Positions 1-47,728 of a DNA stretch of 47,728 nucleotides are shown piece after piece. This stretch comes from Methanolacinia paynteri (GTDB lineage Archaea; Halobacteriota; Methanomicrobia; Methanomicrobiales; Methanomicrobiaceae). The translations under genes were made by a program, and so were the position numbers. The notes below the pieces were generated by a model. It was not told the DNA's origin and did not search any database. It saw nothing but the letters and a program-made list of their open reading frames with translations. Each line of letters begins with the position of its first letter. Position 1 is the stretch's first letter. The DNA is taken from positions 1 through 47,728 of the forward strand of contig NZ_AXDV01000036.1 of the NCBI RefSeq assembly GCF_000784355.1, read 5' to 3'.

Positions 1-55
1 CATTTTTGTTCGATACTCTGTTATCCGTTAAAGCTATCTAGTGGTCGCGTTTCTC

Positions 56-80
56 GAAAAGAGCTCTCAGAGCCCTTTTC
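56..80. other. Imperfect hairpin downstream of hisE
   Basis: Positions 57-66 pair with 70-79 with one mismatch around a 3-base loop, and an outer G-C pair closes at 56/80. It lies in the 261-base stretch left of hisE, where I see no supported gene. One arm ends in four Ts on either strand, so it could end transcription of the nusA-hisE unit, which reads leftward. The role is inferred; only the pairing is seen. Confidence 0.35.
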
Positions 81-261
81 TTACACACCACTTCAGCCTT
101 ACAATGTTATCAGTTGCAACATATAAAGGTGCTTGTTTCAGATCGAAAAAATGCTGAAATTCAGGGATCACAAACACAAAAAATTCAGAAAAATAGGAAA
201 ATATTGGTTGAAACGTGGTGAACGCGCAATCTGACAGATCACAAGAGGGAGGAGGAAAGGA

Positions 262-555
262 TCACCTGCGGCGGTTTTCAAGCTCCGACATTACATCAGA
301 CAGATCGACATCCGCAGCACGCAGCGCAAGAAGCGTATGGAAGATCAGGTCCGCCGCCTCGCCCACCTTAGCATTGTAATCGCTGTTTTTCACTGCAATA
401 ATGAACTCTGTAGCCTCCTCACCTACCTTCTCCAGCGACTTGTCGATGCCTTTCCTGTGATTCAGTATATCAACGACATAGCTTTTTTCGGGAGGGTTCT
501 CGGCACGATCACAGATTACGGACCACAATTCATCAATAACTTCAGAAGAACTCAT
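262..555 (-). CDS. hisE: Phosphoribosyl-ATP pyrophosphatase (HisE)
   Basis: Second step of histidine synthesis: hydrolysis of phosphoribosyl-ATP to phosphoribosyl-AMP and pyrophosphate, in the cytoplasm. The 97-residue protein is a typical stand-alone all-alpha MazG-like HisE, with the metal-binding helix EKVGEEATEFIIAVK and the later motif KVGEAADLIFH. Of four start codons in a row (TTG 570, ATG 567, 558, 555), I chose ATG 555 because GAGGTG at 565-560 sits at normal ribosome-binding spacing only for that one. It follows nusA closely, so the two are probably co-transcribed. The other his genes here (hisC, hisD) are far away and not in an operon with it. Confidence 0.92.
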   Translation of the reverse strand: MSSSEVIDELWSVICDRAENPPEKSYVVDILNHRKGIDKSLEKVGEEATEFIIAVKNSDYNAKVGEAADLIFHTLLALRAADVDLSDVMSELENRRR

Positions 556-566
556 CATACACCTCA

Positions 567-998
567 TCAATTCAATATGATATCTCCGACTTCATCGCCA
601 AAATACCTGATCACAAGCAGTCTTGCTTTCTCGATATTGCACCCGCCTTTTCCGATAGCCTTACCGAGATCAGTTTTGTTGTCGACATAAACAAGGATTT
701 TTCCTGATTCGTCATCCCTGCCTGTTCCGGATATAACAGCGGGCCTGAAGACGTTTTTTAAAAACTCTTCCAGATTGTCGCTTTCTTCAACCATCTCGAC
801 CCTTTTGCCGAGGATACGGTGCAGTTTTTTTATGTTTTCACCGTTTCTGCCTATGGCAAATCCCATATCCCCTTTTTTTATGATGTATATTACCCTGTCA
901 AAGGAATCATCAATAACGCAGTCGAGTGCAGTGGATCTTGTTAAAATCCTTAACTCTTCTATATATCGCCTTTCTTTGAAACCGATAACCCGCTGCAT
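567..998 (-). CDS. nusA: Archaeal NusA-like transcription factor, two KH domains
   Basis: RNA-binding transcription elongation/termination factor of the archaeal NusA family, which has the two KH domains of bacterial NusA without the S1 or N-terminal domains. At 143 residues it has the family length. The first KH loop is GRNG (in KKGDMGFAIGRNGENIKKL) and the second GKGG (in LGKAIGKGGCNIEKARLL). The ATG at 998 has no clear ribosome-binding site and follows an AT-rich leader, so translation may be leaderless. In many archaea nusA sits in the RNA polymerase/ribosomal protein S12 operon; here its downstream partner is hisE and it starts its own unit. Confidence 0.88.
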   Translation of the reverse strand: MQRVIGFKERRYIEELRILTRSTALDCVIDDSFDRVIYIIKKGDMGFAIGRNGENIKKLHRILGKRVEMVEESDNLEEFLKNVFRPAVISGTGRDDESGKILVYVDNKTDLGKAIGKGGCNIEKARLLVIRYFGDEVGDIILN

Positions 999-1050
999 TA
1001 AAAAACCGGTTTATATGTTAATAATTCCTTGATTAAATCAGTTGGCATAG

Positions 1051-1728
1051 TCAGATTCTGTGAATAAAACCTGCCCCGCTTCGAATAAATTTATCCCCGA
1101 ACTCTCCGGCAATAGCTTCAATCGCTGTTGTACAATGCGAAGGAGATATGTAATCCAGCCCTTCAAGCGACCGGATATCAGCCTCGTCGACATCATGAAA
1201 TCCTCCGATGACTCCGGTTACCGGACCCCTTTCCCTAACGCAATCAAGTATACGGGATATGTGCGGATGGGAACACCCCGTTATCAGGAAAAGACCTTTC
1301 CCCGAATCAAGAACCAGCGATTGCTCGTATATGCTGGTGCCCGAAAAGACACTCTCAATCGGACCGGTCAGAAATATCCCGGGCGATATTTCATGCCAGC
1401 CTTCGGTCACAACGCATCCGGCTCCCCTTTCAAGCGCCGATATAGTCTCGGCAGAGGTACCTTTAGGACAATAGCATGTGATTTCAGGATTCTCATCAAG
1501 AACGGCCTTAATGCCACCATTGTGGTCCCAGTGATCGTGAGACAGAACAAGAGATCTGATCCGGTCCAGAGATATGCCAAGACGCTCTAGGTTGCAGAGA
1601 AGAACATCCCCTTTAGCACCAGCATCAAACAAAATTCCGGGCTCTTTAACGAAACATGAATACCCAAAATCGACATTTAGTTCAGGATTATAGGGAATGT
1701 TATTGTATATTTCAAATATCGTATACAT
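1051..1728 (-). CDS. Metallo-beta-lactamase-fold hydrolase, dihydropterin synthase-like (COG1237/MJ0301 type)
   Basis: Metallo-beta-lactamase-fold protein of 225 residues. The metal motif is LVLSHDHWDHNGG (about residues 61-73), with further ligands in GCSHPHI and GGFHDV and a C-terminal SPSHCT. This arrangement is typical of the COG1237 group, which includes M. jannaschii MJ0301. MJ0301 was reported to make 7,8-dihydropterin-6-methyl-4-(beta-D-ribofuranosyl)aminobenzene 5-phosphate, an intermediate of tetrahydromethanopterin. The group is broad, so that activity is only a candidate here. It lies 9 bases after the Hsp20-like gene and probably shares its promoter upstream of the ArsR-type regulator. 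Confidence 0.75.
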   Translation of the reverse strand: MYTIFEIYNNIPYNPELNVDFGYSCFVKEPGILFDAGAKGDVLLCNLERLGISLDRIRSLVLSHDHWDHNGGIKAVLDENPEITCYCPKGTSAETISALERGAGCVVTEGWHEISPGIFLTGPIESVFSGTSIYEQSLVLDSGKGLFLITGCSHPHISRILDCVRERGPVTGVIGGFHDVDEADIRSLEGLDYISPSHCTTAIEAIAGEFGDKFIRSGAGFIHRI

Positions 1729-1737
1729 AAAAAATAG

Positions 1738-2139
1738 TTAGAGTTTTTCACATATTATATCAATAACACCGTTTTTGATATTTGAAAAGCTCTGGCCCGC
1801 GTGTATAAGGCACGGGAGTTCTATAACCGCTTCTTTTCCGTCTATTGATATTTTAACGGTATCCGGCTGTATGTCTATATCAGGGATAGCCTCGGTCTCC
1901 GGGGAAATCTCTGCCGTAATGTAGATCCTGTCAGGGGATTCGATCATCTCATAGTCGATATCATCCGGCATCTCGGCCTCGAACTCGTCGAGAGGAATGA
2001 AGCGCGGTTCACCGCCCTGACCGGTAATGATAGTGCAGCCTACGAATCTGGTATTCTCGTCCAGCGACAGGTTGCTGAGAATATCCTCCATTACTTTGGC
2101 AAAATTCTTGAATAGATCGTCATTAGGTTCATTCGGCAT
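1738..2139 (-). CDS. Hsp20/alpha-crystallin-like protein
   Basis: 133-residue acidic protein. The C-terminal half (residues about 55-130) has the beta-rich pattern of an alpha-crystallin fold: RIYITAEISPE, DTVKISIDG, EAVIELPC. This is seen in archaeal Hsp20-like proteins encoded beside HTH regulators. I chose ATG 2139, which overlaps the upstream regulator by 11 bases; a GTG at 2166 would add nine residues and has an AGAG-type site upstream, so the start is uncertain. It may be a small chaperone or a signal-binding partner of the regulator. The fold assignment is by pattern only. Confidence 0.55.
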   Translation of the reverse strand: MPNEPNDDLFKNFAKVMEDILSNLSLDENTRFVGCTIITGQGGEPRFIPLDEFEAEMPDDIDYEMIESPDRIYITAEISPETEAIPDIDIQPDTVKISIDGKEAVIELPCLIHAGQSFSNIKNGVIDIICEKL

Positions 2140-2758
2140 AGATATCACACACTTTGTAATATTCACCTGTTCTCTTCACGATACCTTTCGCCGCAAGACC
2201 GTCAAGAACCCCTGAAAGTTCTGTCAGGTCGATTCCGGAGAATTCTTCGAGATCACCAAGAGTCATCTCGCAACTTGACAATGCAAGTACTAAATTGAAC
2301 TCTGTCTCACTCGCTAATATGTCTTTGCCGGTAACTTTTAAATCACTTATTTTTCTGTCAATATCCCTCTCGATGTACTCGAGATCAGACAGGATATTGT
2401 CACGGGATTCAAGGAGTTTATTGGTCGCCGCGAGAAGGCTGAAGAATTCGTTCTTCTTATCTATTACAGCTATCTCTTCGGGCAAAAGCGCGGCAGGAAT
2501 ATTTTCCAGATCTATTACCACTTTAAAATCCCTTGAGAGATAGTAATACTTCCTTCTCGACCGGTCGTTTTTCGACAGAAGTATCTGCTCCCTCTCCATC
2601 AGCTGAAGATGCTCGATAACCGCCTTGGGGCTTATCATCAGCCTGTCGGAGATTTCAGTAACAAAACATGGCTTCTGCCTTAGAAGCTGTATTATTCTCC
2701 TTCTGTTCCTGTTCCCAAGAATATCCAGGAGGCGGGAGATATCGTCGCCTTCCAACAT
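2129..2758 (-). CDS. ArsR-type winged-helix transcriptional regulator
   Basis: 209 residues. An N-terminal winged helix-turn-helix (about residues 5-75) contains RRRIIQLLRQKPCFVTEISD, a recognition helix SPKAVIEHLQLMER and a basic wing NDRSRRKYYYLS. A middle coiled-coil stretch follows, then a second helical domain near the C-terminus (DLEEFSGIDLTELSGVLDGLAAKGIVKR) that itself resembles a winged helix. It is first in an operon with the Hsp20-like and metallo-beta-lactamase genes, so it probably controls them and itself. AGGTAAAGGT precedes the ATG, with a TATA element about 32 bases upstream. The signal is unknown. Confidence 0.75.
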   Translation of the reverse strand: MLEGDDISRLLDILGNRNRRRIIQLLRQKPCFVTEISDRLMISPKAVIEHLQLMEREQILLSKNDRSRRKYYYLSRDFKVVIDLENIPAALLPEEIAVIDKKNEFFSLLAATNKLLESRDNILSDLEYIERDIDRKISDLKVTGKDILASETEFNLVLALSSCEMTLGDLEEFSGIDLTELSGVLDGLAAKGIVKRTGEYYKVCDIYAE

Positions 2759-2785
2759 ACCTTTACCTAAAGTTAGTAAAAAATA

Positions 2786-2795
2786 ATATATAAAT
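2786..2795 (-). promoter_or_regulatory. TATA box for the ArsR/Hsp20/MBL operon
   Basis: The minus strand reads TTTATATATT in the 37-base gap between guaB and the regulator. Its centre is about 32 bases before the regulator ATG, which would put transcription start roughly 6 bases before the start codon, as expected for an archaeal promoter with a very short leader. Positional inference only. Confidence 0.5.
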
Positions 2796-4286
2796 TTAGT
2801 TATCTTTCAGCCGGTAATTCGGAGCCTCATCCGTAATTAAAATATCATGAGGATGGCTCTCTATCTGGCCTGCCGCTGTTATCTTGATGAATTTCCCGTT
2901 TGCTTTCAGCGCGGAGATATCAGGTGAACCCGTATAGCCCATTGCCGACTTAAGACCGCCTGTAAGCTGGTATATGACAGATTCCACCGACCCGACATAT
3001 GGCGTTGCGCCCTCAATACCCTCGGGAACGAACTTGGTCTGCCCTATTCCTCTCGGCATATCCGGATCTTTCTTTTGGAAATATCGATCGCTGGACTGGC
3101 CACTCTCCATGACGCCAAGCGAACCCATCCCGCGGTATTGTTTGTAACGGCGTCCCTTGATTGCAATGACCCTTCCGGGAGCCTCATCTGTCCCTGCAAG
3201 AAGGCTGCCGAGCATTACACAGTCGGCACCTGCGGCGATCGCCTTTGCGATATCACCGCTGTAACGTATACCCCCGTCTGCGATAATAGGAACATCGTAT
3301 TGTGAGGCAACCTCGGCTACTGATGCAATCGCCGTAACCTGAGGTACACCCACACCGGCGACCACGCGTGTCGTACAGATCGAACCGGGCCCGATTCCTA
3401 CCTTGAGACCGTCGACCGAACCGCCGAACTCCTCTGCCGCAGCACCTGTAGCGATATTTCCTGCAACTACATCCGCGCTGACAGACTCCTTCATCTCTTT
3501 CACGGATTTTACTACATTCAGGTTATGGCCGTGCGCACAGTCTGCAACAATTGCATCGGCGCCCGCCTCATCAAGCATGACCGCTCTTTTGAAGTCGAAC
3601 GGACCTACCGCTGCGGCCACTCTTAACCTTCCGTCCTTGTCGCGATTCGCGGCAGGGTACTGGTTCTTTTCGAGGAGATCCTGCATCGTGATAATGCCGA
3701 TCAGCGTTTTGGTCCCCTCGCTTACGACAGGAAGGCGCTCGACCTTGTTGTTGTACATAACCTCAAGTGCATCCTCGAGCTTGACGTCTTCATTCACTGT
3801 TATGGGGTCTGTAGTCATAACAGTCCGGATATTCTGATCGCCCTTTTTGGATGCAATCCACCTGAGATCGCGCCTGCTGACTATGCCTATTATCTCGTCA
3901 CCCTCCATTACAGGAACCCCGCTGATGCTGTAGTTCTGCATCATACGGGCCGCATCGGAAACTGTCGCCTGTGAATTGACAGTCAAAACCTCGCGCTCGA
4001 TTATATCGTCCGCCTGTTTGACGAGGGTCACCTGCTCGACCTCATCCTCGGCGGTCATATTCCTGTGAAGGACACCGAGGCACCCGGCTCTGGCGAGAGC
4101 GATTGCCATTCCCGACTCGGTAACCGTATCCATCGCCGAGGATACAAAGGGGATTGTTAATTTTATGTTTCTTGAGAATTTCGAAGCGGGCTCTGTCTCG
4201 CTTGGTTCTACACCTGAAGCTGCAGGCACAAGCAGAACATCATCGAATGTAAATCCTGTTTCAATATCCAGTTTTTTCAGGTACAT
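2796..4286 (-). CDS. guaB: IMP dehydrogenase
   Basis: Oxidises IMP to XMP with NAD, the committed step of GMP synthesis. The 496-residue protein has the full domain order: N-terminal barrel start (TFDDVLLVPAAS), tandem CBS pair at about 95-205 (ISGVPVMEGDEIIGIVSRRDL and a second copy ending IGIITMQDLLE), then the catalytic loop GIGPGSICTTR with Cys304. The flap and phosphate-binding motifs GGIRYSGDIAKAIAAGA and YRGMGSLGVM are also present. It starts 11 bases after mfnB ends and is probably co-transcribed with it. GMP synthase subunit B is elsewhere in the window. Confidence 0.97.
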   Translation of the reverse strand: MYLKKLDIETGFTFDDVLLVPAASGVEPSETEPASKFSRNIKLTIPFVSSAMDTVTESGMAIALARAGCLGVLHRNMTAEDEVEQVTLVKQADDIIEREVLTVNSQATVSDAARMMQNYSISGVPVMEGDEIIGIVSRRDLRWIASKKGDQNIRTVMTTDPITVNEDVKLEDALEVMYNNKVERLPVVSEGTKTLIGIITMQDLLEKNQYPAANRDKDGRLRVAAAVGPFDFKRAVMLDEAGADAIVADCAHGHNLNVVKSVKEMKESVSADVVAGNIATGAAAEEFGGSVDGLKVGIGPGSICTTRVVAGVGVPQVTAIASVAEVASQYDVPIIADGGIRYSGDIAKAIAAGADCVMLGSLLAGTDEAPGRVIAIKGRRYKQYRGMGSLGVMESGQSSDRYFQKKDPDMPRGIGQTKFVPEGIEGATPYVGSVESVIYQLTGGLKSAMGYTGSPDISALKANGKFIKITAAGQIESHPHDILITDEAPNYRLKDN

Positions 4287-4297
4287 ATTACCTCATT

Positions 4298-4984
4298 TCA
4301 CCTTACCATTTCTATGGCCTTCTGCACTAATTCCTCACGTATGACTGCGCTTCGGTCTCCGCCGCATACCATACCTCTGACACCTATGATCTCCGGATTG
4401 ATTCTCTTCAAAACATCCAGATCCTCGAATTTCAGTGAGCCTGCAAGGGCGGTTTTCAGCCCAAGCTTTCTGTTGGCCTCTGTGAATTCTGTAAGTGTCT
4501 TTTCGTCCAGGAAGTCAAAAAGTCTTTTTCCGTCTTTAACAGCTGTATCGATCATTGCAACATCGGCGCCGGCTTTTGCGACAAGTTTCGTTATATCCAT
4601 TGGAGATATAGTATCGATTCTCTCAAAATCGGCATATGCCGCGATAACAACAGTTTTTTCAGGATATTTCCATTTTACGGCCTTATTGACGCTTTCAATC
4701 ATCTCGAAAGCCTCAGATTCGCTCTTCAGCATAAGGCCGATTTTTATATAATCCGCTCCCGCGCTCGCTGCACCGAATGCACCCTGGGCCGCTCCGCCGG
4801 GACGATATTCATAATCTCCTATAGCCGCGCTGACTGGTTTGTTCGTTAGATCTTTGATTGCTGAAATTACCCAGGGAAAATTTGCACCCAATGAACCCTC
4901 GGAGGGCTTTTTTACGTCAATAATATCTGCAGCAAGAGAAAGTTTCGCTTCCTCTACGCTACTCGGACTGACCAATAAATCCAT
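4298..4984 (-). CDS. mfnB: (5-formylfuran-3-yl)methyl phosphate synthase (MfnB)
   Basis: Condenses two glyceraldehyde-3-phosphate molecules into the furan phosphate precursor of methanofuran, the first C1 carrier of methanogenesis from CO2. At 228 residues it matches the family (former DUF556). The motif DVKKPSEGSLGANFPWV holds Lys25, equivalent to the Schiff-base lysine of M. jannaschii MfnB, and GADYIKIGL holds a second conserved lysine (Lys81). This is a strong marker for a methanogen. The gene is divergent from a HisA-related gene and leads a unit with guaB. Confidence 0.94.
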   Translation of the reverse strand: MDLLVSPSSVEEAKLSLAADIIDVKKPSEGSLGANFPWVISAIKDLTNKPVSAAIGDYEYRPGGAAQGAFGAASAGADYIKIGLMLKSESEAFEMIESVNKAVKWKYPEKTVVIAAYADFERIDTISPMDITKLVAKAGADVAMIDTAVKDGKRLFDFLDEKTLTEFTEANRKLGLKTALAGSLKFEDLDVLKRINPEIIGVRGMVCGGDRSAVIREELVQKAIEMVR

Positions 4985-5014
4985 ACAATATTTTATAATT
5001 CAATATAATTAGTG

Positions 5015-5023
5015 ATTTTTATA
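5015..5023 (-). promoter_or_regulatory. TATA box for mfnB-guaB
   Basis: The minus strand reads CATATAAAA in the 170-base divergent spacer. Its centre is about 35 bases upstream of the mfnB ATG, so the leader would be about 9 bases. No ribosome-binding site is visible just before the ATG, consistent with a very short leader. Inferred from position and composition. Confidence 0.45.
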
Positions 5024-5154
5024 TGAACCAGTACGGGCCCGGAACAGACGGCTACAGGACGTGAATAAAAACACCTTATAACCGGGCGGAAAACCAGAAA
5101 TTAAAGACTCCTGAAGTCGAGATCAGTTACTAAAAAGTTAATAAAGGGAATAAT

Positions 5155-5826
5155 ATGAAAATTCTGTTTGCAATGGATATACTGGACGGCGTTGTGGTTC
5201 ACGGGTACAAAGGAAAAAGATACCAATATAAACCGCTGGACTGGGGGCTCGCCCATACAGTAGTTCCGCATGAATACATCCGCGAAATGCGAATCAAATA
5301 CCCATATCTCGCTGATCTCAATAGGATCGAGGGAAAGGGAAACAACGACCAGGCAATTTTTTCATGCAAAAAAGAGGCTGAAACCATTTACGTCAACAGG
5401 GGCGCACGCGGTCCTGAAGATGCATTAAAGGAGCCGGGGATCAAAAACGTCCTGAGCACTGAAACATACAGGGGGGATACTTCGGGCTACGGCAGTTTCG
5501 ATCTTTTCAGCATTGTAGTAAAAGACGGAAAAGCCCTCCCAGACGGAAAAGATCCGTCCGAAATTCTGAAAGATAACTCCGGTTTCGGTTTTGAAGCCTG
5601 CAACATCTTAAACCTCTCAAGTGTCGGTGCTGAGGACAGCATGGGCGGACTCGACATCGAAGCCCTGAGAGATGCCTGCGATTCGGAGCTTTTCTACGGC
5701 GGAGGAGTGACAGGTATGGACGATCTCTACAGGCTCAGGGACGCCGGCTTCGACGGGGTCATTATCGCAACCGCGGTCCATAAAGGGAATATCCCGCTTG
5801 AGATCGTACAAAGAGGGGAGCTATAG
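5155..5826 (+). CDS. HisA-related (ProFAR isomerase-like) barrel protein, COG1411 type
   Basis: 223-residue TIM-barrel protein resembling HisA. It keeps the first-strand aspartate (FAMDILDGVVVHG, Asp8) and a late phosphate-binding region (LFYGGGVTGMDDLYRL, then FDGVIIATAVHKG). The middle differs from true HisA, with a long insert around DWGLAHTVVPHEY. Archaeal proteins of this kind are usually annotated as proFAR isomerase-related and have no proven role. It faces mfnB across a shared promoter region and is 4 bases from tmk. The start has AAAGGG 5-10 bases upstream. A role with a phosphorylated sugar or furan intermediate is only a suggestion. Confidence 0.72.
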   Translation: MKILFAMDILDGVVVHGYKGKRYQYKPLDWGLAHTVVPHEYIREMRIKYPYLADLNRIEGKGNNDQAIFSCKKEAETIYVNRGARGPEDALKEPGIKNVLSTETYRGDTSGYGSFDLFSIVVKDGKALPDGKDPSEILKDNSGFGFEACNILNLSSVGAEDSMGGLDIEALRDACDSELFYGGGVTGMDDLYRLRDAGFDGVIIATAVHKGNIPLEIVQRGEL

Positions 5827-5830
5827 AACT

Positions 5831-6451
5831 ATGCTGATAACGATCGAAGGAATAGACGGGACCGGAAAATCCACTCTTGTAGAAAACCTGAAAGGCCTGC
5901 TGTCAGATCTCGATCCTGTCTTCACCAGGGAGCCGGGATCGACATGGATCGGCGAAGCGGTCAGGAGAGGTATCGCCGAGGGAATCGATCCGGTTGCAGA
6001 GGCCCTTTTATTTACTGCAGACCATGCCGCCCATCTTGAAACTGTGATCAGGCCCAATCTTGCGAACGGAAAGATCATAATATCGGATCGTTACTCCGAT
6101 TCGCGCTATGCGTACCAGGCCTCGACACTGAAGGAAATCCTTCCAGACCCGATGAGGTGGATGAAGAGCATTCACGAAGGATGGACGGTAGTCCCGGACC
6201 TTACCTTCCTGCTCGTAATCCCTGTTGCGGATGCGGTTGAAAGGCTGAACGAAAACCGAACCCACCAGGAGCATTTCGAATGCGTGAGCACGCTTGAAGA
6301 GGTAAAGAACAACTACCTGGTACTTGCCGAGGAAGATCCTAAAAGGTTCGTCCTCGTCGATGCATCCCTCGACCCGGATGAGATTGCGGAATTCGTCGCT
6401 GGCGAGATCAGGAAAAAGGCTGAATCAAAGAACAAATCAAAAAAGAGATAA
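5831..6451 (+). CDS. tmk: Thymidylate kinase
   Basis: Phosphorylates dTMP to dTDP with ATP. The 206-residue protein begins with the P-loop IEGIDGTGKST (residues 5-15), followed by the nucleotide-binding REPGSTWIGE and the DR(Y) motif IISDRYSDSRYAYQ. I chose ATG 5831 because it places the P-loop at the normal distance from the N-terminus and has GGGGAG about 9 bases before it; an in-frame ATG at 5798 would overlap the upstream gene. The C-terminus is lysine-rich. It is co-directional with the HisA-related gene with a 4-base gap. Confidence 0.93.
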   Translation: MLITIEGIDGTGKSTLVENLKGLLSDLDPVFTREPGSTWIGEAVRRGIAEGIDPVAEALLFTADHAAHLETVIRPNLANGKIIISDRYSDSRYAYQASTLKEILPDPMRWMKSIHEGWTVVPDLTFLLVIPVADAVERLNENRTHQEHFECVSTLEEVKNNYLVLAEEDPKRFVLVDASLDPDEIAEFVAGEIRKKAESKNKSKKR

Positions 6452-6475
6452 AAAATTTTTATATTTTTTCATTTC
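6450..6475. terminator. Bidirectional T-rich terminator between tmk and valS
   Basis: The 24-base gap between two convergent genes has T5 (6456-6460) and T6 (6464-6469) on the plus strand and T6 on the minus strand (6455-6450). Runs of T are the usual archaeal termination signal. No strong stem-loop is seen. Confidence 0.5.
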
Positions 6476-9073
6476 TTATTCTTTCTGCACTGTTATTATG
6501 ACGTCTTCGGACGGCTGGAGAACGTCGACTTCCTCGCCTGCAACCCTGTAAGCGAAGACTGGTTCGAACGAACCGGGTATTACTGCGATCTCCTCGCCGT
6601 CGACCGTAACCGAGCCGGGTGGAGTTACCTTCTGTTCGTCAGAGAGCGACCTGACAGCATCCATGTATCCTTTGGCCTTGTTCCTCAGGTTCGGGCCGAT
6701 AAGCCCCATGTTAAACGATACATCAGATACGATCTTCTGAAGATCGGGCTTGTCAGATCTCCACTCTACATTTGCATTGAGGGTTGCCGACGCATCTCCG
6801 CCATCGTCAATCTCCAGGGGCGTATATACGGCAACATGGCCCAGCGGGGCGTTGAGCGCAAGACCCTCGTCATGCTTGTATCTCCTTATTTCGGAGACTA
6901 TCTTTATGACAAGGTCTCCTTCTGCCTTTGCTTCGTCGTCCTTAAACCCGGACTGGACCCATTGCTGTGCGTGCACACTCTCTTTGCCGCCGGTCAGGTA
7001 TGAGTAGCATTCCTCAGCAAAGAAGGGAGTCATAGGTGCAAGCATCCTGCAAAGCGCATCGAGGCATGTCCTCAGGACATAAAGTGCACTGCCTCTTCCT
7101 TCTTCACTGCCGTATAGCCTGCCCTTTACGAGTTCGATGTAGTTGTCTGCAAAGACGTCACGTGCGAATTCCCTGATGGCACGGATCGCCTGGTCGAACT
7201 GGAAGCCTTCCATCGCCGCTGTCACCTCATCGATCGATTCGGAGAGCCTGTGCATCATCCAGCGGTCTACGAGATATGTCGCCTCATTGTCCTCGGGATA
7301 TCCCTTTTCAAGATGCATCAGGACGAAGCGGTTGATGTTCCACATCTTTGTCTGGAATCTTGATGCCGCGATTACGTCGTTCCAGTTGAATACGATATCC
7401 TGTCCGGTCGACGCCCCTGCCGCACTCCACTGGCGGAACGGATCCGCACCGTATTTGACAAGGATCTCCTCGGGCGCGATGATATTGTTGCGGCTCTTGG
7501 ACATCTTGAAACCGTCGTCACCGAGAACCATGCCGTTTACAAGAATATTCTCCCACGGGTGGCTGCCGGTCAGCGCAACCGAACGGAGGATCGTGTAAAA
7601 TGCCCATGTCCTTATGATGTCATGACCCTGCGGGCGGATCTGTGCAGGGAAACGTTCGGGCACCCCGGAGCCGTCCCAGCCCGTGATGTTGAGGACTGAT
7701 ATGGATGAGTCCATCCATGTGTCCAGGACATCCTCTTCACAGTGAAAATCGATCGAACCGCACTTCGGGCACGGTCTCTTCGGCTTGTCTACGGTCGGGT
7801 CGATCGGAAGATCCTCTTCGTCAGGCAGAATTACTTCTCCACATTTGCTGCAGAACCAGACAGGGATGGGCGTTGCAAATATTCTCTGCCTCGATATGCA
7901 CCAGTCCCATTCCATCTGCGACGCCCAGTTCTCAAGGCGCATCTTCATGTGCTCGGGCGTCCAGCTGATCTGGTTTGCTGCTTCGAGGATCTCCTCGTTG
8001 TGCACCTTGACGAACCACTGCTTCTCTGAGAGTATCTCGATCGGCGTCTTGCATCTCCAGCATGTCCCTACCCTCTGTTCGAGATCCTCCTGCCGCTTCA
8101 GGATACCGAGCGATTCCATATACGAAAGGATTGCCTCCCTGCACTCTCCCGAAGACATTCCCTCGTATTTGCCTGCAACCGCGGTCATCTTTCCGCTGAG
8201 ATCTATCGCCTTTCTCAGATCGAGGTTGTGCTGCTTCCACCAGTGGACATCCTGCTTGTCACCGAACGTACAGATCATGACGGCGCCGCTTCCGAATTTC
8301 GGATCTACTGCCTCATCGGAGATTACCTTCACGTCATGGCCGAATATCGGGACTTTGAGCGCCTTTCCCCGGATGGCATCATATCTCTTGTCATCAGGGT
8401 GGACTGCCACAGCGACACAGGCTGCAAGGAGCTCGGGCCTTGTCGTCGCGATCTCGACACCGTCGAAGTCGAAAAAGTTGAGCTTCGTCTTCCTGTCCTC
8501 GTAGGAGACCTCTGCGAATGCAATCGCGGTCTCGCAGCGGGTGCAGAAGTTGACTGGATGCTCGCTTTGGTATATGTCTCCCTTTTGATACATCCTGAGG
8601 AAAGAGAGCTGGGTCTTCCTGTAGTACTTAGGAAGCATCGTGATGTATTCGTTGCTCCAGTCGTTGGAAAATCCGCACCTGATCATCGTCTGGCGCATCT
8701 TTTCGATATTTTTGAGTGTCAGCTCCCTGCACATCTCGCGGAACTGCTGGCGCGGGACATCGTTTTTGGTGATCCCATTTAACTCCTCGACCTTGACCTC
8801 GGTCGGGAGGCCGTGGCAATCCCAGCCCTGGGGAAACATGACATTGTAGCCCCTCATTCTCTTGTATCTGGCGATGAAGTCTATATAGCACCAGTTAAAC
8901 GCATTTCCGATATGGAAATTTCCGGTGGGGTAGGGAGGCGGTGTGTCGATTATGAACTGCGGTTTTTTGGACTCGGGGTCGAAATAATACGACTCCTTCT
9001 TCCATGTTTTGAGCCAGCGCTCCTCTACCTCGGCGGGTTCGTAATTTTTAGGTATCTCCTTTGGTGCAGACAT
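6476..9073 (-). CDS. valS: Valyl-tRNA synthetase
   Basis: Class I aminoacyl-tRNA synthetase charging tRNA-Val, 865 residues. The HIGH-type motif is [13 protein letters not shown] and the KMSKS motif is [10 protein letters not shown]. The large editing domain (about 190-350) contains [20 protein letters not shown]. Zinc-type cysteine pairs appear as CTRC, CWRC, CSKC and CPKC, typical of archaeal enzymes. The anticodon-binding region includes [19 protein letters not shown]. It lacks a long C-terminal coiled-coil arm of the bacterial type. It is transcribed alone and convergent with tmk; AGGA precedes the ATG closely. Confidence 0.95.
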
Positions 9074-9252
9074 TTCCTAAAAATTGGTTTTATAGCATCA
9101 TATATTCTGCCATAAATTCTGGTGAAAGCATTCAGGGAAACGGTAAAACACGGTCGGCATTCACCCGGAAATAAATAAGATCGCACGGGGGGCATTTAAA
9201 AAATAGTGAAGGGATTACTTTAACATCATTATTTCATATAATTTATAACAGA

Positions 9253-10443
9253 ATGACATCACGCCCTGATATGATAATTGCGGCAGTACTCTGTATAGCA
9301 GGAGTCCTGATAGCCCCTTTTATCCAGCCTCCGTGGCTGCTTGCATTAATTGCGATCCTTGTCAGCGGCATTTTTTACCTGATGAAGAATACCCACTACC
9401 CTGCAATAGGGATTAGCGTTGTCGCATTGTTCTACGGTCTGGGACTAGTATCCCTGATGGTATTCCTCGGAACTCTTGTAATCGTAATTCTCGGGGAAGC
9501 GGTGTTCAGGCTGGTCGAAAAGATCGAACTGAAATACCTCGCCAACATCATCGTCTCGATGATCGCCGCCCTCGGCGTTTATTTTTACCTTGGCTATGGG
9601 AACATTCTGGTCCCTATTACCGGTGTCATTGTCGCCCTGCTCCTTAAATCGGCTCTTAAAAAGAGGGAGGATGCGCTGATGATAGAATGCTTCGGGACGG
9701 CTATGACGATGTATCTCTTCGAAGACATCAGTTTTTCCGTGGAGATTACCAGCCTCATCCTCGCACTGATCATATCCTTTGCATTCGGTCTTACAGCATA
9801 CAGGATGAAGGCGGCGGACAGGTCGGGCCTTTTCAGCGGGGCACTGATGGGTCTTTTGATCATTGTCTTTTCCAACGTGACCTGGTTTTTACTTATGCTG
9901 TCCTTCTTCATTCTCGGTACGGCATTCACGAAGTACAAATACGAGATCAAGAAACGCGAAGGAGTTGCCGAATCGCGTGGAGGAGTCAGGGGATTTACAA
10001 ACGTTTTCGCGAACGGACTTGTGGCCCTCTGCGGGGCCGTACTCTATGGGATATACGGGGATCTGGCATTCCTTGCATTATATGTGGGAAGCATCGCAGC
10101 TGCGACAGCCGACACAACCGCAAGCGAACTGGGGATGCTCGGGAAACAGCCGTTCCTGATTACTACCCTTCAGCCCGTGCCCAAAGGAACGGACGGAGGA
10201 GTCACGATTATGGGTGAACTCCTTGCAATACTTGCCGCATTAATAATCGGAATAGTCGCCTTCGCCCTCGGGATCGGCCCGCCGGAGATCATTCCGGTTG
10301 CGGTGATCGCAGGGTTTGTAGGAACAAATGTCGACAGCCTTGTGGGTGCCACACTTGAGAGGAAAAAGATCATAGGAAATTCAGGAACCAATATGTTCTG
10401 TACCATCGCCGGCGGAGTCGCCGCGATGCTTCTTCTTCATTAA
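9253..10443 (+). CDS. DUF92/TIGR00297-family integral membrane protein
   Basis: 396-residue polytopic membrane protein with about ten hydrophobic segments. The conserved half carries SRGGVRGFTNVFANGL, DTTASELGMLGKQP, PKGTDGGVTIMGELLA and GFVGTNVDSLVGATLER, the signature run of the DUF92 family. The plant member VTE6 is a phytyl-phosphate kinase, so a polyprenyl-phosphate kinase role in archaeal isoprenoid metabolism is possible, but archaeal members are uncharacterised. It is a single gene with an AT-rich upstream region and little sign of a ribosome-binding site. Confidence 0.82.
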   Translation: MTSRPDMIIAAVLCIAGVLIAPFIQPPWLLALIAILVSGIFYLMKNTHYPAIGISVVALFYGLGLVSLMVFLGTLVIVILGEAVFRLVEKIELKYLANIIVSMIAALGVYFYLGYGNILVPITGVIVALLLKSALKKREDALMIECFGTAMTMYLFEDISFSVEITSLILALIISFAFGLTAYRMKAADRSGLFSGALMGLLIIVFSNVTWFLLMLSFFILGTAFTKYKYEIKKREGVAESRGGVRGFTNVFANGLVALCGAVLYGIYGDLAFLALYVGSIAAATADTTASELGMLGKQPFLITTLQPVPKGTDGGVTIMGELLAILAALIIGIVAFALGIGPPEIIPVAVIAGFVGTNVDSLVGATLERKKIIGNSGTNMFCTIAGGVAAMLLLH

Positions 10444-10479
10444 GTAATCAAAATAGTAATTAAAATAAAAAACTGGAGA

Positions 10480-11346
10480 TCAGGAATATTTGTACCATCT
10501 CCCCTTTTCGTCGAATTCACCCATTCCTACGCCTTCTACACCGTCTGCTCTGCCGATCTCAACAGGAACGGCGTTGAGAAGGACATCCCTGTAAAATGCA
10601 GCCTTATATGGAAGCAGTACAAGAACCGAGATAAATATTCCGAAAGCATAGATGAGTGACGTCACGAGAATTCCGTAATCGCCGATAATTCCCATGAAAG
10701 CCTCAGGGTCAGTTGCAATCTGGTTGAGCTCGGTCTCCGTCATATCCACAAGCGGCATGAGCTGATCGGTCAGCAGACCGGACCAGAGGATCATAAGGCC
10801 GAACCCGATTATTATCAGGAGAAGGAGGGCGACGGCATAAAAAGAAATTACCTCAGTCGTTTTAATCCCGTTCAGTTCCAGGCTCCTCTTTATTGATTCG
10901 AAGACCTTCTTATCCTCGAATATCGCGGCGGTATCATAGAAGAACGTAAGAAGGACGAAGGGTACGAACATTACGACTATTATGATAAACGGGAGCAACT
11001 CCCCTCCGCCTGACATCAGGGGAACGAAGGCTAAAACGATTAGAATAACTGCAACCAGAAACAGCAGAACTCCGGGGATCAGAACCCTGAAATAACCCGA
11101 AACTCCCGTCTTAAGGTAGGAGCGGATCGAATAGTCGTCATTTTTCACACAGCCGTATGTAGCTGCAAGAAAGAAAGGGATTGCAAGGAGCCATATGAAT
11201 CCTATTTTTTCGCTCAGGAAAGCACCTGATTCACCGAATGCAGAAGATATCTGCAAGTATCCGAATATAGCGCATATGAGCGGCGCAATCCACAAACACG
11301 GATTCCTGAGCAGAAGCAGGCCTGTTCTCAGGGATTTCATTCCCAT
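10480..11346 (-). CDS. Polytopic membrane protein of unknown function
   Basis: 288 residues with about six membrane spans: around 15-35, 45-65, 85-115, 118-140, 165-190 and 215-245. A cytoplasmic-like segment between the fourth and fifth spans reads FEDKKVFESIKRSLELNG, a pattern of DUF4013- or GlpQ-membrane-domain-like archaeal proteins. The C-terminal tail is short and polar. It starts 2 bases after the pyruvate-kinase-domain gene ends and is surely co-transcribed with it. I do not recognise a specific function. Confidence 0.7.
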   Translation of the reverse strand: MGMKSLRTGLLLLRNPCLWIAPLICAIFGYLQISSAFGESGAFLSEKIGFIWLLAIPFFLAATYGCVKNDDYSIRSYLKTGVSGYFRVLIPGVLLFLVAVILIVLAFVPLMSGGGELLPFIIIVVMFVPFVLLTFFYDTAAIFEDKKVFESIKRSLELNGIKTTEVISFYAVALLLLIIIGFGLMILWSGLLTDQLMPLVDMTETELNQIATDPEAFMGIIGDYGILVTSLIYAFGIFISVLVLLPYKAAFYRDVLLNAVPVEIGRADGVEGVGMGEFDEKGRWYKYS

Positions 11347-11348
11347 GG

Positions 11349-11939
11349 TCAGCGGTTCCTCGGCATCGCCACAATCTCACGAACCTGGAGCGAGAAGTAA
11401 TCTGCAGTATGGGCCGGTTTGATCACACACACGGTATCTGCACCGGTTGCAGTTCCTCCGACAGCGATAATCTCGGAATCGACCGGGATTTCCCCCTGAT
11501 CCGCAGCTATAAGGGTGCATTCGACGGCGACCTTGAGGCCGACTGCAACAGTTCTCCGGAGTGCTTCGGCAATTGCCTCTGTCCTTGAAGAGCCCCCGAG
11601 TTTCTGCGATCTTGAGATCGCACGCTCAAGACCTGAGAGCGCATGGGTTCCTTTTATTATCCTGACTCCTTTCGATTCGAGATCAGCCGCTTTGTCTGCC
11701 GGGAATTCCCAGACGCCGGGTTTACTGAACCCGACAACATGCGTCACTACGATCAGCTGAATTCCGGTATTCTTTATGGCTTCATAAAATATTTCGGCCG
11801 TCATTCCCCCCGAACTCGCGACGACTATTTTATCCAATCCGAGCTCCTTTGCCCGCTCAACTGCAAAGGCGGCACTGTCCCGGGTGTTTTCCGGACCAGG
11901 ATTGTTGAAATAGTAGGTTGTTTTGGCTGAATAACTCAT
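11349..11939 (-). CDS. Stand-alone pyruvate kinase C-terminal (alpha/beta) domain protein, COG1751
   Basis: 196 residues matching only the C-terminal regulatory domain of pyruvate kinase. Visible motifs are KIVVASSGGMTAEIFYEAI, LIVVTHVVGFSKPG, GTHALSGLERAIS and EIIAVGGTATGADTVCVIKP. There is no catalytic barrel, so it cannot be a pyruvate kinase. Such stand-alone proteins are common in methanogens and presumably bind a phosphorylated metabolite or nucleotide; the function is unknown. It leads a two-gene unit with a membrane protein. Confidence 0.82.
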   Translation of the reverse strand: MSYSAKTTYYFNNPGPENTRDSAAFAVERAKELGLDKIVVASSGGMTAEIFYEAIKNTGIQLIVVTHVVGFSKPGVWEFPADKAADLESKGVRIIKGTHALSGLERAISRSQKLGGSSRTEAIAEALRRTVAVGLKVAVECTLIAADQGEIPVDSEIIAVGGTATGADTVCVIKPAHTADYFSLQVREIVAMPRNR

Positions 11940-12061
11940 ATTCGGATATATTTCAACTTATGAAATAATTTATTTTTGCACAGCCGGGCCCCGTAAGAAG
12001 GATCGATTGCAAACAAGATATTTATTCATCAGGAGTCCTCAATCTATTCAGGAGAATTACC

Positions 12062-13234
12062 ATGGTCCGCCTTGCAATCGCAGGAAAACCTAACTGCGGA
12101 AAATCAACATTTTTTACAGCAAGCACGCTTGCCCCGGCAGAGATTGCCAATTATCCGTTCACAACTATCGATGCCAACCACGGTGTCGCATACGCCAGGA
12201 TCGAATGCCCGTGCAAAGAGCTTGGAATTGAGAACTGCCAGGCATGCAACGACGGCGTGAGGTTCATACAGATCGGCCTGATAGATGTTGCCGGACTTGT
12301 TCCCGACGCTCATAAGGGCAAGGGTCTTGGGAACAAATTCCTGGACAATCTCAGGGAAGCCGATGCGATACTTCATATAATCGACGCTTCGGGGGGAACG
12401 GATGAAGAAGGGAACCCGGTCGGAACGGGAACACACGACCCTATGATCGACATCGGCTTTGTCGAGACCGAGATGAAGATGTGGGTCGCAGGACTTTTGG
12501 AGAAGAACTGGCAAAAAATCCAGCGCTCCGCCCAGCAGAAGACGTTCTCAATCGAAGACGCGATAACCGAACAGCTCGCAGGACTTGCGGTAACTTATGA
12601 AGACGTAGTCTCGGCCGAAAGGGAGAGCGGCGTCGATCTCAAAAAATGCACGGAGGAAGAACTCGTCGCATTCTGTGGTGAGCTTATCAGCTCTTCCAAA
12701 CCGTTCCTTGTAATCGGGAACAAGATTGATCTCGCGCCGCCGGATATCGTTGAAAGTCTACAAAACGAAGACATCTCCTTTGCAAGCGCAGCAAGCGAAC
12801 TAGCCCTAAGAAAGGCTGCGGAAGGCAAATTTATCGAATACCTCCCGGGAGACAAGGATTTCACGATAAACAACCCGGAAAAACTGAGCGATGCACAGAA
12901 GGCAGGCCTTGAGGCGATCCGCGGGATCATGAAAAAATTCAACGGAACCGGAGTACAGGAGGCAATAAACAAGGCCGTGTTCGAGCTGCTCGACCTGATC
13001 GTCGTGTTCCCGGTTGAAGACGAGAACAAGTTCTGCGACGGTCAGGGCAGGGTTCTTCCAGATGCATTCCTGATGAAGAGAGGTTCGACTCCTCACGAGA
13101 TGGCCTTCCAGGTCCACACCGATATAGGAGAGGGATTCCTTTATGCCGTCGACGCCAGAACGAAGATGAGGATCAAGGAAAATCACGAACTGAAGGACGG
13201 CGACATAATAAAGATCGTATCAACAAAAAAATAA
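12062..13234 (+). CDS. YchF/Obg-type GTP-binding protein with TGS domain
   Basis: 390-residue P-loop GTPase/ATPase of the Obg superfamily, expected to act in ribosome-related or stress functions. The G1 motif is GKPNCGKSTFF, G3 is DVAGLV and G4 is GNKIDLA, where bacterial YchF has NMxE. An Obg-like DAILHIIDASGG follows G3. A C-terminal TGS domain (about 310-390) ends in LKDGDIIKIVSTK. AGGAG at 12050-12054 precedes the ATG at good spacing. Transcribed alone and followed by a T7 run. Confidence 0.9.
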   Translation: MVRLAIAGKPNCGKSTFFTASTLAPAEIANYPFTTIDANHGVAYARIECPCKELGIENCQACNDGVRFIQIGLIDVAGLVPDAHKGKGLGNKFLDNLREADAILHIIDASGGTDEEGNPVGTGTHDPMIDIGFVETEMKMWVAGLLEKNWQKIQRSAQQKTFSIEDAITEQLAGLAVTYEDVVSAERESGVDLKKCTEEELVAFCGELISSSKPFLVIGNKIDLAPPDIVESLQNEDISFASAASELALRKAAEGKFIEYLPGDKDFTINNPEKLSDAQKAGLEAIRGIMKKFNGTGVQEAINKAVFELLDLIVVFPVEDENKFCDGQGRVLPDAFLMKRGSTPHEMAFQVHTDIGEGFLYAVDARTKMRIKENHELKDGDIIKIVSTKK

Positions 13235-13241
13235 TCAAAAC

Positions 13242-13248
13242 TTTTTTT
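13242..13248 (+). terminator. Oligo-T terminator after the YchF-type gene
   Basis: A run of seven Ts begins 8 bases after the stop codon, before the promoter region of the next gene. This matches the simple oligo-T archaeal terminator; no hairpin is needed. Confidence 0.45.
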
Positions 13249-13302
13249 GAATGTTGCCTGCACAGGTGAAATATTATAAACTCAGCCACATAGATTTTTC
13301 AG

Positions 13303-14145
13303 ATGAATAAGACCAAAACCCCGGGCATTCTGAAGGAAAATAATAAGAAATACCGGACAATACGAATAAGAGCGCCTTCGGGGTTTCTGGACGCGGAAGA
13401 GATGGACACGATCTCCATTGCGGCGAAGAAATACGGATCAGGGATCGTATGCTTTACTTCACGCCTGAACGTCGAGATCCCCTATGTTCCTTTCGACAAG
13501 GTCAAAGACGCCGTCGCGGATCTTGAAGAGGCAGGTCTTGTTATCGGCGGAACAGGTGCATCGGTCAGGGCAGTCTTTGCATGCAAAGGAGTCTTCTGCC
13601 CGCACGGAAATCTGGACACCAGGGCCGCAGCCCTCCGGATTGAAGAGAACTTCGGCGGCAGAGAACTCCCGGTCAAGTTCAAGGCAGCAATCTCAGGATG
13701 CCCTAACAACTGCGGCAGGGCGCAGCTCAATGATCTCGGCTTTATCGGGTTTAACACACCCGAAACAATTGCCGATCAGACATGCGACGGCTGCAATCTG
13801 TGCATCTGGACATGCAAAGAGAATGCAATATCCTGTGACGAATCGCAACTAAAGATATCGATCGACTACTCGCTCTGCATCTCCTGCGGCGACTGTATAA
13901 GAGCATGCAAAAAGGGAAATATTATCTCAAAGAAAACCGGAGTCAGGGCATATATCGGCGGAAGAGCCGGACGGGAGATCAAAGAGGGAATCAGATATGA
14001 AAAAGATCTGTCGACGGATGAAATTGTCGGATTTACCGGAAAGATCCTGGATTACATGGATGCAGAGTGTAAAGAGCATGAGCGTCTCTGCACCCAGCTT
14101 GAAAGGTACGGATTTGAAAAACTCTACGAGCATCTCAAAAGATAA
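13303..14145 (+). CDS. Small dissimilatory-sulfite-reductase-like protein with two 4Fe-4S clusters (Dsr-LP)
   Basis: 280 residues. An N-terminal ferredoxin-like NiR/SiR half-domain (about 15-85) is followed by the siroheme/4Fe-4S signature CKGVFCPHG and SGCPNNCGRAQ. Next come two ferredoxin motifs, CDGCNLCIWTC and CISCGDCIRAC. This is the layout of the small Dsr-like proteins common in methanogens and is shorter than true sulfite reductases. It may reduce sulfite, nitrite or another siroheme substrate, or act in assimilation; the substrate is not known. It stands alone between a T-run and a leaderless small gene. Confidence 0.85.
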   Translation: MNKTKTPGILKENNKKYRTIRIRAPSGFLDAEEMDTISIAAKKYGSGIVCFTSRLNVEIPYVPFDKVKDAVADLEEAGLVIGGTGASVRAVFACKGVFCPHGNLDTRAAALRIEENFGGRELPVKFKAAISGCPNNCGRAQLNDLGFIGFNTPETIADQTCDGCNLCIWTCKENAISCDESQLKISIDYSLCISCGDCIRACKKGNIISKKTGVRAYIGGRAGREIKEGIRYEKDLSTDEIVGFTGKILDYMDAECKEHERLCTQLERYGFEKLYEHLKR

Positions 14146-14193
14146 TCAGAGACGCCAAACAAGAACCCCTTTTTCGCGAAAATGCCAAAAACA

Positions 14194-14202
14194 TTTTATA
14201 TC
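14194..14202 (+). promoter_or_regulatory. TATA box implying a leaderless transcript
   Basis: TTTTATATC is centred about 27 bases before the ATG at 14226. Archaeal transcription normally starts about 26 bases after the TATA centre, so the message should begin at or next to the start codon. No ribosome-binding site lies between them. Confidence 0.55.
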
Positions 14203-14225
14203 GACAAGATGATTATTAGTTTACC

Positions 14226-14546
14226 ATGGGCGGAGAGATCTTCCAGGCACAGGTCATAAAGAATTTCTTTGACTGCATCACCGGTACGGATAGGAATCTG
14301 ACCCGGATTTACATGTGTGTAGTCAGCCTTGCCAAACTCAGGATGGAGCCGCCCGAAAAGTTTGCCGTTCTTGTCGAGCAAATGAAGAAGAGCAAACAGA
14401 AAAGGGAGTTATCAATCGATATTATCGATTATGTCTGTTCATGCGCAACGGAGATCGACCTGACATCGGTCCAGACCGCATTCGGTGTCAAAGAGGTCTC
14501 CGAGATGGCAGACACATTCAACTCGATAAGCCTTGATTCATTATAA
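14226..14546 (+). CDS. Conserved-looking small protein, function unknown
   Basis: 106 residues, soluble and mostly helical by composition. Cysteines are at FFDCITG, YMCVVS and YVCSCATE; they are not spaced as a clear metal site. A basic stretch EQMKKSKQKREL lies in the middle. Codon use resembles its neighbours. I do not recognise a family. Support for it being real: a well-placed TATA box giving a leaderless start, a clean open frame between two intergenic gaps, and a T7 run 12 bases after the stop. Confidence 0.65.
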   Translation: MGGEIFQAQVIKNFFDCITGTDRNLTRIYMCVVSLAKLRMEPPEKFAVLVEQMKKSKQKRELSIDIIDYVCSCATEIDLTSVQTAFGVKEVSEMADTFNSISLDSL

Positions 14547-14557
14547 TTACATAAACA

Positions 14558-14564
14558 TTTTTTT
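14558..14564 (+). terminator. Oligo-T terminator after the small unknown gene
   Basis: Seven Ts shortly after the stop at 14546. A perfect 10-base palindrome AGCCCGGGCT (14582-14591) follows, which may strengthen termination or be incidental. Confidence 0.4.
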
Positions 14565-14662
14565 CTACATTGAAACCCGATAGCCCGGGCTTTAGAAAAT
14601 TTACTTACAGGGCGTTCCCCCTTTCATTTCATAAACTCAGGCATTCCTGGAACCGGACCACG

Positions 14663-14670
14663 ATATAAAA
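14663..14670 (+). promoter_or_regulatory. TATA box for the GNAT gene
   Basis: ATATAAAA lies about 43 bases upstream of the ATG at 14709, predicting a leader of about 17 bases. No clear ribosome-binding site is seen in that leader. Confidence 0.4.
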
Positions 14671-14708
14671 TAAAAAGAAATAGTGTTGTTTTCAAATATT
14701 TCATAACA

Positions 14709-15194
14709 ATGCCTGGTAATGAGAATACAAATACAGAAGAGATCGCGATCAAAAAAGTAACACCGGAGAACTTTGAGAAATTCATAGAACTAATCGAAAA
14801 ACTCCCCGAATACGAGAAACTCACTCCACCCGATGACGATGCAAAAAAGCGCCTCAGGGAAGATGCATTCTCTGAAAATCCGCGCTATGAGGCATACCTT
14901 GGTTTCATGAACGGGAATCCAGTTGGGTACATTACAATCTACTATACTTATTCGACATTTCTGGCAAAACCCACGCTCTACCTGGAGGATATCTTCGTTC
15001 TCGAAGAGTGCAGGAAGCAGGGGCTTGGAAAAGCATTATTCGAATTCTGCCGGAATATTGCACGGACGAAAGGATGCGGCCGCCTTGACTGGACAGTCCT
15101 CACGTGGAACGAGCCTTCGATCAGGTTTTATGAAAAACAGGGCGGAAACAGGCAGGACTGGTACCTTTACAGGCTCGAAGGGGATGCGATCTAA
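14709..15194 (+). CDS. GNAT-family N-acetyltransferase
   Basis: 161 residues with the GNAT fold. The acetyl-CoA-binding motif A is EDIFVLEECRKQGLGKALFE (R/Q-x-x-G-x-G/A as RKQGLG). It is followed by GRLDWTVLTWNEPSIRFYEK, the usual motif B with N and Y of an acyltransferase. An acidic start and the YITIYYTYSTF strand match the diamine/small-substrate acetyltransferase subgroup, but the substrate cannot be told. It is transcribed alone and is convergent with the coiled-coil gene. Confidence 0.85.
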   Translation: MPGNENTNTEEIAIKKVTPENFEKFIELIEKLPEYEKLTPPDDDAKKRLREDAFSENPRYEAYLGFMNGNPVGYITIYYTYSTFLAKPTLYLEDIFVLEECRKQGLGKALFEFCRNIARTKGCGRLDWTVLTWNEPSIRFYEKQGGNRQDWYLYRLEGDAI

Positions 15195-15204
15195 AAAAGT
15201 AATA

Positions 15205-15220
15205 TTTTTTTAATAGAAAA
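15205..15220. terminator. Bidirectional T-rich terminator between the GNAT and coiled-coil genes
   Basis: The 27-base gap has T7 on the plus strand (15205-15211) and T5 on the minus strand (15220-15216), suiting termination of both convergent genes. Confidence 0.4.
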
Positions 15221-15221
15221 A

Positions 15222-16529
15222 TCATGTTTCACGGGCCAAATCCTTCCAGTCGCCTTCGATAAAGACATCTCCCCCTTCGATCTCAGATAAAAGACTCTTC
15301 AGATCGTCTATGAGCTCCGGAACTGAATCCTCAAGAGATTCTTTCCTGGACTGCCCTGCATCCAGTTCATACCTGATCTTTTCCAGTTCAGATTCGATAT
15401 CGCTCGCTTTTTTATCGATTCCGGATATCTTCTCATTAATGCCAAGAGCAGAAAGCCTCGTATCTGCGGAATCGATCTCCGACATCGTCCCGGAATAGGC
15501 AGTGCAAATCTCATCGAGCTGGGAGATGAAGAGATTTGCGGATGAAAAAAGCTGGGCTTCATGTTTGGTTTTGATTATTGTTTCGTTTTCAGAGATTGTT
15601 TTATTGATATACGGGTAAAGCTCGCGGTAAAGCTCCGATGCATCCGCCGAATCCTTCTTCTCACCGGAATGAAGAAGCATGACGAGATAATTCATCTTCT
15701 CCGAGATCTTTTTGTCTCCATTCTTATCGGCGATGTAGGCGGTCTTCCTGAGAACATTGTCGCATGAAAGAAGGAGGCTGCCGTATCTCCCAGAGACCTC
15801 GCTCTTCTCCTCCTTCAATGAATCAATCTCTTTCAGGATCGATTCGTATTCCAGGTAATCACCGGAAGAGAGGACACTCTTTTTCTCCGATTCAAGATCG
15901 GCCCTGTTATTATTCAGGGATTCTATCCTCTCACCATACTTCACCGCATCCGAATCAATGGTCCTCAATTCGTTCGCGGCGGAGGATATCTTCTCATAAT
16001 CTTCCCTTGCCTTATTGATCTTTTCCCTGAGTTCGACGGACGGCTTGAGTTCCTTCGTCATCGTATTCAGAGCACGACCGACTATGTCAAGGGACGATTT
16101 GAGATCCTTCATCTCTTCAGGGAATGTAGGGTGAAGGTACTTGCCCTGCCGCCTCATGTTGTTGGAAAACGATCTTATCAGCTCGACAAGCACGTTGTAA
16201 AGCTGATCGGGGTCTTCCGGGAGCTCGGTTGCAAGCGTTTTATTCATTGAAGTAATAAAATTAGCCCTGGATTTCAGTGCGGTCTGCCTGACCTTCGGAT
16301 GCGGGTGGCTGAGTTCACTGATCTCTGTCTTTTCAAGATTCCGGATCTTCTCCTCAATCTCCTTAATACCGGCAACTGCTGCCGACCGGGCGTCTTTTGC
16401 GGCCGATTCAATCTTTGCGCCTGCATCCTTCGCCTCCCGATCGAGGCAGCCGGGAACTTCGTCGAACTGAAGATGTTTTTCGCCTCCGGCCTCTGTTTTC
16501 TTAAAAAAACGGTCGAAAAAACCTGCCAT
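15222..16529 (-). CDS. Long coiled-coil protein, function unknown
   Basis: 435 residues, very rich in Glu, Lys and Ser, with predicted coiled-coil through most of the length (about 25-70, 160-260, 280-430). A short N-terminal amphipathic piece reads MAGFFDRFFKKTE. There is no membrane span or enzymatic motif. A more globular part at about 75-150 includes SHPHPKVRQTALKSR and GKYLHPTFPEEM. It starts 8 bases after nadM ends, so it is third in a larB-nadM unit. A structural, cytoskeletal or tethering role is possible; I recognise no family. Confidence 0.75.
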   Translation of the reverse strand: MAGFFDRFFKKTEAGGEKHLQFDEVPGCLDREAKDAGAKIESAAKDARSAAVAGIKEIEEKIRNLEKTEISELSHPHPKVRQTALKSRANFITSMNKTLATELPEDPDQLYNVLVELIRSFSNNMRRQGKYLHPTFPEEMKDLKSSLDIVGRALNTMTKELKPSVELREKINKAREDYEKISSAANELRTIDSDAVKYGERIESLNNNRADLESEKKSVLSSGDYLEYESILKEIDSLKEEKSEVSGRYGSLLLSCDNVLRKTAYIADKNGDKKISEKMNYLVMLLHSGEKKDSADASELYRELYPYINKTISENETIIKTKHEAQLFSSANLFISQLDEICTAYSGTMSEIDSADTRLSALGINEKISGIDKKASDIESELEKIRYELDAGQSRKESLEDSVPELIDDLKSLLSEIEGGDVFIEGDWKDLARET

Positions 16530-16537
16530 AAAACACC

Positions 16538-17825
<1,288 letters not shown>

Positions 17826-17870
17826 ATTGGACAATTAGATATGGATGGGGGTTGAATAATAATTATTGCC

Positions 17871-18185
17871 ATGTCCTACAGCATGTTTTTCTATATCGGA
17901 GTGTTCGGGGCTGCGGTGATCTATTATCTCTGGCTGAGGGATGCCAGGATCTTTTACCGCACGGGACTCCCCGGATACCGGAAGGCAGCATACTACGGTG
18001 TTATCTACTCCGCACTTTCAACGTTAGGGGTATTCTTCGTCTACAGGAATAGCGACTTCATCGGCCTCGGACTTGTCCTTCTTGCGTTGTATATGCAGGG
18101 CAGGATCGACAAGGAGAGAGGCCAGATCTGGAATAAGAATTCATCGGCAGTCGACAGGGCTCTGGGAAAAACTCCCCGAAAATAA
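17871..18185 (+). CDS. Small membrane protein, function unknown
   Basis: 104 residues with three hydrophobic segments: about 4-21 (MFFYIGVFGAAVIYYLW), 42-59 (YGVIYSALSTLGVFFVY) and 62-76 (FIGLGLVLLALYMQG). A basic, polar C-terminal tail ends KTPRK. It is divergent from larB and ends 51 bases before hisS, so it may be co-transcribed with hisS-top6B-top6A. I do not recognise a family. Confidence 0.65.
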   Translation: MSYSMFFYIGVFGAAVIYYLWLRDARIFYRTGLPGYRKAAYYGVIYSALSTLGVFFVYRNSDFIGLGLVLLALYMQGRIDKERGQIWNKNSSAVDRALGKTPRK

Positions 18186-18236
18186 AATATTCAGATGAAC
18201 TGAAACACAATATCAGGTAACCAGAGGATTAAAGAA

Positions 18237-19454
18237 ATGCTTCAGAAACCGAGGGGTACAAGGGACTTTTTACCCGAAGAGATGGAACAGAGAAGAGAGA
18301 TCGAGATGAGAATGAGAAGAGTCGCCAGCCTCTTCGGTTACCACGAGGTTCTCACTCCCACTTTCGAAAACCAGGAGCTGTATACAATAAAATCAGGCGA
18401 GGGCATTATAGGGGAGATGTACACCTTCGAGGACAAAGGAGGACGAAAACTTGCCCTTCGTCCGGAAGGAACGGCGGCAATCCTCAGGATGTACGTCAAC
18501 GAGGCAAAAGTCCTCCCGAAGCCGATCAGGTGGTGCTATCTTCTCGACTGCTACAGGTATGAACGGCCGCAGAAGGGGAGATACAGGCAATTCTGGCAGT
18601 TTGGATCTGAACTTATCGGTGCCGACACCGCAGCAGGGGACGCAGAGATCATCCTCCTTGCAGACGGCCTCCTCAGGGCTGCCGGCGTGAGATTCTCGCT
18701 CCAGGTAGGGCACCTCGCACCCATGAAGCACATCCTCTCTGACCTTGGTGAAGAAGATAAAAAGAGAGTAATGGCCCTCCTGGACAAAAGATCTTTTGAA
18801 GAGCTTGAAATCTGCCTGAAAGACACCGGAAAGCCGGAGCTCTACGATAAGCTGACTGCCCTCATAGAATGCACAAGTATAGACGAAGCGAAGGAGGTCT
18901 GCGGGGACTTTCCGGGCATGGAGCGGATGGAGGAGATGCTCGGGATTCTTGACAGTCAGAATCTCGAATACAGCCTGAACCTCGGGATCGTGAGGGGACT
19001 CGACTACTATACAGGGATGGTCTTCGAAGGCTTTGCCGACAACCTGGGTGCCGAGAACCAGATAATAGGCGGCGGTTCGTACAGGCTTGCACACCTCTTC
19101 GGCGGAGAAGACACACCATCGTGCGGTTTCGGGATCGGGTTCGACAGGGTGATGGTCTCCCGCGGAGAGGTAGAACTTAAGAGAGATCCGCTTGTAGCCA
19201 TATTGTATACGCAGGAAGGCCAAAAACGGGCATTCGAGGTGGCCGGGATGCTCAGGAGAGAAAGCATCAGGACCGAGATCAATCTCCTGGACCGCGGTGT
19301 CGGCGCACAGATGAAGCATGCGTCAAGAACTGCACAGTATGCTGTTGTAATCGGGAAAAATGAGGTAGAATCGGGAACGGTCACACTCAAAAACCTGGCA
19401 TCAGGCGACCAGGTAGAATGCAAACCGGACGATCTTCCGGGTGAGGTGAGATAA
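18237..19454 (+). CDS. hisS: Histidyl-tRNA synthetase
   Basis: Class II synthetase charging tRNA-His, 405 residues. It begins with the usual [12 protein letters not shown]. Motif 2 is [20 protein letters not shown], and the histidine-binding loops are [14 protein letters not shown] and [17 protein letters not shown]. Motif 3 is [11 protein letters not shown]. The C-terminal anticodon domain contains [24 protein letters not shown] precedes the ATG. It ends 2 bases before top6B, so the three genes form an operon. Confidence 0.96.
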
Positions 19455-19456
19455 AT

Positions 19457-21259
19457 TTGGAGCTCGCGGAACAGCTCGCCGGACAGCAGAAAAGCATAAG
19501 CGTTGCAGAGTTCTTCGAGAAGAACAAACATCTCCTTGGCTTTGACTCCCCAACAAGAGGGATAATCACCACAATAAAGGAGGCAGTCGACAACTCGCTG
19601 GATGCATGCGAGGAGGCTGAAGTACTTCCCGACATCTTCGTCGGTGTGAAAAAAGTAGACAAAGACGTATACAGGATAATCGTAGAGGACAACGGCCCCG
19701 GAATCGTTCCGAAGCAGGTTCCGTTCGTATTCGGGAAACTCCTCTACGGATCGCGATTTCACCAGATCAAGCAGAGCAGGGGCCAGCAGGGTATCGGTAT
19801 CAGTGCCGCCGTCCTCTATGCACAGCTTACGACGGGCGTCCCGGCAGTTGTAATATCCAGAACCAGCCATAAGAACAAAGCCCACCGGTTCGAGATCATG
19901 ATCAGGACCGAGGCGAACGAGCCTGAGGTTCTCAAGGATGAAGAGATCGAATGGGACCGTATGCACGGTACACGGATCGAGATCGAGTTCAAGACGACTC
20001 TCGCTGCGAAGAAGAGGCTGCTGGATTACCTGATGTATACGTCGGTCGTGAACCCGCATGCAAGGATCAAGGCAGATATCGACGGCGAGGTCTACAACTT
20101 CGAGAGAGTAAACGAAGAGACGATCGTTCCACCCAAAGCCATACTCCCGCACCCTCACGGCCTCGAACTCGGCCAGCTTAAGAGAATTGCTGCAGCATCC
20201 GACAGCAACCTTAAGGATTTCCTTATCAACAGCTTCTCAAGGGTTGGCGACAAGAATGCAGATGAGATTATCGGCGGATCGGGCCTGAAGGAATCGCGGA
20301 AAGCAAAGACACTCACTAACGAAGAGCTGAAGAAACTTCTCGAATCAATGCAGAATGTGGAGGTTCCGCCTCCTCCCGCTTCACAGTGCTTATCGCCGAT
20401 CGGTGAGAACATGATTATCCGCGGGATAGACAAGGAGTTCCAGCTGGACTTCGTAAGGGCGAGGACGAGGAAGAGCAAGGTCTTCTCCGGCCACCCGTTC
20501 ATCGTGGAGGCGGCGATCGGCTACGGCGGAAAACTCGAGTCCGAAGGGACTGCTACGATACTAAGGTTTGCAAACCGCGTTCCGCTTCTATACCAGCAGG
20601 GTGCATGTGCGATTACGAATTCGATTTCAGGGATCAACTGGAAGGCCTACAACATCTCACAGCAGGGTCTTCCGACAGGCCCGGTTTTGATCCTCGTTCA
20701 CGTCGCATCGACAAATGTTCCTTTCACCAGCGAGAGTAAGGATGCAGTCGCTTCGATCCCCGAGATAGAGAAAGAGATCGTTCTCGCCCTCCAGGATCTC
20801 GGCCGCGACCTTAAGATGTTCCTTGGCCGCCGTGACAGGAACAAACAGTTCGAGGAGAGGGCACGGGCGGTCTGCTCGATCCTCCCGGATATCGCAATGA
20901 AAGTTAGCGAGATCGTGGAAAAGCCGGTTCCGGACATCAGCCCCCTCGAAGGCCAGATCATGAAGAAGGTCGTTGCCAAAAAAGGAGTGAGGGACGGATT
21001 TGTCGAGATCATGTTAAGCAATTACACAAATACCGCGGTCTCCCTTACGATATACAACATGTCGCCTGAAGACGGGAAGGATGCATCGCCCAAGCCGGAC
21101 TTTGTAGACAATATCGGGGACGAATACAACAAGCTTTGGAAGGCCGTAATCGAACCGGACAATATGTGGAGTGCAAAGTACAAGGGGACTAACGGGGGCA
21201 CACTCGACATCAGGGGTGTTGAAGAGAAGAAGCTGGTGGTGATTGATCTTGATAACTAA
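19457..21259 (+). CDS. top6B: DNA topoisomerase VI subunit B
   Basis: ATP-binding subunit of the archaeal type IIB topoisomerase that relaxes and decatenates DNA. At 600 residues it contains the GHKL ATPase motifs [12 protein letters not shown] (N box), VEDNGPGI (G1) and [18 protein letters not shown] (G2). A helix-two-turns-helix region around residues 230-290 follows, and then a transducer domain with [15 protein letters not shown]. The start is TTG at 19457, supported by GAGGTGAG about 6 bases before it. It overlaps top6A by 17 bases. Confidence 0.96.
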
Positions 21260-22340
21260 GGAAGAGATGGATAAACATGCAGTATCCAAACTGCTGGAGA
21301 TCGCCGACAGGTGGTACTCGCAGATAAAAAGAGCCGAGATCCCGTATATCTCTCTGCCTACCCGTACAAAACACAACATCGAGTACGACGAGGGCACCGA
21401 GGTCTGGAAATACGGCGAGAAGGAGACCACGAGAACAGCATCCACCGCCAAAAGCGCCCTGCACCTTCTCAAGATGGCATATGTGGTAGGCTTCCTCAAG
21501 GACCAGATCGGCGAAAACCGCTCGTCGACATTGAGGGAGATGTACTACATCTCAGAAGGCTGGAAGAGGGCAAAATTCGGGGCACAGGACGAGAGCAACT
21601 TCCTCGTCGAAGACCTTGAGATTATTACCGAACTATCCCGTGAGGCATTCCATCTCCGGCCGGAGGAGGACGGGGCATCGATATTCGGTCCTGTTAAGAT
21701 CCGGGAGCAGACAAGGCGCGGAGACAAGGACATCCACTGCGTCGAGGATGTAGGTGAAGCAGGATATTCTATCCCGAACAACGTCGAACGCCTGACCTTT
21801 CTTGAAAACGATGCAAAGTTCGTTATAGCAATGGAGACCGGCGGTATGTATGCCCGTCTTATGGAGAACGGGTTCAGCGAGGAGTACGACGCAGTTCTTC
21901 TTCACCTGAAGGGTCAGCCTGCGAGATCTACAAGAAGAATGCTGAAAAGATTGAATAACGAGCTGGGTCTCCCTGTGGTGGTATTTACCGACGGCGACCC
22001 GTGGTCGTACCGTATCTTTGCTAGTATAGCGTACGGCTCAATCAAAGCCGCACATATGTCCGATATTCTCGTAACTCCCGGGGCACAATTCGTCGGGGTA
22101 CAGCCCTCAGATATCAGCACGTACAATCTGCCTTCGGACCACCTTACTGAAGGGGATATTGCCGCACTAAAAGCAGAACTCACTGATCCGAGGTTCGATA
22201 CCGAATACTGGAGGAACCAGATTAACCTCCAGATCAAGCTCGGCTTAAAATCTGAACAGCAGGCCTTTGCAAGCCGCGGCCTTGATTTCGTTACGAAAGA
22301 GTACCTTCCGGCCAGACTCAGCGAGATGGGAATTATATAA
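21243..22340 (+). CDS. top6A: DNA topoisomerase VI subunit A
   Basis: DNA-cleaving subunit, Spo11-related, 365 residues. The winged-helix domain holds the catalytic tyrosine in [14 protein letters not shown]. The Toprim domain has the metal glutamate in [14 protein letters not shown] and DxD in [12 protein letters not shown]. The TTG at 21243 follows GGTGGTGA, overlapping top6B; TTG 21249 or ATG 21267 are alternatives, so the N-terminus is uncertain by a few residues. It is last in the hisS-top6B-top6A unit and convergent with a glycosyltransferase 13 bases away. Confidence 0.95.
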
Positions 22341-22353
22341 ATAGGAATCCTGT

Positions 22354-23490
22354 TTAGTCAGGATTACACTTATAAACCCTGAAATTTTTCCCTTTTTGAT
22401 AGATTCTGTATAGTGACAGAATTAAAGAAAGAGGATAATACGCAATATCAAGAACCCGGCATTTTAACAGGATTAATCTTCTGCCCGCGGGTTTTTTTGC
22501 TTTTATCGTATCTTTTATAGTACGGCGTAAAAAGATAAAATACGCCCTTCCACTGCGTTCACTTTCAATCTGGCGATAGATGATATTTTCATATAAATTT
22601 GTATAATAATTTGACTCATTGAAATTTTTAAATGAATATCCTGCATTGTAAAGCTCCGATATTCTTATGAAATCCTCAACGATTATTGTCAAGGAGTAGG
22701 CTATATTCACCGGCTGATATTTTATTACTGTAATTGACGTTGATTTGCTGTTAAGCTCATTTTTTGCGGAATCAAGGCTCCCACTGTCATGAAGGGCACC
22801 TATTGAGTATTTCTTATTCTGTGTAAATATTCCATATAACGTCAGATCGAGGTTCAGAATTTTATCGCAATTGAATAGTATTTGATACCCCTGCGTGAAA
22901 TCTGGGGCATTATCCATACAAAGAACTGAAGTCTTATCAACAATTGCTTCGTACAAATCCCTGCTGATACAGGAATTAGATCCCCTTGGAATAGTATGAA
23001 AAAAACGCCAGTATATGAAAAATTTCATTTCAAAGAACCAGTTCAACAGTTCATCTGATGAATAGATCTTTGGAGTAGAGACCCCGGTAATATTTCTACA
23101 GCCCTTCTTTTCAAGTGAAACCGGATTTAATCTCCACGAGACAACTTCCGGATTATATTTATCGATATATTGACGCAGGATCTCCAATGCATGCGGTTTG
23201 ATTATATATTTATCCTCAATAAGGAGGATATATTTACCACGGGATTTACTATACGCATAATTCCAGTTTTCAGACATTGACATCTGTCCGGTCCGATGAT
23301 ATTTTATCCGCTCATCGGTGTAGCCGTTTACCACGATGGCAGTTTTATCTGTGTCGTCATTATCTGCAATAACCAGCTCGAAATCCGAGAAGTCCTGTGA
23401 TATTACTGAATCAATGGCATTATGGACTATTTCGCTTCTGTTTTTGGTAGGCAGCAATATCGAAAAGAAAGGTTTCCCATTATCAGTCAT
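22354..23490 (-). CDS. Family 2 glycosyltransferase
   Basis: 378-residue GT-A-fold enzyme. It starts FFSILLPTKNRSEIVHNAID, then FELVIADNDDTDKT (nucleotide-sugar binding). Where most family members have a DDD-type metal motif after GKYILL, this protein has IEDKY. The C-terminal 80 residues are basic with a hydrophobic stretch near the end (LDIAYYPLSLILSLYRIYQ), perhaps a membrane contact. It is the distal gene of the sugar cluster and AT-rich compared with top6A beside it. It should transfer a sugar in surface-glycan assembly; donor and acceptor are unknown. Confidence 0.8.
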   Translation of the reverse strand: MTDNGKPFFSILLPTKNRSEIVHNAIDSVISQDFSDFELVIADNDDTDKTAIVVNGYTDERIKYHRTGQMSMSENWNYAYSKSRGKYILLIEDKYIIKPHALEILRQYIDKYNPEVVSWRLNPVSLEKKGCRNITGVSTPKIYSSDELLNWFFEMKFFIYWRFFHTIPRGSNSCISRDLYEAIVDKTSVLCMDNAPDFTQGYQILFNCDKILNLDLTLYGIFTQNKKYSIGALHDSGSLDSAKNELNSKSTSITVIKYQPVNIAYSLTIIVEDFIRISELYNAGYSFKNFNESNYYTNLYENIIYRQIESERSGRAYFIFLRRTIKDTIKAKKPAGRRLILLKCRVLDIAYYPLSLILSLYRIYQKGKNFRVYKCNPD

Positions 23491-23576
23491 GATACTATAT
23501 CCGTTATTGTGACATTCACTTCTGTATATAATTGTTAAATCGAAAAAATATAATTTATTTTCCGGGAGTCCTGCGT

Positions 23577-24725
23577 CTATTTGATAGTTTCACATATAGA
23601 AGTGTCCGAATCGTGATATTCGTCCATTGATGAGATAATACTACAGATACATCTCATCTCCGGGGAGATGCTATCGACAGATTCCAGACTACTTGTACCC
23701 GTGCACCGCCTGAAAAATCGAGATAGCGCCTGCTTGAAACCACTCGGCAGATTGTACCATATTAAATAGAGCCTACGATACTTCCTGAATAACGGATTAT
23801 GTATGTACCGCTTCTCCATCAGTCTTTCAACAATATCGCCGACAGAATCCTTAAAATTTCGATCATTACAGGAATTAACTTCATCTACAAGATCGTTTAT
23901 ACATGAGGCAAGGTTAGAAGATAATTCGTTATAATATTCAGGAGGATATGCAAGCAGGGGCGGGTACCTGTTTGTAGAACTTTCTTTCCGCTTTTTTTGC
24001 TCATAAAGACAGTCCCGGCAATTTCCGGCAATATCTGCGAACTTTTTTGTTTTACCAAGGATTACCGGCTCGATTTCTATTGCTGTCTCTCCGAACCTTA
24101 GATCAAGCAACTTATACTTATAGAGATTTAAATAAACTTTCTTGGCAATGCAGGTCCTTTGGATACTAAACTGTAATCCGGGAATAGTTTCATCCAAGAT
24201 ATATGAGTTTACACGCTCGACAGGATCAGATGATATCGCAGAAAACCTGCCCTGCCAGGGACAGAATATTAAATTATCATCATCAGACTCTATCCTGTAA
24301 TCCATTCCTTCGGCCAGCGTATAATCCGGGTGTTCATCCAGGAAGTAGAGACATTCACATAATGTTGTAGGGATCAGGAATTCCTTATCCGTACAAATTT
24401 GTGAATACTCGGTTTCAACGTTTTGAACGCCTTCACCCCATTTTTCATAAATATCTCCACCATATCTCTCGGTTTCAGGCTCAAACTCGATATAACGCAT
24501 ATTTACACCGAATTGTTCATGGATTTTTTCAAATGTAATACGATTGATCCTTTTTTTATCCTCAGGACTTGAGTCAGCAACAATTATTTCTGCGAAAGGG
24601 AAATGCGCATGATACCATAAACAACGGCTCAGGTAAAAATTTCGGTTATAGGTTGGAATAATAAGAGTCAGTTTATTTAATATGGACAAATCCTTGCCGG
24701 CATAACACTCATCAACAGCATCCAT
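23577..24725 (-). CDS. Glycosyltransferase, TIGR00180-like
   Basis: 382 residues. The GT-A start is LTLIIPTYNRNFYLSRCLWY, then FAEIIVADSSPEDKKR. The segment SQICTDKEFLIPTTLCECLYF sits where TIGR00180 glycosyltransferases have an acidic DDDF-type motif; here the acidic residues are reduced to D-K-E. The middle (DYRIESDDDNLIFCP) and a long C-terminal helical part are variable. It overlaps the upstream reductase gene by one base (TGATG), so both are translated together. It probably adds a sugar residue in the polysaccharide pathway. Confidence 0.72.
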   Translation of the reverse strand: MDAVDECYAGKDLSILNKLTLIIPTYNRNFYLSRCLWYHAHFPFAEIIVADSSPEDKKRINRITFEKIHEQFGVNMRYIEFEPETERYGGDIYEKWGEGVQNVETEYSQICTDKEFLIPTTLCECLYFLDEHPDYTLAEGMDYRIESDDDNLIFCPWQGRFSAISSDPVERVNSYILDETIPGLQFSIQRTCIAKKVYLNLYKYKLLDLRFGETAIEIEPVILGKTKKFADIAGNCRDCLYEQKKRKESSTNRYPPLLAYPPEYYNELSSNLASCINDLVDEVNSCNDRNFKDSVGDIVERLMEKRYIHNPLFRKYRRLYLIWYNLPSGFKQALSRFFRRCTGTSSLESVDSISPEMRCICSIISSMDEYHDSDTSICETIK

Positions 24726-25606
24726 CAGAGATCACCAATACATCTCTTAAGAAGCCTGTTATCTCCCCAGAAGCTCATACCCTCGTAGACAGGATAATCA
24801 TAAACACCCAGCTTGAGCTTAATTGAAGATTTCTTTCCGGCCACTCTTTCTTCGACAAGCTTTCTCACTGAGATCGGATCACCTGAGCAACAGTTTACAA
24901 TTCCGTCCACTGAATCCTGCAGGGCAATTCTACAGATATATTCGGCTACCTTCTCCACAGGGAGGTAGTCACGCAGCTGCTCCCCGCCAGACATTGGAAA
25001 TTCAGCATCCCCACGTTCGATTGCTGCGTCAAGCTGGGGCAACAGCGATCTTGGACTCTGTCCTTCTCCATACAGAAAGAACAGGCGGATCCAGTTCCAT
25101 TGGATTTCATTTTCTTTAGCAATAAACGAGATATAACGCCTTAATGCATCCTTCGCCGTTGCGTACATTGTTACCGGATTCGCAGGAGTTTCTTCACTGA
25201 GGCACCCCTCGGCCGCTCCATATTCATAACACGTACCGATAACAACGACTTTTGTCCTCCCGGAATCAATAAAACTACGAACGAATCTCATTTCGGAAAA
25301 CAGGTTTTCCTCCATATGAAAACGCATCATATAATTCGGAAGTCCTTTCCACCCAAGATGGATCAACAGATCCGGTTTACCAAAATGCTCGTAATAATTT
25401 AAGTCATCCGCATAATAGTCACAAGGAATAAAATCTACAGAATTATACCATTCGAACTGCTTCGCTTTTTCATTCCCTGTACCTGATGCTACGACATCGA
25501 AACCTGAATTTATCAGCCACTGGACAACATGATAACCAATAAAACCGGTTGCCCCGGTTACAAGAATTTTTTCTTTTTTCAAATTTTTAATTTCATTAGG
25601 CTCCAT
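24725..25606 (-). CDS. NAD-dependent epimerase/dehydratase-family sugar reductase
   Basis: 293-residue extended short-chain dehydrogenase. The nucleotide-binding motif is ILVTGATGFIGYHVVQ. The serine/threonine of the active site lies in VVIGTCYEYG and the Y-x3-K pair in MYATAKDAL. The C-terminal domain has FFLYGEGQSPRSLLPQ and GGEQLRDYLPVEKVAEYI, as in RmlD/GalE-like sugar enzymes. Given its neighbours it is a good candidate for the 4-keto reductase that finishes a CDP-deoxysugar. AGGATG precedes the ATG at good spacing. Confidence 0.82.
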   Translation of the reverse strand: MEPNEIKNLKKEKILVTGATGFIGYHVVQWLINSGFDVVASGTGNEKAKQFEWYNSVDFIPCDYYADDLNYYEHFGKPDLLIHLGWKGLPNYMMRFHMEENLFSEMRFVRSFIDSGRTKVVVIGTCYEYGAAEGCLSEETPANPVTMYATAKDALRRYISFIAKENEIQWNWIRLFFLYGEGQSPRSLLPQLDAAIERGDAEFPMSGGEQLRDYLPVEKVAEYICRIALQDSVDGIVNCCSGDPISVRKLVEERVAGKKSSIKLKLGVYDYPVYEGMSFWGDNRLLKRCIGDL

Positions 25607-26080
25607 ATATTTACATCCTTTAATACATCATATCTCAATGATAATGCTCTGACACTCTTTTAAGATGGGAACAAATTTACAGGGTTTTGTTTTATCAGAA
25701 ACTTATTGTTGCTGCTGTCCAATTTAGTACTCAATAACAATCCGTTGTATGTCATTATTTCTTTTTTAAGATTATTACCTCCTGACCTCTAATTCTCAGA
25801 TTCATAATCAGCTATCTGGATATTGCCAAGCTTAAATATGATGCTTTGAAAAATTTTGTATCTACACCTTTTTATCTTGAGAACCTGATTAGGCAATAGT
25901 TACCTCTGCAAAGTTGAAATACATATTGTGCCTTAAATGTTTATTTGAACAGCGCTTCGATTTGTCAGGGAAAAATTAACATACATTTTTTTAACAAAAA
26001 TCCACCCATTTTCATCCCCGAATACATTTTTGTAATAATTCAGGCGTAAAATAATAATATGTTATTCCAAAAGGTAGAAT
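25607..26080. other. AT-rich gene-free stretch inside the sugar cluster
   Basis: 474 bases with no convincing gene. Both strands contain short open frames of 35-40 codons; the longest minus-strand ones are around 25907-25800 (TTG start after AGAGGT) and 25785-25660, and none is clearly coding. An 8-base inverted repeat (25994-26001 with 26026-26033) and T-rich tracts lie just after the methyltransferase stop and may terminate the rfbFG operon. The right part of the minus-strand reading should also hold the promoter of the 24725-25606 gene. A decayed gene is possible. Confidence 0.5.
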
Positions 26081-27313
26081 TTAATTAATTATCTCCAGTA
26101 CCGGAATTACGGTAACAAACTTTCCTCCCCACTCCCTGATAAACTCGTTTTGAGAGATTATTTCATCTTTTAAATTCCAGGGAAGGATAACCAAATAATC
26201 AGGTTTAATCGTTTTAATCAATGCAGGTGAAATCACAGGGATGTGTGAACCAGGGAGGTAACGTCCCTGTTTATGTGGTGATGCATCGGCAACACCTCTA
26301 ATCATCAAATTCCCCTTAATACCACAATAATTAAGCAATGTATTTCCTTTCGCCGCAGCACCATAACCTACAACAGTTTTACCCTCTTTTCTGGCGTTTA
26401 GTAAAAATAAAAGGAAATCTTCCCGGATTTTTTCTACATTCCTGCAAAAAGATGAATACACTTCTTTGGATTTTAATCCGTAATCATCCTCTTCAGAGAG
26501 AATCTTTCCGAGATTTTGTGATATAACTTTACTGCTGTTATAATCATGGCATGCATAAATTCTCAATGATCCGCCATGTGTCGAAAGTTTCTCAACATCA
26601 TAGATCTTTAAACCATGCGCAGAAAAGATCTCCTGTACTGTTCCCAAAGAGAAATATGAATAATGCTCATGATATATTGTATCAAACTGATTATAACGCA
26701 GAATATTTAACAAATGCGGAAATTCAAGAGTAATTGTCCCATCAGGGCACAGACAGATTTTTAATCCTTCTACGAAATCATTGATATCCGGAACATGGGC
26801 CAGAACGTTGTTACCAATTATAAGATCCTGGGGCCCTCTTTCAGCTACGATCCTTTTTGCCAGAGCAGTTCCAAAAAATTCTGGTATTGATTCTACGCCT
26901 TTTTCTGCAGCAGCTGAAATAGTGCTGATCGATGGTTCGATGCCAATACACGGAATTTTTGCTTTGACAAAAAATTGCAAAAGGTATCCGTCATTTGAAG
27001 CTACTTCCATTACTTTGGATTCTGAAGAAAGTGATAAGCGATCAATGATCATCTCAACATATTCCCTTGCATGCTCTACCCATGAAGACGAATATGAACT
27101 GAAGTAAAGATAATCATCATCAAATATTTCTTTGGATGAAGCATATTCATCCACCTGCACCAGCCAGCAGTTATTACAGACCATTAACTTCAAGGGATAG
27201 TATACTTCAGGTTCGATTAACTGTTCTTCCCGTAAATATGCATTAGATGGGGGAGCATTTACCAAATCGATCACGATTTCAGATATTTCATGACCACAAA
27301 ATCTACATTTCAT
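26081..27313 (-). CDS. SAM-dependent sugar C-methyltransferase
   Basis: 410 residues in the three-part layout of deoxysugar C-methyltransferases. An N-terminal zinc-binding piece has CRFCG and later CNNC (about residues 3-50). A Rossmann methyltransferase domain contains VMEVASNDGYLLQFF and IGIEPS. The C-terminal domain contains VVGYGAAAKGNTLLNYCG and ISPALIKTIKPDYLVILPWN. Enzymes of this kind (TylC3-like) methylate C-3 of 4-keto-6-deoxy nucleotide sugars. The start overlaps the 3,5-epimerase gene by 4 bases (ATGA). It would make a branched sugar from the CDP-4-keto-6-deoxyglucose produced by the upstream genes. Confidence 0.88.
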   Translation of the reverse strand: MKCRFCGHEISEIVIDLVNAPPSNAYLREEQLIEPEVYYPLKLMVCNNCWLVQVDEYASSKEIFDDDYLYFSSYSSSWVEHAREYVEMIIDRLSLSSESKVMEVASNDGYLLQFFVKAKIPCIGIEPSISTISAAAEKGVESIPEFFGTALAKRIVAERGPQDLIIGNNVLAHVPDINDFVEGLKICLCPDGTITLEFPHLLNILRYNQFDTIYHEHYSYFSLGTVQEIFSAHGLKIYDVEKLSTHGGSLRIYACHDYNSSKVISQNLGKILSEEDDYGLKSKEVYSSFCRNVEKIREDFLLFLLNARKEGKTVVGYGAAAKGNTLLNYCGIKGNLMIRGVADASPHKQGRYLPGSHIPVISPALIKTIKPDYLVILPWNLKDEIISQNEFIREWGGKFVTVIPVLEIIN

Positions 27314-27870
27314 AGTTGAACCCCAACAGAATTCAATTCTATTAACGGATGATTCAAATCCTTGTCAGATACATCAGTAACTTCTACAGGCCATTCAATT
27401 TCAAGTTCGGGATCGTTAAACCTAAGGCCGCCTTCCGATTCCGGAGAATAAAATTCCGATACTAAATATAATACCTCCGAATTGTCCTCCAGTGCCTGAA
27501 ATCCATGAGCAAAACCTTCAGGGATTACAAGCATACGCATGTTTTCAGCAGAAAGCCATACAGAATGATGCTGCAGAAATGTAGGTGAATCTTTTCTGAT
27601 ATCAACCGCAACATCAAGAATCTTCCCACGTATACATCTTACCATTTTCATCTCGGCATGTGGCGGACGCTGAAAATGCATGCCGCGAATGGAACCTCTT
27701 TTTGCGGTACGCGAGAAATTGACATTTTTTATGTGCCTGTTACCAATTATTCCTGCAAGCTCTTCTTCACAAAACCACCTTGCAAAGGCTCCGCGATGAT
27801 CGAGAAAAGGGTTGGTTTCGACAACAAAGAGGCCTTTTATAGGTGTATCAATAATAGCTAATTTACTCAT
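27310..27870 (-). CDS. RmlC/RfbC-like 4-keto-6-deoxysugar 3,5-epimerase
   Basis: 186-residue cupin. The catalytic histidine region is GSIRGMHFQRPPHAEMKMVR. DVAVDIRKDSPTFLQHHSVWL and IPEGFAHGFQAL follow, with the C-terminal SEFYSPESEGGLRFNDP. This is the dTDP-4-dehydrorhamnose epimerase fold, but beside rfbF and rfbG the likely substrate is a CDP-linked 4-keto sugar. It overlaps rfbG by 8 bases, with GGTGA before its ATG. Confidence 0.88.
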   Translation of the reverse strand: MSKLAIIDTPIKGLFVVETNPFLDHRGAFARWFCEEELAGIIGNRHIKNVNFSRTAKRGSIRGMHFQRPPHAEMKMVRCIRGKILDVAVDIRKDSPTFLQHHSVWLSAENMRMLVIPEGFAHGFQALEDNSEVLYLVSEFYSPESEGGLRFNDPELEIEWPVEVTDVSDKDLNHPLIELNSVGVQL

Positions 27871-28960
27871 ATTTCACCATTTTCTTCATATATTGTTTTA
27901 TATCTGCAAGGCTGAGTTCCCTTGCATCTTCGCCATCATAATAATTTCTATACCACTCGGCGGTTATTTTCAATGTATCTTCCAGATCCCATACGGGCTT
28001 CCAACCTAAACCAGATATTGCTTTTTCGCATGAAAGACGAAGTATGGCAGCTTCATGCAAATTCGCGAGGGACGGATCATAATTCGCTTCTCCCTTCCCC
28101 CAAGCATTGTAAAATCCATTAATGATATCAAGAACTGTCGCTGATCCTGTTGGAAGCGGGCCGAAATTCCAGGCACCTGCAAGCGGTACCGGACTTTCTG
28201 AACTAACCATCATCATTTTTGCTGCAATGAGCATATATCCGGAAAGTGGTTCTAAGACATGCTGCCAGGGACGTACAGCCTGAGGACTCCTAATCTCCAG
28301 TGGTTTTTCGGATGTAACCGCCCGGACTGCATCGGGAATTATCCTGTCTTCAGCCCAGTCCCCACCGCCGATCACATTTCCTGCCCGGGCAGAGGCCAGG
28401 CTTACGCCATGATTGGATATTTTATCAGATGAAAAAAATGAATCCCTAAAAGAAGCAATTGCAATCTCAGCCGCGGCTTTACTCGCACTGTAAGGGTCAT
28501 GACCTCCAAGTTTGTCGCATTCCCGGTAACCCCATACCTGATTGACGTTAAGATAACATTTGTCGCTTGTTATCATCACGATGCTGCAGGGCTTTCCAAG
28601 GGCTCGGACAGCTTCCATAAGATGGATGCTTCCCATAACATTTACATCAAAGGTTTCAACAGGTTCTAAATAGGATCTCCTGACAAGAGACTGTGCGGCA
28701 AGATGAAATATGCAGTCAGGTTGGACATCATGAATGTAGGAAGCGAATTTTTCTTTTTCACGTATATCACCAAGACATTCGCCCTCCAGTATCTCTCTGA
28801 TTTTTGCTTTCTCGTAATGACTAGGAACGGTATCCGGTGGAAGCGAATATCCATAAACTTCCGCACCGAACTCTTTAAGCCACAGGGCAAGCCATGAACC
28901 TTTAAATCCGGTGTGGCCAGTCACAAGGACTTTTTTATCTTTAAAATTATCAAATATCAT
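27863..28960 (-). CDS. rfbG: CDP-glucose 4,6-dehydratase
   Basis: Converts CDP-glucose to CDP-4-keto-6-deoxyglucose. The 365-residue extended SDR has the motif VLVTGHTGFKGSWLALWL, the active-site threonine in VMITSDKCY, and the catalytic pair in HDPYSASKAAAE. RPWQHVLEPLSGYM is characteristic of the family. ATG 28960 was chosen because it forms a 4-base ATGA overlap with rfbF; the frame is open 13 codons further upstream but lies inside rfbF. Confidence 0.94.
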   Translation of the reverse strand: MIFDNFKDKKVLVTGHTGFKGSWLALWLKEFGAEVYGYSLPPDTVPSHYEKAKIREILEGECLGDIREKEKFASYIHDVQPDCIFHLAAQSLVRRSYLEPVETFDVNVMGSIHLMEAVRALGKPCSIVMITSDKCYLNVNQVWGYRECDKLGGHDPYSASKAAAEIAIASFRDSFFSSDKISNHGVSLASARAGNVIGGGDWAEDRIIPDAVRAVTSEKPLEIRSPQAVRPWQHVLEPLSGYMLIAAKMMMVSSESPVPLAGAWNFGPLPTGSATVLDIINGFYNAWGKGEANYDPSLANLHEAAILRLSCEKAISGLGWKPVWDLEDTLKITAEWYRNYYDGEDARELSLADIKQYMKKMVKYE

Positions 28961-29736
28961 TCCTTCCAGCCTGTCCACGGTGTATTGCCCGAATCCCACA
29001 TTTCCTGAAGTTGCTGTTTGTCACGAAGGGTATCCATGCATTTCCAGAATCCATTGTGCCGATATGAAAACAGTTGCCCGTCTTGTGCAAGATTCTCAAG
29101 TGGTGCACGTTCAAAGATCGTGGCATCTCCTTCCCGGATATAATCCAGAATCTCAGGTTGGAGGACAAAGAATCCTGCGTTAATCCATGAACCATCCCCT
29201 TGCGGCTTTTCCATAAACTGGGTAACTTCACCATCCGGCATGGAGACAATTGAACCGAATCTTCCTTCCGGCTGTATTGCAGTCATTGTTGCTAATTTGC
29301 CATGTGATTTATGATATTTTACGAGCTCTTCAATATTTATATCGGACACTCCGTCACCGTATGTCAACATGAAGGGCTCATTGTTAAGATATTTTTTCGC
29401 CCTGAGGACACGCCCGCCAGTCATTGTATTAAGACCGGTATCTATAAGGGTGACCTTCCAGGGTTCACAGTGCTGTTCGTGAATTGTCATATTATTATTT
29501 TCAAGATCAAAGGTTACATCGCTCCTGTGCAGGAAATAATTGGCAAAATATTCCTTTATTATATAACCCTTGTATCCAAGAAGAATTACGAAGTCATTGT
29601 ATCCATATTGAGAATATATCTTCATTATATGCCATAGGATTGGTCTGCCCCCAATTTCAACCATAGGTTTGGGGATAATACTTGTCTCTTCGGCGAGACG
29701 AGTACCCATGCCCCCGGCGAGGATTAAAACTTTCAT
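28957..29736 (-). CDS. rfbF: Glucose-1-phosphate cytidylyltransferase
   Basis: Makes CDP-glucose from CTP and glucose-1-phosphate. The 259-residue protein starts with the nucleotidyltransferase signature LILAGGMGTRLAEETSIIPK and PMVEIGGRPILWHIMKIYS. It has the RfbF-specific LTYGDGVSDINIEELVKYH and ends in TGWKE. It is first in the rfbF-rfbG-epimerase-methyltransferase operon. Upstream lies a strong hairpin (29819-29858) and TATA-like sequences. Confidence 0.95.
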   Translation of the reverse strand: MKVLILAGGMGTRLAEETSIIPKPMVEIGGRPILWHIMKIYSQYGYNDFVILLGYKGYIIKEYFANYFLHRSDVTFDLENNNMTIHEQHCEPWKVTLIDTGLNTMTGGRVLRAKKYLNNEPFMLTYGDGVSDINIEELVKYHKSHGKLATMTAIQPEGRFGSIVSMPDGEVTQFMEKPQGDGSWINAGFFVLQPEILDYIREGDATIFERAPLENLAQDGQLFSYRHNGFWKCMDTLRDKQQLQEMWDSGNTPWTGWKE

Positions 29737-29818
29737 TCATTCTATATTTACATTTTCTAGATTTATTAATTCCGAGGAATATTCCGTTAGACATAATACG
29801 AGATTCTATAAACGATAA

Positions 29819-29858
29819 TGTTCGGAAGATAATGAATATCCCCTCATTGTTCCGAACA
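29819..29858. repeat. Long inverted repeat/hairpin upstream of rfbF
   Basis: Nine bases at 29819-29827 (TGTTCGGAA) are perfectly complementary to 29850-29858. An inner 5-base stem (29831-29835 with 29844-29848) closes around an 8-base loop. It lies in the 209-base spacer between the ABC transporter end and the rfbF start, upstream of TATA-like sequences. It could be an operator, a transcript hairpin ending the ABC transporter message, or a remnant terminal repeat. Confidence 0.65.
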
Positions 29859-29945
29859 CCGCGATGCCGATCAAAGTTTTTCAAAAGAGAGGCAATTCAA
29901 AAATGTCAATCTATGACAAGGACTTCCTTAAAAATAAGAAGTTAT

Positions 29946-31754
29946 CTAAAGAGGCGAGAATTGCTTGTTTTTCTGACCCAGATATAATTCCCAGTATTCA
30001 CCCTTCAATCTCATCAGATCCTCATGAGAACCACTTTCAACCTGCCTCCCTTCTTTAAATACACAGATCATATCCGCATTTTGGACAGTTGAAAGCCTGT
30101 GTGCAATAATAATAACAGTCATATTTTTGGATAGTTTTTCGACAGATTCCATAATCTTCTGTTCGGATATATTGTCGAGGGAACTTGTCGCTTCATCCAA
30201 AAGCAGGATCTCGGGCTTTCTTAAGATTATTCGTGCAATTGCAATTCTCTGCCGCTGTCCTCCGGATAATTTCAATCCCTGATCGCCGATAATAGTTTCA
30301 TAACCATCATTTGTCGCCATTATGAAATCATGGGCATCGGCCAGTTTTGCAGCTTCAGCAATCTCCTCATCTGTACATTCAAGACCGAATCTGATGTTTT
30401 CCCGGATCGTGTCATGATAAACAAAGGTTTCCTGCCCGATATAACCCAGATGTTGAAGATAATCGGCAGGATTTATCTCATCCAAGTTTACCCCGTCAAT
30501 ATAAATCCCGCCAGAAGACGGTTTATAGAGCAAAGCAAGGATGTTTGCAGTTGTAGTTTTCCCCGAGCCCGAACTTCCTACAATTGCAATTCTGGAATTT
30601 TTATTAATATTAAGAGAGATATCGTGGAGAGTTTCTTTTTTGTAGCCCTTATAAGCAAAAGAAACATCCCTTAACTCGATCTTGTCGTTGAATACAAATT
30701 TTTTCATCCCGGGATCGTTATTTATTGAATTACTTTCATCAAAATCTTCAGTCAGAGCGTTGTAGACAAGTTCAAGAGCCGGAAGATACTGAATAAAAAA
30801 TGACATATTCTTCTGGGCATATGAAAGGGATGGTACAAGACGATAGAGACCCAGCATAAAAGTACCAAATATCCCAATATAAGGAATAAAATCACCACCA
30901 GTAAACATATACAAAAGAATACCGCCAAGGGCAATTATTGAGAACATTATAAAATCATTGGCGATCATAGTAACATTCCCAAGAGCATATACGTTTGTAT
31001 ATGCCTTTTTTAGTCTTTTTATCGAAGCTTCATATTTTTTCACCCAATAATCTAAAGATCCGGTTATGAATATTGTTTTAATACCAGAGATAAATTCCTG
31101 GTAAACAACAGATTTTTCCATTAAAGAAACATTCAGAACATTGCTGTTTCGATATACCCTTGAAAAAAGCGATTTTTTAACGATAAAGGCATAAAATACA
31201 CCAAGAACAATCACGCCAATCGTAAGCCAGAATGATAAATAAAACAAGAGAAGAAGATAAAAAAAAGCCATGAAACCGTTCCTGGCGAATTCAACAAATT
31301 CGTTAATAGCCATACTTGATTCCGTCACGGCCCCTTGGCCGACATATAACAGGTCACCCTGTTTTTTGGCTGCAAAATAACTATATGGCCGGTTTCTGAT
31401 CCTTTCAAATACTCTTCTGTCAAGGGAATCACGGACTTCTGAAAATACATACGCCCCTCCATATGCCACTGCTCCATATACTCCCGCAATTATTAAAGTA
31501 GTTACAAGAAGAAGAAAAGCCGATGCTATAAACGGATTTACAGAAGAAGGCAAAAGATTATCATAGAATGCATCCAGAAGTTTGGGTTGGTTTTCCACTC
31601 CAAGCCCGTAGTTTATTATAGGGTAGACAAGCGAGATCCTAAAAACCTCAAGAAGACTTAAAAAAAGAACACCTATTAGATATACAACAAGAATTTTTTT
31701 AAATGGGCTGAACAGGTACCCAATTATCTTTATAGAATCGGTTATTACAGACAT
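29946..31754 (-). CDS. ABC exporter (fused permease-ATPase), flippase-like
   Basis: 602 residues: an N-terminal six-span exporter domain (about 1-320) followed by the ATPase. Walker A is GSSGSGKTT, the signature is [12 protein letters not shown] and Walker B is [10 protein letters not shown]. The H-loop is IIAHRLSTV. Similar half-transporters (MsbA, PglK) flip lipid-linked oligosaccharides, which fits the sugar genes downstream. ATG 31754 is preferred over a TTG 18 bases upstream because AGGT lies about 10 bases before it. It is divergent from the nitrogenase-like genes. Confidence 0.9.
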
Positions 31755-31869
31755 TACGAGATTTACCTGCAAAAGATATGATAATTATGATATTTTAATT
31801 CAATGCTCATCAACTGATTGTTCCTCAAATCAACAACAATATTTCTCATATAAAACAAATAATGATGAG
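31755..31869. promoter_or_regulatory. Divergent promoter region, ABC exporter / nitrogenase-like operon
   Basis: 115 AT-rich bases between two divergent starts. TATA-like sequences for the rightward genes are ACAATATTT (about 31835-31843) and CATATAAAA (31847-31855). The first gives a start near the NifH-like ATG; the second would start transcription inside the gene unless a later codon is used. No clear operator is seen. Confidence 0.4.
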
Positions 31870-32694
31870 ATGAAGCAGATCGCCCTGTACGGAAAAGGCG
31901 GAATCGGAAAATCCACGACCTCGGCCAACCTTTCTGCCGCACTTTCTGAAAAATCCCTCGAGATCCTCCAGATCGGATGCGATCCCAAGCATGACAGCAC
32001 CCGCATGCTTATGCACGGAGAATGGATACCCACGGTCTTGGATCTTGTCAGGAAGAAAGGAGAAGCAAATATCGCAGTCGACGAGATCGTTTTTAAGGGA
32101 TATAACGGAATCAGGTGTGTAGAGGCCGGCGGGCCGGAACCTGGCATCGGATGTGCAGGCAGGGGAATCATAGCGACATTCCAGCTACTTGAGAAACTCG
32201 ACGCACTATACGGGGACGTGATCGTTTATGATGTTCTTGGCGATGTCGTATGCGGGGGATTTGCGATGCCTATGAGAGAAGGATATGCCCAGGAGGTCTA
32301 TCTCGTGACATCCGGAGACTTCATGGCCCTTTATGCCGCGAACAACATCTGCAAGGCGATAGCCCGGCTTTCGAAAAGGACAAAGAACAGGTGCACGCTC
32401 GGGGGAGTCATCTGCAACTCTGCGAATATCGAAAACGAATATGAGCTTGTCAAAGAGTTTGCAGAAAAGATAAATTCAAAACTCGTTGCCTTTATCCCGA
32501 GAAGCCCGATCGTCAGGGTTTCGGAGGTCAACAGGAAGACAGTGATAGAGTATGCACCTGAATCCGAACAGGCGGAAATTTACAGAAAACTTGCCGATAC
32601 GGTAATGAAAAATGTGCCTGACAAGAACAAAATTCCTGTACCGATGGAGATGGATGAACTCGAATCGCTCTCTCTCAAATACATCAAGATATAA
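31870..32694 (+). CDS. NifH-like ATPase/reductase of a nitrogenase-like system
   Basis: 274-residue homologue of nitrogenase Fe protein. The P-loop is [14 protein letters not shown] (Lys14). Switch motifs are CDPKHDSTR and VYDVLGD. The two cysteines that hold a 4Fe-4S cluster between subunits are present (Cys95 in GIGCAGRG, Cys128 in [10 protein letters not shown]), with Arg98 at the site modified in some nitrogenases. The protein should pass electrons with ATP hydrolysis to a component 1, evidently the two genes that follow. ATG codons at 31862 and 31865 lie just upstream in other frames. It does not by itself show nitrogen fixation. Confidence 0.9.
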
Positions 32695-33697
32695 CGGCTG
32701 CTCGGTCTCAGGCGCACTTTCGGTCTCTGCATTCATAAGAGATGCGGTGAGCATAGTCCACGGTCCGGCCGGCTGCGCACACCAGGCATCATCTCTCTTT
32801 CACTCCACAATGATTGCAAACGAACGTTTTGATATCCCCTACATCTACACCAGCGGCCTCCTGGAAGAGCAGATAATCTTCGGTGGAGAGAACAGGCTGA
32901 GGGAATCGATATCAGAGGCCCTTTCGTATGATCCTTCAGTTGTCTTCGTAATCGGCACATGCATATCGGAGACTATAGGCGATGATATAGATTCGGTATG
33001 CACCGACGCATGGGAAGTTCCGGTTATCAACCTCAATACTTCAGGATTCCTCGGAGATTCATTTGAAAGAGGTTTTTTAAATGCGATCAAAGGGGCGTCT
33101 GAGCTGATAACTGCCAGTGATGAAAAGACTCTCTCGGCAAATATCATCGGTGAAAAAAATCTTGAATTCGAGGTTGAAGAGAATTATTCAGAGATCAGGC
33201 GTCTCCTCGGTCTGCTCGGCATAGATATTAACATACGATTTGTAAGGGATATCACCACAGAAGACATACCAAATTTTTGCAGGGGGTCCCTGAATATAAT
33301 CAGGGAGGACCCTTCAGGCGTTCTTACACAATTTTTTGCTGAGAAGACAGGTATTCCGTCCATACCCAGGTTCCCGTCAGGAACCTCGGATACGCTCAAC
33401 TTCCTGGAGGAAGCCGGAAGACTCCTCAATCTCCCATGGGCGGAAGCCGTCGCGAGGGAGAAGGAATACCAGCGATCGGTTTTCGAAGAGTTTTCAGACC
33501 TGGGAGATGAGAGAATCGCATTCGATTCTTTCGGGTTTCAGGACGCCGATACGCAATTTTTCACAGATATAGCCAAAAATACCGGGATAAAAATTGATCC
33601 CGACGGGACAGTCATCCCAATACCCTTAACAGCCCCGGTGGGAACAACGGGAATCAGGAGAATGCTCAGGGAATGGAGGCGGTTTATAGATGCATGA
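32654..33697 (+). CDS. Nitrogenase-like component 1 subunit (NifD/E-like), first
   Basis: 347 residues. Three cysteines match the P-cluster ligand positions of NifD/NifK: Cys16 in YNGCSVSGA, Cys41 in [10 protein letters not shown] and Cys103 in [13 protein letters not shown]. It is much shorter than NifD (about 490). The chosen ATG 32654 overlaps the NifH-like gene by 41 bases and places Cys16 near the N-terminus; an upstream in-frame ATG at 32612 would add 14 non-conserved residues. I cannot assign FeMo-cofactor ligands by eye. It presumably pairs with the next gene. It differs from CfbD, which works as a single kind of subunit. Confidence 0.85.
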
Positions 33698-34808
33698 AAG
33701 GTGCATAAGCCCTGTCTGGCCCTGCGCAATGGTCGGGGCTGCATCCTGCATGGCGGGAATACGGGACCTCGGGGTTATTATTCACGGCTCTGCGGGCTGC
33801 TATAACTATGCAGAGATGGCAATACCGGATCCGCTGAACTGTACGTATCTCATAGAGGATGAGATCGTCTTCGGCACTGAGGCAAGGCTCAGGGAGACGG
33901 CAGGTGCCTTATCACAGATTTATGACAGGATTGCTGTCATCAATACATGCGTCCCCTCGATCACCGGAGAAGACCTCGAACAGTTCCTTGAAGACTATAA
34001 TGCGATTGTCTTAGATCTTCCCGGATTTTCAGGGGACTTTGACACCGGTTATCAAAAAGCTCTTGAAACTCTGGAAATAATCCCTGATTCAGAAAGGGAA
34101 GGTGTAAATATATCCGGAGTCTGTTCCACAGATCCATTTTCAGGAGGGAACCTGGCGGAGGCTGTAAGGCTCTTTCACCTCGCAGGGATCAAATCTGCGG
34201 CAGTATACTGCCGTGACACCTTCGAATCGATCAGGTCGCCGGCAGAACATGGTATATCGGTAAACCCCGATTATGATCCACGGACAGTTACCTCTCCCGG
34301 GTCTATTCTCGGCATAGAGGAACTGATAAAAGCATTTTGTATAATTCAAAATTTCTTTCAGGAGGCCGATATCGATCCCGTTATTTCGGAGGCCGAAGAA
34401 GCCGAAGAGAGAATCGTTAAGGCATGTGACAAATACCTGAGAAAAAACGACCCCCCACGGACTGCAGTCTTCTCGACGAGGTCGTACGCGGAATTCGCCG
34501 TAAAGTCGCTGGTGAAATATCTCGACGCCGAGATCGTATTTACAGGGCTGCGAAACTCCGAAGAATTTTCGATCCAGAATATTCCTTCGGGAAAAGCGGT
34601 CGACATCAGGATGATAAGAGAAAAGATATCAACCGAGGAGCCGGATCTCATTCTCGGCTCTTCTTTTGAAAATGTAGTCTCTCCCAAAACTCCCTTCGTC
34701 GGGATTACATTTCCGCAGAGAAGCAGAGTTGTGCTTCATAACAAACCTGTTGCAGGAACGGAAGGAGCGCTTGTCTTTATCGGGGATGTGCTCAATTCTT
34801 TGAGATAA
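33690..34808 (+). CDS. Nitrogenase-like component 1 subunit (NifK/N-like), second
   Basis: 372 residues. Again there are three cysteines in P-cluster positions: Cys12 in VWPCAMVGA, Cys37 in IHGSAGCYNY and Cys87 in INTCVPSITGED. Extra cysteines are near the N-terminus (5, 20, 51), with one in VCSTDPFSGG. The start overlaps the previous gene by 8 bases, with GGAGGCGG about 10-15 bases upstream. With its partner it would form a heterotetramer-like component 1. The substrate is unknown. It ends 15 bases from the convergent NifX-like gene. Confidence 0.85.
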   Translation: MHERCISPVWPCAMVGAASCMAGIRDLGVIIHGSAGCYNYAEMAIPDPLNCTYLIEDEIVFGTEARLRETAGALSQIYDRIAVINTCVPSITGEDLEQFLEDYNAIVLDLPGFSGDFDTGYQKALETLEIIPDSEREGVNISGVCSTDPFSGGNLAEAVRLFHLAGIKSAAVYCRDTFESIRSPAEHGISVNPDYDPRTVTSPGSILGIEELIKAFCIIQNFFQEADIDPVISEAEEAEERIVKACDKYLRKNDPPRTAVFSTRSYAEFAVKSLVKYLDAEIVFTGLRNSEEFSIQNIPSGKAVDIRMIREKISTEEPDLILGSSFENVVSPKTPFVGITFPQRSRVVLHNKPVAGTEGALVFIGDVLNSLR

Positions 34809-34823
34809 AAAAGAATAAATCGA

Positions 34824-35357
34824 TCAGTTCATTTTGTTGCCGCAGTTTGGACAGACCATATCTTCTTCTCCGCCGGTAATTTTTTTGGGCATCATGCACC
34901 CGCAGTCAGGGCAGATATAATGCTCTTCCCCCCGCTTAAGATTTGTCCAGTTCATCCTGTTTCCCTTTCTGAAGCTGTTCTGCAGGATCATATTTTCAAG
35001 AATCTCCGAACAATCAAGGCATTCAACCTGGCCTTCAAGGAGGAGATCCAAACCATCCCGTATAGCCATATCTCTTATCTCATATTGCCTGACACCGGAC
35101 CTGTGCAGAACAAGTGTGGAGCCCGGCCCGAATCTTCCTGCAACAACTGCAGAAACTCCCATATTCAGCACCTGGCCGGCAGCCATCGTTCCTGCACTTC
35201 CCGGAAAATCCGCTGAAGAATTTCTGACGCCTGAAGCAGATACAATCCTGCCCGATTCTATTTCTGCGATACAAAACGCAGAGCATCTCCCGAAATTTTC
35301 AGATATGTCATCATAGAGACTTCCGTCATTTTTACCAGCAATTGCAACCTTTTCCAT
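34824..35357 (-). CDS. NifX/NifB-C-like cofactor-binding domain protein with C-terminal zinc ribbon
   Basis: 177 residues. An N-terminal domain of the dinitrogenase iron-molybdenum cofactor type (about 1-115) contains VAIAGKNDGSLYDDISENFG, then GTMAAGQVLNMGVSAVVAG and GPGSTLVLHRSGV. A short CLDC motif follows, and the C-terminal zinc ribbon has ICPDCGCMMPKK and VCPNCGNKMN. ATG 35357 was chosen as it starts the conserved domain; a frame open further upstream crosses the promoter. Such domains carry metal clusters in NifX and NafY. It is convergent with the nitrogenase-like genes and may serve them, but that is inference. Confidence 0.82.
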   Translation of the reverse strand: MEKVAIAGKNDGSLYDDISENFGRCSAFCIAEIESGRIVSASGVRNSSADFPGSAGTMAAGQVLNMGVSAVVAGRFGPGSTLVLHRSGVRQYEIRDMAIRDGLDLLLEGQVECLDCSEILENMILQNSFRKGNRMNWTNLKRGEEHYICPDCGCMMPKKITGGEEDMVCPNCGNKMN

Positions 35358-35385
35358 AACCCTTCGCCCCCGCCGCAATTTTAAA

Positions 35386-35394
35386 AATATATAG
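35386..35394 (-). promoter_or_regulatory. TATA box for the NifX-like gene
   Basis: The minus strand reads CTATATATT, centred about 33 bases before ATG 35357. This supports the shorter start, because a longer protein would have to be translated from upstream of its own promoter. Confidence 0.5.
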
Positions 35395-35428
35395 TCAGTA
35401 GATAATAAGAAATTTGGTATCGGTACAA

Positions 35429-36031
35429 TCAATTGTTATTCAGGCTCTTCCAGACATGAACAAATCTCTGGATTGCAGTGAAATGACCTAAGGTCCCGAA
35501 TAATACCATCAGCCACCCGAATATACCGAGGCCTGCAAAATTCAGGGGATAAATGACTGCGATTACTCCGCCCGCGATCAGCAGGACGAGCCTGTCCGCC
35601 CGCCCGAGGATTCCTCCGTAGAATCTCCCGGCACCCACCGCCTGCGCCTGTGTTCCGAGATATGAAGACATCAGCACGCCTGTCAGTGCAAAAACACCAA
35701 TCGGCCATGGACACAGATCTCCTGCAAATATTCCGCAGATGATAACTATATCGGCATAACGGTCGAGGACATGATCGAGGAAATCCCCCCGCGGCGAGGC
35801 GGTGTTCAGCTCTCTGGCAATGGAACCGTCGATGGCATCAAAAAAGGCGTTGAGAAATACAAAAACTGTTCCAAGGACGATATCAGTTTTGTAATAGAAA
35901 TACCCGGCCACTACAGCTGCAATAAATGCGATTATCGTGCAGCTGTCCGGCGTAAATCTCAGCCGGACCATTGCACGCGCCGTAGGTTTTACGATCCACG
36001 AAACACTATTTCTGTAGCTGTCAAGAGTCAT
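35429..36031 (-). CDS. CDP-alcohol phosphatidyltransferase, probable archaetidylinositol-phosphate synthase
   Basis: 200-residue membrane enzyme. The complete CDP-alcohol motif D-x2-D-G-x2-A-R-x8-G-x3-D-x3-D is present (Asp65, Asp68, Gly69, Ala72, Arg73, Gly82, Asp86, Asp90), with about six hydrophobic segments. Archaeal members of this size join CDP-archaeol with inositol-1-phosphate to give archaetidylinositol phosphate; a glycerol- or serine-type acceptor cannot be excluded. The start overlaps the AK6-like gene by 4 bases (ATGA). Confidence 0.85.
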   Translation of the reverse strand: MTLDSYRNSVSWIVKPTARAMVRLRFTPDSCTIIAFIAAVVAGYFYYKTDIVLGTVFVFLNAFFDAIDGSIARELNTASPRGDFLDHVLDRYADIVIICGIFAGDLCPWPIGVFALTGVLMSSYLGTQAQAVGAGRFYGGILGRADRLVLLIAGGVIAVIYPLNFAGLGIFGWLMVLFGTLGHFTAIQRFVHVWKSLNNN

Positions 36032-36540
36032 ATCATCGTTCCCAGGTATTCCGACCAGTCCGTATTGCCGAAATCCGCCCCCCGTCTGCCATGAATGAAA
36101 TCATCGATTTCTGTCGCAATCTCTTCAGGAGTCCTTTCAGTTGTATCTAATTCGAGTATTATATCTTCTTTATGGTTTTCAAGTGCTTCGATCAGGATCG
36201 TATCCAGGGCTTCGGCTTCGACGTTTTCACGGACCTTTTCGGAAGAATAGCCGCGAAGAACCAGCCTTTCCTTAAGAACGTCCGGCCTGCACCTGAGAAT
36301 CACCAGTCGGTCGCATTCGAGGAGGTGGGTGAGGTGGCCTTCGACTATCCCGTCGACAGGCCTGAACTCAGAGGCCCATAAGTCTTCATCTATGACCGCA
36401 GTATCCCTATCGGGATCGTCGCAGATGAAATAATTCCCGGTTGTATCGTTCTGGAGAACGACATCATACCCCATCCTCTTAAGAACTGCCGATACCGAAG
36501 ATTTTCCCGTACCGGGAATCCCGGATATGCAGGTCATCAT
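36028..36540 (-). CDS. AK6/Fap7-like adenylate kinase-type NTPase
   Basis: 170-residue P-loop kinase: ISGIPGTGKSSVSAVL (residues 5-20), DEDLWASEF, then VEGHLTHLLECDRLVILR and RLVLRGYSSEKVRENVEAE. This is the archaeal putative adenylate kinase/Fap7 pattern, proteins linked to small-subunit ribosome maturation as well as adenylate kinase activity. ATG 36540 overlaps hisC by 4 bases and has AAAGGA about 10 bases upstream; a longer frame would lie in hisC and disrupt the normal P-loop position. Confidence 0.85.
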   Translation of the reverse strand: MMTCISGIPGTGKSSVSAVLKRMGYDVVLQNDTTGNYFICDDPDRDTAVIDEDLWASEFRPVDGIVEGHLTHLLECDRLVILRCRPDVLKERLVLRGYSSEKVRENVEAEALDTILIEALENHKEDIILELDTTERTPEEIATEIDDFIHGRRGADFGNTDWSEYLGTMI

Positions 36541-37598
36541 AAGGAATTCAGTTCCTTTAAGAAGATCTCGTTCTCCCAGGGCTCGCCGATGCTGACGCGG
36601 ATATAGTGGTCTCCCAGTCCAGGGAAACTCGCACACGACCTGATAATCACTCCCTTCCGTGCGAGCATCTCAACAACCTCGTCTCCTTTATACGGGGAGA
36701 CGTCGAACATCACGAAGTTCGCACCGCCGCCCGAGGTAGGATACGGGGATTCGTTGATAAAACGCTCCCTCCACTCCCTGACGGTCGAGAGATACCTGGC
36801 AGTATACAAGTCGTTCCTGAGCGCTGCGGCGGCGGCTGCCATTGAGACCGTGTTCAGGACGAAAGGAGTCTGTGCCCTTTCGTAGTATTCTTCAAACCAC
36901 CCGGGAACGATCCCGAAACCAACTCTCATACCTGCCAGAGCGTAGTACTTCGACATCGTCCGGCCGATTATGAGGTTGTCATATTTATTCATAAGCGGAA
37001 TGTAGTCCTCGTCACAGAAATCTACATAGGCGTTGTCGAGGAAGAGCATCCCGTCGATCGATTTGAGGATCTTTTCCACATCACATATAGGAATAACATT
37101 GCCGGTCGGGTTGTTTGGGGAGCAGAGAAAGATCAGTTTCGCGCCCGAATCCGCCGCTTCGTCCGAAAGCCTTCCTGTATCTACCGAAAAAACATCATTC
37201 CGTGGGACATCAATAACTTCTCCCCCGTATGCCTGGGCTGCGAGCCGGTAGAAAGAGAATGTCGGGGTGCTCACGACCACTTTATCGCCTTTGCCGATGG
37301 TAGTGCGGATAACGGTCTCGATCACTCCGTCCATTCCGACTCCTGAGACATAACTGAAATCCCCGAACTTCTCCTTCAGTGCTGATCTCAGATTCAGGGA
37401 GCACTCATCGGGATACCTGTTAGCATTCTGAAGAGCTGCTCCCGCAGGTTCAAGAACCCCGGGAGGAGGAGGATATGGATTTTCATTGCTTGCAAGCCTC
37501 GCGGGCCTTTCATATCCGGCGGATCGTGCAATATCGGCCGCTTTCGTTGCAAAGACATATCCGCCGGCATTATAGACCGGCCTTATCAGATCTTTCAT
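36537..37598 (-). CDS. hisC: Histidinol-phosphate aminotransferase
   Basis: PLP-dependent class I/II aminotransferase of histidine synthesis, 353 residues. The substrate-binding start is ARLASNENPYPPPPG. FLCSPNNPTGNVIPI and FLDNAYVDFCDED follow, with the PLP lysine in GRTMSKYYALAGMRVGFG. The C-terminal arginine is in DHYIRVSIG. ATG 37598 (after a GGA-type site) gives the family-like start MKDLIRPVYNAGGYVFA; ATG 37610 would add four residues. It sits between argD and the AK6-like gene rather than with other his genes. Confidence 0.92.
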   Translation of the reverse strand: MKDLIRPVYNAGGYVFATKAADIARSAGYERPARLASNENPYPPPPGVLEPAGAALQNANRYPDECSLNLRSALKEKFGDFSYVSGVGMDGVIETVIRTTIGKGDKVVVSTPTFSFYRLAAQAYGGEVIDVPRNDVFSVDTGRLSDEAADSGAKLIFLCSPNNPTGNVIPICDVEKILKSIDGMLFLDNAYVDFCDEDYIPLMNKYDNLIIGRTMSKYYALAGMRVGFGIVPGWFEEYYERAQTPFVLNTVSMAAAAAALRNDLYTARYLSTVREWRERFINESPYPTSGGGANFVMFDVSPYKGDEVVEMLARKGVIIRSCASFPGLGDHYIRVSIGEPWENEIFLKELNSL

Positions 37599-37665
37599 TT
37601 TTTTCCACATCCAGGTATTCTTTATTCCGGAGACTGCCCACTCCTCCCAATCAAAGGAGCTTTTG

Positions 37666-38796
37666 TTAGTTCTTTATTGCTTCGCTGATAACACGGACCG
37701 CTTCGTCGATCTCGTCATCGCTGATTACAAGCGGGGGGACCAGACGGATATTGCCATGGCCTGCGCAGTTTACGAGAACGCCCATCTCCCGGCATTTCGC
37801 CGCAACTTCCGCACACCTCTCCTCCCCGAGAGTGATCCCGATCATGAGACCGCACACACGGGGATTAAACTCAGCAAGACCCTTCCTGAACCTCTCCGCT
37901 TTTTCGGGAATTGAAGGAAGCACTCCTTCTATTGCATCGAGGGTTGCAAGGGCAGCGGCACAGACTATAGGGCCGCCTGCAAAGGTGCTGCCGTGCTCGC
38001 TCCTGTTGAACGACAGGCCTTCACGTGCGATTATGGCACCCATAGGAAGTCCGCTGGCGATACCCTTGGCCATCGAGACGATATCCGGAGTCGCACCGGT
38101 ATTTTGGTAATAGAACCATTTCCCTGTCCGCCCCATGCCGGTCTGGACCTCATCGCAGATCATAAGCGCACCTTTTTCGTCGCATATTTTACGGACGCCT
38201 TCAAGGAATCCTTCAGGCGCGGGAACTACACCCGCCTCTCCAAGCACGCCCTCAAGAATCACACCAGCAGTATCGTCATCGACCGCTTTTTCCAGTGCAT
38301 CGAGATCGCCATACTCGATGAATGTGCATTTGGGCTCGAGGGGTTCGAAGGGCTCGCGTATAGCGGGCTTGTAAGTAAGTGCGAGCGATGCGCATGTACG
38401 GCCATGGAAGCAGTCTTTGAATGCAACGAACTTCTTCCTTCCTGTGCGGATTCTGGCCAGCTTGATTGCGCCTTCGTTTGCCTCAGCCCCCGAGTTGGAG
38501 AAGAATGCACGCCCTCCCTTAATGCCCGAGATCTTCACGAGCCTTTCCGCAAGCTCAGCCTGGTTCGGGACATAGAACAGGTTGGAGATGTGAATAAGCT
38601 CCTTTGCCTGTTTGCATATGGCCTCGGTCACCGCAGGGTTGCAGTGGCCCGTGCTGCATACCGCAATTCCGGCCACGCAGTCGAGATATTTCTTCCCCGA
38701 ATCGTCCCATACATAACAGCCCTGACCTTTGACGATCTTCAGGTCGCGCCCGAAGGCCTGCATATAATAAAGGCTGTCAAGTTCCTTTGAATTCAT
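37666..38796 (-). CDS. argD: Acetylornithine aminotransferase
   Basis: Class III PLP aminotransferase of arginine synthesis, 376 residues. Motifs are KKYLDCVAGIAVCSTGHCNP, FFSNSGAEANEGAIKLAR and FHGRTCASLALT. The cofactor region LMICDEVQTGMGRTGKWF and the PLP lysine in SMAKGIASGLPMGAI are present. The ATG at 38796 follows GGAAG by five bases; ATG 38808 is an alternative. A hairpin and TATA box lie upstream, so it likely has its own promoter after guaA-B. A role in lysine synthesis is also possible. Confidence 0.88.
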   Translation of the reverse strand: MNSKELDSLYYMQAFGRDLKIVKGQGCYVWDDSGKKYLDCVAGIAVCSTGHCNPAVTEAICKQAKELIHISNLFYVPNQAELAERLVKISGIKGGRAFFSNSGAEANEGAIKLARIRTGRKKFVAFKDCFHGRTCASLALTYKPAIREPFEPLEPKCTFIEYGDLDALEKAVDDDTAGVILEGVLGEAGVVPAPEGFLEGVRKICDEKGALMICDEVQTGMGRTGKWFYYQNTGATPDIVSMAKGIASGLPMGAIIAREGLSFNRSEHGSTFAGGPIVCAAALATLDAIEGVLPSIPEKAERFRKGLAEFNPRVCGLMIGITLGEERCAEVAAKCREMGVLVNCAGHGNIRLVPPLVISDDEIDEAVRVISEAIKN

Positions 38797-38830
38797 TTTT
38801 TCTTCCATTTTCAGCTTTGTTGATTTTTTA

Positions 38831-38841
38831 GATTTATATTC
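38831..38841 (-). promoter_or_regulatory. TATA box for argD
   Basis: The minus strand reads GAATATAAATC, centred about 40 bases before ATG 38796, which would give a leader of about 14 bases containing the GGAAG site. It lies just after the hairpin that follows guaA-B. Confidence 0.45.
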
Positions 38842-38855
38842 GGTCCCACAAATCC

Positions 38856-38870
38856 ACGGATGCCATCCGT
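38856..38870. terminator. Hairpin between guaA-B and argD
   Basis: ACGGAT (38856-38861) and ATCCGT (38865-38870) pair perfectly around a GCC loop, 8 bases after the guaA-B stop. No T-run follows directly, so it may be a weak terminator or an operator next to the argD promoter. Confidence 0.4.
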
Positions 38871-38877
38871 AATATGA

Positions 38878-39795
38878 TCACTCGTATTCTATTGTCGCCG
38901 GTGGTTTTGGAGTGATGTCATATACAACACGGGACACGCCGTGAATCTCTGCCGTGATCCTGGACGAGATCTTATGCATGACCGGCCACGGGAGCTCGAT
39001 CGCATCGGCGGTCATCGCATCACGCGAATGGACTGCACGAACGGCAACAATCCAGCCATGAAGACGGACATCGCCCTTAACTCCGGTTCCAAGCCCGATG
39101 ACTGCTGCAAAACACTGCCACGGCCTGAACTGCTCTACGAGCTCCTCTTCCGCGATCGCATTCGCCTCACGGGCAATTTCAACCTTTTCAGGCGTAACTT
39201 CGCCCAGGCATCTCACCGCAAGCCCCGGCCCGGGGAAGGGCATCCTGTGCTGGATCTCCGCCGGGAGACCGAGAGCGCCTGCAACATCCCTTACCTCATC
39301 CTTGTATAGATCGATCAGCGGTTCGATCAGGCCCTCGAAGTCGATATCATACGGAAGTCCGCCTACATTGTGGTGGCTTTTGATTCCGCCCTCGCTCTCG
39401 ATGATGTCCGGGTATATCGTCCCCTGGAGAAGATATGCAGCCTTTGTCTTCTTCGCCTCGCGCTCGAAGATTCGGATGAACTTCTCGCCGATAACCTTCC
39501 TCTTCTTCTCCGGATCAATGACTCCCTTAAGCGCCCCGAAGAACTCATCCCCTGCTTCGACAACCTGCAGGTTGAGATCCGAGAACAGTTCCCTGATCCT
39601 CTCGGTCTCACCTTTGCGCATGAGTCCCGTATCAACGTAGATCGAGATCAGGTTCTCACCGATCGCCCTTCTTGCAAGCTCGGCGCAGACCGACGAGTCG
39701 ACACCGCCCGAAAGCGCCATTACAACCTTTTTCCCGTTGGATTTTTCCCTTATTTCGGCAATCGCCTGTTCGATAAATTTCTCTGTATTTACCAT
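38878..39795 (-). CDS. guaAB: GMP synthase subunit B (ATP-pyrophosphatase and dimerisation domains)
   Basis: Aminates XMP to GMP using ammonia supplied by a separate glutaminase subunit, the split arrangement of archaea. The 305-residue protein has the PP-loop [44 protein letters not shown] and the C-terminal GMP-binding [16 protein letters not shown] are visible, ending in [12 protein letters not shown]. There is no glutaminase domain, and the glutaminase subunit is not in the window. GGAG lies about 7 bases before the ATG. It follows pyrG by 37 bases and is probably co-transcribed. Confidence 0.95.
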
Positions 39796-39832
39796 CTGTT
39801 TCTCCGGTTGTTTCGATTTTAACTATTTTATT

Positions 39833-41458
<1,626 letters not shown>

Positions 41459-41518
41459 TTAAGAGAGATAAAATAGTTGATAAAATTATTTCTCCCCTCG
41501 CAAAAGGAAGGATTCAAC

Positions 41519-41531
41519 TCCGTTCAACGGA
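41519..41531. repeat. Short palindrome after the thioesterase gene
   Basis: TCCGTT-C-AACGGA, a perfect 13-base palindrome, lies 12 bases after the thioesterase stop and about 100 bases upstream of pyrG. It could be an operator or be incidental; the one-base spacer is too short for a hairpin loop. Confidence 0.35.
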
Positions 41532-41543
41532 CAGAATAAAGTA

Positions 41544-41960
41544 TTATTTCGGGGTTATGCGGGAGAAAGAGGCAGTTGTTCTTGCAAGAACTTCATCCTC
41601 TTTTCCGTCAGCAAATGCAAAACCTTCTGCAAATATTATTTTTCTTCCTGCACGAACCACATGTGCCCTGGCATTGATACGCCCTTCACGGACTCCTTTT
41701 ATAAACTGTGTAGTCTCGGATACGGTTGCGATGCCCTCGCCTTCCCCGAGTATAGTCATCATTGCAAGGGCCATCGCCTCATCGATGAGAGAGACGTATA
41801 CTCCGCCCTGCATCCATCCCACGCCGTTGAGCATATCCGGGCGGATTTCCATCGTAAGTTCAGCTCTTCCGTCGCCGTAAGTCACTGGATCGATGCCCAT
41901 AAGACAGAAATAAGGATTCGCCTTCCTTCCTATACTCTCAAGATCTTCGATATATGTCAT
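41544..41960 (-). CDS. PaaI-type hotdog-fold thioesterase
   Basis: 138-residue hotdog-fold protein, expected to hydrolyse an acyl- or aryl-CoA thioester. The family pattern is ELTMEIRPDMLNGVGWMQGG, then VYVSLIDEAMALAMM, with the catalytic-type aspartate/glutamate in LIDEA; later strands read INARAHVVRAGRKIIFAEG. The substrate is unknown. The gene is transcribed alone. An inverted repeat (41972-41986) lies about 12-26 bases before the ATG. Confidence 0.85.
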   Translation of the reverse strand: MTYIEDLESIGRKANPYFCLMGIDPVTYGDGRAELTMEIRPDMLNGVGWMQGGVYVSLIDEAMALAMMTILGEGEGIATVSETTQFIKGVREGRINARAHVVRAGRKIIFAEGFAFADGKEDEVLARTTASFSRITPK

Positions 41961-41971
41961 GCTTCATAAAT

Positions 41972-41986
41972 ATTCGATCTTCGAAT
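41972..41986. repeat. Inverted repeat upstream of the thioesterase gene
   Basis: ATTCGA and TCGAAT are separated by TCT, just before the thioesterase start and next to an AT-rich TATA-like stretch. The place and symmetry suggest an operator; no regulator gene is adjacent. Confidence 0.35.
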
Positions 41987-42087
41987 CCAAAACTATAACG
42001 TGAAAACAATACACGAACCCGAACCACACACAGAGCGTTACCAGAGGATAGAAAGTTGTTTGTCTGTATAGAACCGAGATCCACTGT

Positions 42088-42315
42088 ATGGAACCTGAAC
42101 TTGAAGAGATGTTAAAGGATCTCCTGTGGCTCAATTCAGTCATAGCCACCGAACTGATCCAGATTACCGAAAACACATCGCAGATCCTCAGAAAGGAAGA
42201 TATTCCGGAATCATGCAGGGTCGAGCATGCCGAGCTTCGGAAAAGGGCACTTGAGATCGCGGAGAAGTGCCACCCGTGCCAGGCTTTAAAAGATCATCTC
42301 GAAAAACATCAGTAG
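42088..42315 (+). CDS. Small helical protein with CxxC, function unknown
   Basis: 75 residues, acidic and mostly helical. It has a leucine-rich first helix (EEMLKDLLWLNSVIATELI) and a C-terminal KCHPCQALKDHLEKH with a CxxC pair that could bind a metal or be redox-active. The ribosome-binding site is weak. It is followed 30 bases later by the DJ-1-like gene in the same direction. I do not recognise a family; the coding call rests on composition and position. Confidence 0.55.
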   Translation: MEPELEEMLKDLLWLNSVIATELIQITENTSQILRKEDIPESCRVEHAELRKRALEIAEKCHPCQALKDHLEKHQ

Positions 42316-42345
42316 GATTATACAATTTTAAATCCATCTTTTTTT

Positions 42346-42861
42346 ATGAAGGTTCTTTTTGTAATAGCCCCCCTGAGATATCGAGAGGAAGAGTTTGAAG
42401 TAACCGCAAGAATGCTCTCGGAAGCCGGAATAGAATATGACGTGGCGTCGACAAAGACCGGAGTATGTATAGGAATGATGGGAGGCGAACAGGAGGCCGG
42501 ACTGGAGATATCAAAAGCAGCTGAAAAAGACTACGATGCACTTATATTAATCGGAGGCCTTGGCGCCAGGGATTTCCTCTGGGCCGACGATGACCTCTGC
42601 AGACTTACTAAAGAATTCGGGGATTCAGGCAAGGTCATCGCCGCGATATGTCATGCACCTGTAATTGTTGCGAGAGCGGGTGTATTAAAGGGCAGGCAGG
42701 CTACGGTCTTCGAGTCCCGGGCGTCCCTGAAACTCCTTGAAGACGGAGGTGCGAATTACGTGAACATACCAGTCGTATCCGACATGAATATAATAACGGC
42801 AAACCACCCTGTTGCAGCGAAACAGTTCGCAGAAGCCATCCTTGAAAAACTCGGCTGCTGA
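42346..42861 (+). CDS. DJ-1/PfpI-family protein
   Basis: 171-residue class I glutaminase-like fold. The nucleophile elbow is AAICHAPVIVARAG with Cys102, and the acidic partner lies in RYREEEFEVT near residue 15. The strand DALILIGGLGARD and the C-terminal ITANHPVAAKQFAEAILEKL match the PfpI branch. Members act as glyoxalases, deglycases or proteases; the activity here is undecided. It is 12 bases from the next gene, so it is probably in an operon with it. Confidence 0.88.
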   Translation: MKVLFVIAPLRYREEEFEVTARMLSEAGIEYDVASTKTGVCIGMMGGEQEAGLEISKAAEKDYDALILIGGLGARDFLWADDDLCRLTKEFGDSGKVIAAICHAPVIVARAGVLKGRQATVFESRASLKLLEDGGANYVNIPVVSDMNIITANHPVAAKQFAEAILEKLGC

Positions 42862-42873
42862 GAGAAAATAAAA

Positions 42874-43590
42874 ATGACTAAAATCAACGAAAAGGACTGC
42901 TCGATCATAGTTCCGGCCTACAACGAAGAGAAGAGAATTCCAAGCTTTCTCGAGAATCTGGACGGATTTGAGGGCAGGTTTATCTTCGTATGTGATGGAA
43001 CAGACGATACAGCCACAGTCATTGAAAAGTTCGCTTTCGAAAACAGGCAGTATAATATTAAGTGTCTCACCTACAATCACAGGCTTGGAAAAGGTGGAGG
43101 AATTTTAGAAGGATTTAGACACTTGGAGACTGCATACTGCGGTTTTCTAGATGCGGACGGGTCAGCCTCTATAAAAGAAATGAGAAAGCTCTTCGCGGCC
43201 CTTGAGAACTCGGACTGTGCAATCGGATCAAGATGGATGCCAGAATCTGATATAAAAGTTGGACAGGGGATAGGCAGAAAGTTCCAGAGCCGCATGTTCA
43301 ATCTTGCCGTCAAGATCCTCTTCGGACTTTCATTTAAGGATACGCAATGCGGGGCAAAAGCATTCAGGCGGGAAGCGATTCTCTCCGTCATGCACCAAAT
43401 TGAATCAAGAGGATTTGAATTCGATGTCGAGGTTCTCTGGCGGCTCCGGAACTCGGGCTTCAGGATAAAAGAGGTCCCTATTGCGTGGGAAGACCGTGAG
43501 TCGTCACATGTGGGCGGCTTTGACGGTGCAGGGATGCTTGCAAACCTTGTAAGGCTTAAGAGAGGGAAAGTTCCACGTAAGCCCGAGTGA
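42874..43590 (+). CDS. Family 2 glycosyltransferase, dolichyl-phosphate hexose synthase-like
   Basis: 238 residues: CSIIVPAYNEEKRIPSFLEN at the start, then NHRLGKGGGILEGF and FLDADGSASI with the metal DxD. AIGSRW, DTQCGAKAFRREAI and RGFEFDVEVLWRLR follow, with VPIAWEDRESS at the end. This order is typical of dolichyl-phosphate glucose/mannose synthases. No membrane span is present, so it is the soluble type that works at the membrane surface. It may load a sugar for N-glycosylation of surface proteins. Unlike the island enzymes it has an intact DxD. Confidence 0.88.
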   Translation: MTKINEKDCSIIVPAYNEEKRIPSFLENLDGFEGRFIFVCDGTDDTATVIEKFAFENRQYNIKCLTYNHRLGKGGGILEGFRHLETAYCGFLDADGSASIKEMRKLFAALENSDCAIGSRWMPESDIKVGQGIGRKFQSRMFNLAVKILFGLSFKDTQCGAKAFRREAILSVMHQIESRGFEFDVEVLWRLRNSGFRIKEVPIAWEDRESSHVGGFDGAGMLANLVRLKRGKVPRKPE

Positions 43591-43599
43591 GAGAATTTC

Positions 43600-44583
43600 A
43601 TGAAAGATCTGTTCATCTCCGATATTGAGACAAACACCCCCGTTGATTCGATATTTATTATAGAGTCCCCGGTGCTGAAAAACGGGGGGAGGATAGGAAA
43701 ATACATTATCTGCACTCTTTCGGACAGGACGGGAAAGATCTCCTGCAGGATCTGGGGACGGAGCCAGGGCGGTGCAGAGGAAGTCGAGAGAGTATATAAT
43801 ATACTGAATTCAAACGAAGGCCTGCCTTTTCGTATTGAAGGAGAATCGGAGACCTATAACAACGAACTTCTCGTAAAGGTCACGGACGGCGTGGGGAACC
43901 TTAATCTCCCGGAGGATACCGGTTCGCTCTCTCCCGGGGATTTTGAATACACGCCGTATGATACGAAGAGGAGCAGGGCCGGAATCACCTCCTGCATATT
44001 GAAAATAGAAGATCCGTCAATCCGTGGTTTTGTGGGATCTGTTATAGGTGACGCCGACGGTTTCTTTGATAAGCCTGCCGCAAGAAAGAAGCATCATGCC
44101 TTCAGGGGAGGGCTTGCGCTTCATACGCTGGAAGTGACCGAGATCGCGATTACGGCATCCGGGCAGATGGGGAGCGTGAAGTTCGATACCGACATCCTGA
44201 TCGCAGGTGCAATACTTCACGATATTGGGAAATGCAAATCTTTCGACCAGAAAGGCTTCGGGTTTTCAGCCAACGCCTCCTATTCCCTTCTCGGCCATAT
44301 AACCCCTGCAATAGGGATGACAGAGAGATACAGGGATCTTATCGATGAATCCGTGTACGAACAGATCCTTCATATCATCCAGTCACACCACGGCCCTTAC
44401 GGGGAGATCAAACCCCAGACAATAGAAGCATGGACAGTTCATTTCGCCGACAACATGAGCGCCACAATTCACGAGGTCAGCGACGACATATCAAAGATCG
44501 GCCCGGGAGATACGGGGTGGGGAGAGAATGTCGGCGGACCTGTTTTCAGACCGGGCATTAATAAAAAACCCGAATATTTGTGA
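43600..44583 (+). CDS. YhaM-like 3'-5' exoribonuclease (OB fold plus HD domain)
   Basis: 327 residues. The N-terminal OB-fold nucleic-acid-binding domain (about 15-115) contains YIICTLSDRTGKISCRIWG and ESETYNNELLVKV. The HD phosphohydrolase domain has KKHHAFRGGLALHTLEV, AGAILHDIGKC and IIQSHHGPYGE. This is the domain order of YhaM/CBF1 exonucleases of Bacillus and relatives. It ends with a short Gly-rich tail. It begins 9 bases after the glycosyltransferase gene. Confidence 0.88.
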   Translation: MKDLFISDIETNTPVDSIFIIESPVLKNGGRIGKYIICTLSDRTGKISCRIWGRSQGGAEEVERVYNILNSNEGLPFRIEGESETYNNELLVKVTDGVGNLNLPEDTGSLSPGDFEYTPYDTKRSRAGITSCILKIEDPSIRGFVGSVIGDADGFFDKPAARKKHHAFRGGLALHTLEVTEIAITASGQMGSVKFDTDILIAGAILHDIGKCKSFDQKGFGFSANASYSLLGHITPAIGMTERYRDLIDESVYEQILHIIQSHHGPYGEIKPQTIEAWTVHFADNMSATIHEVSDDISKIGPGDTGWGENVGGPVFRPGINKKPEYL

Positions 44584-44638
44584 TATTCATAGAAGGAATT
44601 ATGAAAGCTTTTTCTACTATATTATTGAAGAGATAATA

Positions 44639-45619
44639 ATGGCATCCGTTTCCGACTTTATTGAACTGACTCCCGACGAAAACGTCGTAAAGGAGTACCG
44701 TTCATTCAGGATGAAAAAACCACAAAATGCAACAGTCAATATTGCCGCAACGAATATGCGGCTGATATTATACGGCCAGAGCAGCAGGGGAAGAAAAACA
44801 GGCAGGCCGACATTAACACAGGAGATAAGAATCGAAGATATCAGGGGCGTTGAAATATATGAAAAGGAGAGACCACGCATTATACTGATAATTGTCGGCC
44901 TCTTTTTCCTCGCATCCGCGGGACTGCTGGCAGCAGACCGGCTTCCGTCGATCTACAGGATACTCGAAGGAATACTTGGAAACGGCTCCTACGGTGTTTT
45001 GATAACTGCGGCTGTAGGGATCATCATCTTCGCATCCGGTTTCTACTTCAGGAACAGGGAGTTTGAGATCCTTGTCAAAGCGAACAACAACAACCTGAAT
45101 ACGGGGATGTTCTCGGAAAAGACCGTCTTCAAACAGGGAATAGATTCACCGAAGATACTCCGCGAACTGGGATCGATAATCATACAGATACAAAAGGACA
45201 GGGAGAAGAATCACGACAACTCTTCAAGGCACAAACAAAATTTCCATTCATACCGCGATGAAACAGAGACTGAATTCGGGGATGAAGGCATCTATGAAGA
45301 AGAGATTGAATCGATATTCGAGGTAGAAGAGATTCCCCGAAAAACCCCGGGGACGCCTTATGGAACAGCATATCCAGAACAACAGCCTGCACCAGCTTAT
45401 GAAGAGAATTATCGTGAAGATTCCGGGGATTTCAACGATAGTCAGGAGCAGGAAACGGAACAGGAGAATGCAAAAGAACAGGACAAACAATCGGGAAGCG
45501 AAATTATCGAAGAATACTACGACAGGGGAAGAGAGAAGGTAAACGTCGACGACATTCTCAATACCATGGAGAAGATCGAAAACCCGACAAGCAAGAAAAA
45601 AGACGATTTTATGTTCTGA
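44639..45619 (+). CDS. Two-span membrane protein with long acidic tail, function unknown
   Basis: 326 residues. An N-terminal domain (1-75) looks PH-like (NIAATNMRLILYGQSSRGRK, EIRIEDIRGVEIY). Two membrane spans follow, at about 80-99 and 118-137. A small polar domain (140-185) with coil character comes next, and then a disordered Glu/Gln/Asp-rich tail ending KKKDDFMF. ATG 44639 was chosen as the first codon after the upstream gene; an earlier in-frame ATG lies inside that gene. The tail is repetitive in acidic residues and may be a binding platform. Confidence 0.7.
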   Translation: MASVSDFIELTPDENVVKEYRSFRMKKPQNATVNIAATNMRLILYGQSSRGRKTGRPTLTQEIRIEDIRGVEIYEKERPRIILIIVGLFFLASAGLLAADRLPSIYRILEGILGNGSYGVLITAAVGIIIFASGFYFRNREFEILVKANNNNLNTGMFSEKTVFKQGIDSPKILRELGSIIIQIQKDREKNHDNSSRHKQNFHSYRDETETEFGDEGIYEEEIESIFEVEEIPRKTPGTPYGTAYPEQQPAPAYEENYREDSGDFNDSQEQETEQENAKEQDKQSGSEIIEEYYDRGREKVNVDDILNTMEKIENPTSKKKDDFMF

Positions 45620-45684
45620 TCTTTAATATGAATATTATTTTTGAGAATTTTCCGGATTCTTTGATAGAATATAAAAATAAAAAT
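45620..45684. terminator. AT-rich convergent terminator region
   Basis: 65 bases between two convergent genes with several T- and A-runs on both strands (for example T5 at 45639-45643 and ATTTATTTTC near 45683-45692). This suits termination of both transcripts; no stable hairpin stands out. Confidence 0.35.
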
Positions 45685-46932
45685 TTATTTTCTTCTGATT
45701 TTAACGGACTCGGAGTGAGCAAACAGGCCTTCGGCTTCTGCGAGGGCCTCGACCATATCGCCTATCTCCTCAAGGCCTTCCTGCTCGATGATCTGGACAG
45801 TGGATGTCTTACAGAAATGCGAGACATTCAACCCTGAATATACTGAGGCGTAGCCTGCCGTGGGGAGAACGTGGTTTGTACCCGATGCATAGTCACCGCA
45901 TGCAACCGGAGTATAGGGGCCGACAAATATCGAGCCTGCATTCCGTACTGCCGAGAGAACCGGGAGAGGGTCTGAGACCTGGATCGACAGGTGTTCGGGT
46001 GCTATACGATCCGAGATCGAGACCGCATCCTTCAGGTCTGCGGCGGGGATATACCCCGAATTGTTTAGGGCCTTTTCTATAATTTCCGCCCTCGGCGCAC
46101 TCTTTGCCATCATTTTCACATCTGCCGAGACCCTGTCTGCGAGAGATTCACTCGTTGTAACCAGAACACATGCAGCATTCGGATCGTGCTCCGCCTGGGC
46201 GAGAATGTCTGCCGCGATGAATGACGGATTCGCACTCTCGTCGGCGATAATGCAGATCTCGGACGGCCCGGCAGGAAAGTCGATCTCTGCATTGCCCCGG
46301 AGGAGCATCTTGGCCGCAGTAACGTAGACATTACCCGGCCCAACAATCTTCTGAACCGGTTCTATCGACTCCGTCCCGAGTGCCATCGCAGCAACAGCCT
46401 GCGCACCGCCGGCACGGACGATCTCGGTCGCACCCGCAATATCGAGTGCGGCAATCGTCATGGAATTCGCAGGTGGGGGGGTGCAGGCGCATATAGATTC
46501 CACTCCGGCAACCCTTGCCGGAACAACGGTCATCAGGGCGGTCGACGGATAGGAGGCACGTCCACCCGGAATGTAGCATCCCGCTCTGTTCAAAGGAGTC
46601 GTTTTAATTCCGAGCGTAATCCCGGGGTGAAGCTGTCTCAGCCAGAGATCCTCTTTCTTCTGGTATTCATGGAACTCTGTGATCCTTGACTCCGCTTCGA
46701 TGAGGTATTCGACAATCTTCGGGTCGACATCCTCGTATGCATCCTCCCTCTCGTCCTCCGTGACAAGAAGAGAGTCCGGTTCGCAGCGATCGAATTTTTT
46801 TGCATATTCAAAAAGAGCTGCATCCCCATTGGCTCTTACATTCTCAATAATATCGTTGACCGCCGGATACACATCCTCAAGAGACGCCCTCCTCCCGGGC
46901 ACCCAGCTGTCCGCATCGAGTCTTTTCAACAT
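45685..46932 (-). CDS. hisD: Histidinol dehydrogenase
   Basis: Oxidises histidinol to histidine in two NAD-dependent steps. At 415 residues it shows PLNRAGCYIPGGRASYPSTA, GPGNVYVTAAK, FPAGPSEICIIADE and AEHDPNAACVLVTT. The zinc/catalytic motifs APEHLSIQ and GDYASGTNHVLPTAGYA are present. It is a single gene, preceded by GATGGG. It is convergent with the acidic-tailed membrane protein and follows the ABC-class ATPase gene on the same strand. Confidence 0.96.
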   Translation of the reverse strand: MLKRLDADSWVPGRRASLEDVYPAVNDIIENVRANGDAALFEYAKKFDRCEPDSLLVTEDEREDAYEDVDPKIVEYLIEAESRITEFHEYQKKEDLWLRQLHPGITLGIKTTPLNRAGCYIPGGRASYPSTALMTVVPARVAGVESICACTPPPANSMTIAALDIAGATEIVRAGGAQAVAAMALGTESIEPVQKIVGPGNVYVTAAKMLLRGNAEIDFPAGPSEICIIADESANPSFIAADILAQAEHDPNAACVLVTTSESLADRVSADVKMMAKSAPRAEIIEKALNNSGYIPAADLKDAVSISDRIAPEHLSIQVSDPLPVLSAVRNAGSIFVGPYTPVACGDYASGTNHVLPTAGYASVYSGLNVSHFCKTSTVQIIEQEGLEEIGDMVEALAEAEGLFAHSESVKIRRK

Positions 46933-47006
46933 ATTCCCATCTTTGTTTTGTCCTGTGTAATGAACTATTTTTGCACATTATGCCAGGGACTTCCTCGCCG
47001 GGTCCG

Positions 47007-47728
47007 TTAGAGATTCCTTATAACAGATTCAAGATGCCTCTTCAGCCTGGACCGGAATTCACCTCTCAAAATCCCCATGGCCACATGATCCTGAAACTGC
47101 ATTATACGATCCGCCTCCGCTACGAGGATGTCCATCGTCGCAGCGGCGAATATCACGGATGAGTCCTTCAGTTTTCCCCTCTGGGACCTGCAGATTACGG
47201 AAAGAGGAGTAACATCTTCGCTCTGCATGCAATTTGGAACGAGAAGATTCGTGGCCGACCTGTCCTCGTCCACCACAATCAGCGATGCATTCTTCCTTAC
47301 AGCCTCCTGGAACAGGGCGGCCATCACCATTGAACCGCTTCCTCCTCCATATACGTTCTTCGGTGTCCCAGACATCCCGGGAGGAAGCGCAGAGAAAAAC
47401 ATACTGATATCGGCACCCGGGATCTCGAATTCGCCGGATTCTGCTATCATCACATTCCCGTGAGTGACGACATTCTCCCTGCCGTCCCCAGGCATGTGAT
47501 CGTCGGAGCCCGAACGGATTACCTGGAGAAATGTCGATTTCCCCTGGGCATTCGACCCCGTTACGGCAAAGATCTCCTTTCTCCTGATCCCGAGACCTGG
47601 AATGTTCCCCCCGCTTGCAGGAAGCTCCATCTCAACAGGTTCAAGTTCGACCGGACATCTGAAGGGTTATATTGGAGATCTCGCTCGGGCCCGCCACTCT
47701 GAAGTGCCCCCTGTGGCGGGGGTAGGGT
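47007..47728 (-). pseudogene. C-terminal part of an ABC-class ATPase (COG3044), with apparent frameshift; runs off the window
   Basis: From ATG 47630 the frame encodes the conserved ATPase core: GSNAQGKSTFLQVI (Walker A), HMPGDGRENVVT, then GGGSGSMVMAALFQEA and LIVVDEDRSATNLL (Walker B). This frame continues upstream as PFRCPVELEPVEM, typical of the family just before the core, but meets TAA at 47669-47667. The preceding 60 bases are open in another frame (ending QSGGPERDLQYN). A missing base near 47666-47669 would join the two. It may be a real mutation, a sequencing error, or a shorter gene starting at 47630. Known full-length members are about 550 residues, so most of the gene is outside. 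Confidence 0.6.

Follow-up and report, generated by a model that had tools for sequence, protein, structure and literature searches.

The Nfl superfamily includes, according to the accessible parts of the respective reports, the methylthio-alkane reductase MarHDK (PMC12552129) and an isethionate reductase (PMC11423573). The CfbC/CfbD pair of F430 synthesis has also been described (PMC7242693), and the available portion of a further study reports that most genomes encoding Mcr or Acr have the CfbABCDE pathway in full, with no duplicate pathway (PMC9982363). A general description of Nfl pairs that carry three plus three P-cluster cysteines and no FeMoco ligand was given by Dos Santos in 2012, together with a Methanocorpusculum pair carrying two plus one; in the sections of that article available here, no three-plus-three pair from Methanomicrobiales is named, nor is any such pair connected with cfbC (PMC3464626). 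Herein, a three-gene set from Methanolacinia paynteri, designated H, D and K, is compared with these systems. Its two component-1 subunits match the cysteine description of Dos Santos, and the searched literature, in which most subscription journals were out of reach, yielded from the texts available no account of the H-D-K set or of a linkage between D/K and cfbC. The reading favoured here, with a probability of about 0.45, is that one Fe protein, H, serves both CfbD and D/K, and that the likeliest substrate of D/K is a tetrapyrrole.

The window, which denotes the whole analysed stretch of 47,728 nucleotides, lies on contig C12 of a 2.79 Mb genome that is 98% complete. The gene H (31870..32694, + strand, 274 aa) encodes a NifH-type ATP-dependent Fe-S reductase, the probable CfbC of Methanomicrobiales, which matches Fer4_NifH (PF00142) at 365 bits. 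It carries the P-loop GKGGIGKST and two motif cysteines, one of them within GIGCAGRG, in what we take to be the two NifH cluster-cysteine motifs. It is followed by D (32654..33697, + strand, 347 aa), a NifD/E-like component-1 subunit, and K (33690..34808, + strand, 372 aa), a NifK-like component-1 subunit, both of which match Oxidored_nitro (PF00148), at 171 and 128.6 bits respectively against a gathering score of 28.6. The start of D was set by alignment: the ORF caller had placed it at 32612, and the ATG at 32654 was adopted as the start common to most relatives, its methionine being nearly invariant in an alignment of 20 rows. This start gives a 347-aa protein and a 41-base overlap of D with H; K in turn overlaps D by 8 bases, and such end-to-start overlaps are as in a translationally coupled operon. 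H, D and K are thereby confirmed as three real genes, in agreement with the original prediction of a NifH-like protein with P-loop and both cluster cysteines followed by two overlapping, short NifD/K-like proteins. The further claim that no nif or cfb genes lie nearby holds for the window, but the genome itself carries both, on contigs C40, C44 and C46. An Rfam search of the window returned no match.

Conservation of the H-D-K set goes far beyond chance, since D orthologues of at least 355 bits occur in 81 of the 83 Methanomicrobiales genomes within a phylum-wide sample of 392 genomes, in which a D profile was scored against the five top candidates of each genome. No orthologue-level D was found outside the order in this sample; among the matches listed, all others reach at most 205.5 bits and, judged by frame length and place, look like an H-D fusion lineage (discussed below) and NifE-type proteins. 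Carriers among the matches listed include Methanogenium, Methanomicrobium, Methanoregula, Methanoculleus, Methanofollis, Methanolinea, Methanocalculus and Methanocorpusculum. In addition, a D search of 60 genomes recovered orthologues in 57 (that of M. paynteri included, and G026 with a partial copy), with no match in G005 and G058, which are 76% and 71% complete, and none found in G043, where H sits at a contig edge. In 54 of 57 genomes, H precedes D on the same strand at a distance of at most 500 bases; in the three others, H and D are split between contigs (G010, G011) or D was not found (G043). Among fetched loci, H adjoins D in 28/30 and 50/52, and in the four loci without H beside D no more than 170 bases separate the latter from the point where the fetched contig stretch ends. 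K comes immediately after D in 24/30 and 44/52 loci and is found farther away in four others.

At the level of fold and sequence, D and K belong to the nitrogenase component-1 superfamily. Their predicted models (pLDDT 88.9 for D and 93.6 for K) align nearly full length with component-1 chains. With VIA-align, the top match of both is BchB of DPOR (BchN-BchB/ChlN-ChlB), at Z 28.9, rmsd 3.4 and 329 aligned residues for D, and at Z 38.4, rmsd 2.5 and 364 aligned residues for K. This lead of BchB is confined to the Z-scores, because Foldseek ranks nitrogenase chains first by E-value (5vpw_C for D, 7adr_B for K), and the best TM-scores among the matches listed belong to NifE for D and to AnfK for K. 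Both proteins are short, as is BchB.

The cysteine pattern of the two subunits is strictly kept. Cys16, Cys41 and Cys103 occur in 58/58 rows of D, and Cys12, Cys37 and Cys87 in 47/47 rows of K; Cys5 of K is nearly invariant as well (47/47 rows, and 32/33 in another alignment). PDB alignments pair the conserved cysteines of D and K with cysteines in NifE and AnfK-type chains that are presumably P-cluster ligands, and the two subunits accordingly appear, from these alignments, to carry a P-cluster-type site with three cysteines each. No counterpart of the cofactor-ligand cysteine was found in D in structure-chain and family alignments; this residue binds the cofactor of NifD and, in NifE, the L-cluster. 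The cysteine of an NFCRG motif in the D of the window was considered as a FeMoco ligand and rejected, as it is not conserved in relatives. Arg217 of D, by comparison, is invariant (58/58 rows), being aligned to the cofactor-ligand cysteine in one alignment and placed beside the gap that precedes it in another. The D/K cavity would be free of a metal cofactor, as in DPOR.

The phylogeny sets D and K apart from the CfbD, Nif and Mar families. Of an initial 80 component-1 rows, 64 entered the tree; the 16 taken out by hand beforehand were near-duplicates among the Nif, D, K and CfbD rows, together with Nfl rows that were incomplete or had diverged strongly. Each of the two subunits groups in a clade of its own (100/100), distinct from CfbD, NifDE, NifKN and Mar-type rows; the deep order is weak, and ChlN and ChlB are represented by one row each, both on long branches. 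An assignment of D/K to CfbD was rejected, as the CfbD clade is separate at 100/100 and D and K score only 52.7 and 34.4 bits against the CfbD model TIGR03282 (cut-off 268.4). Furthermore, D and K are two distinct subunits with three cysteines each, whereas CfbD keeps two of the three positions in five aligned rows. NifDK and NifEN were likewise rejected, given a best equivalog score of 109.9 against 505.1 (NifE), the absence of the cofactor-ligand cysteine and a position outside both clades. MarHDK resembles the set in its H-D-K operon and its six P-cluster-type cysteines; D/K were nevertheless rejected as MarDK, because they lack the cofactor-ligand cysteine and form a separate clade. Despite the structural likeness, DPOR also differs, both in its ligand set, compared with the six conserved cysteines of D/K, and in equivalog scores far under cut-off (D against BchB 68, cut-off 490.35; D against BchZ 37.2, cut-off 529). 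What remains is a conserved, order-wide and uncharacterised pair coupled to the gene of the probable F430 Fe protein. That D and K are distinct component-1 subunits and stand for an uncharacterised lineage, a proposal which a placement inside the CfbD or NifEN clades would have contradicted, is thus upheld by the tree, and a new substrate for D/K is possible.

The identity of H was approached through the inventory of the genome. Three NifH-type genes were found: the nif NifH, within nifHDKEN on C40; an H-D fusion, in a second Nfl set on C31; and H itself. All remaining PF00142 matches reach at most 46 bits, and one NifB-type gene is present on C44. H scores 420.1 against the NCBIfam CfbC model NF033200 (cut-off 402). 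The cfb cluster on C46 has the order cfbA-E-D-B, with all four genes above their NCBIfam cut-offs and the cfbC slot empty. In four genomes of another family of the phylum, with code f8 (L326, L294, L291, L298), which may be Methanosarcina relatives, cfbC lies between cfbD and cfbB, and this slot is empty in the four Methanomicrobiales loci examined (L021, L084, L239, L240). A detached cfbC is in itself not unusual, because nflD and nflH are also unlinked in Methanothermobacter, according to the accessible text of PMC3087415.

Across the 60 genomes, NF033200 has exactly one match at 1e-60, namely H, in 41 (that of M. paynteri included), two or three matches in 16 and none in 3; no genome has more than one match above cut-off. 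In the 41 genomes with a single match, nif NifH therefore cannot substitute. CfbD was found in 56/60 genomes and scores above cut-off in 55/60. By the single matches at 1e-60, H would be the sole NifH-type protein in most CfbD-bearing genomes of the order; that of M. paynteri has the two other types as well.

Two genomes, G184 and G405, carry H without D/K. Neither has a D-profile match at orthologue level (G184 has none at 1e-30), and neither D nor K lies beside H, K having been sought there and through matches to the CfbD model. In G184, where H is the only NifH-type protein, that model finds CfbD alone, while in M. paynteri it reaches D and K as well; G405 carries other Nfl sets besides H. 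CfbD is present in both genomes, away from H. FprA, H and the genes that in relatives come after K keep their order in both, as does TrkH in G184. The retention of H in these genomes indicates a role that is independent of D/K. Under midpoint rooting, the H sequences of these two genomes are the deepest-branching of the order, and both genomes have the family code f5. Since the other listed f5 members carry D, loss of D/K is a simpler reading than gain.

The empty cfbC slot, the assignment of the other NifH-type proteins and the retention of H without D/K together lead to the conclusion that H is most likely the CfbC of Methanomicrobiales; it is the best remaining candidate in the genome and in the order. 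The original prediction had set the whole H-D-K set apart from F430 synthesis, and in this respect it is not supported. It had also named the lack of any other cfbC in the genome as evidence against itself: so far as searched, this is the situation of H, while D/K stay separate, and a separate CfbD, for which a check had been proposed, is indeed encoded on C46.

The H tree leaves room for more than one history. H and canonical CfbC form separate groups, and an AU test rejected neither a joint clade of H with canonical CfbC (p 0.148) nor one with NifH (p 0.122). The CfbC model is itself unspecific, as four above-cut-off rows (L299, L302, L305, L310) cluster with NifH. The topology is compatible both with relocation of an old cfbC and with its displacement by a new one. 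Separation from canonical CfbC would also suit a scenario in which H is private to D/K, with CfbC either absent from the assembled sequences or substituted by a different protein. This scenario is highly improbable, given that H is the only match of its kind in most of the genomes searched (41/60) and persists in the two that lack D/K.

If H is CfbC, the close tie of D to it (54/57 genomes) and the near-universal presence of D in the order (81/83) might suggest that D/K take over from CfbD one of the three double-bond reductions of F430 synthesis. This is improbable, as CfbD scores above cut-off in 55/60 genomes and occurs without D/K in G184 and G405. Moreover, CfbC and CfbD with ATP yield a reduced, lactam-bearing product in vitro, according to the available part of the corresponding report (PMC7242693). 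Another alternative is that D/K act like NifEN, as a scaffold for complex Fe-S clusters or as their carrier; an example would be the [8Fe-9S-C] clusters of MCR activation. By sequence, the best match of D in the PDB alignment is NifE, a NifB-type gene is present in 5/5 genomes searched, and L-type clusters of this kind are used in MCR activation, as described in the accessible portion of PMC12176620. However, the cysteine that holds the L-cluster of NifE is missing from D, and D is absent from G184 and G405, with no orthologue-level match outside the order among the 392 genomes, although MCR activation is general. G184, in addition, keeps a NifB-type gene without D/K (341.0 bits, just under the cut-off of 343.65). 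A scaffold function is therefore improbable as well.

A clue to the substrate of D/K comes from the fusion lineage, in which H and D are joined in one frame of about 740 aa, both on C31 of M. paynteri and in family f8 genomes; H-E fusions were noted earlier, in the available text of PMC3464626. The D part of this lineage is sister of D (100/97) and its K is sister of K (90/78); the K of the fusion lineage has lost two of the three cysteines in the 4 rows aligned. In M. paynteri, the fusion locus includes an adjoining CobN-type chelatase subunit, above its NCBIfam cut-off, together with CbiK-like, BtuC/BtuD-like and CbiS-like genes, all under theirs. BtuC/BtuD-like and CbiS/CbiZ-like genes lie beside the fusion in 5/7 loci, a CobN-type gene in 3/7 and a CbiK-like gene in 3/7; loci L323 and L325 have no such neighbours beyond a weak BtuD-like match. 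Since chelatase-like and corrinoid-transport-like genes frequently surround this sister lineage, a tetrapyrrole is favoured for D/K, and the pair probably acts on one, as judged from its relationship to the fusion lineage. CfbD, the other presumed client of H, is a tetrapyrrole reductase, and the lead of BchB in the VIA-align Z-scores of both subunits points the same way. The six cysteines of D/K, on the other hand, are nitrogenase-like and speak against a tetrapyrrole; DPOR uses four cluster ligands. The Foldseek rankings, the match of D to NifE and the scores under cut-off of most fusion-locus genes speak against it as well.

The same six P-cluster-type cysteines, shared with methylthio-alkane reductase and nitrogenase, are what gives some weight to the view that H is CfbC and that D/K act on a small substrate other than a tetrapyrrole, for instance by reducing a C-S or C=N bond. 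The presence of methylthio-alkane and isethionate reductases in the Nfl superfamily, as presented in the consulted parts of PMC12552129 and PMC11423573, points in the same direction. Against this stand the cofactor-ligand cysteine, which is kept by MarD and absent in D, and the separate clade of the g41a sequences, which a 2e-74 match to 9fmg_A marks as MarD-type. No sulfur-metabolism gene was found among the annotated conserved neighbours. A small substrate is accordingly unlikely, though it deserves consideration.

Under the favoured reading, with H shared by CfbD and D/K, the operon would encode an ATP-dependent Fe protein and a heteromeric catalytic component. The reduced H dimer would bind MgATP and dock on a D2K2 tetramer, and in each cycle a single electron would pass to an Fe-S cluster coordinated by the three cysteines of D and the three of K. 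From there, electrons would be transferred to an organic substrate bound where nitrogenase keeps its cofactor, in a cavity with no cofactor-ligand cysteine and with the invariant Arg217 at or near that place. By the same docking, H would also reduce CfbD for F430 synthesis. The likeliest substrate of D/K may be a nickel- or cobalt-type tetrapyrrole, and the role of the pair could be in biosynthesis or in repair, that is, in re-reducing an oxidised macrocycle. In its fuller form, two ATP-dependent tetrapyrrole reductases would depend on one Fe protein, namely CfbD and a heteromeric D/K that makes or repairs another metallo-tetrapyrrole through a P-cluster-type site and with no FeMoco-type cofactor; this version is put forward tentatively.

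If correct, this reading would provide a case of one Fe protein for two different catalytic components, account for where cfbC went in Methanomicrobiales, and add an as yet unnamed reduction that almost every examined genome of a large methanogen order has retained. A P-cluster-type site without a FeMoco-type cofactor would, furthermore, be a useful intermediate for ideas on the origin of nitrogenase. For annotation, NifH-like calls in Methanomicrobiales genomes do not mean nitrogen fixation.

Around the H-D-K operon, no tetrapyrrole gene was found among the genes annotated between 29946 and 37610 in the window or among the annotated conserved neighbours in relatives, which speaks against a tetrapyrrole as substrate of D/K. 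Across 52 named loci plus the window, L233 and L234, the 40 largest neighbour clusters do not include the NifX-like neighbour of K, and PHROGs returned no match for it. Where K is distant from D (L122, L119, L128, L129), the intervening genes give no clue by eye. In many relatives leuB and leuD adjoin K; they were rejected as a functional clue, as they score above cut-off as 3-isopropylmalate dehydrogenase and LeuD/DmdB family. They may still be linked to D/K, because neither was seen in the 16 kb around H of G184 and G405. In the window, a divergent ABC exporter gene lies 97 bases from the operon.

In Methanolacinia paynteri's own genome (locus L022, contig C31), as well as at loci L320, L321, L322 and L324, a NifH-type protein is naturally fused to a NifD-type one in a single reading frame of approximately 740 amino acids. 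Within this group, the K protein that follows the fusion keeps one of the three P-cluster cysteines. The neighbouring genes include CobN-type, CbiK-like, BtuC/BtuD-like and CbiS/CbiZ-like members, in sets that differ from locus to locus, and the fusion locus is a candidate metallo-tetrapyrrole locus in its own right. Naming related Fe proteins as CfbC from the NCBIfam model alone is unsafe, since its cut-off is exceeded by four proteins of the NifH clade (L299, L302, L305 and L310).

The search for a NifB-type gene returned one per genome in all five genomes searched, including that of M. paynteri (L329, contig C44) and G184, a genome of the same order without D/K beside H, where the match (L331) lies slightly below the cut-off. 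The nitrogenase relatives found in G184 are of the CfbC and CfbD types only, and its NifB-type gene is in line with a role of NifB in MCR activation.

Convergent with K, a protein with a Nitro_FeMo-Co (NifX-type) domain is encoded on the reverse strand of the window (34824-35432), carrying two CxxC-type motifs as a C-terminal pair; a passage in PMC12622379 speculates that a NifX-family protein may shuttle F430. Furthermore, a small conserved protein without a Pfam match (L117, 12214-12669, and relatives) comes after K in many loci of the Methanoregula type and after H where D/K are missing.

G041, from the same order, holds more than one set with MarD-like genes (L281, L282), one of which matches the methylthio-alkane reductase chain 9fmg_A at 2e-74. 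Another genome, G405, encodes five NifH-type proteins (L234, L235, L236, L237 and L238), comprising that of nif, a standalone H, that of the fusion and those of two other Nfl sets.
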